DNA of 64,000 nucleotides, from assembly GCA_945901845.1 (NCBI GenBank), contig CAMDLR010000004.1:1-64000 (forward strand). Reading direction: 5' to 3'. Numbering within the stretch: the stretch's first letter is position 1; each line of letters starts with the position of its first letter. A program made the position numbers and the translations under genes. Positions 1 to 64,000 of the stretch are shown piece after piece. The stretch is from Sediminibacterium ginsengisoli. GTDB lineage: Bacteria; Bacteroidota; Bacteroidia; Chitinophagales; Chitinophagaceae. The notes beneath the pieces were generated by a model, which saw only the letters and a program-made list of their open reading frames with translations, was not told the DNA's origin and did not search any database.

Positions 1-1
1 T

Positions 2-1159
2 ATCCCTATTAGTAATTGTATTAATAGCCATATCAACCGCATGTTTGTATTAACGCAGTTTAATTCTGCGTCACTTAATAAGCATATCAAAAACACGTAT
101 CACTTCAGTGCTTTTAGTAGTGGCTTTGTTGATATTTTAGCCGCCGAACAAACGCCTGATAATCCAGGATGGTTTCAGGGTACCGCCGATGCCGTGCGTC
201 AATCACTGCGCCATATTTCAAATTTAGATTTTGATTACATTTTAATTTTAAGTGGGGATCAACTCTATCAAATGGACTTTAATGATATGTGGCAGGCGCA
301 TATTACAAAAGGTGCCGATATTTCTATTGCCACCATTCCAGTAGATAGTAGAGATGCCCCCGAGTTTGGCATTTTAAAAACAAACGATGAAAATTTAATT
401 ACTTCTTTTATAGAAAAGCCATCGCCAGATGTGCTACCTAATTGGATAAGTGATACAGGTACAGCAATGCAGGCAGCAGGTAAAAATTATTTAGCGTCGA
501 TGGGTATTTATATTTTTAGTAAAAAAGCACTCTACCATTTACTCAACGAGGTGCATCCGAATGCCACTGATTTTGGTAAAGAAATTATGCCACAGGCAAT
601 TGATTCGTATAAAGTAGTGAGTTTCCAATACGATGGTTATTGGACCGATATTGGAAATATTTATTCATTTTTTGAAGCTAATATTGGCCTCACCGACGAT
701 GTGCCCAAGTTTAATTTATTTGACAACACTAAAACGGTATATAGCCGAGCCCGAATGTTACCTCCTGCAAAAATTAGTGGCACAAGGCTTAACAAAAGTA
801 TCATTGCAGAAGGGTCCATTATTTTAGCGGACGTCATAGACCAATCTGTAGTTGGTATACGGGCCAGAATAGGATCTGGAACTACCATTACCAATGCCTA
901 TGTTATGGGTAATGATTATTACGAAACCCTCGAGCAAATTCATGAAAATACAGCTGTTGCTAATCCGCTCATTGGTATTGGAGAGCGTTGTGTGATAGAA
1001 TCTGCCATTATTGATAAAAATTGCCGTATTGGTAACGATGTTATCATAAAAGGAGGAAAGCACCTGGCCAACACCGATCACCCCTTATATGCCGTTAAAG
1101 ATGGTATTGTGGTGATAAAAAAAAGGGCAGTTTTACCAGATGGTTTTGTGATTGAGTAG
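2..1159 (+). CDS. glgC: Glucose-1-phosphate adenylyltransferase (5' end truncated by the window)
   Basis: Reading frame is open to the window edge (IPISNCINSHINRMFVLTQFNSASL...); nucleotidyltransferase plus C-terminal beta-helix type sequence (LSGDQLYQMDF, YWTDIGNIYSFFEAN, IIDKNCRIGNDVII). Confidence 0.93.
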   Translation: MPISNCINSHINRMFVLTQFNSASLNKHIKNTYHFSAFSSGFVDILAAEQTPDNPGWFQGTADAVRQSLRHISNLDFDYILILSGDQLYQMDFNDMWQAHITKGADISIATIPVDSRDAPEFGILKTNDENLITSFIEKPSPDVLPNWISDTGTAMQAAGKNYLASMGIYIFSKKALYHLLNEVHPNATDFGKEIMPQAIDSYKVVSFQYDGYWTDIGNIYSFFEANIGLTDDVPKFNLFDNTKTVYSRARMLPPAKISGTRLNKSIIAEGSIILADVIDQSVVGIRARIGSGTTITNAYVMGNDYYETLEQIHENTAVANPLIGIGERCVIESAIIDKNCRIGNDVIIKGGKHLANTDHPLYAVKDGIVVIKKRAVLPDGFVIE

Positions 1160-1227
1160 GTGTTTGATAGGTTTTTTGACTATTTTAGTGGATATGTATT
1201 TTTTACACATTGCTAAATACGATTGCT

Positions 1228-2610
1228 ATGTCAAATTCATCCGCTAGTCCAACGCCCTTAGTTGGCGTAAAACCCAAACCTAGGTTATCACTAGGCCAAA
1301 TCTTTTTCATGAGTTTTGGTTTTTTGGGTATTCAATTTGGATTTGCACTTCAAAATGGTAATGCCAGTCGAATACTTCGTTCATTTGGTGCCGACGTAGA
1401 TCAACTTCCTGCGTTTTGGATTGTTGCACCACTCATGGGTATGCTTGTGCAACCAATTATTGGACATTATAGTGATCGAACTTGGAACCGAATTGGGAGA
1501 CGGAAACCTTATTTTTTAGTCGGTGCTCTGCTTTCTTCTATTGCACTTTTATTTTTACCCAACGCAGGTGCTGTTGCATCTGTTGTTCCAGCACTTTGGA
1601 TTGGCGCAGGTATTGTTATGATCATGGACGCTTCATTTAATGTGGCTATGGAGCCCTTTAGAGCACTTGTAGCAGATAATTTACCGGATGCACAAAGCAC
1701 AAGCGGGTTTGCGGTGCAAACATTTTTAATTGGCGTAGGTGCCGTTGCGGGATCTGAACTTCCAGGATGGTTGGCAAAACTTGGATTCTCGCAAGATGCA
1801 GGACCAACGGGCGTCGCAGACAATATCAAGTATGCATTTTATATTGGTGCAGCTGTATTTATTATAGCAATTTTAGTGACGGTAATTTTTTCTAAAGAAT
1901 ATCCACCTGCTCAGTATGAGGAGTACCATGGTGTGCAATCAGAAGCAACAAAAAAAGCAGGCTTATCAGAAATTTTTGTTGATTTCAAAAAAATGCCGCG
2001 CACGATGAAGCAGTTAGGCCTGGTTCAATTTTTTTCGTGGTTTGCACTTTTTAGCATGTGGGTATTTACAACCGATGCAGTAGCAACACATGTTTATAAA
2101 TTATCTGGTGATGATGTTTTATCTGTGGCATATAATGAGGCAGGTAATAAAGTGGGTTCTGCATTTGGTACGTATAATTTAGTGGCTGCTATTTACGCGT
2201 TATTCTTACCGGTGGTGGCTAAATTTTTAGGGCGCAAGGGCACGCATGCATTTTCGTTATTTGCCGGAGGCATTGGTCTAGTTTCTATTTATTTTATTAC
2301 CGATCCAGCCATGCTTACCTACTCTATGATTGGCGTAGGGCTTGCTTGGGCTAGTATTTTAGCTATGCCCTATGTGATTTTATCGGGTTCTATTCCTGCT
2401 GGAAAACTTGGTATTTATATGGGTATTTTTAATTTCTTCATTACACTCCCTCAAATTATTAATGGTATTTGTGGCGGTTGGATTGTGAAGCATATTTATG
2501 GTGGACAACCCATTTATGCGATTGTGCTTGCAGGTTTTTTAATGCTATGCGCATCGGTGAGTGTTTTATTTGTGTATGATCCTGGTGCATCAAAATTAGC
2601 CAGTAAATAA
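1228..2610 (+). CDS. MFS transporter, SLC45/sugar-type
   Basis: About 12 hydrophobic segments, motif GHYSDRTWNRIGRRKPYFLVGA; lies in a glycogen/maltodextrin locus. ATG at 1228 preferred over the upstream TTG at 1210. Confidence 0.85.
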   Translation: MSNSSASPTPLVGVKPKPRLSLGQIFFMSFGFLGIQFGFALQNGNASRILRSFGADVDQLPAFWIVAPLMGMLVQPIIGHYSDRTWNRIGRRKPYFLVGALLSSIALLFLPNAGAVASVVPALWIGAGIVMIMDASFNVAMEPFRALVADNLPDAQSTSGFAVQTFLIGVGAVAGSELPGWLAKLGFSQDAGPTGVADNIKYAFYIGAAVFIIAILVTVIFSKEYPPAQYEEYHGVQSEATKKAGLSEIFVDFKKMPRTMKQLGLVQFFSWFALFSMWVFTTDAVATHVYKLSGDDVLSVAYNEAGNKVGSAFGTYNLVAAIYALFLPVVAKFLGRKGTHAFSLFAGGIGLVSIYFITDPAMLTYSMIGVGLAWASILAMPYVILSGSIPAGKLGIYMGIFNFFITLPQIINGICGGWIVKHIYGGQPIYAIVLAGFLMLCASVSVLFVYDPGASKLASK

Positions 2611-2636
2611 TGTATTTAATTTTCAAAATAATAAAC

Positions 2637-4505
2637 ATGAAAAAAATTATTTCGTTTGCATTCCTTATTTGTATGATAAGTTTCGCAACAGCACAGCAAG
2701 TGACCATGTATCCTACCAATTGGTTTGTAGGTATGAAGCTAAACAAAGTGCAAGTACTTTTAAGAAGTACAGACCCTAGTTTTTCAAAGGCAAAATTTGA
2801 GGTAAAATACCCGGGTGTTACCTTAACTAAAACGCACTCTTTTACCAACGGAAAATATGTAGCGCTTGATCTTACCATTGCACCTACTGCAAAAGTGGGT
2901 AATGTAAAGATTAGTGCAACAAATGCAGGTACAGTAATCGTTTACGACTGGGCATTGTTAAATAGAAGAGAAGGAAACGGAACCAAATTTGCACAAGGTG
3001 TGCGTAGCGAAGATGCTGTTTATTTACTCATGCCAGACCGCTTTAGCAACGCCGATAAAACCAATGATGCCTTTAAAGATATGCGTGATAGTGTTGCCAA
3101 TGCAGGTGATATACTCCTTCGTCATGGAGGAGATTTAAAAGGGGTAGAAAATCATTTAAATTATATTAAGGAACTGGGCATGACATCTATTTGGATGTGT
3201 CCCATTATTGAAAATGATATGCCACAAAGTAAAGAAGCTGCAGGTTGGATGAGTGGTTATCATGGATACTGGTTTACCGATCATTATAAAGTGGACAAAC
3301 GTTTTGGTGGTAACGAGGCGTACAAATCATTATCTGATGCAATGCATAAAAATGGATTAAAATTAATTCAGGACGCGGTATACAATCACGTTGGTGATAT
3401 GCACTGGATGCATCATGATGCGCCAGCACTTGATTGGATCAATCAGTGGAATAGCTACACGGGTAGTACACACAGAGAAGAAACAGTGTATTCAAATAAT
3501 GGAAGTGCCATTGATAAAAAGAAAATGTTAGATGGTTGGTTTGTGCCACATTTACCGGATGTAAATCAGCGCAACCCTTATGTTTCTAATTATTTAATCC
3601 AGCACGCCATTTGGACCACCGAAACTTTTGGTGTTGATGGTTGGAGGGTAGATACCTATAAATATTGTGATGAAGCGTTTATGAACCGTGTAAACGATGC
3701 GTTAATGCTTGAATATCCTAAGCTTACCATTTTTGGTGAAACAGTTTCTAGATCTGTAACGGGTACTGCTTATTTTGCGCGCAATACGATGGATGTTCCT
3801 TTTAAACACAATGTTGAAGGCGTTACTGATTTTCCAGTGCATTTTAGTTTTTTAGATGCCGTAAATCAGCCATTTAGTTGGGACAATGGCTTGTCTAAAT
3901 TGTATGTGACTTTATCGCAAGATATTTTATACAAGAATCCTTTAAACAATAGTATTTTCTTAGACAACCATGATAACAACCGTTTTTTATCGATGGTTGG
4001 GGAAGACTATAATAAATTTAAAATGGGGATTGGTCTTTTGTATACAACCCGAGGTATTCCGCAGTTGTATTACGGTACAGAAATTCTCATGAAAAATTTT
4101 ATGAACCCAAGTGATGCCATGGTGCGTCTTAATTTTCCAGGTGGATTTCCGGGCGATGCGGTTAATAAATTTGAAGCGGTTGGTAGAAACGCAAAAGAAA
4201 ATGATGCTTTCAATTTTGTAAAAACAATTGCCAATTTTAGAAAAGGATCACCTGCATTAACAAAGGGTAGCACTACCATGTTTGTTCCTAAAGATGGCTA
4301 TTTTGTTTATTTCAGAAAAGCAGACAACCAAACAATTATGTGTGTCGTAAATAGTAACGACAAAGCACAAGACGTTCAGTTTTCCTATTATGCCGAATTA
4401 ACAAATGGTTTTAAAGGCGGAAAAGAAGTGGTAACGGGCTATCAAGTTGGCACTCAATTTTCTATTCCTGCAAAGCAAATGTGGATTATTGAATTGAATA
4501 AATAA
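2637..4505 (+). CDS. GH13 alpha-amylase family protein (neopullulanase/cyclomaltodextrinase-like), secreted
   Basis: Signal peptide MKKIISFAFLICMISFATAQ; GH13 motifs DAVYNH, GWRVDTYKY, FGETV, FLDNHDNNR. Confidence 0.9.
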   Translation: MKKIISFAFLICMISFATAQQVTMYPTNWFVGMKLNKVQVLLRSTDPSFSKAKFEVKYPGVTLTKTHSFTNGKYVALDLTIAPTAKVGNVKISATNAGTVIVYDWALLNRREGNGTKFAQGVRSEDAVYLLMPDRFSNADKTNDAFKDMRDSVANAGDILLRHGGDLKGVENHLNYIKELGMTSIWMCPIIENDMPQSKEAAGWMSGYHGYWFTDHYKVDKRFGGNEAYKSLSDAMHKNGLKLIQDAVYNHVGDMHWMHHDAPALDWINQWNSYTGSTHREETVYSNNGSAIDKKKMLDGWFVPHLPDVNQRNPYVSNYLIQHAIWTTETFGVDGWRVDTYKYCDEAFMNRVNDALMLEYPKLTIFGETVSRSVTGTAYFARNTMDVPFKHNVEGVTDFPVHFSFLDAVNQPFSWDNGLSKLYVTLSQDILYKNPLNNSIFLDNHDNNRFLSMVGEDYNKFKMGIGLLYTTRGIPQLYYGTEILMKNFMNPSDAMVRLNFPGGFPGDAVNKFEAVGRNAKENDAFNFVKTIANFRKGSPALTKGSTTMFVPKDGYFVYFRKADNQTIMCVVNSNDKAQDVQFSYYAELTNGFKGGKEVVTGYQVGTQFSIPAKQMWIIELNK

Positions 4506-4533
4506 AGGTTGTACCTTACACCAAACAACAACA

Positions 4534-6468
4534 TTGGAAATCGCGACTCCTTCACATCTATCACAAGCATCTGTTTGGGAATACTCTTTATTTTCAGAAG
4601 CAGATGTGCGTAATTTTCAGGCGGGTACGCATTATCAGTTGTATAAACTTTTTGGAAATAAGCAGCTTCAGGTAAATGGAATAGCAGGAACTTATTTTGC
4701 AGTTTGGGCACCTAGTGCTTCGGCTATTTTTGTTACCGGTAATTTTAATGGATGGAATGAATTATCACATCCGCTGCATGTTAGGCCAGATTCATCTGGC
4801 ATCTGGGAAGGTTTTATTCCGGATGTAGCAGCGGGGGAACTCTATAAATATCATATTCACGGATTTGAGGGCGTACAACTTAATAAGGCAGATCCATTTG
4901 CGCATTACGCCGAAAAAAGACCAGAAACAGCTTCTATTACCTGGCAAACAAATTACCATTGGTCCGATCAAAATTGGATGGAGCATCGAAAAAAGAAAAA
5001 TGCATTAGATGCACCTATATCTGTGTACGAAATGCATTTGGCTAGTTGGATGCGTCCTATTCCTTCCGATGAAGGGAGTTACAATACCTATGCGCAAATA
5101 GCGGAAAGGCTGGTTCCGTATGTACTTGAAATGGGTTTTACGCATATCGAGCTCATGCCTGTTATGGAACATCCATTTGATGGCAGTTGGGGTTATCAGG
5201 GCACAGGTTTTTTTGCGCCTACATCTAGGTTTGGAAACCCGCAAGATTTTGCTTCATTTATTAATGCTTTTCATAACGCAGGCATTGGTGTTATTTTAGA
5301 CTGGGTACCATCGCATTTTCCGTATGACGCACACGGTCTTTATTTATTTGATGGTTCGCATACCTACGAATATGCCGATATGCGCAAAGGGTTTCATCCC
5401 GATTGGAACTCTTATATTTTTAATTATAAACGTGGTGAAGTAAAATCATTTTTAATTAGTAGTGCGCGTTTTTGGGTAGACAAATTTCATATCGACGGAT
5501 TACGGGTAGATGCAGTTAGCTCTATGTTGCGCTTAGATTATAGTAGAAAAGCAGGAGCATGGGAACCCAACGAATTTGGGGGTGATGGTAATTTAGAAGC
5601 GGTTGCTTTTATCAAAGATTTAAATGAAACACTCTATCGTGATTTTCCGGATATCCAAACCATTGCAGAAGAAGCAACCGATTGGCCGGGAGTTAGTAAA
5701 CCAACATCTATGGATGGACTTGGTTTTGGTATGAAATGGATGATGGGTTGGATGCATGATACGATTGATTATTTTAAAGCTGATCCGCTGATGCGGGCTG
5801 GGATACAGGATAAGTTTTCTTTTAGTATGATGTATTACTACGATGAAAATTTTATGCTACCCTTAAGTCATGATGAAGTGGTGCACGGAAAGAGCCCCAT
5901 GATTTATAAAATGCCTGGTGACGATTGGCAAAAGTTTGCCAATTTAAGGCTCCTCTATGCTTATATGTTTATGCATCCGGGTGCTAAGCTTTTGTTTATG
6001 GGTAATGAATTTGCTGCCACCACCGAATGGAATTATAAAACAGAACTGCCTTGGCATTTGCTAGCGCATCCAAGTCATGGCGGTATGAAATATTGTGTAC
6101 AAAAGTTAAACGAGTTATATACCTCACAACCTGCTTTGTATGAACTTCAATTTGATCCCGCTGGGTTTGAATGGATAGATCTACAACACAGATCCGAATC
6201 TGTGATGGCCTTTAAACGTAAAGGAAAAAATCCTGCTGAGGATATTGTTGTGCTCATCAATGCCACACCTGTTGTAAGGCATGATTGGAAAATAAGTGTG
6301 CAAGGAAAACCAAAATGGCAGGAAATATTTAATAGCGACAATCAAGATTTTTGGGGCACCGGGGTTGTTTATAACCCGGATATACCTTGCGTTTGCGTGG
6401 ATGTTCAAAAAAATTGGTATGAACTTACTTTACAGTTGCCTGCTTTGAGCGCGGTGGTATTAAAATAA
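4534..6468 (+). CDS. glgB: 1,4-alpha-glucan branching enzyme
   Basis: CBM48 region (FAVWAPSASAIFVTGNFNGWN), GLRVDAVSSMLRLDY, EEATDWPGVSKP, LPLSHDEVVHGK. The start is a TTG codon. Confidence 0.95.
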   Translation: MEIATPSHLSQASVWEYSLFSEADVRNFQAGTHYQLYKLFGNKQLQVNGIAGTYFAVWAPSASAIFVTGNFNGWNELSHPLHVRPDSSGIWEGFIPDVAAGELYKYHIHGFEGVQLNKADPFAHYAEKRPETASITWQTNYHWSDQNWMEHRKKKNALDAPISVYEMHLASWMRPIPSDEGSYNTYAQIAERLVPYVLEMGFTHIELMPVMEHPFDGSWGYQGTGFFAPTSRFGNPQDFASFINAFHNAGIGVILDWVPSHFPYDAHGLYLFDGSHTYEYADMRKGFHPDWNSYIFNYKRGEVKSFLISSARFWVDKFHIDGLRVDAVSSMLRLDYSRKAGAWEPNEFGGDGNLEAVAFIKDLNETLYRDFPDIQTIAEEATDWPGVSKPTSMDGLGFGMKWMMGWMHDTIDYFKADPLMRAGIQDKFSFSMMYYYDENFMLPLSHDEVVHGKSPMIYKMPGDDWQKFANLRLLYAYMFMHPGAKLLFMGNEFAATTEWNYKTELPWHLLAHPSHGGMKYCVQKLNELYTSQPALYELQFDPAGFEWIDLQHRSESVMAFKRKGKNPAEDIVVLINATPVVRHDWKISVQGKPKWQEIFNSDNQDFWGTGVVYNPDIPCVCVDVQKNWYELTLQLPALSAVVLK

Positions 6469-7626
6469 TTAGTTGGCAAGCGGTAATTGCAAGCAAAATG
6501 TAGTACCCTTTCCTGGCTCTGTTTGTTTGATAAATAATTTACCCTCATGGTAGCTTTCCATAATTCTTTTACTGAGTGGAAGTCCGAGCCCCCAACCTCT
6601 TTTTTTAGTCGTATAACCGGGTTCGAATATTTGATTGGCAGTTTTACTATCCATGCCTTTACCTGTATCTGTTATTGTAATATTCACTTGTTTGTTTTGT
6701 ACCGAAGCCATAATAGTAATTTTACCAGCGCCTTCTGTGGCATCTAGTGCATTTTTGATTAGGTTTTCTAATACCCAATCAAAAAGAGGAACAGAGAGCA
6801 TTACAAAAGCTTCTGCGGGAAGGCTGCATTCTATAATTACCTGCTTGCTAGATCTAAGTTTCATGTAGGCTACCATGCGTTCAATTTCTATAAATGGATT
6901 GCTACGGGTAAGTTGTGGGGTACTTCCTATTTTCCCAAATCGATCCGAAATAAGTTGTAATCTTTCAATGTCTTTTTCAATCTCAAAAACAATGGGGTCT
7001 TTGGTGTCTTTTTCTTTTAATAAAGTAATCCATCCCTGTAGGCTAGAAACCGGCGTGCCCAGTTGGTGGGCTGTTTCTTTGGCCATACCTAGCCATAATT
7101 TATCCTGCTCATTTTTATACCGTGAACGTAATGTACTTACTGCGATAAAAACAAATAAAGCCACAATAAATAGTTGAATGTACGGATACCATTCTACTTC
7201 TTTTAGCAGCTTGCTAGGGCCGTAGTAATAGTGGTTGGCTATGTATGGTGAATCACTAATAACAACAACGATGGGTTCTTTAGAAAACGTTTTAAAGTCT
7301 GCTAACTTTTTTGTCAGGTACAAGCTATCTGATGCAATGCTTGCTGTATCGAGATTAAGTGCGTTACCTGTTGGAATTCCTTTTTCATTGGTTTCAATGA
7401 TGGGGATGTCTTCATTGTCGGCACTAATTTGGATGGCAAGGTTTAGGTTGCTACTGTCTTTACTACTTAAAATAGTTTGTTGCGCTTCTATCCATTCACG
7501 CACATATTTTTTTTCGGTATTGGCAATTTTACCTGCTACATACGTCGAATAAAATATAGTGGCGCATACAAATAGTATGGCAATAAATACGAGTAAGCCT
7601 GACCACCGATATTGTTTCATGGTCAA
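6469..7626 (-). CDS. Membrane-bound sensor histidine kinase
   Basis: Two TM segments, H-box AKETAHQLGTPVSSLQGWI, HATPase motifs NLIKNALDAT, DTGKGMD, GWGLGLPLSKRI. Confidence 0.9.
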   Translation of the reverse strand: MTMKQYRWSGLLVFIAILFVCATIFYSTYVAGKIANTEKKYVREWIEAQQTILSSKDSSNLNLAIQISADNEDIPIIETNEKGIPTGNALNLDTASIASDSLYLTKKLADFKTFSKEPIVVVISDSPYIANHYYYGPSKLLKEVEWYPYIQLFIVALFVFIAVSTLRSRYKNEQDKLWLGMAKETAHQLGTPVSSLQGWITLLKEKDTKDPIVFEIEKDIERLQLISDRFGKIGSTPQLTRSNPFIEIERMVAYMKLRSSKQVIIECSLPAEAFVMLSVPLFDWVLENLIKNALDATEGAGKITIMASVQNKQVNITITDTGKGMDSKTANQIFEPGYTTKKRGWGLGLPLSKRIMESYHEGKLFIKQTEPGKGTTFCLQLPLAN

Positions 7627-8574
7627 TTAAAACAAGCCGCCTTTTTTAAGGCTAGTTATACCTTCTCCAATTTTAAATCCGTTGTTATAAATTTCAATTT
7701 TATAATTGCCCATTTCAAAAGCAGCAGCTTGTTTCCAGTCAAAGCTAACTTGGCTAGCTTTTCCTTGTTCGTAATTTACACTTACTTTACTGGTATAACT
7801 TCTGTTTCCTTCATCTCTGGTATTAAATGAAGCACCTTCTGAAATAGATTTTCCATCAGGACCTGTGATACACACATAAATATCTTTGGTGCCTGATGCA
7901 GAAATTTTATTTGGGTCAAGTGTAAAAGAAATGCGAATAAGATCGGCACGTTTTGCAGAAGTTGTTGCTTTGGCCGCGCCATTATTTTTTACATTAAGTG
8001 CAGCGATTGCAATATTGGAAGCATGTAAAGTAGACGCAATATCTACTTTTTCATCTAGTTCCTTTTTAGTGGCAGTTAGGTTTTGCTCTAAATTTTGTTT
8101 ATCGTTTGTTAGTTGAGATTTTTCTGTGTTTAATTGCTCATTGGCAACATTGAGTTGTTTGTTTTCACCTTTCAATTTTTCGATTTCAGCAAATAAGCCC
8201 TCTACTTTGCCATTTAGTTCCAGAATCATTTGACGAGCTAGTGATAAGTCAGCATCTGAAGCCTGTTTGTTTTTTATGATAGCACTTATTTTTGATTTTA
8301 GTTGCTGAATTTCATTGCCTCTTTCTGCAAGTGCGCCCTGTAATTGACTATTGTTAAGTGTTAATGAATCTGCTTTTGCAGACACTAAGTCGTAAGCTTC
8401 TTGTATGGCACCTCTACTGCTATCCACAAATTGAATTTTAGTTTCCATTAGGGTAACAGTGTCTTGATGTTCTTTTTTATTATACAAAAAGTATGCCCAG
8501 CTTCCCACCAGGGCCAAAACTAAAAATAGAATAATTCCTTTGTTGTTACTATTGTTTCCGTTGGTTACTGGCAT
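7627..8574 (-). CDS. Coiled-coil protein with one N-terminal TM helix, unknown function
   Basis: N-terminal TM (IILFLVLALVGSWAYFLY) followed by a long heptad-like Q/N/K/E/L region; abuts the kinase at 7626. Confidence 0.75.
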   Translation of the reverse strand: MPVTNGNNSNNKGIILFLVLALVGSWAYFLYNKKEHQDTVTLMETKIQFVDSSRGAIQEAYDLVSAKADSLTLNNSQLQGALAERGNEIQQLKSKISAIIKNKQASDADLSLARQMILELNGKVEGLFAEIEKLKGENKQLNVANEQLNTEKSQLTNDKQNLEQNLTATKKELDEKVDIASTLHASNIAIAALNVKNNGAAKATTSAKRADLIRISFTLDPNKISASGTKDIYVCITGPDGKSISEGASFNTRDEGNRSYTSKVSVNYEQGKASQVSFDWKQAAAFEMGNYKIEIYNNGFKIGEGITSLKKGGLF

Positions 8575-8663
8575 ATATATGTGTTTTGATGCAAATTAAA
8601 TAAAATCGATTGAATCCTGTGTAGTTTTAGCAATTTGATAAGATTTTCTAGCATCTTTGCAGC

Positions 8664-9662
8664 ATGTCAGCCGAAAAAATCATTGCCGATTGGAAAAAAG
8701 GGAACTTCAAGCCTATTTACTGGCTAGAAGGGGATGAGCCTTTTTTTATCGACCAAGTGGTCAATTACGCTGAACATAAAATTTTATCGGAGTCTGAAGC
8801 TAGTTTTAACCTTTCTATTTTTTATGGAAAAGATGCCGATTGGTCATCGGTGGTTAATGCATGTATGCGTTATCCTATGTTTGCTGATAAGCAAGTGGTT
8901 ATTTTAAAAGAAGCGCAGCAAATGCGTGATATTGAAAAATTAGAATCCTACATTGACAATCCTTTAGCATCTACCATATTTGTAGTGAGCTTCAAAGAAA
9001 AAAAAGTGGACGGAAGGTCCAAGTTGGCTAAAACCCTCAAATCAAAAGGGGAGATGCTGACCACTAAAAAAATGTATGATAGCCAGTTGCCTGAATGGGT
9101 GAATCAAATGGTGGCATCACATAAATTAACCATTGTGCCTAAAGCACTTCATTTACTAGTAGATCATATTGGTAATGATTTAAGTAGACTTCAAAATGAA
9201 GTTGAAAAGCTAGCCGTAAATCTAGCAGGTCGAAATAATATTACGGAAGACGACATCGAAAAATACATTGGTGTTAGTAAAGACTTTAATGTTTTTGAAC
9301 TACAAGATGCGTTGGGTAAAAGAGACCTCGCTAAAACCATTCGAATCATTCATTATTTTGAGGCCAATCCTAAAGCGGCACCGATTCAAATGATTCTGCC
9401 AGCCCTTTATAACTATTTTAGTAAAGTATTTATGCTGTATAGCCTTCCAAGTATTACAGAACAGTCAGCAGCTGCGGCACTTGGCGTAAATCCGTTTTTT
9501 GTAAAAGAGTATATTGCTACTGCGCGCCGTTATGATTACGAGGGCATCGAAAAAGTGTTATTACTCCTTCATCAATATAATTTGAGAAGTATTGGCGTGC
9601 ATGATGCTGGAACCTCTGATGCAGGTTTACTTAAAGAACTAGCCGTTAAAATGATCAGTTAA
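8664..9662 (+). CDS. holA: DNA polymerase III subunit delta
   Basis: N-terminus IIADWKKGNFKPIYWLEGDEPFFIDQV and overall HolA-type length and pattern. Confidence 0.9.
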   Translation: MSAEKIIADWKKGNFKPIYWLEGDEPFFIDQVVNYAEHKILSESEASFNLSIFYGKDADWSSVVNACMRYPMFADKQVVILKEAQQMRDIEKLESYIDNPLASTIFVVSFKEKKVDGRSKLAKTLKSKGEMLTTKKMYDSQLPEWVNQMVASHKLTIVPKALHLLVDHIGNDLSRLQNEVEKLAVNLAGRNNITEDDIEKYIGVSKDFNVFELQDALGKRDLAKTIRIIHYFEANPKAAPIQMILPALYNYFSKVFMLYSLPSITEQSAAAALGVNPFFVKEYIATARRYDYEGIEKVLLLLHQYNLRSIGVHDAGTSDAGLLKELAVKMIS

Positions 9663-10603
9663 ATAGCATGTTGTAATAAAGCGGCAGCTTTGTTTTTATC
9701 TTGTAGAAGCTGTGCTTTTAAGCCTTCTAGGCCTTCAAATTTCACTTCGCCTCTTAAATAATAATAGAGGTCTACTTTTAATTGAGCACCATAAATGTCG
9801 GCGTCAAAATTAAAAATATTTACTTCTACTACTCTTTTTTTACCATCAATGGTAGGTCTAACGCCAATATTCATCATACCAGCATATACTTGTTCTTCTT
9901 CATCAATGGTAACGCGAACAGCATAAACGCCATCACTTGGAATGAGTTTTTCTTCAGAAGCAATATGCAAATTAGCTGTAGGGTAGCCAATGGTTCGGCC
10001 TATTTTATTTCCTTCTACAACCAGGCCGTCAAAAAAATAGGGATAACCTAAAAAGGTGTTGGCAGTTTCAATATCATGCGCTGCAATAGAGGCTCTGATT
10101 TTTGTAGAACTCACTACTGACTCCTCTAATACTTGCTCCGATATTTCATTCACAACAAAACCTTGTTCTTGTCCTACTTGCTCTAGTAATTCAAAATTGC
10201 CAAGTCTGCCTTTTCCAAAGCGGTGATCGTAGCCAATGACAACGGTATGCGGCTTAAAATATGCAACAATAAAATCTGTGATGTATTCCTTAGCACTTAA
10301 ATTAGAAAAATGATGATCAAACGGAACGACCACCAAATGATCGATGCCTGCTTTTTCTAATAATTTTATTTTTTCTTGAAGTGTGGTTAAAAGTTTTACG
10401 TCGCCAGGCACCGACGAAACAATTTTGCGCGGGTGCGGATGAAATGTGATGATAACCGTTTCTCCATTAACCTGACTCGCCGTTTTTTTGAGTTGTTCAA
10501 GGATTTTTTGATGGCCCTTATGTACCCCATCAAAAGTGCCAATAGTGAGCACGGCATTGTTAAAAGTTGGTAAAGATGGGGCTAGTTCGTAGTGGACTTT
10601 CAT
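9659..10603 (-). CDS. ribF: Bifunctional riboflavin kinase / FAD synthetase
   Basis: TIGTFDGVHKGHQKIL, FHPHPRKIV, VIGYDHRFGKGRLG, GRTIGYPTANL. ATG at 10603 preferred; the upstream ORF start overlaps a TATTTTTG promoter element. Confidence 0.95.
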   Translation of the reverse strand: MKVHYELAPSLPTFNNAVLTIGTFDGVHKGHQKILEQLKKTASQVNGETVIITFHPHPRKIVSSVPGDVKLLTTLQEKIKLLEKAGIDHLVVVPFDHHFSNLSAKEYITDFIVAYFKPHTVVIGYDHRFGKGRLGNFELLEQVGQEQGFVVNEISEQVLEESVVSSTKIRASIAAHDIETANTFLGYPYFFDGLVVEGNKIGRTIGYPTANLHIASEEKLIPSDGVYAVRVTIDEEEQVYAGMMNIGVRPTIDGKKRVVEVNIFNFDADIYGAQLKVDLYYYLRGEVKFEGLEGLKAQLLQDKNKAAALLQHAI

Positions 10604-10612
10604 AATCAGCGG

Positions 10613-10620
10613 CAAAAATA
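10613..10620 (-). promoter_or_regulatory. TAnnTTTG-type -7 element of ribF (TATTTTTG)
   Basis: Reverse complement of caaaaata; perfect match to the Bacteroidota -7 consensus. Confidence 0.6.
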
Positions 10621-10722
10621 AGCCCGAAATTCCAATCTTGGGTCATTTGCCAGGGTTCTCTTTCTGTCTTTTGCTTACCTTTGTCCAGGATACCTGTTTT
10701 TGTTCATATTTATTATATACCA

Positions 10723-11904
10723 ATGTCTTTATACGCTAAACGAGGTGTTTCGGCTCAAAAGGAAGAAGTACATGCTGCCATTCAAAAGCTAGATCAAGGA
10801 TTGTATCCGCATGCTTTTTGTAAGATGTACCCCGATTATTTGATGGGGGATGACAATTATGTAAATATTATGCACGCCGATGGGGCCGGCACTAAAAGTA
10901 TTTTAGCTTATTTGTATTGGAAAGAAACCGGTGATGTTTCTGTGTGGGAAGGTATCGCTATTGACGCCGTTGCCATGAATTTAGACGATTTGCTTTGTGT
11001 AGGCGTAACGGATAATATTTTATTTTCTTCAACCATTGATCGCAATAAAAAAGTAATTCCAGGCTCTGTTTTAGAAGCCGTTATTAACGGAACACAATCT
11101 TTTTTTGATACACTTGCTAGTTATGGCGTTACCGTTCATTATTTGGGTGGTGAAACTGCCGATGTGGGAGATGTTGTAAGAACCATTGCTGTTAACGGAA
11201 CCATGCAAAGTAGATGGCCAAAGTCTACATTAATTACCAATCAAAATATTGCTGCTGGTGATGTTATTGTTGGTTTTGCGAGTGCAGGAATGGCTATCTA
11301 TGAAACGTCTTACAACAGTGGTCTTGGAAGCAATGGTTTAACCAGTGCAAGACATGATGTGCTTAGTCATTACTATGCCACTAAATATCCTGAAACATTT
11401 GAGCCAACGCTTGATAAAGATGTTGTTTATTTAGGAAAAAATAAAATGACAGATACCCTTTCCATAGAGGGTTTTGAGGATCCAATTTCTATTGGTAAAT
11501 TACTTTTAAGCCCTACCAGAACCTATGCGCCACTTGTTAAAAAAATCCTAGATGCGCATTTTAATGACATTCATGGCATGATACATTGCAGTGGAGGTGG
11601 ACAAACCAAGTGCATGAAATATTTGCCAACTTCATTAAAAATTATAAAAGATAATTTATTTACCCCGCCACCCATTTTTAATTTGATACAGGAAAATGCG
11701 GGGTCTGATAATAAAGAAATGTATCAGGTATTTAACATGGGTCACCGATTAGAAATTTTTACAAATGAAAAAACGGCAGCAGCACTTATTGCGATTGCTG
11801 CGGCGTTTAATATTGAAGCTCAAATTGTGGGTTGCGTGGAAGCGGCAGCACAGTCAAGCTTACACTTACATACTTCAACCGGGATTATCGATTTTGAATA
11901 TTAA
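10723..11904 (+). CDS. purM: AIR synthase-related protein / phosphoribosylformylglycinamidine cyclo-ligase (PurM-like)
   Basis: DGAGTKSILAYLYW, GGETADVGDVV, VIVGFASAGMAIYETSYNSGLGSNGL; preceded by TACCTTTG. Confidence 0.82.
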   Translation: MSLYAKRGVSAQKEEVHAAIQKLDQGLYPHAFCKMYPDYLMGDDNYVNIMHADGAGTKSILAYLYWKETGDVSVWEGIAIDAVAMNLDDLLCVGVTDNILFSSTIDRNKKVIPGSVLEAVINGTQSFFDTLASYGVTVHYLGGETADVGDVVRTIAVNGTMQSRWPKSTLITNQNIAAGDVIVGFASAGMAIYETSYNSGLGSNGLTSARHDVLSHYYATKYPETFEPTLDKDVVYLGKNKMTDTLSIEGFEDPISIGKLLLSPTRTYAPLVKKILDAHFNDIHGMIHCSGGGQTKCMKYLPTSLKIIKDNLFTPPPIFNLIQENAGSDNKEMYQVFNMGHRLEIFTNEKTAAALIAIAAAFNIEAQIVGCVEAAAQSSLHLHTSTGIIDFEY

Positions 11905-11913
11905 AATATTTTT

Positions 11914-12594
11914 ATGTCAGAAACAGTTGTATCCATTAACCAAGCAAAAATTTATCAAGGCAATAATTTGATTTTGGATGATGTCAATTTTACGGTACAA
12001 AAAGGTGAGTTTGTTTACCTTGTTGGAAAAACAGGAACAGGCAAAAGTAGTTTATTAAAAACGCTTTATGGCGAGCTGTCATTACAGCACGGAATGGGCT
12101 CTGTGGTTGGGTTTGACTTAAAAGGAATGGACTGGAAAAAAGTACCTTTTTTGCGCCGAAATATAGGTATTGTATTCCAAGATTTTCAATTGTTAACCGA
12201 CCGTAATGTGTATGAAAATTTGCGTTTTGTACTGCAAGCAACTGGTTGGAAGGATGAGCGTTTGATGGAAGAAAAAATCAATGACGTATTGGATAAAGTG
12301 GGACTTAAAAGCAAAGGGTTTAAAATGCCATTTGAAATGAGTGGTGGTGAACAGCAGCGTGTAGACATTGCACGTGCAGTATTAAATTCGCCTAAATTAA
12401 TTTTAGCGGATGAGCCTACGGGTAATCTAGACCCTGAAACGAGTGATGAAATCATGCAACTACTTATACAAATTGCAAAAGATTATGGGACCGCAGTAAT
12501 TATGGCTACCCACGATTTTATTGTTATCAATAGATATCCGTCTCGTATTTTAAAAACAGAGGGTGGGAAGGTGTTGGACAGTGGTACGATGTAA
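11914..12594 (+). CDS. ABC transporter ATP-binding protein, FtsE-like
   Basis: Walker [15 protein letters not shown], signature [14 protein letters not shown], Walker [17 protein letters not shown]. Confidence 0.88.
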
Positions 12595-12615
12595 TTGATT
12601 TGCTAAATGATTTAA

Positions 12616-13755
12616 TTAACTCCAAATAATAGTGGCACATTCTTTTGCCAGAATATCATTCGTTTTTTCTACTGCTATTAGTTGCTTTCTAGTTTCTATT
12701 TCCTCTTCCGAAAATGGGTGATGGTAGAGTTGAATAATGATTTCTTGAAAGGCATTTGCAGAGGATCCCTGATGGTAACAAGCTCCGAGCGCATTACTTG
12801 CTGTTTTCGTGTTTGTTAGGCAGTGTCTTCCTTTTTTTATCCCTTCTAGTAGTGCTTCATCAGCTTCTTGTTTGATAAAGCAAGGTTGTATGATAATTTG
12901 TGCTTTTTCAATCATGTCCTGAAGCTCTGTGCTAGAAGGGTTGCCAACAATGCATGTGTGCGGCTGGCTATGTGCAAGTGTAACCAAAGTAGGTGATGGG
13001 TTGTTACCTGTAATTACAAATGGTACTTTTAGATTGTGGAACACATGGGTTAACAGCCAGCTAGCTGTTTTATGTGTTGCGGCATCAGATAGGTTACCTT
13101 GAAAGAGGCAATAATTGCCAAGTCCAGTTTTGGAAGTTATATCATTACTACTTGAAATAAAGGGGGCTAAAATTTGAATTGCGCCACCTAAAAATAAATT
13201 CGCAAGCAGTTTTTTATTTGCATCATCTGTTACAATCCAAGAAACCCGTTCGTTTATTTTTTTAAGTATTCTTTTGGATAAGACAGCCTCTCTTTGATAA
13301 AAGAGTTTTTTTAATGGAGCACTGCTCCGCTCTTGGAGGTACTTAAAATAATTAGGGGCATAAGTGAGTAACCTCACCCAAATTTTTCTATGTGCTAGTT
13401 CTGTTGATAAAGCCAAGCCGCAGGGGCCCATACCTTCTATTAAAATGGGAAAATTGTTTTCATTTATATCGTTAATGAGTCGAGCATTCAGGTACTTACC
13501 AGTAGCATAGGGTGCCGAAAATGAAAAATTTCGATGCCCTTCATTGACGGGATACGATTTGATCGAGCTGCAAATTTTTGAAAGCTGATGATTGTTGGTC
13601 GTATCAATAGTCGAGTCTGATTTACTATACGTGTACAGATGCACTTCAATACCAGCTGCTACTAATGCCTCCAATAGCCAGTAAGTTTGCTGCGCGTCAC
13701 CTAGGGTGCTAGGGCAGGGGATATGCCCGGATATGATGTTGATGCTTTTTTGCAT
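12616..13755 (-). CDS. Putative glycosyltransferase (GT4-like)
   Basis: N-terminus MQKSINIISGHIPCPSTLGDAQQTYWLLEALVAAGIEVHLYTY is typical of a GT-B fold; ATG at 13755 preferred over TTG at 13809. Confidence 0.55.
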   Translation of the reverse strand: MQKSINIISGHIPCPSTLGDAQQTYWLLEALVAAGIEVHLYTYSKSDSTIDTTNNHQLSKICSSIKSYPVNEGHRNFSFSAPYATGKYLNARLINDINENNFPILIEGMGPCGLALSTELAHRKIWVRLLTYAPNYFKYLQERSSAPLKKLFYQREAVLSKRILKKINERVSWIVTDDANKKLLANLFLGGAIQILAPFISSSNDITSKTGLGNYCLFQGNLSDAATHKTASWLLTHVFHNLKVPFVITGNNPSPTLVTLAHSQPHTCIVGNPSSTELQDMIEKAQIIIQPCFIKQEADEALLEGIKKGRHCLTNTKTASNALGACYHQGSSANAFQEIIIQLYHHPFSEEEIETRKQLIAVEKTNDILAKECATIIWS

Positions 13756-14062
13756 GGGGGTATAATGGTACAACAAGTGCTGCCATTGTTTGTTCACTGA
13801 TTGTGCCAAAAATGAGACAATTGTATTGACAAACAGCTTGTTTTAGATGTCTTTTTCCAACTTATTTTTCCACGAAACTCATTTCGTTTTTTATTCCATC
13901 AAAAGCTTATAAAATGATGATATGCAGTAATTTAGATCTATTTTGTTGTTCATTAAATAGATCTTAATTTAACTTCTCCACGTCTTATTAACAAGCCTGC
14001 AATTTTTACAATCATTTCTACCCGTTTTATTGTAAGTTCGCGGGTATTAAAAGAAAAGAAAA

Positions 14063-17000
14063 GTGAGATTAAAATCGTTAGAAATCAAAGGGTTCAAAAG
14101 TTTTGCTGATAAAACAGTGATAACATTTGACGAAGGGATCACTGGGATTATTGGGCCCAATGGTTGTGGCAAAAGTAATATTATCGATAGCATCAGATGG
14201 GTTATTGGTGAGCAAAAAATATCGGCGTTAAGAAGTGAAAACCTCGATGCGCTCGTTTTTAATGGAAGTAAAACAAGAAGTGCGAGTGGTTTAGCGGAAG
14301 TGAGTTTGACTTTTGAAAACACAAAAAATTTGTTACCTACCGAGTTTAGCACCGTAACCGTTACGCGTAGGTTTTATAAAAATGGAGAGAGTGAATACCG
14401 CCTCAACGATGTGAGTTGTCGTTTAAAAGACATCCACAATTTGTTTTTGGATACCGGTGTGAGTACCGATAGTTATGCCATTATCGAACTAGGTATGGTA
14501 GATGACATTATCAAGGATAAAGAAAATAGCCGCAGAAGAATGCTTGAGCAAGCAGCGGGTATTACTATTTACAAAACCAGAAAAAAAGAAGCTAAAAATA
14601 AATTAGACTTAACCGAGCAAGATTTAGCGCGTATCGAAGATTTGTTGTTTGAAATCAACAACCAATTAAAGACCCTCGAAAATCAGGCTAAAAAAGCGGA
14701 AAAGTATTTTGAAATTAAAGGGGAGTTTAGGGAAGTGTCTATTGAGCTTGCAAAAGCAGCCCTCGAAGGGTTTAATATTACTTACAAGGAGCTCAACGAG
14801 CAACAAGACCTTGAGGTTAACAAGCGCGTGCAGTTAGAAGCTGAAATTGCGGTAGAAGAAGCGGCACTTGAACAGGAAAAAGTAGGATTTATTGAAAAAG
14901 AGCGTGCGCTTCAGAGCATGCAGGGTGCTTTTAACGATTTATTGCAAAATTTACGCGGTAAAGAAAACGATAAAAATTTAGCGACTCAAAAGTTACATTA
15001 CCTCAAAGAAAAAGAAACCAACTTAAAAGAGTTTTTAGACAAGGCTACAGGCCAGGTAAAAACCATTGGTGATTCTATCGAATACACACAAATACAGGTT
15101 GGAGATGAAGAAGCAAAATTAGCGGAGTTACAAGACGCCGTAGAAAATGCAAAACTAGATATCGAAAATAAGCGTCGTAATTTTGATGAGCGCAGATCAG
15201 GTGTAGACGCTTTAAGAAATGAGTTTCAACAAATTCAGCGTAACCAATTTGATGCCGAAAAAAAGGTAGCCGTTGCAGATACGTCTATTCAAAACTTACA
15301 ACGTGCACAAGCGCAGTTAACCGATGAGCAAACACAACGTACACAGCAGTTAACGCAATTGCAAGGTGCCCTTGTAGAAAAAGAAGAAAGCTTAGTAGAC
15401 AAGCGTAATGTATTAGCAGATTTGCAAGCCCATCAAGAAAAAACAAAGTCTAGTATTTTTGAAACGCAAGCTGCACTTGAAGTGCTGCGTTCCGAGCTAG
15501 CCGAAGAGAATAGAAAATTAGACGCCAAGCGCAACGAATACAACCTACTTAAAAGTTTAATTGACTCCATGGAAGGGTATCCTGAGAGCATTAAATTTTT
15601 ACACAAGAATCCAGATTGGAATCATTCGGCTCCTATACTATCTGACATCATTTATGTGAAGGAAGAATATAGAGCAGCCGTTGAAAACGTGTTGGAGCCT
15701 TATCTAAACTATTATGTTGTTAATAATTTACAAGAAGGGTTACAAGCGATCCATTTGTTAGACACCAATCAAAAAGGGAAGGCTAACTTTTTTATGTTGG
15801 ATAAGTTTGCCGATTTTAGATCTGAAAGTGTACAACCAGCTGGCACATTTGCTGCACTTGATGTAGTAGAAGTGGATGAGCCCTATAAAAAATTAGCGCA
15901 GTATCTTTTATCCAATGTGTACATCGCCGAAAACGAAGCAGCCATGAACAATAGCAATGGCGCCATCGTACTCGAAAAAACGGGTAAATATGTAAAAGGT
16001 AAATACACGTTAACCGGCGGTAGTGTTGGTTTATTTGAAGGCAAAAAAATTGGCCGTGCTAAAAATCTCGAAAAATTAGCAGAAGATATTACCGATCAAG
16101 AGTCTGTGGTTAATTTATTAAAATCAGATATTCAATTTAAGCACAATGAGGTGATTGCTTTTAATGATCAATTAAAAGAAGGCAACATCAAGCAAACAGA
16201 AGCTGAAATTAATCAGCTTACCAACGATGTTTTTGCTGCTAAAAATAGAATTGAAAATTTACAAGCAGCTAGCTTAACGGCTACAGACCGTTTAGCAGAT
16301 ATTGAAGCTCGTTTAGGTGATGAGCATGATGCTATTTCAGAAACGCGAGGTGCATTAATCCAGCTCAATCAAGATTTAAATGCAACAGCAGCGCAAGTTA
16401 GTTTAGTAGAGCAGGATTATCAATTAGCAGAACAAGCCTATAACGAAGCCTCTGCTACTTACAATGAAACCAATATTACATTTACACGTCAGCAAAGTAA
16501 GATCACGACGCTCAAACAAGAATTGCTTTTCAAAGAAAATCAGTTGAGCGAACTTATTGCGCAAATCGAAAATAACACCGCTCAGTTATCTGAAGCTTCT
16601 ACCGATATTTCAGAAGGTGCTGCTACACTTGCAGTATCAGAATCACTTTTATTGGAGCTTATGCAACAAAAAGAAGTGGAAGAGCAAAAATTAAATGAAA
16701 CAGATCAGGCTTACTATAACTTAAGAAACGCACTTCAAGAAAAAGAAAGCGAACTCCGTTTAAAGTCGAAGAGTAAGGAAATGATTGATCATTTGGTGAC
16801 AGAAATCAAAGACAAACTAAATAACTTGAAGCTACAGTTAGCGGGTATGAAAGAACGCCTTAGTGTAGAATTTAAAGTTGAACTAGATGATATTATAGAT
16901 CAGCCGCGTACTTCTGAAACGCCGCTAGAAGAGCTTCAAAGTACTTCGGAGCGTATGCGTAAACGCCTCGAAAATATGGGTGAAGTAAATCCTACGGCTA

Positions 17001-17584
17001 TTGAAGCCTATACCGAAATGCGCAAGCGTTACGATTTTATATTAGAGCAAAAGAACGACCTTGTTTCGGCTAAAGAGTCTTTATTACAAACCATTCAAGA
17101 AGTAGAGGCAACAGCGAACCAGCAATTTTTAGAAACCTTCAATAAAGTAAGAGAAAACTTCCAAAAAGTTTTTAAAGCTTTATTTACAGAAGAAGATACT
17201 GCCGACATGGTACTTGTGGATCCTACCAACTTAGCAGATACAGGTATTGATATTGTAGCAAAGCCTAAGGGCAAGCGTCCTTCATCAATTACACAGCTTA
17301 GTGGAGGAGAAAAAACATTAACGGCCACTGCATTACTATTTGCTATTTATTTAATTAAGCCAGCACCATTCTGTATTTTGGATGAGGTGGATGCGCCATT
17401 AGATGATGCCAACGTAGGGAAGTTCACACAAATGATAAAGAAATTTAGCGATAACTCACAGTTTATTATTGTAACACACAATAAGCAAACCATGGGTGCG
17501 GTAGATGTTATTTATGGTGTGACTATGCAAGAGCCAGGCGTAAGTAAACTTGTTCCTGTAGACTTTAGAAGCCTCACTAATTAA
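14063..17584 (+). CDS. smc: Chromosome segregation ATPase SMC (GTG start)
   Basis: MRLKSLEIKGFKSFADKT, GPNGCGKSNIIDSIRWVIGE, long coiled coils with hinge, LSGGEKTLTATALLFAIYLIKPAPFCILDEVDAPLDDANV. Confidence 0.97.
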   Translation: MRLKSLEIKGFKSFADKTVITFDEGITGIIGPNGCGKSNIIDSIRWVIGEQKISALRSENLDALVFNGSKTRSASGLAEVSLTFENTKNLLPTEFSTVTVTRRFYKNGESEYRLNDVSCRLKDIHNLFLDTGVSTDSYAIIELGMVDDIIKDKENSRRRMLEQAAGITIYKTRKKEAKNKLDLTEQDLARIEDLLFEINNQLKTLENQAKKAEKYFEIKGEFREVSIELAKAALEGFNITYKELNEQQDLEVNKRVQLEAEIAVEEAALEQEKVGFIEKERALQSMQGAFNDLLQNLRGKENDKNLATQKLHYLKEKETNLKEFLDKATGQVKTIGDSIEYTQIQVGDEEAKLAELQDAVENAKLDIENKRRNFDERRSGVDALRNEFQQIQRNQFDAEKKVAVADTSIQNLQRAQAQLTDEQTQRTQQLTQLQGALVEKEESLVDKRNVLADLQAHQEKTKSSIFETQAALEVLRSELAEENRKLDAKRNEYNLLKSLIDSMEGYPESIKFLHKNPDWNHSAPILSDIIYVKEEYRAAVENVLEPYLNYYVVNNLQEGLQAIHLLDTNQKGKANFFMLDKFADFRSESVQPAGTFAALDVVEVDEPYKKLAQYLLSNVYIAENEAAMNNSNGAIVLEKTGKYVKGKYTLTGGSVGLFEGKKIGRAKNLEKLAEDITDQESVVNLLKSDIQFKHNEVIAFNDQLKEGNIKQTEAEINQLTNDVFAAKNRIENLQAASLTATDRLADIEARLGDEHDAISETRGALIQLNQDLNATAAQVSLVEQDYQLAEQAYNEASATYNETNITFTRQQSKITTLKQELLFKENQLSELIAQIENNTAQLSEASTDISEGAATLAVSESLLLELMQQKEVEEQKLNETDQAYYNLRNALQEKESELRLKSKSKEMIDHLVTEIKDKLNNLKLQLAGMKERLSVEFKVELDDIIDQPRTSETPLEELQSTSERMRKRLENMGEVNPTAIEAYTEMRKRYDFILEQKNDLVSAKESLLQTIQEVEATANQQFLETFNKVRENFQKVFKALFTEEDTADMVLVDPTNLADTGIDIVAKPKGKRPSSITQLSGGEKTLTATALLFAIYLIKPAPFCILDEVDAPLDDANVGKFTQMIKKFSDNSQFIIVTHNKQTMGAVDVIYGVTMQEPGVSKLVPVDFRSLTN

Positions 17585-17589
17585 AGCGG

Positions 17590-18027
17590 TTGTTAAGGTC
17601 GGTTTTCATACTCTATGTAACTTGTTTGGGGTGTTATATTTTATTTACACGCCAGCCAGATTTCTTTGATGGCGAAAAAGCGCCCGCAACCATTCAAATG
17701 TTGTATGATACTACAGCTAAGCAAATCATTCCTGCTGCTGTGTATCAGGCAGGCGTTACATGGTACCGCACAGATGCTCGTTATTTTTTAAGGCGTTTAC
17801 ATGCAGGTCAAAAAGTAACTGTCATTTATGAAACTGCTACGCCTGAAACGGCTGCTGTATATACCTTTTGGGGCTATTGGATTGGCTGGGGTGAGCTCTT
17901 ATTTACGGTGATAGGCTATGTAGTACTATTACAAATTGCGTATGCTGTAACCACCAATCCTAATGCAAATTCTTTACAAGATCAACTTAGTTACGCGCCA
18001 GAAAAAAAACGTAAATACAACGACTAA
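17590..18027 (+). CDS. Hypothetical membrane protein (TTG start)
   Basis: 145-aa ORF with N- and C-terminal TM segments, between smc and mazG on the same strand. Confidence 0.6.
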   Translation: MLRSVFILYVTCLGCYILFTRQPDFFDGEKAPATIQMLYDTTAKQIIPAAVYQAGVTWYRTDARYFLRRLHAGQKVTVIYETATPETAAVYTFWGYWIGWGELLFTVIGYVVLLQIAYAVTTNPNANSLQDQLSYAPEKKRKYND

Positions 18028-18036
18028 ATTTATTTT

Positions 18037-18801
18037 ATGAATCCACTCGCTTCAAGTTTTTTACAACTGGTTACCATCATGGATGAGTTAAGGGAGCAGT
18101 GCCCTTGGGATAAAAAGCAAACGATAGGTACGCTGAGATCCATGACCATCGAGGAAACCTATGAACTAGCTGATGCTATTACAAATAAAGATTGGAATGG
18201 TATTAGAGAAGAACTTGGGGATGTATTACTTCATATTTTGTTTTATGCACGCATTGGAAAAGAAGAAAATAAATTTCAATTACAAGAAGTGATTGATGGA
18301 ATTGCAAAAAAATTAATTGATAGGCATCCTCATATTTATGGTGATGTGAAAGTAGAAAATGAGGAAGACGTTAAGCGAAACTGGGAGAAACTAAAATTAA
18401 AAGAAGGAAAAACGTCGGTACTCAGTGGGGTGCCCGTATCGTTACCTGCACTTGTAAAAGCAACGCGTATGCAAGTAAAAGCAAAGCAAGTTGGGTTTGA
18501 ATGGAAAGAAACTTCTGAGGTTTGGAATAAAGTAGAAGAGGAGATAGGAGAGCTTAAAGAAGCTGTTGCCAGTTCCGATGTTTCTAACATGGAAGATGAG
18601 TTTGGTGATGTGCTTTTTAGTTTGGTAAACTATGCACGGTTTATTGGCGTAGATCCAGAATCGGCGCTTGAAAAAACAAACCTAAAATTTAGAACCCGCT
18701 TTATGTATATGGAAGCGCAGGCTACAGCCCAGGGTAAAAATTTAGGGGATATGACCTTATCAGAGATGGATCTGCTTTGGAACGAAGCCAAAACTAAATA
18801 G
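18037..18801 (+). CDS. mazG: Nucleoside triphosphate pyrophosphohydrolase
   Basis: LREQCPWDKKQTIGTLRSMTIEETYELADAI, EELGDVLLHILFYARI; duplicated MazG domain. Confidence 0.95.
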   Translation: MNPLASSFLQLVTIMDELREQCPWDKKQTIGTLRSMTIEETYELADAITNKDWNGIREELGDVLLHILFYARIGKEENKFQLQEVIDGIAKKLIDRHPHIYGDVKVENEEDVKRNWEKLKLKEGKTSVLSGVPVSLPALVKATRMQVKAKQVGFEWKETSEVWNKVEEEIGELKEAVASSDVSNMEDEFGDVLFSLVNYARFIGVDPESALEKTNLKFRTRFMYMEAQATAQGKNLGDMTLSEMDLLWNEAKTK

Positions 18802-18811
18802 CCACAAATTT

Positions 18812-20488
18812 TTATTTCCTTTTTGTTTGCTGCATAGCAACCCATTTTTCAAAGGCATCTAGGGTATAGCTACTCAGGTTGTTTTCTTTGGTTACACCCG
18901 CTTTTTGAGCTACTAAAACGCCATACCTGCAATCTTCAAAGCCTTGGGTAGCATGTGCATCTGGATTAATAGAAATGAGTACGCCTTTATTAAGTGCTTT
19001 TCCAATCATGCGCCAATCAATATCCAACCTCCGAGGGTGGGCATTTAATTCTATCACTACATTGTTTGCGGCACAGGCATCAATAATTTTCTGGTGGTCT
19101 ACAGGATAGCCCTTACGACTTAATAATAATCTACCAGTCATGTGCCCAAGTATATTTGTGTATGGATTTTCGATGGCTGTAATAAGCCGTTGCATGGCCT
19201 TTTCTTCCCCCATTTTTAAATTCGAATGCACTGATGCTATTACTAAATCAAATGTTTGTAAGACCTGTGGTGCATAATCAAGGTTTCCATCATATAAAAT
19301 ATCGCTTTCAATACTCTTAAATATTTTAAAGGGAGCTAATTGTGTGTTTAGCTGATCTATTTCTTTGTGCTGCGATATAATGCGGTCTTCTTGAAGGCCG
19401 CTTGCATAAAATGCCGATTTTGAGTGGTCGCTCATTACTAAATATTCAAATCCTTTTGCTTTAGCAGCAGTGGCCATGTCTAAAATTGTGTTAGAGCCAT
19501 CACTCCATTTACTATGGCTATGAATAATGCCTTTAATATCTGAAGGTATAATAATGGTAGGAAGGCCCTTATTAGACGCTGTTTCAATAACATTAGCATC
19601 TTCTCTTAGATAAGGTGGGATATAGGGGATATTGGCCGCTTTAAAGATGTCTTCTTCAGAAATATAGCTTTGTGCAAGCCCTTCTGGCACCAATTCGTTT
19701 ATTTTTTCTAAAAAAGAAGGGGCACAAGATGTCTCAAAGACCGTTTTTACTAGATTTTTAGTGTCTACAATATGAAATCCGAGGGTACTATTTTCTTGTG
19801 AAGTAACTTCTAAATAACCTGGGGTACTGGACTGAATTTCGAAATTATTTTCTTCAAAAAAACTTTCCAGGGGGGCTAATTCTTGGTCCGTTACCCACTC
19901 CAAAATGGTAATGACCTCCTGTTGTTGTCTAAAAGCACCGGTTACAAAAAAGCTAGATTCATTAAAATGTTCGGTCCATTTTTCTTGCAAAAGCCCTACC
20001 ACGGGTTCCATTTGTGCGTACAAAAAATTACCCTGTGCGTTTATATAAAATTCGATGGACGCTTTTATATTGGCTTGCGTTTTTTCTCCAAAACCTTTGT
20101 AAAGGGTTAGTCGGTTTTCTTCGCAAGCATAGAGCAGCTCACCGAGTGTTTCAATTTCTAATTCTTTCCAAATGGTAGAAATTTTTTTTGGACCAATACC
20201 TTTTATGCGCAGCATCTCTAAAATGCCTGCTGGCGTTTTTTGTAAATAGCTATCTAAAATTTCAAGTTGTCCTGTTTCTAATTGCGCTATAATTTTTTTG
20301 CCGGTTGTAGCACCAATACCACGCTGGGAAAAAATTGTTTGCGGATCAAGTGTAGACAATTCAGTTTCTAATTTATCTATCGTGAAAGCCGCACTGGCAT
20401 AGGATTTGGCCTTAAATGCGTCGTCTCCATGTATGTCCATTAATTTGGAGAGGAGGGAGAAATTATCTGCAATCGCTTCGTTGGTCAT
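18812..20488 (-). CDS. polX: DNA polymerase/3'-5' exonuclease PolX family (PolX N-terminus plus PHP domain)
   Basis: HhH motif LRIKGIGPKKISTIWKEL; PHP motifs IIHSHSKWSDGSNTI, VMSDHSKSA, ELNAHPRRLDIDW. Confidence 0.88.
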   Translation of the reverse strand: MTNEAIADNFSLLSKLMDIHGDDAFKAKSYASAAFTIDKLETELSTLDPQTIFSQRGIGATTGKKIIAQLETGQLEILDSYLQKTPAGILEMLRIKGIGPKKISTIWKELEIETLGELLYACEENRLTLYKGFGEKTQANIKASIEFYINAQGNFLYAQMEPVVGLLQEKWTEHFNESSFFVTGAFRQQQEVITILEWVTDQELAPLESFFEENNFEIQSSTPGYLEVTSQENSTLGFHIVDTKNLVKTVFETSCAPSFLEKINELVPEGLAQSYISEEDIFKAANIPYIPPYLREDANVIETASNKGLPTIIIPSDIKGIIHSHSKWSDGSNTILDMATAAKAKGFEYLVMSDHSKSAFYASGLQEDRIISQHKEIDQLNTQLAPFKIFKSIESDILYDGNLDYAPQVLQTFDLVIASVHSNLKMGEEKAMQRLITAIENPYTNILGHMTGRLLLSRKGYPVDHQKIIDACAANNVVIELNAHPRRLDIDWRMIGKALNKGVLISINPDAHATQGFEDCRYGVLVAQKAGVTKENNLSSYTLDAFEKWVAMQQTKRK

Positions 20489-20516
20489 GGGTATGAAATT
20501 GGGTCTCAATATAGCA

Positions 20517-20547
20517 CAAAAAAAAGTCCCGCAAGATTGCGGGACTT
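20517..20547 (-). terminator. Rho-independent terminator of the Lys/Ala-rich gene
   Basis: AAGTCCCGCAA/TTGCGGGACTT inverted repeat with T-tract on the minus strand. Confidence 0.85.
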
Positions 20548-20580
20548 CTAAATCTATTTTTAGCTAAAGCTAAACTAAGA

Positions 20581-20838
20581 TTACTTCTTTTTAGCAGCCT
20601 TCTTAGGAGCAGCTTTTTTAGCAGCCTTCTTAGGAGCAGCTTTCTTAGCAGCTTTCTTAGGAGCAGCTTTCTTAGCAGCCTTCTTAGGAGCAGCTTTTTT
20701 AGCAGCTTTCTTAGGAGCAGCTTTCTTAGGAGCAGCTTTTTTAGCAGCTTTTTTAGGAGCAGCTTTTTTAGCAGCTTTTTTAGGAGCAGCAGCCTTTTTA
20801 GGGGCAGCTTTCTTAGCAGCTTTTTTTGCAGTTGCCAT
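20581..20838 (-). CDS. Histone H1-like Ala/Lys/Pro repeat protein
   Basis: MATAKKAAKKAAPKKAAAPKK...: built from KKAAPKK/AAKK units, H1/Hc1-like low complexity. Confidence 0.85.
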   Translation of the reverse strand: MATAKKAAKKAAPKKAAAPKKAAKKAAPKKAAKKAAPKKAAPKKAAKKAAPKKAAKKAAPKKAAKKAAPKKAAKKAAPKKAAKKK

Positions 20839-20913
20839 GTTTTTTTGATTTAATGGTTAGTAAATAATACATTAAAAGTAAAAAATTATTTCAAACTACA
20901 AAAAAATATTTTT

Positions 20914-21180
20914 TTAAGCAGTTGGAGTTGGGGTAGCAACCGACACTGTTGTTCTGTCATTTCTGCCTTTTTTAAACTCTACAAGTCCGTCTTTCAACGC
21001 GAATAAAGTAAAGTCTAAACCAACGCCAACATTTTTACCAGGGTGGTACTGCGTACCTCTCTGACGAATAATGATATTGCCTGCGATGGCTGGTTGGCCA
21101 CCATAAATCTTAACGCCCAAACGCTTACTCTGTGAGTCGCGGCCGTTCTTTACACTACCTTCACCTTTTTTGTGTGCCAT
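20914..21180 (-). CDS. rpmA: 50S ribosomal protein L27
   Basis: [29 protein letters not shown]...[13 protein letters not shown]. Confidence 0.98.
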
Positions 21181-21199
21181 GGTATAATACTATTTTAAA

Positions 21200-21505
21200 T
21201 TAAGCGATGCTTTCTATTTTAATACGCGTATAATGCGTTCTGTGACCGTGCTTCTTGCGGAAGCCCTTTCTTCTTTTCATCTTAAAGGCGATCACTTTTT
21301 CACCTTGTACTAGGTCGCTGAGAATTTCTGCTTTAACGATTTCTTTAACGGCAGTGCCAAGGGCAATTTTACCGTTATTTTCAACCATTAATACATCAGA
21401 GAACTCAACTTTGTCTCCGGTTTTACCTTGCAGGTGAGGTACGTACAAGCTCTGTCCTGCTTGCACTTTAAATTGTTGACCTGCGATTTTTACAACTGCT
21501 AACAT
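21200..21505 (-). CDS. rplU: 50S ribosomal protein L21
   Basis: MLAVVKIAGQQFKVQAGQSLYVPHL...KMKRRKGFRKKHGHRTHYTRIKI. Confidence 0.98.
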   Translation of the reverse strand: MLAVVKIAGQQFKVQAGQSLYVPHLQGKTGDKVEFSDVLMVENNGKIALGTAVKEIVKAEILSDLVQGEKVIAFKMKRRKGFRKKHGHRTHYTRIKIESIA

Positions 21506-21526
21506 AGCTATCCAAAATTAGGACGG

Positions 21527-21534
21527 CAAAGGTA
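21527..21534 (-). promoter_or_regulatory. TAnnTTTG-type -7 element for rplU-rpmA (TACCTTTG)
   Basis: Perfect match on the minus strand 22 nt upstream of the rplU ATG. Confidence 0.65.
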
Positions 21535-21689
21535 AGGTTTTGGAGTGAAAAACGTATAAAATTCTGCTTCTTCTTGTTAAAAAATCATAAATTGTTGATT
21601 TTCAACACATTAATATCTTAACAATTACAAATAATTCTGAAGCCTACAATTCTCTATTTTTGCTGGGTCTAATACCTATAGGTCATTCA

Positions 21690-23198
21690 ATGAATCTAAA
21701 ATCATTACTTGCCAAGCCCTTTGCTCATTATATAGCCAATAAGGTTAAAAAAGAGGCAAAGCAGGCTATACAAGACCAAACCACCATCTTTAAGGCTTTA
21801 TTAAAGGTGCTCAAGCATACCCAATTTGGTAAAGACCATGTGGCAGATGCGGTACAAGACTATGATAGCTTTAAAAAAGCCATTCCCATTAGAGATTACG
21901 AGCGGTTTGTTCCTTATATCAATATGATAAAAGAGGGCAAGCAAAATATATTATGGAAAGGGCTCCCCATTTATTTTGCCAAAACAAGCGGCACTACAAG
22001 CGGGGTTAAATACATCCCCATTACCAAAGACTCGATTGACAACCATATTAATACAGCCCGCAACGCACTACTTTGTTATATGGCCGAAACGGGTAATACC
22101 GGTTTTGCATCTGGTAAATTGATATTTTTAAGTGGCTCCCCCGAATTAGAACGCGTTGGTGGCATTGCTACCGGACGGTTAAGTGGTATTGTAAATCACC
22201 ACGTGCCGGCTTATTTAAGGTCCAACCAATTACCTACTTACGAAACCAATTGCATGGAAGATTGGGAACAAAAATTAGACGCCATTGTATTAGAAACAAT
22301 GCATCAAGATATGACCCTTATTAGTGGTATTCCACCTTGGGTTCAAATGTATTTTGATAGATTGGAAACAACCACTGGAAAAAAAATAGGCGAACTGTTT
22401 CCTAATTTTAATGTCATGGTACAAGGTGGTGTCAACTTTGAACCATATAAAGCCAAATTATTTGAAAGTATAGGTCGTAAAATTGATACCGTAGAACTCT
22501 TTCCAGCAAGTGAAGGATTCTTTGCTTTTCAGGATACTCAAAATGAATCAGGTTTATTATTAAATACCAATAGCGGTATCTTTTTTGAATTTATTCCAGC
22601 TAACGAAATTTTTGATGAAAACCCTACACGGCTTTGTTTACAAGAGGTTGAGCTGGGTGTCAATTACGCACTCATCATCAATAGCAATGCTGGACTATGG
22701 GGTTATAATATTGGTGATACCGTAAAATTTGTAAGTATAGACCCCTATAAAATTGTTGTGACTGGAAGGATCAAACATTTTATTTCTGCATTTGGTGAAC
22801 ATGTGATTGGAGAAGAAGTCGAAGCAGCACTTTTACAAGTTGCGGCACAAACAAATACTAGTATTACAGAGTTTACAGTTGCGCCATTTGTAGCAGGGGT
22901 CGATGCGGCAGGAAAAAGCTACCACGAATGGTTTATTTCTTTTGAAAAAGCACCCCCAAATTTGGATGATTTTGCTGCCCAGTTAGACACCGCCATGCGT
23001 CAACATAATGTGTATTATGACGACCTTATTAAAGGGGCTATTTTAGAACCATTAAAAATACGAACACTACAAAGCGATGCTTTTGTGCAGTATATGCGTG
23101 CTATTGGCAAACTAGGGGGTCAAAATAAAGTGCCAAGGCTAAGTAATGACAGGGTGTTAGCAGATGCACTTTCAAACTACCTTGCCCCTCTATTGTAG
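21690..23198 (+). CDS. GH3 auxin-responsive promoter family protein (acyl-adenylase-like)
   Basis: YFAKTSGTTSGVKYIPIT, FPASEGFFAFQ, YNIGDTVKFVSIDPYKIVVTGRIKHFISAFGEHV; start placed downstream of a TATTTTTG element at 21655-21662. Confidence 0.85.
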   Translation: MNLKSLLAKPFAHYIANKVKKEAKQAIQDQTTIFKALLKVLKHTQFGKDHVADAVQDYDSFKKAIPIRDYERFVPYINMIKEGKQNILWKGLPIYFAKTSGTTSGVKYIPITKDSIDNHINTARNALLCYMAETGNTGFASGKLIFLSGSPELERVGGIATGRLSGIVNHHVPAYLRSNQLPTYETNCMEDWEQKLDAIVLETMHQDMTLISGIPPWVQMYFDRLETTTGKKIGELFPNFNVMVQGGVNFEPYKAKLFESIGRKIDTVELFPASEGFFAFQDTQNESGLLLNTNSGIFFEFIPANEIFDENPTRLCLQEVELGVNYALIINSNAGLWGYNIGDTVKFVSIDPYKIVVTGRIKHFISAFGEHVIGEEVEAALLQVAAQTNTSITEFTVAPFVAGVDAAGKSYHEWFISFEKAPPNLDDFAAQLDTAMRQHNVYYDDLIKGAILEPLKIRTLQSDAFVQYMRAIGKLGGQNKVPRLSNDRVLADALSNYLAPLL

Positions 23199-23257
23199 TT
23201 TAATTTTATCTTATCTTGTGGCAGTAAAAAATTAGGGTAGGTAATACCCATATAAAA

Positions 23258-24418
23258 ATGAGTAGTCAAAAAAGGATCGCCATATTCGGCTCTACAGGTT
23301 CGATAGGAACGCAGGCACTTGAAGTGATTGCAGCCAACCCAACATTATTTAGTGCCGAGGTATTAACAGCGCAAAGCAATGACACCCTATTAATTGAACA
23401 AGCCTTAGCGTTCAATCCTAATGTTGTTGTTATCGGGGATGAAAAAAAATACCTCACTGTAAAAGAAGCGCTCTCCAAAACAGACATTAAAGTTTTTGCA
23501 GGAGAGCAAGCACTTGTTGAAGTTGCTGCACTTGATTGTTACGATATGATGCTTGCTGGCATTGTTGGTTATGCAGGATTAAAACCTACTTTAAAAGCCA
23601 TTTCATGCGGTAAGCCAATTGCACTAGCCAATAAAGAAACCCTTGTGGTTGCAGGTGATATTGTGATGCAAATGGCCATGGAAAAAAGAGTGCCTATTAT
23701 TCCCGTAGACTCAGAACACTCTGCCATATTCCAATGTTTGGTAGGAGAGGGTCGTAATAAAATTGAGCGCATTATTTTAACGGCTAGCGGTGGTCCATTT
23801 TTAGGTAAAAAACCTAATTTTTTGGTGAATGTAAAACGTGACCATGCACTACAACATCCTAACTGGAGTATGGGTGCAAAAATTAGTGTAGACTCTGCAA
23901 CCCTTATGAATAAAGGGCTTGAGATGATTGAAGCCAAGTGGTTGTTTAATTTACAACCTGCACAAATTGAAGTGGTGATTCATCCGCAAAGTATTATACA
24001 TAGTATGGTGCAATTTGATGACGGAAGTATTAAGGCACAAATGGGGCTTCCTGATATGAAACTTCCTATACAGTATGCACTCGCTTTTCCGCAGCGCCTA
24101 GAAAATAATTTTCCGCGCTACGATTTTAGAAAGCCAAATGCCTTAACATTTGACGAGCCCGATACCAAAACTTTTAGAAATTTAGCCCTTGCGATAGAGG
24201 CACTTCATAAAGGAGGCAACCTGCCATGTATTTTAAATGCGGCCAATGAAATTGCAGTGTATGCTTTTTTAAGAAACCGAATTGGGTTTTTAGATATGAC
24301 AGAAGTTGTGGAACAAACCATGCAAAAAATGCCATTCATCGAAAAGCCAACCCTCGAACAGTATTTTGAAAGTGACGGTGAAGCAAGAAGTTTTGCTGCG
24401 TCACTCATCCATTTATAA
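23258..24418 (+). CDS. dxr: 1-deoxy-D-xylulose-5-phosphate reductoisomerase
   Basis: IAIFGSTGSIGTQALEVI, LANKETLVVAGDIV, PVDSEHSAIFQCL, TASGGPF. Confidence 0.98.
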   Translation: MSSQKRIAIFGSTGSIGTQALEVIAANPTLFSAEVLTAQSNDTLLIEQALAFNPNVVVIGDEKKYLTVKEALSKTDIKVFAGEQALVEVAALDCYDMMLAGIVGYAGLKPTLKAISCGKPIALANKETLVVAGDIVMQMAMEKRVPIIPVDSEHSAIFQCLVGEGRNKIERIILTASGGPFLGKKPNFLVNVKRDHALQHPNWSMGAKISVDSATLMNKGLEMIEAKWLFNLQPAQIEVVIHPQSIIHSMVQFDDGSIKAQMGLPDMKLPIQYALAFPQRLENNFPRYDFRKPNALTFDEPDTKTFRNLALAIEALHKGGNLPCILNAANEIAVYAFLRNRIGFLDMTEVVEQTMQKMPFIEKPTLEQYFESDGEARSFAASLIHL

Positions 24419-24439
24419 AAAGCATCTCAATATATATTT

Positions 24440-25789
24440 ATGACATTATTAGCGATAGATTGGTTAAGTGTTGGCGTTAAAGCTGGACAGTTTATTTTAT
24501 CTTTTTCAATTTTAGTAACCCTACATGAGCTAGGGCATTTTATTCCTGCCAAATTATTTAAATGCAGGGTAGATAAATTTTATTTATTCTTTGATCCTTG
24601 GTTTAGTATTTGGAAAAAGAAAAAAGGTGAAACCGAATATGGTATTGGATGGGTGCCGTTTGGTGGCTATGTAAAAATTGCCGGCATGATTGACGAGAGC
24701 ATGGATAAAGCGCAAATGAATAAGCCCCCAGAACCACACGAGTTTAGATCTAAACCAGCCTGGCAGCGTTTAATTATTATGATCGGTGGAGTGCTCGTGA
24801 ATGTCATATTGGCGATTATTATTTTTATTGGCATTACCTGGGTATGGGGTGAAGAATATTTACCCGTTAAAAATTTAAAAAATGGAATTGTTGCCGATTC
24901 ATTGGCGAAATCAATAGGCATTAAAGATGGTGATAATGTGGTAGGTATTGATGGCAAACCACTTGAAGCATTTGGTACCCTAGAAGCAGAAATGGTTTTA
25001 AATGATGCAAAGGTTTTACAAGTTACCAGAAACGATAGTACCATGGACATACAAGTGCCTGAAGGCTTTATTGGAAAACTAGCCAAGGTTGCCAATGAAA
25101 CATCACTTGTGATGCCGCGTTATCCGGCCATTGTAGACTCTGTGTCGAGCACCGCCGTATTTACGAAAGATGCACTTATTAAGAATGACCAGCTCATTGC
25201 TTTTAATAATAAACCATTTTTGTTTTACCACGAGTTTGATCAGCTAAAAAAAGGATACGAAGATTCTATTGTGAGTTTAACTGTGCTTCGTGGTGCTGAT
25301 ACTGTGGATGTGCGCGTTAAAGTAAATGAAAAAGGGAAGCTTGGTTTTTTTGGTAAAAACCCGCTCGTTTTATTTGGAACCAACACTAAAACCTATGGCT
25401 TTTTTGAATCTATCCCGGTAGGTTTTACAAAAACTTGGGAAACACTTGATCGTTATGTTACGGGTATCAAACAAATTTTTACAGGTAAGGTAGCCGCAAG
25501 TGATTCACTTGGAAGCGTTATTAGTATTGGTAATACTTTCCCGGGTACTTGGGATTGGGAACGTTTTTGGACATTAACAGGTATATTTTCTATCATACTT
25601 GCGTTCATGAATATTTTACCTATTCCTGCGCTTGATGGCGGACATGCATTCTTTATTCTCTATGAAATGATTACCAAGCGTAAACCTTCCGATAAGTTTA
25701 TGGAATACGCACAAATGGTGGGCATGGTGCTATTATTAAGTTTAATGGTATACGCGCTAGGTCTCGACTTTTGGAGATTATTTAAATAA
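24440..25789 (+). CDS. rseP: RIP metalloprotease, site-2 protease
   Basis: LVTLHELGHFIPAKLF (HExxH), PDZ regions, MNILPIPALDGGH. Confidence 0.95.
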   Translation: MTLLAIDWLSVGVKAGQFILSFSILVTLHELGHFIPAKLFKCRVDKFYLFFDPWFSIWKKKKGETEYGIGWVPFGGYVKIAGMIDESMDKAQMNKPPEPHEFRSKPAWQRLIIMIGGVLVNVILAIIIFIGITWVWGEEYLPVKNLKNGIVADSLAKSIGIKDGDNVVGIDGKPLEAFGTLEAEMVLNDAKVLQVTRNDSTMDIQVPEGFIGKLAKVANETSLVMPRYPAIVDSVSSTAVFTKDALIKNDQLIAFNNKPFLFYHEFDQLKKGYEDSIVSLTVLRGADTVDVRVKVNEKGKLGFFGKNPLVLFGTNTKTYGFFESIPVGFTKTWETLDRYVTGIKQIFTGKVAASDSLGSVISIGNTFPGTWDWERFWTLTGIFSIILAFMNILPIPALDGGHAFFILYEMITKRKPSDKFMEYAQMVGMVLLLSLMVYALGLDFWRLFK

Positions 25790-25804
25790 GTGTTTAAATA
25801 GTGT

Positions 25805-25812
25805 TACCTTTG
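25805..25812 (+). promoter_or_regulatory. TAnnTTTG -7 element of ssrA (TACCTTTG)
   Basis: Perfect match about 30 nt upstream of the mature tmRNA 5' end. Confidence 0.65.
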
Positions 25813-25842
25813 CTGCTAGCTTTTTGCTAACCGCATAGCTAT

Positions 25843-26211
25843 GGGGTCGTACTGGTTTTGACAGCATAGGTTATTGTTGGTGTAAGCATGCAGTGCGTTG
25901 TGTAATTAGCACTTCAATCTGAATACTCAAACTTCAAATGGCAATACTCAGTATGCCATGGCTGCTTAATCAGTGATTAAGTAACCATTTGGGCCGCCGC
26001 ACAGGTTCGCTTATTTCCATGTGCCGTCGCCGACTCAAATCAAAATAAGATGCTGCAATAGAAGGCTGTGACTATTGCTTAAGATTATCCAGCTAAGCGT
26101 TAGGTTGGTTTGTTCGTTCCCGGCCTTTCGTCTACAATGAATACCGAAATAAGCATGTAGAAAGCTAATGGTCACGATGTTTGGACAGGGGTTCGACTCC
26201 CCTCGACTCCA
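25843..26211 (+). ncRNA. ssrA: Transfer-messenger RNA; tag peptide (A)GNTQYAMAA
   Basis: 5' GGGGTCGTACTGGTTTTGACAG pairs with 3' CGACTCC; T-arm GGGTTCGACTCCC; tag ORF ggc aat act cag tat gcc atg gct gct taa at 25940-25969. Confidence 0.97.
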
Positions 26212-26214
26212 CAG

Positions 26215-26251
26215 AAACTAACAATCCCTCAAATTGAGGGATTGTTAGTTT
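26215..26251 (+). terminator. Strong hairpin downstream of ssrA
   Basis: Perfect 18-nt inverted repeat AAACTAACAATCCCTCAA-A-TTGAGGGATTGTTAGTTT. Confidence 0.8.
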
Positions 26252-26323
26252 ATAAAAGCTATGCAAATTGAGAATAATCACATAAACCGCCGTTCAGTAT
26301 TTTTTTTAATTATGTGTTAATAA

Positions 26324-26905
26324 TTGTATTTTCATAATCTATTAATTTTAATATTTATGTTAGCGATTATTAATCCATTTGTATTATACATTGCGTCGGC
26401 TTGTGGGGCATTAGGAATTATGTGGCTTTTTAAATATTCCAATGTACAAATTTTTAATAAAATTATACCAGTTAATAAATTCAGATTTGCATTTATTTTG
26501 ATTATTTTGACAAACGTATTTTTATTTATATACCTAATAATAAACGGTCGATTAATCAGTACAATGTTGGTGGATCCGGGATATATTTTGCCAAATGAAG
26601 GTTCAGGTAGTGGTTTTTTTTGGAATGATAAATTATCAAATAAGTTAAATGATAAGTATCTAAATAATTTTGAATTTTATAAGAAAATTAATGATTATTT
26701 ATTCATCATAACAACCGCGTTATTATTTATAATTGCTTCATATTATAGAAAAAAAAGGAAATCGAGTTTAGAAATCGATGGTCGGTATAAAAAAAGTTTA
26801 TTTTTCACAATAATTCTAGGCATTACTGCCTTTTTGATTAGTAGTATTTTCCTATTTGTGGTCATTAATGTAATGGAGGAATCGGTTATTTGGGAAGGAG
26901 GGTAA
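26324..26905 (+). CDS. Hypothetical multi-pass membrane protein
   Basis: 193-aa AT-rich ORF with several TM segments; a start at the internal ATG (26357) is also possible. Confidence 0.6.
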   Translation: MYFHNLLILIFMLAIINPFVLYIASACGALGIMWLFKYSNVQIFNKIIPVNKFRFAFILIILTNVFLFIYLIINGRLISTMLVDPGYILPNEGSGSGFFWNDKLSNKLNDKYLNNFEFYKKINDYLFIITTALLFIIASYYRKKRKSSLEIDGRYKKSLFFTIILGITAFLISSIFLFVVINVMEESVIWEGG

Positions 26906-26948
26906 AATAATTACATCATAGAAAATCTAATATATTTTAAATTCCATA

Positions 26949-27323
26949 ATGAAAAATAACCAGTATAAGAATCTAATTATTATAATTTTTGCTTTTCTTG
27001 TAATTTTCGGTTTCATGATAAAGCTTCCGAAAATATTTTATCATTTTGATAAAGAGTTACATTCTTTATTTTACTTCGGCGCGTTTATATTTTTAGCATT
27101 GCTAATTCCCAATAAAAGGTTTTTAGTTTCAATTGTGCTTTTTCTTTTTGGCATATTTATTGAGATAGCGCAGGATTTCTCGAATAGGATCTCTCTAAAA
27201 TATATAGGTAAAGTGATACATGGACGTTTTGATATTGTAGATATTAAGTTTAATTGCATAGGGTTAATTCTTGGAATTGTTATATTTTATTTTTCAAAAT
27301 ATTTTATAAATAAATATTCTTAA
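26949..27323 (+). CDS. VanZ-like family membrane protein
   Basis: Pattern DKELHSLFYFGAFIFLAL...GIFIEIAQDFSNR...DIVDIKFNCIGLILG resembles VanZ-like proteins. Confidence 0.7.
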   Translation: MKNNQYKNLIIIIFAFLVIFGFMIKLPKIFYHFDKELHSLFYFGAFIFLALLIPNKRFLVSIVLFLFGIFIEIAQDFSNRISLKYIGKVIHGRFDIVDIKFNCIGLILGIVIFYFSKYFINKYS

Positions 27324-27347
27324 TTAATCCTTAATTAATCATACAAC

Positions 27348-27878
27348 ATGAAGCAATACCTAAGTTTATTAATCATTTTCGTGTCGCTAATTTCTTTTTC
27401 TTGCACTTCTCCCATCAGCAAATCAGAAATAGTTTGTACAGATAATAGCTGTTACGGTACTTATATTGGCCCTGAATTCAAATATTGGTCTGATGTTGCA
27501 CATCAGTTTTCTAATAAAATGTGTGATAGTGTGGGTGTTAAATTAAAGGTGCTTTATAAAGCAGCCAAATATTCTAAAGTTGATTTTGCAAAAATTGTAA
27601 TGACTACTGAAGGAATGGGGTCTGGGAATGTAATTTATAAAATAACTATCCCATTTATAAAAGTAAAAGAAAAGTGTCAGGCATTTACATCTTTTGATCA
27701 TGTTGGTGGATGGAATCATGTCCCAGCTTTGTCTGGGAGAAAAGCCCAATTAAAAAGTGCCTTGATGAAAAATGATTCGCTTAATATGAGTGGATTACTA
27801 AAAACAAAAGAAGGGCTACAAGAATACTGGATACAGTGGAGAAATAAAGAAATACAGTCCGAGTGCATTGGGATTTAA
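27348..27878 (+). CDS. Hypothetical lipoprotein
   Basis: Lipobox LISFSC after a hydrophobic N-terminus; no family recognised. Confidence 0.65.
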   Translation: MKQYLSLLIIFVSLISFSCTSPISKSEIVCTDNSCYGTYIGPEFKYWSDVAHQFSNKMCDSVGVKLKVLYKAAKYSKVDFAKIVMTTEGMGSGNVIYKITIPFIKVKEKCQAFTSFDHVGGWNHVPALSGRKAQLKSALMKNDSLNMSGLLKTKEGLQEYWIQWRNKEIQSECIGI

Positions 27879-27921
27879 TTATACCAATTGAACAATCTCG
27901 CAGACAATAAACAATGGATAA

Positions 27922-28197
27922 ATGATCAAATTATTAAATAATAAAATCCTAACAATTGCAAATTTTTCTATTCTAATATATTTTAGTCTGCTTTATTTCT
28001 TTGATTATTTTAAAATAGATTTTGTTTTAATTGGCGTTTTAAGAGAAATTCTCACCATCCCATTTCTTCTAGCTCAGTTGCTTTTTTTAGTGCTCGGAAT
28101 CATACATGTAGTTAAGTATAAAACATATTTATTGACATGTATAAGTATTATCCTATTGGCTATCAATACGATTTATACAGTTGGATCTTTTTTTTAA
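27922..28197 (+). CDS. Hypothetical small membrane protein
   Basis: 91-aa ORF with about 3 hydrophobic segments, AT-rich. Confidence 0.5.
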   Translation: MIKLLNNKILTIANFSILIYFSLLYFFDYFKIDFVLIGVLREILTIPFLLAQLLFLVLGIIHVVKYKTYLLTCISIILLAINTIYTVGSFF

Positions 28198-28247
28198 ATA
28201 TATTTATCATTTACTTATTTATATTTGTACAAACAGAAATTACGCAT

Positions 28248-28751
28248 ATGAAAAACATACAAACCAGAATGACTGCTATGAAGGCCAATTACAAAAAACT
28301 AGCCTTACTTTTTGTAGGAAGCTTACTAATTATAGCTGGAGCCTCAGCTTTTCATTTAAAAGCTGATAATCCAGACGGTATAGTCGGTGTTTGGAAAACA
28401 GGTGAAGGAACTGCAATGGTGCGCATATATAAAAATGGTGACAAGTACCAAGGTAAAATTGTTTGGTTAAAAGAGCCCAACGATCCAGAAACAGGTAAGC
28501 CGAAGGTAGATAAAAATCATCCTGAAGCTGCTTCAAGGTCACGTGCTATTTTAGGCCTTGTAAATATTTGGGGATTTAATTTCAAAGGTGAAAATGTTTG
28601 GGACGATGGCAATATTTACGACCCTAAAAATGGGAATACCTACTCTTGTACGATGAAATTGCAAAACGCAAACTCACTTGAAGTAAGAGGTTATATTGGT
28701 GTTTCAATTATTGGAAGAACAGATACTTGGACTAGACAAGTATTAAGGTGA
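28248..28751 (+). CDS. DUF2147 domain-containing secreted protein
   Basis: GVWKTGEGTAMVRIYKNGDKYQGKIVWLKEP...LGLVNIWGFNFKGENVWDDGNIYDPKNGNTYSCTM; own TATATTTG at 28220-28227, so ATG 28248 is preferred. Confidence 0.85.
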   Translation: MKNIQTRMTAMKANYKKLALLFVGSLLIIAGASAFHLKADNPDGIVGVWKTGEGTAMVRIYKNGDKYQGKIVWLKEPNDPETGKPKVDKNHPEAASRSRAILGLVNIWGFNFKGENVWDDGNIYDPKNGNTYSCTMKLQNANSLEVRGYIGVSIIGRTDTWTRQVLR

Positions 28752-29762
28752 TACAAAGTTAAATCCAATATTAAAATATAAAGGATTGCCCAACCTGCTT
28801 TCAAAGTAGCGTTGGGCTTCTTTTTTACCATTGTATACATTTGTAACTTCAAAACGATAGTTGTAACGCATACCAGCTTCTGCGTGAAACCATACAAATC
28901 CGCTTACTTTTTTATCCCACATTAGCTTAGGCTTAAACTCACCTCTTTGAATAAATACCGATCCGTTTTGACTATTTGAAAGCGGCATCCAAAATTGGTT
29001 GCCCTCTAACTCAAACCCAGCTTGTATCATATTGAATGTTGAAAAATTGTAACGCATAAATCCTCTGGCAGGTAATAAAAGCTCCATGCCCCATTTGTCG
29101 TTAAAGGTTTTATTCCAAAATAAAATTGGCACATGAATGAGTTGTCCTGCTCGGTAGGTGCGGGCAATACCAGTACCAATCATATTTTTTTCAGATTTCT
29201 TCCAGCCATAAATAAAAGTACCACTCAATGTAAGTGCGTCTTTGTTGATAGCACTCATGTTATGAAAAAGTCCATTGGCGTCTGCACTAGCCTGAATGAT
29301 TAAAAAATTCTTTTCGTTTAATGGTTTAAATAGAGTGGTATTTAAACCAACACTTGTCATTGTGTGGCTATTAAGTGTTGATGCAAATTGATTGGTTCCT
29401 GGCTTTTCAATGTCAAATTTGCTGCCCCAATAATTGCCCCCCAATTGCCATATAATTTTGTTGTTTGAAATAACAGGCACATTTACTTGTGCCCTGAGTG
29501 ACGACATCTGATTTACATGAAAATCTTGCATAGCAGGAAGCATCCCTCCAAGCGGTACACCAGGCATATGAAAAGAGCCATACTTTTCAAAACCAATGCT
29601 GATAATTTTTTGTGGCGTTTGATTTAATACTTTTTGCGTGCAATAGCGTGTAACACCTTCGGGTTCTCCAAACTTGCTGTAATCAAAATTATCGGTGGTG
29701 TCAACTTGAGCTGTTGCAACTGTTGAAATCAATATCAACGCGCCTAGTAAAATCTTATGCAT
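28743..29762 (-). CDS. Putative outer-membrane beta-barrel protein (DUF6268-like)
   Basis: Signal peptide MHKILLGALILISTVATAQ and beta-rich alternation; family assignment from memory only. Confidence 0.55.
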   Translation of the reverse strand: MHKILLGALILISTVATAQVDTTDNFDYSKFGEPEGVTRYCTQKVLNQTPQKIISIGFEKYGSFHMPGVPLGGMLPAMQDFHVNQMSSLRAQVNVPVISNNKIIWQLGGNYWGSKFDIEKPGTNQFASTLNSHTMTSVGLNTTLFKPLNEKNFLIIQASADANGLFHNMSAINKDALTLSGTFIYGWKKSEKNMIGTGIARTYRAGQLIHVPILFWNKTFNDKWGMELLLPARGFMRYNFSTFNMIQAGFELEGNQFWMPLSNSQNGSVFIQRGEFKPKLMWDKKVSGFVWFHAEAGMRYNYRFEVTNVYNGKKEAQRYFESRLGNPLYFNIGFNFVSP

Positions 29763-29823
29763 GGTATAAATTTGTAATAAAATTAATAAGAAAATTGGTA
29801 CCGAACATCAATAGGGAAAAGTT

Positions 29824-30549
29824 CTAACGAACGACCACTACATCTTCGTAAGGAACCCTAAACCTTGGTCCCCAAACGCCTGCTTCCGTTCCTTTACCCA
29901 CAGCAATAATCATATTGATTTCTGCTCCAGATGGCAATCTCAATGCACGCTTAACTCGAACGGAATCAAAGCCTTCCATAGGACAAGATTCAAAACCCTC
30001 GGCGGCAATAGATAACATGAATGTTTGGGCTGCTAGCGCACAAGATTTGTGCACGGTAACTCTTTGGTCTGCATCTCCGCCAAAACGCATAAAAGGTTTG
30101 TTGAGTCCCATAAAAAAGCAAAGTGCTGTTCTAATGAGTGTAAATATTCCAAAAAAATCCGAGCGGTAGGCAAGGGGCATGAGTTTACCATAATAATCGA
30201 GGCCTTTTTTTTGTGCTATGTTGGGTTCGCCGTTAATGCCTTCTTTTATTTTATTGTAGTTCCATGCGGCTCTTTGTTTCCACAAATCTTTTCTGGTTAC
30301 AAAAACCACCAATTGCTTGGCCGTTCTAGCCGCATTTTGGTCGAGGCAAAGTGCCGTGAAAGATTCTTTTAATGCAGGGTCTTTGATCCATTGAAATTCC
30401 CATAATTGCATATTACTACTGTTTGGAGATAGGATGCTTCTTTCTAAGCTTCTTTTAATGACATCATCGGGGACTTCTACGTTGGTATCAAATTTTCGGT
30501 TGGAACGTCTACGTTGTATAATTTCTTCAAAACTACTGCTTAATGACAT
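29824..30549 (-). CDS. Nitroreductase family protein
   Basis: IIQRRRSNRKFD...ERSILSPNSSNMQLWEFQWI...AAQTFMLSIAAEGFESCPMEGFD. Confidence 0.88.
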   Translation of the reverse strand: MSLSSSFEEIIQRRRSNRKFDTNVEVPDDVIKRSLERSILSPNSSNMQLWEFQWIKDPALKESFTALCLDQNAARTAKQLVVFVTRKDLWKQRAAWNYNKIKEGINGEPNIAQKKGLDYYGKLMPLAYRSDFFGIFTLIRTALCFFMGLNKPFMRFGGDADQRVTVHKSCALAAQTFMLSIAAEGFESCPMEGFDSVRVKRALRLPSGAEINMIIAVGKGTEAGVWGPRFRVPYEDVVVVR

Positions 30550-30639
30550 GGGTTAGATTTACGATGTATAGAAATGCAAATATCGTTAGATTTTGGGTAT
30601 TAAGGATATATTTGTAGTTCAAAACAATCAATTAGCGCA

Positions 30640-31692
30640 ATGGTTCAAATTCCAGCACGTCAAGCAAACAACTTTGATTTATTGCGCATTTTATTTGCTT
30701 GGTTTGTGATTGTATCCCATTCCTATGTTTTAAATGGGGATGGCGCTACTGACCCATTATTTGTAGTAACCAATAACACTTTTTTATTTTCATTTATTGG
30801 TGTAAAAGGATTTTTTATCATTAGCGGGTATCTGATTTTTAAAAGTATGATGGTGAGTACTTCTATTTTTGAATACCTTGTTAAAAGGGTGCTCCGCATT
30901 TTTCCGGCATTGGCGGTGGTGTTACTTATAACACTTATTGCGGTTTATTTTATGTACCCAAGTAATCTGGTTCCCTTCTTTAGTAACAAAGAAGTGTATG
31001 CTTATTTTTTAGGTAACCTGATCTTATTTAAACCTCACTTTTTTATTCAAGGAATTTTTTCGGGACTTCCTTCTGCGGCTATCAATGGATCTTTGTGGAC
31101 GATTGAGTATGAGTTTTTCTTTTATTTATTTATTTTATTGTTTTTTTATATTAGGTCTAATAAAAAAGTATTAAAAATTGCATTGGCTGTTGTTGTTGCA
31201 CTTTTTTTAATGGTACGTTTATTGTTGTACAATTGGACGGTTCAAACACATTTTTTTATTCCGCTCGAACCTCTTTTTGATTTGGGTGTATATTTTTTAA
31301 TGGGTTCTTTGTTAAGCTGCTTTGATTTGGATATGGTACAATATAAAAATGCCATTGCCGCGGCTTCACTTGTAGCGCTTATCGCCGCTATTTATTTTGG
31401 CGTAGGTCATACGGTTGTTTATGTTACGCTTCCTTTTTTAGTGATTTATTTGGGCAAGCAAACGTCTAGGGTTGCAACCTTTGTACATGCTAGAATTGGA
31501 GATCCTTCTTATGGGATTTACTTGTATGCGTTTCCATTGCAGCAGTTTATTATTTATTGGTTCAGGCCTTCAACGCTTATGTTATTTATTGCCAGCACAA
31601 TTGGTGCTTTTATTTTTGGATATCTTTCATGGATATGCATAGAAAAAAAGGCATTGGCCCTCAAGCAGTATTTTTTAGAACGTCGTCAATGA
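30640..31692 (+). CDS. Acyltransferase family 3 (OafA/YrhL-like)
   Basis: NNFDLLRILFAWFVIVSHSY...GVKGFFIISGYLIFKS...GSLWTIEYEFFFYLF; TATATTTG at 30607-30614. Confidence 0.9.
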   Translation: MVQIPARQANNFDLLRILFAWFVIVSHSYVLNGDGATDPLFVVTNNTFLFSFIGVKGFFIISGYLIFKSMMVSTSIFEYLVKRVLRIFPALAVVLLITLIAVYFMYPSNLVPFFSNKEVYAYFLGNLILFKPHFFIQGIFSGLPSAAINGSLWTIEYEFFFYLFILLFFYIRSNKKVLKIALAVVVALFLMVRLLLYNWTVQTHFFIPLEPLFDLGVYFLMGSLLSCFDLDMVQYKNAIAAASLVALIAAIYFGVGHTVVYVTLPFLVIYLGKQTSRVATFVHARIGDPSYGIYLYAFPLQQFIIYWFRPSTLMLFIASTIGAFIFGYLSWICIEKKALALKQYFLERRQ

Positions 31693-31730
31693 TTCAAACA
31701 AACGGCATAACTTTCCTTAAATTTTAATCT

Positions 31731-32483
31731 ATGGCTGAAGTGATTTGTGTAGTTCCGGTCGCACCGATAAGGGCAGAGGGTTCACATAGGGCAGAAATGG
31801 TTTCTCAAATTTTATTTGGCGAAACGGCAACTATCATACATGAGACCAAAGATTTTTATCAAATTCACATGCACCAAGATGGATATGAAGGCTGGTGCCA
31901 AAAACTTCAATTACAAATTTTACCAGAAGGTGCAACCATAATTACAAAAGGCTACACAACTAACTGGGTTAATAATGCAGTGTTTAACGGGCATCCTATT
32001 CAATTACCACTTGGTACACCCATTGTTTCTGATGCGCAGGCAAATTTTGTACTCACTTATACAGAAGCTAGCTTGGATCCAACAAACAATGTATTCACAC
32101 CAGAGGCACTCGAAATAGTGGTAAAACAGTTTTTAGGCACTGCTTATTTGTGGGGAGGGAGGTCTGTATTTGGTATTGATTGTAGTGGGTTTGTGCAAAT
32201 GGTATTTAAACTATTTAATTACAAATTACCTCGTGATGCATATCAGCAAGCAGAAATGGGAGAAGCTATTGGTTTTTTAGCAGAAGCCAAGCCCGGTGAT
32301 TTGGCTTTTTTTGATAATGAGCAAGGGAAAATTATCCATGTAGGTATTTTATTATCGCCAAATCAAATTATTCATGCTTCTGCCGTTGTAAGAATCGATC
32401 CTATCGATCAGGCAGGTATTGTTAGCAGTAGTACAGGAATTCGTACACATCAACTCCGCACCATCCGACGAGTTGTTTTATAA
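31731..32483 (+). CDS. NlpC/P60 family peptidase with N-terminal SH3-like domain
   Basis: FLGTAYLWGGRSVFGIDCSGFVQMVF, PGDLAFFDN, HVGILL. Confidence 0.92.
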   Translation: MAEVICVVPVAPIRAEGSHRAEMVSQILFGETATIIHETKDFYQIHMHQDGYEGWCQKLQLQILPEGATIITKGYTTNWVNNAVFNGHPIQLPLGTPIVSDAQANFVLTYTEASLDPTNNVFTPEALEIVVKQFLGTAYLWGGRSVFGIDCSGFVQMVFKLFNYKLPRDAYQQAEMGEAIGFLAEAKPGDLAFFDNEQGKIIHVGILLSPNQIIHASAVVRIDPIDQAGIVSSSTGIRTHQLRTIRRVVL

Positions 32484-32507
32484 ATATTTTTATTTAAAAG
32501 ATGACAT

Positions 32508-32535
32508 AAAAAAAGCAGCACTAGTGCTGCTTTTT
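32508..32535. terminator. Bidirectional terminator hairpin
   Basis: AAAAAGCAGCACTAGTGCTGCTTTTT palindrome between convergent genes. Confidence 0.8.
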
Positions 32536-32552
32536 AATATAGTAAAGTTGGG

Positions 32553-32705
32553 TTACATTAAGTCCATTGCTTTTGCAAAATAGGTAACGGTACCAGGTAA
32601 CGCTAACCAAAAGAATTCACGGTAAACAACGAGTAAAGTGATAAGTACGGCTAGCCAAAAAAAGAAGATAACCCAATATTTTGCAGTTGATTTATTTGCT
32701 TCCAT
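32553..32705 (-). CDS. Small single-pass membrane protein, 50 aa (not in the ORF track)
   Basis: Translation MEANKSTAKYWVIFFFWLAVLITLLVVYREFFWLALPGTVTYFAKAMDLM*; TATCTTTG upstream at 32720-32727, terminator immediately downstream. Confidence 0.7.
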   Translation of the reverse strand: MEANKSTAKYWVIFFFWLAVLITLLVVYREFFWLALPGTVTYFAKAMDLM

Positions 32706-32738
32706 GTAAATAATTTTTGCAAAGATAAGGTCCGTTAT

Positions 32739-33101
32739 TCATTTAGCCAACAAATATCCGATGGTTGTTGCAGCAATACCTAGTGCTAATGTCCCTAGGG
32801 TATACGCCAAAAAACTGCCATAGCGCTGCTGTTGCAAAAGCTCAAGGTTTTCCCAAGCAAATGCCGAAAATGTGGTAAAGCCACCACAAATACCCGTGGC
32901 TAAAAATAGGCGAAGAGAGGGACTAATTTGGCCTTTAATAGCGAGTCCCATAATAAAACCCATAATAAGGGCGCCAACAATATTGACCAACCCGGTGGCA
33001 TATGGAAATGTGACCGACCTAATGGTGAGTCCAAAAAAATACCTTGCAACAGCCCCTAACATCCCGCCCAGTCCAACCCACAGTATATTTTTTAATTCCA
33101 T
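32739..33101 (-). CDS. crcB: Fluoride efflux channel CrcB/Fluc
   Basis: GGMLGAVARYFFGL, TGICGGFTTFSAFAWENLELL. Confidence 0.93.
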   Translation of the reverse strand: MELKNILWVGLGGMLGAVARYFFGLTIRSVTFPYATGLVNIVGALIMGFIMGLAIKGQISPSLRLFLATGICGGFTTFSAFAWENLELLQQQRYGSFLAYTLGTLALGIAATTIGYLLAK

Positions 33102-33111
33102 GCTAAATGAT

Positions 33112-33498
33112 TTATTCCTTTACGGCTACTACAAGCCATTTGCCGTTTGTTTTTTCTATTTCAAGTTGGCGTGGCTTTTTGTCTAACGAATATTGATAAT
33201 TCATTTGGGTATGCAAACTATCCTGATCCGTTATTCCTTCAATAATGATAGAAGCCTGTCTGAAATTTGACCTTCCCTCTTTATCAAGGTTTCGATAGTT
33301 TTTTTCTGTGTTAACGGTATGTAATTTCATGGTTTCGTTAGAAGCAGCATATGCTGTTGCTTTTTCAAAATCACCTTGTAAACAAGCTTCTACATAGTTG
33401 CGACCCGCCTCGATAGAAGAACCTGCAGGAGGGAAGCCTTTGGTAGGTGTGGTACAACCAATAAATAGGGCTAATAGCAGTATGGGCATGCTTTTCAT
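33112..33498 (-). CDS. Hypothetical lipoprotein (DUF4878-like)
   Basis: Lipobox LALFIGC; YVEACLQGDFEKATAYA ... NGKWLVVAVKE resembles lumazine-binding/DUF4878-type proteins. Confidence 0.6.
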   Translation of the reverse strand: MKSMPILLLALFIGCTTPTKGFPPAGSSIEAGRNYVEACLQGDFEKATAYAASNETMKLHTVNTEKNYRNLDKEGRSNFRQASIIIEGITDQDSLHTQMNYQYSLDKKPRQLEIEKTNGKWLVVAVKE

Positions 33499-33575
33499 GG
33501 ACTAAAAATACAATTTCTGTAGTTGATTTTAACAATCATTTTGCTAATAGTTGTTAGGATATCAATATAAAATCG

Positions 33576-33583
33576 TACTTTTG
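33576..33583 (+). promoter_or_regulatory. TAnnTTTG -7 element (TACTTTTG)
   Basis: Perfect match, 7 nt before the left arm of the leader inverted repeat. Confidence 0.65.
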
Positions 33584-33589
33584 CACCTG

Positions 33590-33701
33590 AATTGAACAAT
33601 AACCCTAATAACCATCTACTTGCGCCTGTCGCATCTGATATATAAGGTTCACTTTACGATTACGGCCCCAGTGCCAGCCATTTGAATTTACTTGTTCAAT
33701 T
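33590..33701 (+). other. Candidate structured 5' leader RNA
   Basis: AATTGAACAA (33590-33599) is perfectly complementary to TTGTTCAATT (33692-33701); internal hairpins TGCG-CCTGT-CGCA (33621-33633) and GGC/GCC (33664-33675) are possible. Confidence 0.45.
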
Positions 33702-33731
33702 TAACGATTCAAAATTTTAAATACATATACA

Positions 33732-33935
33732 ATGAACAGTAATGCTATGCCTGCTATCGTACAAATCGATACAGACAACCTAAAAAAGTTAACAACAGAA
33801 GTTAAAGAAACAGTTGCAAGCGCCGAAGTAGGTGTAAACAATGCACAAATACGTAAAACATTTGGAATTACAGATTTGTGGGCTATCAGAAAAAATGCAA
33901 AGCCTACAAGGGCGGGATCCAATAGAAACTTCTAA
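33732..33935 (+). CDS. Small hypothetical protein, 67 aa
   Basis: MNSNAMPAIVQIDTDNLKKLTTEVKETVASAEVGVNNAQIRKTFGITDLWAIRKNAKPTRAGSNRNF; bounded by promoter/leader and terminator. Confidence 0.7.
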   Translation: MNSNAMPAIVQIDTDNLKKLTTEVKETVASAEVGVNNAQIRKTFGITDLWAIRKNAKPTRAGSNRNF

Positions 33936-33971
33936 AAAAATAAGGGCTCATATATGGGCCCTTATTTTTTT
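33934..33971. terminator. Bidirectional intrinsic terminator
   Basis: AAAAAAATAAGGGC / GCCCTTATTTTTTT 14-bp stem between the small ORF and dnaG. Confidence 0.88.
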
Positions 33972-33990
33972 AGTCTTATTGTTTGATTAT

Positions 33991-35916
33991 TTATTTGATG
34001 ATCACCGTTCCAATTTTTTTGGTGATTTCTCTTTCAATGTCTTTGAGGTGTTTGTGTAATTCGATAAGCCTCATTTGTTCTTCAAAACCTGCATGTTCCA
34101 TATCAACTTGGTTTTGGTCAAACATCTTTTTTATCTTTCGCAGTTTAAAATAGTTTACACTCATGGTAACATCTTCCATGGAGGTGTCTCTATTTACAAT
34201 ATTCATACCCTCTAAAATACTATCCCACTTTAAACTGAGTTCGTGCGGAGATACCGTTAAATTCACAACTAAGTTCCTGATATTTTCATCATCATGGTAG
34301 AGTAGTGTTTTGGCCGTAGGCTCTAATCCTTTTTCATACCAGCTTTTATAAATTTCATAGAGTTGTAAATACTGTTCATTTTCAAAATCAAATTGTTCTA
34401 ATTCTTCATAAATAAAATCGGCCATTGTTTTATTATCGTCAAATTTCAATAGACCATAATCTAATAAAACGCGGATTACATTCTTTTCGTAAATATCATC
34501 CTGGTTGATGAGTGCGGCACCTTCATCAAATTCGGTGTTTTGATTTCCTTCTAATATTTGTTGCGCCTCATCAAAAGGTATTTTCTTTTCCTGCTTAACA
34601 AGAATGTCACGTTTAAATTTATTAACAAGGTTTGTTAGACCTGCTTCATCAATGCGAAGTAAACTAGCGCACTTTCTAATATAATCTTGTTGCTTGGTAA
34701 AATCTTCGGCCTTGTTAATTTTGCTGAGTGTTTCTGCTACCTGATTTACAACGCTACTTTTCTTGCTTACATCGGAGCCTGCTTCTTGTAGCATCACTTC
34801 TAACTGAAAAATGATGAAATCTTTTTTTGCAGTGGCAACAAATTCATTAAAGGCAGTGGTCCCCACTTTATTGACGTAGCTATCCGGATCCTCATTGTCA
34901 GGAATCAACACAAGTCTTACATTGAGTCCCTCTTCGAGCGCCATATCAAGTCCACGAAGCGCCGCCTTAATACCAGCACTATCACCATCATAAATAATGG
35001 TCAAGTTTTGGGTGTATTTTTTTATGAGCCTTAGTTGCTCGGTGGTTAATGACGTACCACCACTAGCCACTACATTTTCGATGCCTGCTTGGTGTAAACT
35101 AACCACGTCGGTGTAGCCTTCCACTAGTAAACACTCATCTGCTTTATCAATAGCCATTCTAGCAAAGTAGGAGCCATATAAAATTTTACTTTTGCTGTAA
35201 ACTTCGTTTTCGGGCGTATTGATGTATTTGGGGCCTCTATCTGATTTACCAATAACACGCGCCCCAAATCCAATTACTTTTCCGGTATTGCCATGTATAG
35301 GAAAAATAATTCTGCCTCTGTAGTTGTCTACTAATTCGTCTCCATTTCTGTTGGATACAAGTCCTGTTTTTGGAAGTAGTGTAGGATTAAATTGATTGGC
35401 TATGAGCGCTTCTGTTAAAGCTGTTCTACTATCTGGATTGTAACCAATTTGAAATTTTTCGATAATCTCTTTTCTAAAACCTCTTTCTTGTAAATAGGAG
35501 AGCGCAATATTTTTTCCTTCTTCCGATTCTAGTAATTGTGTGCTAAAAAACTTTTGCGCAAAATGATTGATAGCATATAAACTATCAGAAGTTTGAACTA
35601 GTATTTTTTGTTCGGGAGAGGTTTCTGTTTCTTCAATTTCAATATTGTATCTAGCAGCGAGCCATCTAAGCGCTTCTACATAACTGTACTTTTCATGCTC
35701 CATTAAAAATGTAATGGAGTTGCCACTTTTGCCACAACCAAAACATTTGTAAATTTCTTTTACCGGAGATACTGTAAAAGAAGGCGATTTTTCATTGTGA
35801 AACGGACAGTTGCCTAAATAATTGGTGCCCCGTTTTTTTAACTTTACAAACTCTCCAACAATATCAATGATATCGATGCGGCTGGTAATTTGTTGTATGG
35901 TATTTGGTGAAATCAT
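33991..35916 (-). CDS. dnaG: DNA primase
   Basis: MISPNTIQQITSRIDIIDIVGEFVKLKKRGTNYLGNCPFHNEKSPSF, zinc motif CFGCGKSG, Toprim LLVEGYTDVVSLHQAG; start moved to 35916. Confidence 0.97.
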   Translation of the reverse strand: MISPNTIQQITSRIDIIDIVGEFVKLKKRGTNYLGNCPFHNEKSPSFTVSPVKEIYKCFGCGKSGNSITFLMEHEKYSYVEALRWLAARYNIEIEETETSPEQKILVQTSDSLYAINHFAQKFFSTQLLESEEGKNIALSYLQERGFRKEIIEKFQIGYNPDSRTALTEALIANQFNPTLLPKTGLVSNRNGDELVDNYRGRIIFPIHGNTGKVIGFGARVIGKSDRGPKYINTPENEVYSKSKILYGSYFARMAIDKADECLLVEGYTDVVSLHQAGIENVVASGGTSLTTEQLRLIKKYTQNLTIIYDGDSAGIKAALRGLDMALEEGLNVRLVLIPDNEDPDSYVNKVGTTAFNEFVATAKKDFIIFQLEVMLQEAGSDVSKKSSVVNQVAETLSKINKAEDFTKQQDYIRKCASLLRIDEAGLTNLVNKFKRDILVKQEKKIPFDEAQQILEGNQNTEFDEGAALINQDDIYEKNVIRVLLDYGLLKFDDNKTMADFIYEELEQFDFENEQYLQLYEIYKSWYEKGLEPTAKTLLYHDDENIRNLVVNLTVSPHELSLKWDSILEGMNIVNRDTSMEDVTMSVNYFKLRKIKKMFDQNQVDMEHAGFEEQMRLIELHKHLKDIEREITKKIGTVIIK

Positions 35917-36209
35917 TAAGGTCACGAAGTTAATAGAAAGGAATAAAAAGGAGACAAATAACAATTTCAAATTATAAATATATATTATATGAATCAAGCG
36001 TAAGACCCTTAAAAACTTCCATTTACCGAATAATAACCCAAATTGATGCTATTTTATCCCGAAAGCCTGTGGATAACCCTAATTTTTACTTAATTATTTA
36101 TTGAAATCTGCGTAAGAAATTTTAACATTGTGTTGATTATTACGGCCAATACGTATAAAACTTCTGGCTAATTACGATCAATCATTCTTCATAGAAACCA
36201 AAAACTAGT

Positions 36210-39200
36210 ATGAGAAAAATTGCTTCCTTGATGAAAGTAGTTACGTTACTACTTCTCATTTTCTCGTTACCATCTATGGCGCAGAGTCAAAATGTCTCTG
36301 GTAAAGTTTTAGATGCCGACAAAAAAACACCACTTCAAGGTGTCACCGTAAAAGTGTTAGGTACAACATCTGCCTCACAGTCAAATGAAAAAGGTGAGTT
36401 TACCATTAAAGCAAATAAGGGTCAAACCTTATTGGTAAGTTACATTGGTTATGATGGCCAACGTGTAACTGTTAACGGTGCAACTGTATCAATTTCTTTG
36501 CGCTCATCTGTTTCGGAACTTGAAGAAGTTACTGTAGCGATGGACATTAAGAAAAAGCCAAGAGACCTTGGTTATTCTGCGCAAACTGTAAAAGGTGACG
36601 AAGTAAAAGAAACACAACGTGAAAGCTTTTTAAATGGATTGCAAGGTAGAATTGCAGGTGCAACAATTACTGCTACATCTGGAGTTCCTGGTGCATCTTC
36701 TACCATCGTATTAAGAGGTTTTAACTCTATGTCCCTTAACAACCAACCTTTATTTGTGGTAGATGGTATCATCATTGAAAATGATGCAATCAACGCCGCA
36801 GAAACGGTTCCGGGTGCTGCTGGTCAAAACAATACTTCTAACGACTTTACAAACCGTATCGCGGATTTAAACCCGAACGATATTGAAAGTGTTACGGTAC
36901 TTAAAGGACCTGAAGCAACGGTACTCTATGGTAGTTCTGCTAGTAATGGTGCCATCATCATTACAACTAAAAAAGCAAAGATTACTGCAGGTAAAAAAAT
37001 GAATGTTAGCTACGACAATAGTTTCCGTTTCCAATCACTTGGAAATGTACCTTCTATTTATACTGGGTTCCAACAAGGATCTAATGGTATTGCAAGTAGT
37101 GGAACTTTTTCTGCATTTGGTCCGGCTATGAGAGCAGATATTCCAGTTTTTGATAACATTGGAAACTTCTTTAATAATTCTGCAGGTTCTACGCATAACC
37201 TAAGTGCCGATTTTGGTACTGTTAAATCTAGCTACCGTGCCAGTGGATCTTTTTATGATCAAACTGGGGTAGTGCCAAATACAAGATTAACACGTACCAA
37301 CTTTAGAATTACAAACACTACTAAAATCACAAAAAATTTAGAAATTTCACCGTCTTTTGCGTATAGCAATAGTATCAACGATAAGGCAATGAAAGGGGCT
37401 GGTGGATATTTACTCAATTTATTTATGTGGCCTGTTACAGATAACGCAATGAATTATTTATTACCTAATGGTAATAAGCGTTATTTGATTGCGAACAATA
37501 ATGCTGCTGATGATGCATTTTTAGGAACAGTTGCCGAAACGGACAATCCGTTTTTTGCTGTTAACAGAAATGAATCACAAGATAAAACCAACAACTACAC
37601 AGCAAACTTATCCATTAACTACAATCCTTTAAAGTGGTTATCTATTGCGGGTCGTTTTGGTTATAACACCTATGAAACTTCAGGTTTCCAATTCCGCGAT
37701 CCTGAATCTGCTTCTCAATCATCTATGGCCAACAAAGGTCAATTAGATAATTACTGGGTTAAAGCAGGTAACTACAACCACACCATTACGGCTACTGCTA
37801 AAAAAACATTTGGCAAGTTTAATGCGCGTGTTACTGTAGGTACACGATGGGCTGAAAACAAACTAGAAAGATTTGGTATTTCTGGAACACAAGATAGTAT
37901 CAGAAGTTTTGATAGTTCTGCAACTGGTTTTGCTACTAGAACTCGTTTAAGTAGAACGACTCTATATGGTAACAACCAGTGGAATGAAGTAAAATCTATG
38001 CAAATTGCTGGATTTACCGAAGCGACCATTAGTTACAACAACCTTATTTTCTTGACGGGTTCTATGGCATTTGAATCTTCTTCAGTATTACCAAAAGCAA
38101 ATAGAAATTACTCTTATCCTGGTGGTAACGTCAGTATTATCATGAGTGATATCTTCCCTTCATTAAAAGGTGGCGTACTTAGCTATTGGAAAATTAGAAG
38201 TTCATTGGCACAAACTGCAAGGCTTCCAAATGCCTATGCGAACCAATCTAACTTTGTGCCAACGGTGACAAGTGCCTTAACGCCACCTACAAGCCCTAGT
38301 GGACTCATTAATGTACCTTTACAATATTCTTTTTACAATGCCAACCCTTATTTGCGTCCTGAGCGTCAGCAAACCTATGAGGTAGGTACTGAGTTTAGAA
38401 TGTTTGGTGATGTATTAACCTTAGATGCAGCTTACTATAACACTTTGGCACTTGATCAAATTGCGCAAGGCTTTAGAGCATCTTATGGTACAGGGTTTGT
38501 ATTAAATACAGCCAACAACTCTAGCGTTCGTAACCAAGGAGTGGAGATTTCAATTGGACTTAAACTAGTTCGTAAAAAAGACTTTGATTGGAATGTCCAA
38601 TTCAACGTGAACCATATGTGGAACAAAGTACTAGCAATTCCAATGCCAATTGATATTGCTGGTGCCGATTACTATGATGCATCTACCTGGTTGTATTCAA
38701 ATGCAAGAGGTGGTTTAAGACCTGGTTACTCTACTGGAACTATTACAAGTTTTGGTTACAGAAGACAAGATTTATCTCCTCCTGGCGCTAACGGTTTATC
38801 AAAAAATAATGGTGAAGTTTTAATTTCTCCAACAACTGGTTTACCGTTAAATGATGGTGTGTTTAGAGTAAGAGGTGATCGTACGATTGGATTAACAGTG
38901 GGTACTATCAACCGTTTACGTTACAAAAACCTAAGCTTATCATTCTTATGGGATTTAAGAATTGGTGGTGATATTTTCAACGCAACTGGTATGTACCTAA
39001 CAACACTTGGTAAATCTGCAAAAACAGCAGACCGTTTAACACCAAGGGTTATTTCAGGAATTATTCAGGATGGGTTACAAAATACCGCTACGCCAACGCG
39101 TAACAATATTTTAGTAACACCTTACTATAACAATACGTATTACAACTCAACCAATATGCCTGAGGAAGATTACATGGAGCGTAATATCAAAGCATTCCGC

Positions 39201-39482
39201 CTTCGTGATATCTCTTTTAGTTATACCATTCCTTCTAAAGCACTTGTAAACAATGCTGGAAAAACTATGGATTATCCTGGTTTACTTGATTATGTAAATT
39301 TCAAATCACTTAGTTTGTTTGTAACCATGAATGATTTATTCTTATTTACAAATTATTCTGGTGCCGATCCTGCTGCTAATGGTGGTAACGCTTCACTTAG
39401 AGGTGTAGGTGCAGTTGGTTTCGATTATGGAAACATTGCAGCGCCACTAAGCTTTAACGCTGGATTAAGAGTAGGATTTTAA
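36210..39482 (+). CDS. SusC/RagA family TonB-linked outer membrane protein
   Basis: Signal peptide, CarboxypepD_reg-like repeat, plug LQGRIAGATITATSGVPGASSTIVLRGFNSM, long beta-barrel. Confidence 0.96.
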   Translation: MRKIASLMKVVTLLLLIFSLPSMAQSQNVSGKVLDADKKTPLQGVTVKVLGTTSASQSNEKGEFTIKANKGQTLLVSYIGYDGQRVTVNGATVSISLRSSVSELEEVTVAMDIKKKPRDLGYSAQTVKGDEVKETQRESFLNGLQGRIAGATITATSGVPGASSTIVLRGFNSMSLNNQPLFVVDGIIIENDAINAAETVPGAAGQNNTSNDFTNRIADLNPNDIESVTVLKGPEATVLYGSSASNGAIIITTKKAKITAGKKMNVSYDNSFRFQSLGNVPSIYTGFQQGSNGIASSGTFSAFGPAMRADIPVFDNIGNFFNNSAGSTHNLSADFGTVKSSYRASGSFYDQTGVVPNTRLTRTNFRITNTTKITKNLEISPSFAYSNSINDKAMKGAGGYLLNLFMWPVTDNAMNYLLPNGNKRYLIANNNAADDAFLGTVAETDNPFFAVNRNESQDKTNNYTANLSINYNPLKWLSIAGRFGYNTYETSGFQFRDPESASQSSMANKGQLDNYWVKAGNYNHTITATAKKTFGKFNARVTVGTRWAENKLERFGISGTQDSIRSFDSSATGFATRTRLSRTTLYGNNQWNEVKSMQIAGFTEATISYNNLIFLTGSMAFESSSVLPKANRNYSYPGGNVSIIMSDIFPSLKGGVLSYWKIRSSLAQTARLPNAYANQSNFVPTVTSALTPPTSPSGLINVPLQYSFYNANPYLRPERQQTYEVGTEFRMFGDVLTLDAAYYNTLALDQIAQGFRASYGTGFVLNTANNSSVRNQGVEISIGLKLVRKKDFDWNVQFNVNHMWNKVLAIPMPIDIAGADYYDASTWLYSNARGGLRPGYSTGTITSFGYRRQDLSPPGANGLSKNNGEVLISPTTGLPLNDGVFRVRGDRTIGLTVGTINRLRYKNLSLSFLWDLRIGGDIFNATGMYLTTLGKSAKTADRLTPRVISGIIQDGLQNTATPTRNNILVTPYYNNTYYNSTNMPEEDYMERNIKAFRLRDISFSYTIPSKALVNNAGKTMDYPGLLDYVNFKSLSLFVTMNDLFLFTNYSGADPAANGGNASLRGVGAVGFDYGNIAAPLSFNAGLRVGF

Positions 39483-39500
39483 CTTGTAAAAAAAATGATT

Positions 39501-41168
39501 ATGAAAAATAAAAAGCACATACATTATTTTATTGCAGTAACACTGGCATTAGTTGGTATAGCTAATTTACAGTCATGCAATAAAAAATTAGACGATGCTT
39601 ACTTAAACCCTAACAACCCGATTGAAGGGGCTATAGAAGCCATATTACCTAACGTTATCAATCAAATGACATCAACAGCTGCACCCCCAACGGGTGGTGG
39701 TGGTGGATCTTATGGTCCAGCAGCAGAAGCTGTAACGCTTGGAAAATATATCCAATACTGGAATTCTTACACCACAGGTGATGTGTATGATCAAATGGGA
39801 GGTGTATTTGCTACTACTTCTGATGTAACGGGTATCGTTTGGGCCATGCATTATTATGGAATAGGTCCTAATGCCAAATACATCATTTCTAGAGGAACTG
39901 CACAAAAGAAATGGGATTATGTTGGTGTTGCTACAGCCATTTTTGCATGGAGCTGGTTAACCTTAACCGAAGAGCATGGTGAAGTTATTATGCGCCAAGC
40001 ATTTGATACCGAGCGTCAGCAGTTTGATTACGATCAGCAGGCAGACGTGTATGATTCTGTTAGAGTGATGTGTGATAATGCAATTGCATTTTTAAATAGA
40101 ACAGATGGTGCAGTAAGTGCAACCAACCTTAAATACGGTGACAACTATTTTTATGGTGGTGATGTAAACAAATGGAAAAAGTTTGTATATGCTGTTAAAG
40201 CGCGCACATTTGCGCACTTAAGTAACAAAGCCATTTATGCCTCTAAAAACTTCGCAGATTCTGTTATTAAATATTGTGATTTATCCATTAATTCAAATGC
40301 AGACAATGCGGTTCAAAAATGGGTAGGTGGTAATTTTAGTGGAACCAATAATTATTATGGTCCTTACCGTAGTAACATAGGTTCGCTTCGCCAGTCTGCA
40401 TTTATTGCAAACTTGTTAACTGGTACTAATACAGAATCTCCTTTTACAGGTATCATGGATCCACGTACGCCGTATTTGATCAATGAAAATACAAATGGTA
40501 CGTATAAAGGGGTAGTGCCTAACTTAGGTAACTCTGGTTTAGGCACATCTGATCAGCCAAAAAACTTTTGGAGAGCAGCATTTTCGTCCGTTTCAGTAAC
40601 TGCAGATTCTGGTCGTTATATTTTTAACAACCTGGCTCCATTTCCAATGTTAACTGCTGCAGAAGTAATGTTTACTAAAGCAGAAGCCGCATTTAGAAAA
40701 GGGAATAAAGCTTTAGCATTATCTACCTATAAAAGAGCGATTGAATTAAATTTTGAAATGCTTACTACGCAGTATCAATCTCGTATTCCTTGGGTAAATT
40801 TAATTACGCCAGCTTCTCAAGCGGCCTATTTGGCAGACCCTAAAGTAGTACCTGCAGATGCTAATTTGTTAACCCTTTCTCATATTATGTTGCAAAAATA
40901 CATCGCCCTATACGGACATGGATTTAATGAAACATGGACAGATATGCGTAGGTTTCACTATGTAGATTTAGACCCATCAACTGGTAAAAAAGTATATGCA
41001 GGGTTTACACCTCCTGCAACGCTTAATATTTATAATGCGGGTAAATTGGCTTACAGATGTCGTCCAAGATACAACTCTGAGTATTTATATAATATTCCAG
41101 CGTTGCAAAAAATTGGCGCTTTGGCATCTGATTACCATACCAAAGAACATTGGTTTTCATTACCATAA
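39501..41168 (+). CDS. SusD/RagB family lipoprotein
   Basis: Lipobox LQSC, SusD-like pattern, directly downstream of susC. Confidence 0.93.
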   Translation: MKNKKHIHYFIAVTLALVGIANLQSCNKKLDDAYLNPNNPIEGAIEAILPNVINQMTSTAAPPTGGGGGSYGPAAEAVTLGKYIQYWNSYTTGDVYDQMGGVFATTSDVTGIVWAMHYYGIGPNAKYIISRGTAQKKWDYVGVATAIFAWSWLTLTEEHGEVIMRQAFDTERQQFDYDQQADVYDSVRVMCDNAIAFLNRTDGAVSATNLKYGDNYFYGGDVNKWKKFVYAVKARTFAHLSNKAIYASKNFADSVIKYCDLSINSNADNAVQKWVGGNFSGTNNYYGPYRSNIGSLRQSAFIANLLTGTNTESPFTGIMDPRTPYLINENTNGTYKGVVPNLGNSGLGTSDQPKNFWRAAFSSVSVTADSGRYIFNNLAPFPMLTAAEVMFTKAEAAFRKGNKALALSTYKRAIELNFEMLTTQYQSRIPWVNLITPASQAAYLADPKVVPADANLLTLSHIMLQKYIALYGHGFNETWTDMRRFHYVDLDPSTGKKVYAGFTPPATLNIYNAGKLAYRCRPRYNSEYLYNIPALQKIGALASDYHTKEHWFSLP

Positions 41169-41192
41169 TCTTTAACAGTAAAAAAAAGTAAG

Positions 41193-42002
41193 ATGAAAAA
41201 AATTATAAAATATATAATGCCGTTGGCCCTTCTCTTTGTATTTGCTTCTTGCAAAAAAAATACAGGGGTTACCAATCAGCCTTATGATACCTATGGCACC
41301 CCTGCTAATAAGGGTCAGCTAAAAGTGAACCTAGCGTTTGCTTATGCAATTGATTACGCAAATTTGCGTATTAAATTAAATGGTGTATACGTAAGTAATT
41401 TGTTGCAATCACGTACGCCTTTTCCAGGAGGTGGGTACAATACCCGTGGTAGTAACTTTGCACTTTATATGAGTGTGCCACTAGGTACCAATGCAGTTTC
41501 AATTGTAATGCCAAAGTTTGATACTAATGTAGACTCTGTGGTATTATTTTCTACCAACGTAAATATTACAGATAATACACCACAAACACTTCATGTAACA
41601 GATACTGCTGCAAGCATGAAGTCGGTGCTTCTTAAAAACAATATTGTTGGTATTGCAGATGGTATTTGTAGGTTTAATTTTGTACACCTGATGCCAAATG
41701 TGCCTGCCGTAGATTTATACCTGAATGGTATTTTAATGAAGGCGAATATTCCTTATTTAGGCAACTCTGGTGCTATGGATATTCCAGTTGGTATCAATGC
41801 GCCAGGTTTTGTGTCTGGTACTTCTACTACATGGGCTATCCGCACGGCTGGCGCTGCTAGTACAACAGCTGCGCTGGTAAGTTATGCGAGTGCCAATGGA
41901 TTACAAAGTGGCGTTGCGCTTACTGGTTTTAGCATGGGCTACTCTGCTAATACAGGTGCAAGACTTCCTTATTTGTCGCTTACACTAGATAGAAACCAAT
42001 AG
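41193..42002 (+). CDS. DUF4397 domain-containing lipoprotein
   Basis: Lipobox FASC; VHLMPNVPAVDLYLNGILMKANIPYL resembles DUF4397. Confidence 0.8.
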   Translation: MKKIIKYIMPLALLFVFASCKKNTGVTNQPYDTYGTPANKGQLKVNLAFAYAIDYANLRIKLNGVYVSNLLQSRTPFPGGGYNTRGSNFALYMSVPLGTNAVSIVMPKFDTNVDSVVLFSTNVNITDNTPQTLHVTDTAASMKSVLLKNNIVGIADGICRFNFVHLMPNVPAVDLYLNGILMKANIPYLGNSGAMDIPVGINAPGFVSGTSTTWAIRTAGAASTTAALVSYASANGLQSGVALTGFSMGYSANTGARLPYLSLTLDRNQ

Positions 42003-42022
42003 TATTTACTATTCATATTTTG

Positions 42023-42059
42023 ACAGGGCGAAAAATTATATTTTTCGCCCTGTTTTTTT
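42023..42059 (+). terminator. Rho-independent terminator of the SusCD/DUF4397 group
   Basis: ACAGGGCGAAAAAT-TAT-ATTTTTCGCCCTGT followed by T7. Confidence 0.9.
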
Positions 42060-42097
42060 AATAAGGTTTGCGTCAATAGTTTTGTAAATTTGCATTC

Positions 42098-44521
42098 ATG
42101 AAGGTTAAATATTTGTTGCTTGTTGGGCTCATGTTTTGTGCGCCTTTTGTAGTGTCTGCACAAGTGTTGGATTCTATGCTTGCTGTTTACAAAGAAAACT
42201 ATCAACAAGAAAAATTACACATTCATTTTGATAAAGGCCTTTATTCAAAAGGAGAAACCATTTGGGGTAAGGCGTATATTTTAGCAGGCGAGGGCCTTTC
42301 GGATTATAGCAGAAATTTTTACGCAGATTGGTATGATGATGCAGGGCAACTTATCAAACATACCGTGCATCCAATTTTTGAATCTTCTGCAAAGCTACAG
42401 TTTGATATTCCTCAAAATTACAAGGGAACGCGCATTCGTATAAAAGCATACACCAGGTGGATGCTTAATTTTGATGCAGCCTTTATTTTTACCAAAGATA
42501 TTACAGTACAAGGTTCCGATTCAATAGCCAATTCAAAAAAAGTAGATCCTATTTATAAGCTCCAATTTTTTCCAGAAGGCGGTCAATTAATTGCCGGCTT
42601 ACAAGCACAAGTAGGTTTTTTGTCAGTCAATCAAAATGGCGACCCAGCACCCATTAAAGGAGCCATCTTTAATAGTAAAATGGCATTAATCGATTCTATC
42701 CAATCGGTACATGATGGTATGGGTGTATTTACTTTTTTTCCAGAAAAAGAGGAGTCGTATAACTGTATTTGGGTAGATGCTGCTGGCACAGTGCATACAA
42801 CCGCATTGCCTGCCGCAAAACCAGATGGCATTGTGATGCAAGCGGTGTTGCAAGGGGATAAGGCCAAAATAGTCATTCAGCGCCCGGGGGTAACTGCGAA
42901 AAACTTTTTACAACTACATGTTGTAGCATCCATGAATCAGCGCATGGTATACACTTCTACCATTCAGTTACAAACAAAAAAATCTGCAGCACTCGCCATG
43001 CCTACCGATAGTTTGCCTACCGGTGTTTTGCAAATTACAGTTTTTGACGCTGGATGGGTACCTGTTGCAGAGCGGGTTTTATTTATCAATAATAATTTGC
43101 ACGCTTTTTATCCATCGGTAAAAATGTTTACGCCTCGTTTATTTAAACGCGCTAAAAATACCATTGACATTGTGGTAGAAGATACTTTATTAAGTAATTT
43201 ATCGGTATCTGTTACCGATATCAATGCAGTACAGGACAATTCAAGTACTATTTTTTCTAATCTGCTATTACAAGGTGATATCAAAGGGGCTATTCCAAAT
43301 GCTGCAAATTATTTTTCAAGTACCGATGCTGAAATACCTGCTAAGTTAGATTTAGTGATGCTTACGCATGGTTGGCGCAAATACAATTGGGAAGATATGG
43401 TGAGCGGAAAATTGCCAAACTTGAAATATCAAATGGATAGTGACTATTTACAAATTAGAGGTGCAGTATATAATGGTGGAACTTTTGATAATAAATTGGT
43501 ACAGAGCATCACCATGGTTTTACAATCAAAAGATAGTAGCAAGCAGTATTTTTTTGCACCTATTGCTCGAGATGCGAGTTTTAGTCAGCGCGGGCTTATA
43601 TTTTTTGATACCGTTCGTGTGTTTTATAAAATCAATGGCGACAAAAAAGTAGCGCCAACTACCTTGGCTAATTTCACGTATAGTTTACCGACTGTTTTAT
43701 ATCCTACACAAATTCAGCTCTATCATTTTGCAAAACCCGATACAGCGGGGCTTTCTTATCTGATGTATATGGAAGCGCAAGCTAAAAAAATTAAAAAAAC
43801 ATTTGACTCGGTAGTGGTATTAAAAGAAGTAGTGGTGCAATCAAGAGCCAAATCGCCTATTGATGTATTAGACGAAAAATATACCTCAGGTTTATTTTCT
43901 AGTAAAGATAGTTACGCGTTTGATGTACAAAACGACAACCATGCAACAGGCGCTACCAACATATTTCAGTACTTGCAAAATTTAATTCCGGGTATGACGA
44001 TGTCGCTTCCGATACTCGGTGCTAATGGAGCAGAAGATGCCAATAGCAACAATGTGCCAGGCTTAAATTGGCGTGATGGAACGCCCGATATTTTTTTAAA
44101 TGAAATGCTTTCTGATGCCGAGCAAACCATGGGCATTCAAATGAGTGATATTGCGTACATCAAAGTTTTTCGTCCACCTTTTATGGGATCTTCTGGTTCT
44201 GGACCGTCAGGCGCTATTGCTATTTATACTAAAAAACCTACTGATCTAAAAAATGAAAGTTTAAAAGGATTGAGTAATGCCATTTTAACTGGGTATACCA
44301 ATTACAAAGAATTTTATAGTCCAAATTATACCGCAGCGCCAACTAAAGTACCTGATGTGCGTACTACTTTATATTGGAATCCGTATGTATTAACAGACAA
44401 GAAAACCAAGCTCGTTAAACTTGATTTTTTCAACAATGACGTGACAACAAAATTTAGAATTGTAGTAGAAGGTATGAATGCAGCAGGTAAGCTTACTCGA
44501 ATTGAAAAAATTATTCAATAA
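42098..44521 (+). CDS. Secreted protein with MG2-like N-terminal region and isolated TonB plug-like domain, no barrel
   Basis: HIHFDKGLYSKGETIWGKAYI (MG2-like); C-terminal ILGANGAEDANSNNVPGLNWRDGTPDIFLNEML...IAYIKVFRPPFMGSSGSGPSGAIAIYTKK is plug-like. Confidence 0.75.
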   Translation: MKVKYLLLVGLMFCAPFVVSAQVLDSMLAVYKENYQQEKLHIHFDKGLYSKGETIWGKAYILAGEGLSDYSRNFYADWYDDAGQLIKHTVHPIFESSAKLQFDIPQNYKGTRIRIKAYTRWMLNFDAAFIFTKDITVQGSDSIANSKKVDPIYKLQFFPEGGQLIAGLQAQVGFLSVNQNGDPAPIKGAIFNSKMALIDSIQSVHDGMGVFTFFPEKEESYNCIWVDAAGTVHTTALPAAKPDGIVMQAVLQGDKAKIVIQRPGVTAKNFLQLHVVASMNQRMVYTSTIQLQTKKSAALAMPTDSLPTGVLQITVFDAGWVPVAERVLFINNNLHAFYPSVKMFTPRLFKRAKNTIDIVVEDTLLSNLSVSVTDINAVQDNSSTIFSNLLLQGDIKGAIPNAANYFSSTDAEIPAKLDLVMLTHGWRKYNWEDMVSGKLPNLKYQMDSDYLQIRGAVYNGGTFDNKLVQSITMVLQSKDSSKQYFFAPIARDASFSQRGLIFFDTVRVFYKINGDKKVAPTTLANFTYSLPTVLYPTQIQLYHFAKPDTAGLSYLMYMEAQAKKIKKTFDSVVVLKEVVVQSRAKSPIDVLDEKYTSGLFSSKDSYAFDVQNDNHATGATNIFQYLQNLIPGMTMSLPILGANGAEDANSNNVPGLNWRDGTPDIFLNEMLSDAEQTMGIQMSDIAYIKVFRPPFMGSSGSGPSGAIAIYTKKPTDLKNESLKGLSNAILTGYTNYKEFYSPNYTAAPTKVPDVRTTLYWNPYVLTDKKTKLVKLDFFNNDVTTKFRIVVEGMNAAGKLTRIEKIIQ

Positions 44522-44529
44522 GCATTTGC

Positions 44530-44931
44530 TTATGCTGATTCTTTGTCAAATTCAAAATCGTCACTGTCTAATAGTTCACGTTCAATTTCTTCCATCATTA
44601 CAATGTCGGAAGCTTCACTTAGCGTGGGTGTTAGGTTGAGCACTTCTAATAGTCCTAATTCATCAAAAGCAGTTTCAAGTTTCGAGGAGAGGCAACACAT
44701 GACAAATGAGGCGCTTTTATCATAAAAAGCCTGTTGTAAATCTGTTAAGGTTTGACAAGCATCGGGCGCTATTTCTTCAACATTTTCTAGATTGAGCACC
44801 ATATTTTTTAATGGTGATTCTAGACATTTATTGCAAACAGTTACAATTTCTGCTGCTATAATGGCAGTAATTGTGGCTCCAGCAGGGGTTAAAAGCTGGT
44901 ATTTTTCTTTGGTATCAATTTTGAGTTCCAT
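44530..44931 (-). CDS. STAS domain-containing protein
   Basis: LNLENVEEIAPDACQTLTDLQQAFYDKSASFVMCCLSSKLETAFDELGLLEVLN pattern. Confidence 0.72.
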   Translation of the reverse strand: MELKIDTKEKYQLLTPAGATITAIIAAEIVTVCNKCLESPLKNMVLNLENVEEIAPDACQTLTDLQQAFYDKSASFVMCCLSSKLETAFDELGLLEVLNLTPTLSEASDIVMMEEIERELLDSDDFEFDKESA

Positions 44932-44940
44932 AGGATATGC

Positions 44941-44980
44941 GTGAAGTTAGTAAATGTGGATAATCCACACACAACTTCAC
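44941..44980. repeat. Two-tier inverted repeat in the STAS/clpC intergenic region
   Basis: GTGAAGTT...AACTTCAC outer arms enclosing TGTGGAT-A-ATCCACA. Confidence 0.85.
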
Positions 44981-44981
44981 T

Positions 44982-44989
44982 CAAAAATA
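44982..44989 (-). promoter_or_regulatory. TAnnTTTG -7 element for the STAS gene (TATTTTTG)
   Basis: Reverse complement of caaaaata, immediately upstream of the palindrome. Confidence 0.6.
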
Positions 44990-45022
44990 TTCGTTATAAT
45001 TGTATAAATCCAATTTTTGGTT

Positions 45023-47578
45023 ATGGATAATAATTTTTCGGCACAAGTAAAAGAAATCATTTCCTACAGTAGGGAAGAAGCGTTAAGGCTAGGGAACGAC
45101 TTTATTGGCACGGAGCATTTACTCCTAGGTCTAATAAGGGATGAAGAAAATACGGCCATTAAGGTGCTAAAACAGCTTAATGTAGACCTGTATGAGCTTC
45201 GCAAAGAGATTGAGCTAGCCGTAAAGGATAAGACGGGTAAAAACATTGCCAACATCAATAGTTTGCCCCTAACCAAACAGGCCGAAAAAGTAATTCGTGT
45301 TACTGTATTAGAAGCCAAGGCCCTTAAAAGCCCACTGGTAGAAACGGAGCACCTCATGTTAAGTATTTTAAAAAACAAAGAAAATATTGCCACGCAAATA
45401 CTGGGTCAATTTGATATTGATTACGACCTCTTTAGAACCGAGCTTGGCATGGTGGGAAGTTCAAGCCCTCTAAACGAGTTTCCAGAAGATAATGACAACG
45501 ACGATGATTTTGATGAAGAAAAAAGAGGCGGCGGATTTAGTCAGCCCAAAGCTGCAAAATCTCCGGCTGGGGCAAAAAGTAAAACACCGGTACTAGATAA
45601 TTTTGGTAGAGACATTACCAAATTAGCAGAAGTAGGAAATTTAGATCCTATTGTAGGTCGTGAGGCAGAAATTGAGCGCGTGAGCCAAATATTAAGTCGT
45701 AGAAAAAAGAACAATCCTATTTTAATTGGTGAGCCAGGTGTGGGTAAAACAGCGATTGTAGAAGGTCTAGCGCTTCGCATTGTGCAGCGCAAAGTAAGCC
45801 GTGTTTTATTTGATAAACGTGTTGTTTCATTAGACCTAGCAGCACTTGTAGCGGGTACTAAATACCGTGGTCAGTTTGAAGAGCGTATGAAAGCCATCAT
45901 GAATGAGCTTGAAAAAAATAGAGACGTTATTTTATTTATCGACGAAATACATACCATTGTTGGTGCTGGTGGTGCGAGTGGGTCACTGGATGCATCTAAC
46001 ATTGTAAAACCTGCGCTCGCAAGAGGAGAGCTCCAATGTATTGGCGCTTCTACACTTGATGAATACCGTATGCATATCGAAAAAGATGGTGCACTGGATA
46101 GACGTTTCCAAAAAGTATTGATTGAACCACCAAGTGTAGATGATACCATTGTTATTTTAAACAATATCAAATCTAAATACGAAGATTTTCATAACGTTAC
46201 TTATGGCGATGATGCTATTGAAGCTTGTGTAAAATTAAGTGACCGTTATATGACGGACCGTTTACTTCCGGACAAAGCCATTGATGTACTAGATGAAGTA
46301 GGTGCTAGGGTGCACTTAAAAAATATCAATGTGCCAGAAACGATAGTAGAACTTGAAAAAGAAATCGAAGCCGTTAAAAACGAAAAAAATAAAGTGGTAA
46401 AAAGTCAGCGTTTCGAAGAAGCAGCTGCACTCAGAGACACAGAAAAAAAATTAGGCGAATCGTTGGAGCAAGCAAAATCTGCTTGGGAAGAAGAGAGCAA
46501 GCACAAGCGTTATCCAATTTCTGAAGAAAATATTGCCGAAGTAGTGAGTATGATGACAGGTATTCCTGTTAAGCGTATGGTGCAAGCAGAAACAGACAAG
46601 CTACGCCGCATGAACGAAGAAATGAAGGGCATGGTTGTGGGTCAAGATGAAGCCATTTTAAAAGTGGTGAAAGCCATTCAACGCAATAGAGTAGGCTTAA
46701 AAGATCCTAAAAAACCAATTGGTACCTTTATATTTCTAGGTCCTACGGGTGTTGGTAAAACAGAATTAGCGCGCGCACTTGCGCGCAATATGTTTGAATC
46801 TGATGATGCGCTCATTCGTATTGATATGAGTGAATACATGGAAAAATTTACGGTGAGCCGTTTAATTGGTGCCCCTCCGGGTTATGTAGGTTATGAAGAG
46901 GGCGGACAGTTAACAGAAAAAGTAAGACGTAAACCATACTGTGTAATCTTATTAGACGAAATTGAAAAAGCGCATCCAGATATTTACAATATTTTATTGC
47001 AGGTACTCGATGATGGTCAATTAACAGATGGTCTAGGTCGTAAAATTGATTTCAAAAACACGCTTATTATTATGACTTCTAATATTGGCGTACGTCAATT
47101 AAAAGAGTTTGGTGATGGTGTTGGTTTTGCAACGGCAACACGTATTCAAAATGCCGAAGAAAACAACAAAGCAGTTATTGAAAAAGCATTGAAGCGTACT
47201 TTTTCGCCTGAATTTTTAAACCGTATTGATGATGTGGTGGTGTTTAATTCTTTAACCAAAGAGAACATCTTTAATATCATTGATATTTTGATGAATAGTG
47301 TAGAAAAGCGTTTGCAAAATTTAGGATTTAGTTTAGAGCTAACAGAAGCAGCCAAAGATTTTATTGCAGATAAAGGATATGATGTGCAGTATGGTGCAAG
47401 ACCACTACACAGAGCCATTCAAAAATATTTGGAAGATCCTCTAGCCGAAGAAATTTTAAACTTTACCATTACTGCAGGTGATACATTGATAGCTGACTTG
47501 GATAAAGAGGCAGGAAAAATTGTGTTCACTTTTAGTAAAAAAGTAACTGAAGACGAAAGCGCTAAAATAGAAGAGTAG
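45023..47578 (+). CDS. clpC: ATP-dependent Clp protease ATP-binding subunit
   Basis: Clp N-domain repeats, two AAA+ modules (GEPGVGKTAIVEGLA, GPTGVGKTELARALA), UVR-like EKNKVVKSQRFEEAAALRDTEKKL. Confidence 0.95.
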   Translation: MDNNFSAQVKEIISYSREEALRLGNDFIGTEHLLLGLIRDEENTAIKVLKQLNVDLYELRKEIELAVKDKTGKNIANINSLPLTKQAEKVIRVTVLEAKALKSPLVETEHLMLSILKNKENIATQILGQFDIDYDLFRTELGMVGSSSPLNEFPEDNDNDDDFDEEKRGGGFSQPKAAKSPAGAKSKTPVLDNFGRDITKLAEVGNLDPIVGREAEIERVSQILSRRKKNNPILIGEPGVGKTAIVEGLALRIVQRKVSRVLFDKRVVSLDLAALVAGTKYRGQFEERMKAIMNELEKNRDVILFIDEIHTIVGAGGASGSLDASNIVKPALARGELQCIGASTLDEYRMHIEKDGALDRRFQKVLIEPPSVDDTIVILNNIKSKYEDFHNVTYGDDAIEACVKLSDRYMTDRLLPDKAIDVLDEVGARVHLKNINVPETIVELEKEIEAVKNEKNKVVKSQRFEEAAALRDTEKKLGESLEQAKSAWEEESKHKRYPISEENIAEVVSMMTGIPVKRMVQAETDKLRRMNEEMKGMVVGQDEAILKVVKAIQRNRVGLKDPKKPIGTFIFLGPTGVGKTELARALARNMFESDDALIRIDMSEYMEKFTVSRLIGAPPGYVGYEEGGQLTEKVRRKPYCVILLDEIEKAHPDIYNILLQVLDDGQLTDGLGRKIDFKNTLIIMTSNIGVRQLKEFGDGVGFATATRIQNAEENNKAVIEKALKRTFSPEFLNRIDDVVVFNSLTKENIFNIIDILMNSVEKRLQNLGFSLELTEAAKDFIADKGYDVQYGARPLHRAIQKYLEDPLAEEILNFTITAGDTLIADLDKEAGKIVFTFSKKVTEDESAKIEE

Positions 47579-47599
47579 GAAATTAAAAATTATTTGGAG

Positions 47600-48160
47600 T
47601 TATTCGCCCCATCTATAACTATCTTGTTTTAGTCCAGCTAAATCAATAACACGGTCTACCACGGTAGCAGCTGCCTGCTCAATGGTGGTTGGTCTACTGT
47701 AAAACGATGGTGTGGCTGGGCAAATAATGCCGCCTGCTAGTGTTACCGTTTCCATGTTTTTGATATGGATCAGATTATATGGTGTTTCGCGCACCATTAA
47801 AATAAGCTTTCTTCTTTCTTTTAACACCACATCTGCGGCGCGGGTAATTAAATCATCGCTAATACCAGCTGCTACGCGGCCAAGGGTACCCATACTGCAG
47901 GGTGCCACAATCATGGTGTTATATCCCGCGGATCCAGAGGCAAATGGGGCATTAAAGTCAAACTTTTCGTAGTAATTAAAAGGGTAGTTGTTAAAATCGG
48001 TATTGCCTAGCTCGGTTTCCCATACTTCTTTGGCGTTTTTGCTCATGACAATACCCACCTGTGCAATTTGGGTGTTTAAGCCTGCTAATTTATCCAATAA
48101 AACTTTGGCATAAATAGAACCGCTGGCTCCAGTAATTGCAATGACAATATTGTGTTGCAT
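47600..48160 (-). CDS. ubiX: UbiX family flavin prenyltransferase
   Basis: IAITGASGSIYAKVLLDKL, APCSMGTLGRVAAGISDDLITRAADVVLKERRKLILMVRETP. Confidence 0.95.
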   Translation of the reverse strand: MQHNIVIAITGASGSIYAKVLLDKLAGLNTQIAQVGIVMSKNAKEVWETELGNTDFNNYPFNYYEKFDFNAPFASGSAGYNTMIVAPCSMGTLGRVAAGISDDLITRAADVVLKERRKLILMVRETPYNLIHIKNMETVTLAGGIICPATPSFYSRPTTIEQAAATVVDRVIDLAGLKQDSYRWGE

Positions 48161-48205
48161 GGGTATCTTTTGTACAATAACAAAAGTAGGCCTAAAAAGT
48201 TAAAA

Positions 48206-49858
48206 CTATTTGTACATGAGTTCGTAGTACTCTTTGGCCATACGGTTGGAATCAAACTGTACTTGAACGTCACGCATGCCATTTTGAATCACTTGGCGCC
48301 AAGTGTCGTAATTGTCGTAGTACATAGGAACAATTTGCTCCTCTAGTATTTCGTATAGTTTGTTAAGGTCGTACTCGTCTTGCTCATGAACATGCATGTT
48401 TGCATAGTCGGCTTTAGGAACCACAAAACCATTGTTACCATGGTTCATAAATTCTGGAATCCAGCCATCATCTGTAGAAAAGTTAACCGCGCCATTCATA
48501 GCAGCTGTCATGCCACTGGTACCTGAGGCTTCGCGTGGAACGCGCGGATTGTTAAGCCAAATATCTGAAGCTTGTTTGATGCGTTTGCTTAAGGCTAATT
48601 CGTGGCCAATTAAGACCGCAACATTTTTATAGTTCTTGCTAATTTGAACGAGGTCATTGAATTCTGAAATAGCTGGGTAATCTACAGGGTAAGGTTTACC
48701 CGCCCAAATAATTTGAATGGGGTATTTGCTATTTGATAATAATTTTTCAAAACGCGCCATGTCATAAGTGAGCATGCTAGCACGTTTGTATCCGGCAAAC
48801 CTTCTTGCCCAAACAATGGTTAATACATTTGGGTCAAACTTTTTACCGGTTTGATCGGCTACAATTTCAAACGCTCTTTTTTTGAGGTGTTTTTTGCGGT
48901 CGTCAAAAGTAAAATCATCATTGGCGTCCATGGCTTTATAGAGCTGCTTGTCGGCCCAGTATTGCCAGTTTTGTGCATTGGTGATGGAGATGATAGGGCA
49001 AATGCCTTCATGGTGTTTCCACATTTCTCTACTCACGTGACCATGTAATGCAGACACACCATTTGCTTTTCTTGCAAATTTTAATGCAGCCAAAGAGTGA
49101 TTGAATAAATCGTCGGTAATGCCCGTTAATTTGCGCACTTCATCAATACTAAGGCCGCAGAAATAACTCATTTTATGACATAGGTACATGTCATGTTTTT
49201 CGTTGCCTGCTTCTTCGGGGGTATGGGTTGTAAATACGAGTTTCTCTCTTACTTTTTCTACACTCTTATATTTATTGAGTAAATAAAAGGCAGAAGAAAT
49301 ACCATGTGCTTCATTTAAGTGATACACGTCAGGATTGAAACCTAGCTCATCAATTAATTTAGCTCCACCCACACCCAGTAAAATAAACTGCGCCACTTTA
49401 GTAGCAACGTTAGCATCATAGAGACGGTGTGAGATGGTTTGAGAGATATAATCGTTTTCAGGTAAGTCGGTGCTTAATAAAAAGAGGGGTGCACTTTTAA
49501 ATGTTTCTGGGTTGAGGTAATAGGCCTTTACCCAAACCGGATGCTCATGAATTAATATTTGAAATTTGATGCCAGTATCTTCTAAAAAACTGTACATTTT
49601 TTCCATAAAAGTTACCTGCAAGGTTTGGTCTTGGTTACGCGCTTGATCGTAATAGCCATACTTCCATAAGATACCAACGCCAATCATATTTTGACGAAGT
49701 TCATATGCACTACGAAGGTGAGAGCCCGCTAAAAATCCAAGTCCACCACTATATATTTTAAGTGGTTGGTGGATGGCAAATTCCATTGAAAAATAGGCTG
49801 CTTTTTTGTTGTATTCTTCGGCAGGCTGGTAGGGCAATTGAAAATTCGTAAAAGACAT
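48206..49858 (-). CDS. Alpha-glucan phosphorylase family protein (GT35, short form)
   Basis: AYFSMEFAIHQPLKIYSGGLGFLAGSHLRSA, HLNEAHG, WARRFAGYKRASML, PREASGTSGMTAAMNGAVNFSTDDGWIPEF. Confidence 0.92.
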   Translation of the reverse strand: MSFTNFQLPYQPAEEYNKKAAYFSMEFAIHQPLKIYSGGLGFLAGSHLRSAYELRQNMIGVGILWKYGYYDQARNQDQTLQVTFMEKMYSFLEDTGIKFQILIHEHPVWVKAYYLNPETFKSAPLFLLSTDLPENDYISQTISHRLYDANVATKVAQFILLGVGGAKLIDELGFNPDVYHLNEAHGISSAFYLLNKYKSVEKVREKLVFTTHTPEEAGNEKHDMYLCHKMSYFCGLSIDEVRKLTGITDDLFNHSLAALKFARKANGVSALHGHVSREMWKHHEGICPIISITNAQNWQYWADKQLYKAMDANDDFTFDDRKKHLKKRAFEIVADQTGKKFDPNVLTIVWARRFAGYKRASMLTYDMARFEKLLSNSKYPIQIIWAGKPYPVDYPAISEFNDLVQISKNYKNVAVLIGHELALSKRIKQASDIWLNNPRVPREASGTSGMTAAMNGAVNFSTDDGWIPEFMNHGNNGFVVPKADYANMHVHEQDEYDLNKLYEILEEQIVPMYYDNYDTWRQVIQNGMRDVQVQFDSNRMAKEYYELMYK

Positions 49859-49947
49859 AAAGGCAGTTTAAGTGCTTAAATAGGGTCGCAATATAGGGGA
49901 AATATTTAAAATGTACTTTGTACACATTAAATTGTGGGTAAACTATC

Positions 49948-50895
49948 TTATTTGTGCTTTTTTTTGCTTTTTGAAGGCTTTTTTCGGGTAAAACTGTCGT
50001 CAAAAAGGCATTTAATCCCCCTATGGTTACCACAGGTTCCTTGTTCTTTCAAACTTACTGAATTACCAGAAAATGAAAAATCAATGATGCAAGGGTCCCC
50101 ATTTTGTGTGAATTGCCCAGCTGTTGGTGAAGATAGGGTTAGTGTACCTTTTAATTCACCAATACAATCGGCATTGTTTTTTTCAAAATGTATAAAAAAC
50201 AAATAGGTTTTGGCGTCTTTCCCATCTCTAATCGAGATAAAGTTTTTTTCATTTTTTAAATAATCACCACTGAGTTTGGCAAGACTGGGTAAAGTATCAA
50301 GTGGATTGATGATCTCATTATTTTCAGGTGTCTCGTTGCTGTCATTCACCACAATCATAAATCCTGCACCTGCATTAAAAATCCATCCCGATCTAGAAAA
50401 TTTAAGTTCTTTATCTTTTGTATACGTTTCTTTACTAATTACAAAAGTGGGCTCTTTATTGATTGATACAGAGCGTGCATATGCGTCTTTGTTTTCATTG
50501 TTCAATAATTCTTTTAAACCTAAGTAATTTAATTTTTGGTCGGTAACGTGCACAAAAAGCTTAGCCGTTTTTTTACTTTTAACAAGGAGTAAAAAATATT
50601 TTTCGGTTTCTTTTTCAATGACCCCCACTGGATAAATGGCTTCTTTTTCTTCATTTTTTACCATTTCCTGCACCGCCGAATCAGGCATAAATTGCTGCAA
50701 TGCTTTTAAACCAATTTCTATCGTATCGGCTTTTTTAATGAAATCTGCATCTGTGGCCAAGTAATTTCCTTTGATAGGCGCAAAGGCTTTGACATAATCG
50801 GAGGGCTTGATGGTTATTTCTCCAGAAAGGTCTAGGGCTTTATCAGAACAAGCCCAAAAAAGGGTGAGGAGGCAAATGGTGATTAACTTCTTCAT
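49948..50895 (-). CDS. Hypothetical lipoprotein with basic C-terminus
   Basis: Lipobox LFWACS; ends RKKPSKSKKKHK. Confidence 0.65.
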   Translation of the reverse strand: MKKLITICLLTLFWACSDKALDLSGEITIKPSDYVKAFAPIKGNYLATDADFIKKADTIEIGLKALQQFMPDSAVQEMVKNEEKEAIYPVGVIEKETEKYFLLLVKSKKTAKLFVHVTDQKLNYLGLKELLNNENKDAYARSVSINKEPTFVISKETYTKDKELKFSRSGWIFNAGAGFMIVVNDSNETPENNEIINPLDTLPSLAKLSGDYLKNEKNFISIRDGKDAKTYLFFIHFEKNNADCIGELKGTLTLSSPTAGQFTQNGDPCIIDFSFSGNSVSLKEQGTCGNHRGIKCLFDDSFTRKKPSKSKKKHK

Positions 50896-51007
50896 ACCAA
50901 TAAATTTATATAAAATTACGGCTTAATATGTTGGCCCGTCTAGAACTTTGTCATTAAGAGCCAACTATTACATAAATTTGTTTTGAATCAATGTTGACCC
51001 AACCCAT

Positions 51008-52879
51008 ATGATGCATCAAAACCCATCTTTAAGTGAAGTACATGAGTCGATCGACACTACGCTTCCACGTAAAGGATGGCGACGCATATTAGCCTATTTT
51101 GGTCCTGCTTATTTAGTGAGCGTGGGCTATATGGACCCTGGTAATTGGGCCACCGATTTACAAGGGGGTGCTCAGTTTGGGTACCAACTTATTTGGGTAT
51201 TGCTGCTCAGTAATTTAATGGCGCTATTACTGCAAAGTTTAAGTGCCCGCTTAGGAATTGTGCGTCGAAGAGATTTGGCACAGGCCAATAGAGAAACCTA
51301 TCCGCCTGCCGTTAATTTTTGCTTGTATATTTTAGCTGAAATAGCTATTGCTGCCACCGATTTAGCTGAAGTAGTGGGTATGGCCATTGGGCTTCATTTG
51401 TTAACCGGACTTCCGCTTGTTTGGGGTGTGGCAATAACAGTTGTTGACACTTTTTTATTTTTATTATTACAGCGCTATGGTATACGAAAAATGGAAGCAT
51501 TTATTTTAGCGCTTGTTGCTACCATTGGTGTTTCATTTTTCATTGAAATTTTAATTGCCAAGCCTAACTTGGCGGAAGTAGCTACCGGTTTTATACCAAC
51601 GCCATTAACAAATGCCTCATTGTATATTGCTGTAGGTATTATTGGTGCTACTGTAATGCCGCATAATTTGTATTTACATTCGGCACTGGTACAAACTAGA
51701 AAAATTGGTGCCGATAAACAAAGTATCAAGCGTGCACTCAAGTATAATTTTATTGACAGCTTTATAGCACTCAATGCTGCGTTTTTTGTGAATGCTGCTA
51801 TTTTAGTTTTAGCGGCCACCGTATTTTTTAAAACAGGAAATACCGAAGTAGCCCGTATAGAAGATGCCCACCGTTTATTGCAACCCTTACTCGGTACACA
51901 TTTGGCGCCTATTTTATTTGCTGTTGCGCTCATTGCTGCCGGACAAAGTTCTACAGTAACAGGTACACTTGCTGGGCAAATTGTGATGGAAGGCTATTTG
52001 CAAATAAGGTTAAATCCATGGCTACGCAGGTTGCTTACACGCCTTATTGCCATTGGGCCTGCCGTATTTATTATTGGAATATATGGTGAAGGAAAAGTAG
52101 ATGATTTACTCGTTTTTAGTCAGGTACTATTAAGCGTGCAACTCGGCTTTGCTGTCATTCCACTGATTCATTTTGTGAGTGACAAAGAAAAAATGGGCGA
52201 TTACGTAATAAAAAAATGGGTTCAAATAGCAGCCTGGTTGGTAGCCCTAATTTTAGTTACACTCAATGGTCGATTGGTATTACATGCAGCTATTGATTTT
52301 ATGAATAGTGACGAATCTATGTGGGCTAAGTTTGGTGTGGTGATGTTACTCTTAGGATTTTTTGTTTTGTTTTTAATCATGACTTTTTACCCGGTCTTTA
52401 AAAAGAAAACGGTAGGCCTTTCAAATATGCATGGTAATATTGCGGCACTAGAAAATTTAACGGTGAAGCCAACACAAAAAATTGGCATTGCTTTAGACTT
52501 TACACTTGCCGACGAAAAGTTAATTGCGCATGCCCTTGCCCAAGGACAACAGGGGAGTAATTACGTGCTTATTCATGTGGTGGAATCGGCGAGTGCACAT
52601 TATTTGGGTGCTGCCAGTGATGATGAAGAAACTAGGTTAGACCAGCAGCGTTTAGAAGCCTATCAAGAACAATTGGCACAAAAGGGATATCAGGTAACCA
52701 TAGCCCTTGGGTTTAAAAATAGAGCAACCGCTATTGTTAAAATTGTGACCGAAAATGAGGTAGATATGTTAGTGATGGGGGCCCATAGGCATAAAGGCAT
52801 TAAAGACTATATATTTGGCGAAACCATTGAATCGGTAAGGCATCAATTAAACATTCCGGTGTTAATTGTGAACGTATAA
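51008..52879 (+). CDS. mntH: Nramp family divalent metal transporter with C-terminal universal stress protein domain
   Basis: Nramp motifs YMDPGNWATDLQGG and VIGA-like GATVMPHNLYLHSALVQTR; C-terminal KIGIALDFTLADEKLIAHAL...VDMLVMGAHRHKGIKDYIFGETIESVRHQLNIPVLIV (USP). Confidence 0.92.
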   Translation: MMHQNPSLSEVHESIDTTLPRKGWRRILAYFGPAYLVSVGYMDPGNWATDLQGGAQFGYQLIWVLLLSNLMALLLQSLSARLGIVRRRDLAQANRETYPPAVNFCLYILAEIAIAATDLAEVVGMAIGLHLLTGLPLVWGVAITVVDTFLFLLLQRYGIRKMEAFILALVATIGVSFFIEILIAKPNLAEVATGFIPTPLTNASLYIAVGIIGATVMPHNLYLHSALVQTRKIGADKQSIKRALKYNFIDSFIALNAAFFVNAAILVLAATVFFKTGNTEVARIEDAHRLLQPLLGTHLAPILFAVALIAAGQSSTVTGTLAGQIVMEGYLQIRLNPWLRRLLTRLIAIGPAVFIIGIYGEGKVDDLLVFSQVLLSVQLGFAVIPLIHFVSDKEKMGDYVIKKWVQIAAWLVALILVTLNGRLVLHAAIDFMNSDESMWAKFGVVMLLLGFFVLFLIMTFYPVFKKKTVGLSNMHGNIAALENLTVKPTQKIGIALDFTLADEKLIAHALAQGQQGSNYVLIHVVESASAHYLGAASDDEETRLDQQRLEAYQEQLAQKGYQVTIALGFKNRATAIVKIVTENEVDMLVMGAHRHKGIKDYIFGETIESVRHQLNIPVLIVNV

Positions 52880-52894
52880 TGCCCTATAAATCAC

Positions 52895-52902
52895 TACCTT
52901 TG
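52895..52902 (+). promoter_or_regulatory. TAnnTTTG -7 element of icd (TACCTTTG)
   Basis: Perfect match upstream of icd. Confidence 0.6.
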
Positions 52903-52930
52903 TGCCCGTTAAAATAAAAATTTGAATACC

Positions 52931-54160
52931 ATGGCACAAAAAATTAAAGTTGCAAATCCAGTTGTAGAATTGGATGGTGATGAGATGACACGGATCATCT
53001 GGAAATTTATCAAAGACAAATTAATTTTACCCTACCTAGAAATCGATATTAAATATTACGATTTAGGTATGGAATATAGAGATGAAACCAACGACCAGGT
53101 TACCATTGATGCAGCGCATGCGATCAAGCAGTATGGTGTTGGTATTAAATGTGCGACTATCACGCCAGACGAGCAAAGAGTAGAAGAGTTTAAGCTTAAG
53201 CAAATGTGGAAGAGCCCGAACGGAACCATTCGTAATATTTTAGATGGTACTGTGTTTCGTGAGCCAATCGTTTGTAGCAATGTACCCCGCTTAGTTCCAA
53301 ACTGGACAGCACCCATTTGTATTGGTCGTCACGCATTTGGTGATCAATACCGTGCCACTGATTTTGTTACAAAAGGTAAGGGTAAATTAACCGTGAAGTT
53401 TGAAGGTGAAGATGGAACCGTTCAAGAATTTGAAGTGTTTAACTTTAATGGAGATGGCGTTGCTATGGCTATGTACAATACCGACGAAAGTATTTTTGGT
53501 TTTGCAAGAGCTTGTTTTAACCAAGCGCTTGTTAAAAAATGGCCTTTGTATTTATCTACTAAAAACACCATCCTTAAAAAATACGATGGTCGGTTTAAAG
53601 ATATTTTTGAAGAAGTATACCAAAATGAGTTTAAAGCAAAATATGCAGAAGCTGGTATCACTTACGAACACCGCTTGATTGATGACATGGTAGCGAGTGC
53701 TTTAAAGTGGAACGGTAATTTTGTGTGGGCTTGTAAGAACTATGATGGCGACGTTCAGTCAGACACAGTAGCACAAGGTTTTGGATCACTTGGTTTAATG
53801 ACTTCAACACTTGTAACACCGGATGGTAAAGTAATGGAAGCAGAAGCAGCACACGGTACTGTTACGCGTCACTACAGAGAGCACCAAAAAGGCAAGCCAA
53901 CTTCTACAAACCCTATTGCATCTATATTTGCATGGACGAGAGGTTTAGAATTTAGAGGTCTGTTAGATAATAATCAGGAGCTTATTAATTTTTGCCATGC
54001 ACTTGAAGCTGTTTGTGTTGAAACAGTAGAGAGTGGTAAAATGACTAAAGACTTAGCAGTTTGTATCCATGGTAACAAAGTAAACCACGGCGAACATTAT
54101 TTATATACCGAAGAATTTTTAGACGCTTTAGATCAAAATCTAAAAGTGAAACTAGGATAA
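52931..54160 (+). CDS. icd: NADP-dependent isocitrate dehydrogenase (eukaryotic-type)
   Basis: [51 protein letters not shown]...[15 protein letters not shown]. Confidence 0.96.
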
Positions 54161-54180
54161 TTTGGTTTCATATACTGCAT

Positions 54181-54214
54181 AAAAAAAGACGTTGAATTTT
54201 CAACGTCTTTTTTT
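54181..54214. terminator. Bidirectional terminator between icd and smpB
   Basis: AAAAAAAGACGTTGAA/TTCAACGTCTTTTTTT. Confidence 0.88.
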
Positions 54215-54653
54215 ATTTTAAATACCGTTTGATTTCTTTTTCTACATCGCGGGCTTTAATGGTTTCGCGTTTATCATGTAGCTTTTTACCTTTACCTAGT
54301 CCTATTTCTACTTTCACTAAATTTTTATCGGTAAAAAAAACGCGCAGTGGTACAATGGTATATCCTTTTTCTTTTAAACGACCTTGTATTTTTTTTAACT
54401 CCTTTTTATTGAGTAATAATTTTCGGTCGTGAACGGCTATGTGGTTGTTGGCGGTTCCGTGGGTGTAGGAGGCAATAAAAAGTCCACGCATCCATAGTTC
54501 TCCATCATCAAATAAGCCAAAGGCATCGTTAAAACTTAATTTACCATCCCTTATTGATTTTACTTCGGTACCTAGCAAAACAATACCGGCCACATATTTG
54601 TCTTCGATGTGGTAGTTGAAATAAGCCTGCCGGTTGTTCATTTCGTTTGTCAT
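54213..54653 (-). CDS. smpB: SsrA-binding protein
   Basis: NRQAYFNYHIEDKYVAGIVLLGTEVKSIRDGKLSFNDAF...GLGKGKKLHDKRETIKARD. Confidence 0.97.
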   Translation of the reverse strand: MTNEMNNRQAYFNYHIEDKYVAGIVLLGTEVKSIRDGKLSFNDAFGLFDDGELWMRGLFIASYTHGTANNHIAVHDRKLLLNKKELKKIQGRLKEKGYTIVPLRVFFTDKNLVKVEIGLGKGKKLHDKRETIKARDVEKEIKRYLK

Positions 54654-54663
54654 GGGATGTATA

Positions 54664-55584
54664 TTACCCCTTAAACAGCACCGCTAGTTGAGCTAGTTTT
54701 TCTTTTAAATTTTTTCGCTCTACAATGAAGTCTAAAAATCCGTGTTCCAATAAAAATTCACTTCTTTGAAATCCGGGTGGTAAGTCTTTTTTGATTGTTT
54801 CTTTAATAACCCTTGGTCCTGCAAAACCAATAAGTGCGCCAGGTTCAGCGATATTTAAATCGCCAAGCATACCAAAGCTTGCAGAGATACCTCCAAAAGT
54901 AGGGTCGGTGAGAAGTGATATAAATGGTAAGCCAGCGTCCGATAGTTGAGAAAGTTTACCACTTGTTTTTGCAAGTTGCATTAGGCTAAAAGCACTTTCC
55001 ATCATACGCGCACCACCACTTTTACTGATTACTAAGTAGGGCAGTTTGTGTTTGATACAATAATCTACAGCACGACTAAATTTTTCACCCATCACACTGC
55101 CTAGTGACCCGCCAATAAATTCAAAATCCATACAAGCCACTACGTAACCTTCACCCACTAAATTGCCGGTAGCCACGCGCATCGAATCTTTTAGATCGGT
55201 AGCGGCATGAATATCATCTAGTCTTTTTTGGTAGGGTTTTAAATCGGTAAAGCCAAGGGCGTCTTTACTTTTAATATTGTCAAATAGTTCGGTGTAGTTT
55301 CCATCATCAAATAAGATGTCAAAATATTCTTGACTTCCAATACGGTGGTGGTGGTTACACTTATCACATACGTATAAGTTTTCGGCGAGCTCATTTGTAG
55401 TTGATATAAGATTACACTCGGGGCATTTGTTCCAAAGTCCTTCGGGTGTTTCTTTTTTATCTGCTGTTGAAGTTAAAATACCTTTGCGAATACGCTTAAA
55501 CCAACGTGGTTTAGCATTCTCTTGCTCCTGCAATTCTTCGCCGGTTAAATTAGCTTCAAAATCTTCTTCTCGTTCTTTTTTCAT
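54664..55584 (-). CDS. accD: Acetyl-CoA carboxylase carboxyltransferase subunit beta
   Basis: Zinc ribbon CPECN..CDKCNHH; DFEFIGGSLGSVMGEKFSRA; SGGARMMESAFSLMQ. Confidence 0.97.
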   Translation of the reverse strand: MKKEREEDFEANLTGEELQEQENAKPRWFKRIRKGILTSTADKKETPEGLWNKCPECNLISTTNELAENLYVCDKCNHHHRIGSQEYFDILFDDGNYTELFDNIKSKDALGFTDLKPYQKRLDDIHAATDLKDSMRVATGNLVGEGYVVACMDFEFIGGSLGSVMGEKFSRAVDYCIKHKLPYLVISKSGGARMMESAFSLMQLAKTSGKLSQLSDAGLPFISLLTDPTFGGISASFGMLGDLNIAEPGALIGFAGPRVIKETIKKDLPPGFQRSEFLLEHGFLDFIVERKNLKEKLAQLAVLFKG

Positions 55585-55617
55585 ACTGGCTATCGTTAAA
55601 ATATGAAGGGAAATAGA

Positions 55618-56685
55618 TTATGCGTTTCTATTGATACAGTTTAAATCTTCGAAGGCAATTTCTAGGCGTTTGCTAAAGCTTTCTTCACCTTTACGCAACC
55701 ATACCCTTGGATCGTAATATTTTTTATTTGGTTTGTTGGCTCCATCTGGATTACCCAGTTGTGCTTGAAGGTAAGGTTCGTTTTTCTTATAAAATTCGTT
55801 GATGCCTTCCCAGAAAGCCCACTGTAAATCGGTATCGATATTCATTTTGATGGCACCATATCCAATGGCTTCTCTAATTTGATGTTGCGGAGAACCGCTA
55901 CCACCATGGAATACAAAGTATACAGGCTTATCTGCTGTGTTAAATTCTTTTTGGATATGCAACTGGCTATTGTGTAAAATATCTGGACGAAGTTCTACAT
56001 TACCTGGGCTATATACACCGTGTACATTACCAAATGCAGCAGCAACCGTAAATAAATTACCCACTTTACTCAATTCTTTGTAAGCGTAGGCAACGTGTTC
56101 TGGTTGTGTGTATAATTTATCGTTTTCAACACCGCTGTTGTCTACGCCATCTTCTTCACCACCGGTAACACCAAGTTCTATTTCAATACTCATACCTAAT
56201 GGCGCCATGCGTTTGTAAAAGGCAACAGAGGTTTCAATATTTTCTTCTAAAGATTCTTCCGATAAATCTAGCATGTGTGAGCTAAAAAGGGGTTGACCTT
56301 TTTCTTTATGAAAAGCTTCGCCGGCATCTAATAAACCGCTAATCCATGGAAGCCATTTTTTAGAAGCGTGATCGGTATGGAGTACCACAGGTACACCATA
56401 ATATTTGGCTACGTTATGAATATGTAAAGCACCAGAAACGGCACCAGAAATATTGGCTTGTAACTGATCGTTGGGCATACCCTTACCTGCAATAAACTGA
56501 GCACCACCATTTGAAAATTGAATGATAACAGGTGAGTTTACTTTAGCAGCGGTTTCGAGGGTTGCATTGATATTATTGGTGCCAATCGTATTTACGGCAG
56601 GAAGTGCAAATTGATTGTTTTTTGCGTCGTTGTATAAATTCTCTAATTCTTCTCCAAATAAGACGCCAGCTCTGTACTTTTTCAT
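55618..56685 (-). CDS. fbaA: Class II fructose-bisphosphate aldolase
   Basis: LHTDHASKKWLPWI, EIELGVTGGEEDGVDN, FHGGSGS, KMNIDTDLQWAFWEGI; ATG at 56685 (MKKYRAGVLFGEE). Confidence 0.96.
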   Translation of the reverse strand: MKKYRAGVLFGEELENLYNDAKNNQFALPAVNTIGTNNINATLETAAKVNSPVIIQFSNGGAQFIAGKGMPNDQLQANISGAVSGALHIHNVAKYYGVPVVLHTDHASKKWLPWISGLLDAGEAFHKEKGQPLFSSHMLDLSEESLEENIETSVAFYKRMAPLGMSIEIELGVTGGEEDGVDNSGVENDKLYTQPEHVAYAYKELSKVGNLFTVAAAFGNVHGVYSPGNVELRPDILHNSQLHIQKEFNTADKPVYFVFHGGSGSPQHQIREAIGYGAIKMNIDTDLQWAFWEGINEFYKKNEPYLQAQLGNPDGANKPNKKYYDPRVWLRKGEESFSKRLEIAFEDLNCINRNA

Positions 56686-56804
56686 GTGCATTAATTCTTG
56701 AATGTTTCGTATAAATAGGAGGGTGCAAGATACTTTATTGCCTGCAAACACCTGTTAGCTTTTATCCCCTAAAACTGCTCCAAAAACCAGGCGCAGTTGA
56801 CCTT

Positions 56805-58160
56805 TTATTTCGTAAGGCTTTGAATCACGTCATACTTGGTAACGATGTGGAAATCACCCTTTTCGTCCTTTGCAATAACGGCACCATTTTTTTGGTTGAT
56901 TAAAGTGCCTAGTTTTTCTACCGGCGTTAAAAAATCTACAACAGGGTAGGGCTGTTCCATAACACTGCCTACCGATTGATTTTTGATATCGGGGTTTGTA
57001 AATATTTGTTGAAAGAGTCCATTTTCACTAAGTGATCCTACCATATTTTGGACATCCATTACTGGAATATGTTCGATGTCATATTTTTTCATGAGGGCCA
57101 CCGCTTCTGCGATTAAATGATCTGGAGAAACAGTAATTAATTTTTGTCCGGCTCTACCACTCACGATGTCTTTAAATGTTTTCACATCTAAAAATCCCCG
57201 CTCCATCATCCACTCATCGTTGTAAATTTTTCCTACGTATCTACTGCCGTGATCATGAAAAATACATACCACCACATCGGTGGGTTTTAATTCATGTTTT
57301 AATTGTTGTAAACCTTGTAAGCAACTACCTGCACTGTAACCGCAAAAGAGTCCTTCTTCTTTTGCAATACGACGGGCCATTACCGCGCCGTCTTTATCGG
57401 TTACTTGTTCAAACTTATCAATAAACTGCATGTCATAGTTTTGAGGTACAAAGTCTTCCCCAAAACCTTCTGAAATATACGGGTGCACTTCGTTCATGTC
57501 TATTTCACCCGTGTTGTAATATTTTGTAAGTAAGGAGCCGTATACATCAATCGCCCATATTTTAATATTTGGATTTTTTTCTTTGAGGTACATCGCGCTA
57601 CCTGTGATGGTACCACCGGTTCCGGCGGTGCATACAAGGTGTGTGATTTTACCTTCTGTTTGTTCCCAAATTTCTGGTCCTGTAGATTCGTAATGCGCTT
57701 GACGGTTGGCCAAATTGTCGTACTGATTCATGTACATCGAATTTGGAATTTCTTGACCGAGTCTTTTGGCTACACTATAATAACTGCGTGGATCTTCGGG
57801 TAAGACATTGGTGGGGCAAATAATAACTTCGGCACCTACTGCTTTTAAAATATCTGCTTTTTCTTTGGACTGTTTTTCGGTGGTAACAAAAATGCATTTG
57901 TACCCTTTCACACAAGCTGCAAGTGCGAGGCCCATGCCAGTATTGCCACTCGTGCCTTCAATAATAGTACTACCTGGTTTTAGTTTCCCTTCGGCTTCTG
58001 CAACCTCTACCATTTTTAGCGCCATGCGGTCTTTGATAGAATTGCCCGGATTAAAATAATCGACTTTGGCAAGTATGGTACCTGGCCAGTTTTTGGTTAT
58101 TTTATTGAGCTTGATAATAGGGGTGTTACCAATGGTTTCTAGTACATTATTGAGCCACAT
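56805..58160 (-). CDS. PLP-dependent cysteine synthase/cystathionine beta-synthase with C-terminal CBS pair
   Basis: GNTPIIKLNKI, NPGNSIKDRMALKM, EGTSGNTGMGLAL, GTGGTITG; C-terminal CBS repeats. TATCTTTG at 58185-58192. Confidence 0.93.
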   Translation of the reverse strand: MWLNNVLETIGNTPIIKLNKITKNWPGTILAKVDYFNPGNSIKDRMALKMVEVAEAEGKLKPGSTIIEGTSGNTGMGLALAACVKGYKCIFVTTEKQSKEKADILKAVGAEVIICPTNVLPEDPRSYYSVAKRLGQEIPNSMYMNQYDNLANRQAHYESTGPEIWEQTEGKITHLVCTAGTGGTITGSAMYLKEKNPNIKIWAIDVYGSLLTKYYNTGEIDMNEVHPYISEGFGEDFVPQNYDMQFIDKFEQVTDKDGAVMARRIAKEEGLFCGYSAGSCLQGLQQLKHELKPTDVVVCIFHDHGSRYVGKIYNDEWMMERGFLDVKTFKDIVSGRAGQKLITVSPDHLIAEAVALMKKYDIEHIPVMDVQNMVGSLSENGLFQQIFTNPDIKNQSVGSVMEQPYPVVDFLTPVEKLGTLINQKNGAVIAKDEKGDFHIVTKYDVIQSLTK

Positions 58161-58221
58161 ACAATGCTAACATTTGTTTGCTTACAAAGATAAAGGAAAG
58201 GAGTGGTTAATGAATAGGGGC

Positions 58222-59166
58222 TTAGGCGGTAAAGTTTTGGGCAATTTTGTTGCAAAAACCGGTTTCAAGCATTTGAACTGCTAAACCAATGCTATTATGA
58301 AAAGCAGTAGCTGTGCTAATACCGTGGCTAATGATAACAGGTTTAGCAACGCCAAGTACTGGAAGTCCACCATAGTTTTCGAAATGAAGACGTTTAAAAT
58401 AAGCGTCTTCGCTGTGGCCACGCTCTGCAGCAATGGTATAGAATGATTCGGCTAATTTAAGGGCGATATTTCCAGTGAATCCATCACATACAATAACGTT
58501 TGCTTTGGGTGTGAGAATATCACGTCCTTCGATGTTGCCAATAAAATGTATTTGCTTGTTTTGTTGCAGCAGAGGGTAAGTGGCCTGTGCAAGCGCATTG
58601 CCTTTGCCTTCTTCTTCACCAATATTTAGAAGTCCAACTGTCGGATTATTAACGCCCAACATAATGCTTGCATACAAGCTACCTAAAATGGCAAATTGAT
58701 TGAGCTGTTCTGCTTTACAATCGGCATTGAGTCCTACATCTACCAAGATGCCCGTAGATCCATCCGATTTTGGCATAGTAGCACCAATGGTTGGTCGTAA
58801 AACACCAGGAATAGCTTTGATGGTAAACATAGCACCCACTAACATGGCACCGGTGTTACCCGCACTCATAAAAGCATCAATTTTACCTTCAGTTAATAAC
58901 TGAAATCCGATGGCAATAGAAGACTGTGGTTTTTCTTTGAGTGCTTTGGCTGGATGCTCGTTGTAGCCAATGATTTGTGGGGCATGTACTAAATGCAAAT
59001 TAGGTGATGATACCTGGTGTTCCTCTAGAAGAGGCTTTACCAAAGCTTCATCACCTATGCAGTATAGGTTGACATTTGTATTGTGTATAGCTAAATAAGA
59101 TTTGACTCCTTTAACCGCTTCGAGCGGTGCAAAGTCTCCACCCATCATGTCTATACCAATATTCAT
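58222..59166 (-). CDS. plsX: Phosphate acyltransferase PlsX
   Basis: IGIDMMGGDFAPLEAVKG, SAGNTGAMLVGA, VGLLNIGEEEGKGN, CDGFTGNIALK. Confidence 0.97.
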   Translation of the reverse strand: MNIGIDMMGGDFAPLEAVKGVKSYLAIHNTNVNLYCIGDEALVKPLLEEHQVSSPNLHLVHAPQIIGYNEHPAKALKEKPQSSIAIGFQLLTEGKIDAFMSAGNTGAMLVGAMFTIKAIPGVLRPTIGATMPKSDGSTGILVDVGLNADCKAEQLNQFAILGSLYASIMLGVNNPTVGLLNIGEEEGKGNALAQATYPLLQQNKQIHFIGNIEGRDILTPKANVIVCDGFTGNIALKLAESFYTIAAERGHSEDAYFKRLHFENYGGLPVLGVAKPVIISHGISTATAFHNSIGLAVQMLETGFCNKIAQNFTA

Positions 59167-59219
59167 GCGCAATATTTTAAGTTCGTGAATTGAACTAAAA
59201 GTAAGGCTTAGTTTTGGAA

Positions 59220-59414
59220 CTAGGCTTTAAGAGGAGCTTTCTCAGCTACTAACTTTCCTTTATAGAACAATTTACCTTCACTTACGTGAGCGCGGTGACG
59301 TACATGCGTTTCGCCTGTAGTGCTGTCTTTACTTAAAGTAACTTCTTGCGCTACATAGTGTGTTCTTCTTTTTGCGCTACGTTGTTGCGAATGTCTGCGT
59401 TTAGGATTCGGCAT
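59220..59414 (-). CDS. rpmF: 50S ribosomal protein L32
   Basis: MPNPKRRHSQQRSAKRRTHY; upstream of plsX in the usual order. Confidence 0.96.
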   Translation of the reverse strand: MPNPKRRHSQQRSAKRRTHYVAQEVTLSKDSTTGETHVRHRAHVSEGKLFYKGKLVAEKAPLKA

Positions 59415-59454
59415 ATCTCGAAATTTTGAGTATTAATCTATGTTGTTTATTCGT

Positions 59455-60042
59455 TTACTTTTTTTTGTCTTTTGCGTCATCATTTCTGACGTTGTCTTTT
59501 CCCAAGTTTTTAAATTGGTCTAAGCCCTTCCATACCGTAGCATGTGTATCTGTGGTTGCGTCCCTATTCATTTGCGCTAGCATTTCTAACACGCTTGGGT
59601 TGCATCCTGTGGTTCCGTTTGGCAGGTCTTTGCATTTTTTTTGAAGTGGGATACTGAGGTTGATAAACTCAAAAATCCAATCACTTACATGCAGGTGGCT
59701 TTCCGATCTGCTGATGTAAAAAACATCAGGGTCCTCTTCTTTTTCGTTGAGGGTGTCTGGTTCATCTACAAGTTTAACAATGAGTTTGAACTCATCCCAT
59801 AACTGAACCGGAAGGTCGTCGCCGCACCTATCACAAGAAGACTCCAATTGGCCGTCAACGTCAAATTGCAAAAGCATAAAACCATTGTTTTTTTCAAGGT
59901 TTAATTTGACAGCAGCGACACAATTTTTAAAATCCTGTGCTCCATAAGGTAAAAAGAACTCATCCTTAATTTGGTATTCAAATAAATGATTCCCCGGCTT
60001 CAATCCCACAAATGCTATCTCGTATTCCCGCCGATGACTCAT
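59455..60042 (-). CDS. DUF177 (YceD-like) protein
   Basis: CxxC motif SSCDRCGDDLPVQ; DUF177-rpmF-plsX synteny; TAACTTTG element at 60063-60070. Confidence 0.88.
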   Translation of the reverse strand: MSHRREYEIAFVGLKPGNHLFEYQIKDEFFLPYGAQDFKNCVAAVKLNLEKNNGFMLLQFDVDGQLESSCDRCGDDLPVQLWDEFKLIVKLVDEPDTLNEKEEDPDVFYISRSESHLHVSDWIFEFINLSIPLQKKCKDLPNGTTGCNPSVLEMLAQMNRDATTDTHATVWKGLDQFKNLGKDNVRNDDAKDKKK

Positions 60043-60116
60043 AACCGATTTTTAAGGGTTGGCAAAGTTAGGTCAAAATGACGGAAGTCCCAAAGGAAAA
60101 TGGGATATTTGTAGAC

Positions 60117-61199
60117 ATGAAAAGATTTTTTATTTGCCTGGCTTTGGCGCTGCTACTCATGGGGTTTGGTTATTTTCCAGCCATGGTTGAGCGGTATTAC
60201 TGCAATGGGGTGTATCCAGTGCTCCTTCAGGCACGCCTTTTGCTAACCGCCTGGGTTCCATTTAGTATTGGAGATTTGCTTTATATAATTGTATGTATAT
60301 ACTTGATTTACAAGTCAATAAGAGGTATAATTAAAATTAAAAAAGAAGGTTTAGATGGAGGAAAGCTGTGGCGCGCTAGCGCCATAATCCTACTTGTTTG
60401 GATATCGTTTAAACTGTTGTGGGGGTTAAATTACGACCGCTTGGGTGCGGGGCACCTGCTTGATATTGATCAAAAAGCGTATTCGGGAGCAGCGGTAGAT
60501 AGTCTTGTAAACGAGCTTATTGATAGCCTCAATAGCACCAGAAAACAAATAAATGACTTAAAAATTCAGGTAGATACCCTCCCAGCAAGCAACCCAGCTG
60601 CGTATTTTACGATGGCACAGGAGGCTTACAATAAAGCCAAAGGTAGCTATCCTTTTTTGTCTAAACGGGCCCCAAGGGCAAAAGCAACGCTTTTTAATCC
60701 GCTCGCCGATTATGTGGGCTTTACTGGATATTTTAACCCATTTACCGCAGAAGGTCAGGTGCGTACCGATATGCCCGGATTAGAGTTACCTTTTGTTGCC
60801 TGTCACGAAACGGCGCATATGCTTGGGTTTGCCAGTGAGTCGGAAGCCAACTTGATTGGCTACTTAGTGGCAACAAAAAGTGACAACCCCTATGTTAGGT
60901 ATAGTGCTTACAACGAAATATTCACCTATGCCCAGCGGGAGCAATTTGTGATGATGGCGCAACAAAAAGATTCGGTAGGGTTTGTGGGGGCGGTGGCGCA
61001 AAATAGAGCGCGCCTTGATACCCTGGTAAAGCAGGACCGCAAAGCGGTACGCAGGTTTTTTAATATACACCGCAGCAGTGTGGCGCCCATTATGTCGGGT
61101 GTGTATGAACAGTATTTGTTTTTAAACAAACAAAATGCAGGACTCAAAAGTTATGACGAAGTAATTGGCTGGCTGATTGGTTTAAAAAATAAAAAATGA
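60117..61199 (+). CDS. DUF3810 domain-containing membrane protein (zincin-like motif)
   Basis: TM segments plus CHETAHMLGFASESEANLIGYL (HExxH); ATG at 60117 preferred. Confidence 0.85.
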   Translation: MKRFFICLALALLLMGFGYFPAMVERYYCNGVYPVLLQARLLLTAWVPFSIGDLLYIIVCIYLIYKSIRGIIKIKKEGLDGGKLWRASAIILLVWISFKLLWGLNYDRLGAGHLLDIDQKAYSGAAVDSLVNELIDSLNSTRKQINDLKIQVDTLPASNPAAYFTMAQEAYNKAKGSYPFLSKRAPRAKATLFNPLADYVGFTGYFNPFTAEGQVRTDMPGLELPFVACHETAHMLGFASESEANLIGYLVATKSDNPYVRYSAYNEIFTYAQREQFVMMAQQKDSVGFVGAVAQNRARLDTLVKQDRKAVRRFFNIHRSSVAPIMSGVYEQYLFLNKQNAGLKSYDEVIGWLIGLKNKK

Positions 61200-61666
61200 A
61201 TAATACACTAAAAGCAGTGCTCTCCATTTCACTCTGTTTTGTACTAGGATCGAGTGGAGGTCTATTAACCATTAACGAAATTACCGGTTGGTATGCTACA
61301 TTACAAAAGCCAAGTTTTAATCCACCCAACTGGCTGTTTGGTCCAGTATGGACAGCGCTGTATATTATGATGGGTGTATCTTTTTATTTGGTGTGGCGCA
61401 AGCCGCCTTCGGCGGCACGCAAAAAAGCGCTCAGCGCTTTTTTGGTTCAGTTTGCACTGAACTGCGCCTGGACGCCAGTCTTTTTTTCGCTGCACATGAC
61501 AGGTGCAGCCCTCGTGGTGATTGTACTGATGTGGCTTGCGATACTGCGCACCATTTTTCTATTCGCTCCTTTTTCAAAAACAGCGTCCTGGTTACTCGTC
61601 CCTTATATTAGCTGGGTAAGTTTTGCAACACTATTAAATGCAGCCATCTGGTGGCTGAACAAATAA
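61196..61666 (+). CDS. tspO: TspO/MBR family protein
   Basis: WYATLQKPSFNPPNWLFGPVWTALYIMMGVSFYLVW, NCAWTPVFF. Confidence 0.96.
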   Translation: MNNTLKAVLSISLCFVLGSSGGLLTINEITGWYATLQKPSFNPPNWLFGPVWTALYIMMGVSFYLVWRKPPSAARKKALSAFLVQFALNCAWTPVFFSLHMTGAALVVIVLMWLAILRTIFLFAPFSKTASWLLVPYISWVSFATLLNAAIWWLNK

Positions 61667-61697
61667 TAAGTTAAACGCGCATTAAACAAACCGCGCA

Positions 61698-62234
61698 TTA
61701 AAATTTATTCTTCCACATCATACTCTCGATAGGCTTGTTGGGCTGACCCGAGTATTTTGCGTTCGCTTTTTGGTTGTACTTTACTTCAATTTCACCATCC
61801 ACCGGGAAATAAATGAGTTGCCCAATTGGCATGCCCTTGTAGACACGCACGGGTTGTTTGCAAGAAATTTCCAGCGTCCAGTTGCCACAAAATCCAACGT
61901 CACCTTTACCTGCTGTAGCGTGGATATCTATACCCAAACGACCCGTAGAAGATTTACCTTCTAAAAACGGAACGTGTGCATGTGTTTCTGTGTATTCAAG
62001 TGTTACGCCTAAATAAAATTTACTAGGCTCTAGTACAATGCCTTCGTTGGGGATTTCAAAATATTCTATGGTATTGTGCTTTTTAGCATCCAGTACTTCA
62101 TCTACATATAGTGCCATGGTGCTACCAAGGTGAACGTCATAACTATTACTACCTAAATCTGCTCGGTCATAAGGCACAACTTTGATCGTCCCTTTCTCCA
62201 TTTCTTCTAAAATACGCGTGTCTGTCAGAATCAT
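61698..62234 (-). CDS. dcd: dCTP deaminase
   Basis: GSNSYDVHLGSTMALYV, EGKSSTGRLGIDIHATAGKGDVGF. Confidence 0.95.
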   Translation of the reverse strand: MILTDTRILEEMEKGTIKVVPYDRADLGSNSYDVHLGSTMALYVDEVLDAKKHNTIEYFEIPNEGIVLEPSKFYLGVTLEYTETHAHVPFLEGKSSTGRLGIDIHATAGKGDVGFCGNWTLEISCKQPVRVYKGMPIGQLIYFPVDGEIEVKYNQKANAKYSGQPNKPIESMMWKNKF

Positions 62235-62304
62235 TTTTGTGTTTATTTATTGTTGGAATGCAAATAAATCTTAAATCTGCAAACTAAACCGCTATTATTG
62301 TAAG

Positions 62305-62928
62305 ATGCCACTCTTTTATCAACAAAATATTAACGACAGCACCCGCCTTGCCATTTGGGATTTGCAGGAAGAGGAAGCTTTTTTTGGTGGTTTTACAGAG
62401 ATTGTGCATCCACAAAAACGGCTACAACACCTTGGTGGACGCTATTTGCTCTCTTTTTTGTTTCCAGCTTTTGATAAAGCGGCCATTGCTATTGCGGCTT
62501 CTAAAAAGCCTTTTTTGCCTGATGGTTCGCATCAGTTTTCAATTTCACATTGTACCCAGTATGCGGCGTCGCTTGTAAGTACTAGCTGTCGGGTAGGCAT
62601 TGACATTGAAGAAATTACCGAGCGGGTCCACAAAATCCAGCATAAATTTTTACATGCATCGGAGCATGAAATGTTGGAAAAAAACGCTTCCGAAATCCTT
62701 ACACTTACGGCGCAGCTCACCATTATTTGGTCCGCTAAAGAAGCCATTTTTAAGTGGTGGGGAGCAGGGAATATCGATTTTAGTGCCCAAATGATTTTAG
62801 ATCAAATGCCAGTTGCGCAAGATGGAATATTGCGAGCAAGATTTATTGAAAAATCTGGAACCGGGCATGCGCTTGCACTCCATTACAAAGTGATGGATAC
62901 ACTTTGTTTGGTTTGGGTATGTAATTAG
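62305..62928 (+). CDS. 4'-phosphopantetheinyl transferase superfamily protein
   Basis: FSISHCTQYAASLVS, CRVGIDIEEI, IIWSAKEAIFKW. Confidence 0.9.
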   Translation: MPLFYQQNINDSTRLAIWDLQEEEAFFGGFTEIVHPQKRLQHLGGRYLLSFLFPAFDKAAIAIAASKKPFLPDGSHQFSISHCTQYAASLVSTSCRVGIDIEEITERVHKIQHKFLHASEHEMLEKNASEILTLTAQLTIIWSAKEAIFKWWGAGNIDFSAQMILDQMPVAQDGILRARFIEKSGTGHALALHYKVMDTLCLVWVCN

Positions 62929-62940
62929 TTTAAAAAAAAA

Positions 62941-64000
62941 TTAATCAAGTAGGAGTGTGTCGTCATCGTCAGTATCTGTGATACTTAAATTAACCGCGTC
63001 GGCACCGGCAATACCTTCTACCGATCCTTTAATATGCGCCGCGTTGAGTAACACTTTTTCGAGTTGTTTTTCACGCGCCTTCCAAAGTTTTTCCATGGTG
63101 TCGCGTTCTTTTTGAATACTTAATTTCATACTCATAAAGCCTTCTCTAATGGCTTTCCACTGCTCACTAAATTCGGAGCTAATTAAATAGTCGTAGAGCA
63201 TCACCATTTTATCGCCTTTGTTTTCTTGGCTTTTTTTGGCTTCAGCAATTTTTAATAATGCATTGCGGAGTAGGAGTGCTACACTTCTTACTTCTGTAAA
63301 CGTACAAATATAAACGCCGTCTTTTTCGCCAAAACGGTCCATATCTTTAGGAAGTGTTTGTGTTACAATGATGGCCACGTCTGCACCAAGTGTGCGCATA
63401 TCCGATTTTAATTTTTCAATCCATTCGTTGGCAAAGTCTTTGGTACGTTTGCTTTCGTATATAATTTTACCTGACTCGTTACCAAATTGGTTGCGTACTA
63501 CCTGAATACAATCGGCACCTCTAACGCCTTTGCCAACTTCTTCAATTTGATCAAAAGGGAAAGTGGTTTGTAATAATTCTTCGAGCATTAATTCTTGCAC
63601 TTCACCTTGTAATTGCATGCTACCTTGCTCTTGCTTGCGGCGCATTTCTTCCACCAGTTTTTTCTGGTCTTCAATTTGCTTTTCAAGTTCTTTGGTGCGC
63701 ATTGCAAATTGTTGTTCTTTCAAGTTGTTTTTTTCTGCTTCTTCTTTTGCAAGCTGAACTTGTAGCTTTCCTCTTTCTTCTATTAATTGTCTTTGCAGGG
63801 TAAGTTCTAATTCTGCTTCTTTTGTTTTTAGGATTTGCTCCTTTTGTAAAAACGCTACTTCTTTGGCACGAGCGGCTTGTAATTTTGTTTCCGACTCTGT
63901 TGCGTTTTTTTGAAACTGCTGCAGCTGTGCTTCATACTCTAATGCAATATTTTTTTTGAGGTTGTTTTCCAGCTCGCCATGCATTTTCTTTTTCTCTGCT
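62941..64000 (-). CDS. DUF2130 domain-containing coiled-coil protein (5' end beyond the window)
   Basis: Coiled coil then KIIYESKRTKDFANEWIEKLKSDMRTLGADVAIIVTQTLPKDMDRF; frame open to the window edge. Confidence 0.85.
   Translation of the reverse strand, partial: AEKKKMHGELENNLKKNIALEYEAQLQQFQKNATESETKLQAARAKEVAFLQKEQILKTKEAELELTLQRQLIEERGKLQVQLAKEEAEKNNLKEQQFAMRTKELEKQIEDQKKLVEEMRRKQEQGSMQLQGEVQELMLEELLQTTFPFDQIEEVGKGVRGADCIQVVRNQFGNESGKIIYESKRTKDFANEWIEKLKSDMRTLGADVAIIVTQTLPKDMDRFGEKDGVYICTFTEVRSVALLLRNALLKIAEAKKSQENKGDKMVMLYDYLISSEFSEQWKAIREGFMSMKLSIQKERDTMEKLWKAREKQLEKVLLNAAHIKGSVEGIAGADAVNLSITDTDDDDTLLLD

Follow-up and report, generated by a model that had tools for sequence, protein, structure and literature searches.

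A candidate structured leader RNA and its small-protein gene family in the Chitinophagaceae

A short transcription unit in the window (the whole 64,000-nucleotide stretch of DNA analysed), which belongs to a Chitinophagaceae genome of 2.1 Mb, joins a folded 5' leader to the gene of a 67-aa protein, and the two represent new families, one of RNA and one of protein, in an arrangement of a known kind. Comparison of homologs shows that selection acts on the leader as an RNA structure, with pairs kept by compensatory change, and the small protein looks like a real, undescribed family. The linkage of the leader to one gene family only is more in keeping with a dedicated or autogenous control element than with a general metabolite riboswitch. 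The favoured reading, given slightly more than even confidence, is that the leader is a dedicated cis-acting element, which controls one small protein, perhaps autogenously, through its translation or its stability. Few structured leaders have been catalogued in Chitinophagaceae, and Bacteroidota mostly start translation without Shine-Dalgarno (SD) pairing, so that RNA control must often work differently there. The new RNA and small-protein families form a testable pair, offering a covariance model, a conserved loop, and targets for compensatory mutations.

The transcription unit and its small protein

The features of the unit are collected in Table 1. Its promoter can be compared with the Bacteroidota consensus, TTG-N17-23-TAnnTTTG. 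A sequence check finds the promoter, the P1 arms, both hairpins, and the open reading frame (ORF) where an earlier, sequence-only reading of this DNA had placed them. The P1 arms, AATTGAACAA and TTGTTCAATT, are perfectly complementary and form a 10-bp stem closing a 112-nt domain, and the ORF start codon follows 30 nt after this stem. The terminator (dG -25.1, z -8.6) is also present after the ORF as claimed, with a stem longer than the 14 bp proposed for it. The earlier description of a self-contained monocistronic unit, comprising a structured, selected leader RNA and an ORF of no known family, is thus upheld. The left neighbours of the unit are an oppositely oriented gene for a 128-aa lipoprotein-like product and crcB, while dnaG, on the right, reads towards it (names assigned from sequence). 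A second AACGATTC copy is found directly after P1 (33703-33710) in the window and in some of its close relatives (L033, L035, and L039), and is absent from the remote homologs.

Table 1. Features of the leader and small-protein unit, in window coordinates.
Feature	Position	Strand	Basis or remark
TTG of the Bacteroidota-type -33 element	33551..33553	+	sequence; 22 nt 5' of the -7 box
-7 promoter box TACTTTTG, TAnnTTTG type	33576..33583	+	sequence
P1 5' arm AATTGAACAA	33590..33599	+	sequence, folding; P1 covaries across the family
P2-type hairpin TGCG-CCTGT-CGCA	33621..33633	+	compensated in L033 and L036 (G-C to U-A)
P4-type stem, 5' arm AAGGTT	33644..33649	+	pairs with 33676-33682; U.G here is U-A in L034, L038, and L039
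Conserved loop TTTACGATTAC (family consensus NNACGAUU)	33653..33663	+	ACGRT enrichment upstream of family ORFs
Accessory hairpin GGC-CCCAGT-GCC, lineage-specific	33664..33675	+	shifted-register 3-bp GC stem in some close relatives
P4-type stem, 3' arm AGCC-A-TT, bulged A	33676..33682	+	close-relative comparison
P1 3' arm TTGTTCAATT	33692..33701	+	sequence, folding, close relatives, alignment-free arm test
67-aa small-protein ORF (VMPSIVQ...EVKETVA...DLWNIRR family)	33732..33935	+	homologs, third-position bias of changes
Codons 8-9, position of RNA-level constraint	33753..33758	+	TCT ATT in most homologs; GCT ATC in the window
Intrinsic terminator, 19-bp stem, 4-nt loop	33932..33973	+	starts at the ORF end

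A protein search retrieved homologs from 107 of 299 Chitinophagaceae genomes, covering 58 of 104 genera, and none from outside the Chitinophagaceae in a sample of 297 genomes of the phylum, every match falling within the family. Because homologs are this widespread, and because the changes between close relatives fall mainly at third codon positions, the ORF is accepted as a real coding gene under selection. In the protein consensus, VMPSIVQ is followed by EVKETVA and then by DLWNIxR; the C-terminal DLWxIR motif, singled out in the sequence-only reading, recurs together with the leader. The 67-aa protein gives no profile match above the curated cut-offs of Pfam, NCBIfam, and PHROGs, and nothing credibly related to it was found among solved structures. 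AlphaFold predicts two helices (residues 14-28 and 46-55; pLDDT 66, pTM 0.26) and no confident fold, the first helix being acidic and the second basic and tryptophan-containing. A phage or plasmid origin of the gene was considered and rejected, as neither IMG/VR contigs nor PLSDB contain relatives.

In genus g1, the gene is present in 61 of 147 genomes (E<=0.001), and many small genomes are without it, which suggests loss during genome streamlining. Many of the g1 genomes without the gene measure 1.2-2.1 Mb; the window genome, at 2.1 Mb, retains it.

Structure and covariation of the leader

The folding energy of the window leader is ordinary (z -1.5 and -0.9) and Rfam contains nothing that matches it (the sequence-only reading had named an Rfam match as grounds for reclassification); only comparison could, therefore, decide whether the leader is real. 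When the whole window and 15 homologous loci were searched against Rfam 15, no family reached its gathering score except the tmRNA located elsewhere in the window (25843-26214; RF00023, 121 bits), and no match was confined to the window leader even at E up to 5. The sub-threshold matches (mir-5881 and L20 leader) were discarded, being driven by the terminator hairpin. A literature search, covering the main texts in an incomplete collection, returned no description of the leader or of the protein family.

Remote homologs carry a leader of about 90 nt at the same position and with a similar layout, beginning just after a TAnnTTTGC box. In 83 family members, a TAnnTTTG-type box lies 115-155 nt (median 132) 5' of the start codon. 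The architecture comprises a closing stem (P1), a hairpin (P2), and a P3/P4 arm with a near-invariant ACGAUU loop. Three covariance models were built: R1, from a five-leader seed, and R2 and R3, extended to 32 and then 51 sequences. In the seed alignment of R1 (A3), an A was added to one sequence to help the alignment; R2 and R3 contain natural sequences only, which R1 had retrieved.

Double changes were found at 20 of 22 pairs in the first alignment and at all 22 in the larger one, a result that none of 500 shuffles equalled, although such pair counts are inflated by the fitting of alignments A4 and A5 to the structure. The larger alignment holds 191 double-change cells, against a shuffled mean of 60, and the covariation score is 0.49, against 0.18 after shuffling and 0.07-0.10 in slid controls. 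P1, in which a lack of covariation would have counted against the sequence-only reading, covaries across the family (e.g., CTGAGCG/CGCTCAG, TTCGGGA/TCCCGAA, AACCGGG/CCCGGTT, and TTGAACAA/TTGTTCAA). An alignment-free test, which covers P1 only, scored own arms at 16.1 and swapped arms at 14.3 +/- 0.27, with a maximum of 15.3 in 2000 swaps; own arms thus beat swapped arms by about seven standard deviations. RNAalifold, run independently on a MAFFT alignment, recovered P1 and P2 and not P3/P4, which makes P3/P4 less certain than P1.

Of 141 distinct family ORFs, 87 have the loop motif ACGRT at a distance of 45-110 nt upstream, compared with 8 of 174 control windows; the ACGAUU loop is absent from some family members. 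Outside the loop, few bases are invariant, and the leader sequence changes fast within one genus.

The window leader and those of its close relatives (which include Sediminibacterium MAGs) are missed by all three models, and R3 misses the window leader even at E up to 10. By its position, promoter, P1 sequence type, and ACGAUU motif (76 nt upstream of the start codon), it is assigned to the family as a divergent form. P1 and the hairpins are kept among the close relatives. Support for P2 and P4 in this lineage comes from eight sequences. Among these, one compensatory change (G-C to U-A) occurs in the TGCG hairpin, U.G gives way to U-A in the AAGGTT/AGCC stem, and some sequences re-form the GC hairpin in a shifted register. 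The possibility that the window leader encodes a leader peptide (TTG-AAC-...) was rejected: a stop codon interrupts this frame in L036 and in remote homologs, and it is, therefore, unconserved.

The RNA element may extend into the coding sequence. TCT encodes Ser8 in 48 of 51 representatives of the leader-bearing subfamily, versus 34 of 174 later serine codons (P about 5e-23, an optimistic value, as the codon tests treat homologs as independent). Ser3 is likewise AGT in 26 of 27 cases, and ATT encodes Ile9 in 42 of 47; the third base of Pro7, Val5, and Val10 varies much more. An interaction in which the ACGAU loop would pair with codons 9-10 (AUYGU) was rejected: it is possible in SIV members but broken by an A.C mismatch in SII members (L005, L009, L013, L014, L018, L051, and L153).

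Linkage to the gene and possible modes of control

In 399 family genomes, R3 gives 39 matches at E<=0.001, one per genome. Comparison of positions places 38 of them just in front of a family ORF, at a distance of a few tens of nt; the lone exception, in genome G479, is spurious. This near-exclusive linkage, together with the single copy per genome, points to a dedicated element and away from a general metabolite riboswitch. The MPS-type N-terminus and the ACGRT leader also co-occur (Fisher P about 1e-10). Weak model matches outside the family sit in unrelated places, and further weak matches of R1, R2, or R3 (L060, L129-L132, and L204) were set aside as having no family ORF downstream. Two neighbours of leader-type genes recur often, the gene lying upstream of a 4-alpha-glucanotransferase-like gene at 30 loci and downstream of an Hsp70-like gene at 21; as the window lineage has the gene at another site, this looks like an inherited neighbourhood rather than a functional link.

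In the favoured mechanism, the mRNA would start a few nt before the folded leader, which P1 closes; inside P1, besides P2, the P3/P4 arm presents the conserved ACGAUU loop, and about 30 A/U-rich nt separate the leader from an ORF of 60-70 aa. The leader would act in cis on translation or mRNA stability, a level of action suggested because no terminator lies between leader and ORF. The loop may be read by a trans-acting factor, most likely a protein dedicated to this gene, and possibly by the small product itself, which would make the control autogenous. A bolder and quite tentative extension is that the folded leader and the first codons (frozen CCN-UCU-AUU) make up a single recognition site for the small protein or its partner, so that the short mRNA would be a self-contained feedback circuit and the leader an undescribed Chitinophagaceae RNA class. 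Sequestration of an SD sequence by P3b (UUUCUCCC) was rejected, since own and swapped duplex energies do not differ (P=0.36) and the window gene is without an SD. A search for alternative pairing that could switch the start region found none (leader-RBS, P=0.64).

A compact multi-arm fold with a conserved unpaired loop is also what a riboswitch would display, in which case the leader would bind a small molecule or ion and thereby control the small protein. There is a precedent: the Downstream-peptide motif, which sits before ORFs of 17-100 aa of unknown family (PMC2864571), later proved to be a glutamine riboswitch controlling small peptides (PMC6316151). Nevertheless, this explanation is unlikely: the leader is tied to one gene family and to no metabolic gene, no expression platform was seen, and invariant bases are scarce beyond the loop, the sequence changing quickly within a single genus. 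The conserved loop could also serve a dual-function RNA, the leader or the whole transcript of about 380 nt pairing in trans with other mRNAs via ACGAUU or UUUCUCCC while also encoding the protein, and such a role would suit a short transcript made autonomous by a promoter of its own and a strong terminator; however, in most members about 30 nt separate the end of P1 from the start codon, and this tight linkage of leader and ORF favours action in cis, so that a trans-acting role appears distinctly improbable.

A passive role, as a 5' stabiliser or insulator that holds the start region open and regulates nothing, is of similarly low probability. Pairing is indeed weaker between a leader and its own ORF than between a leader and a swapped ORF, but such a device would need neither a conserved ACGAUU loop nor a constraint on codons 8-9, and the model leaves the window start region only about half unpaired (0.46). 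A chance inverted repeat before a spurious ORF would agree with the ordinary folding energy of the window leader, but is refuted by the covariation and the ORF conservation and is hardly credible.

For the dedicated cis-acting leader, the nearest precedent in layout is the same Downstream-peptide motif (RF01704, type 2 glutamine riboswitch), which likewise has a structured 5' UTR, a transcription start just upstream, and a short ORF whose family was formerly unknown. In cyanobacteria, small inactivating peptides are under the control of glutamine riboswitches. The motif differs in being cyanobacterial and present in multiple copies per genome, and the leader gave no match to the Rfam families RF01704 and RF01739. 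Bacteroidota ribosomal protein leaders (e.g., S4 and L13), which are thought to be read by their product, are similarly lineage-restricted and linked to one gene or operon (PMC7247131), whereas the downstream gene is not a known ribosomal protein here, and product binding is putative. In Flavobacteriales, rpsU, encoding the small basic protein bS21, is controlled autogenously at translation initiation (PMC9976891), which resembles the autogenous control proposed here for a small Bacteroidota protein. That control uses an extended SD and an anti-SD (PMC9976891), whereas the window gene has no SD and coupling through one is unsupported.

Paralogs and other leaders

Leaderless paralogs open operons with genes which we take to be PadR-like and PspC-like (13-14 loci; L045, L097-L099, L105, L107, L110, L112, L114-L117, and L120). 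They encode a homologous protein with EVKETVA and ADLWNIQR motifs but carry no structured leader of this type. Just upstream of their operon promoter lies a near-invariant palindrome, GGTACTATGTGTTGCATAGTACC, presumably a PadR operator from its appearance. These paralogs tie the protein family to PadR-PspC (envelope stress) operons and provide a first functional lead. Tandem paralog copies occur at L111 (three) and at L116 and L121 (two each).

Different leaders of about 100 nt precede the family ORF at eight loci (L006, L029, L073, L084, L100, L101, L109, and L122). Several of them share a TTGCCTG-like segment late in the 5' UTR, and they possibly represent further leader classes.
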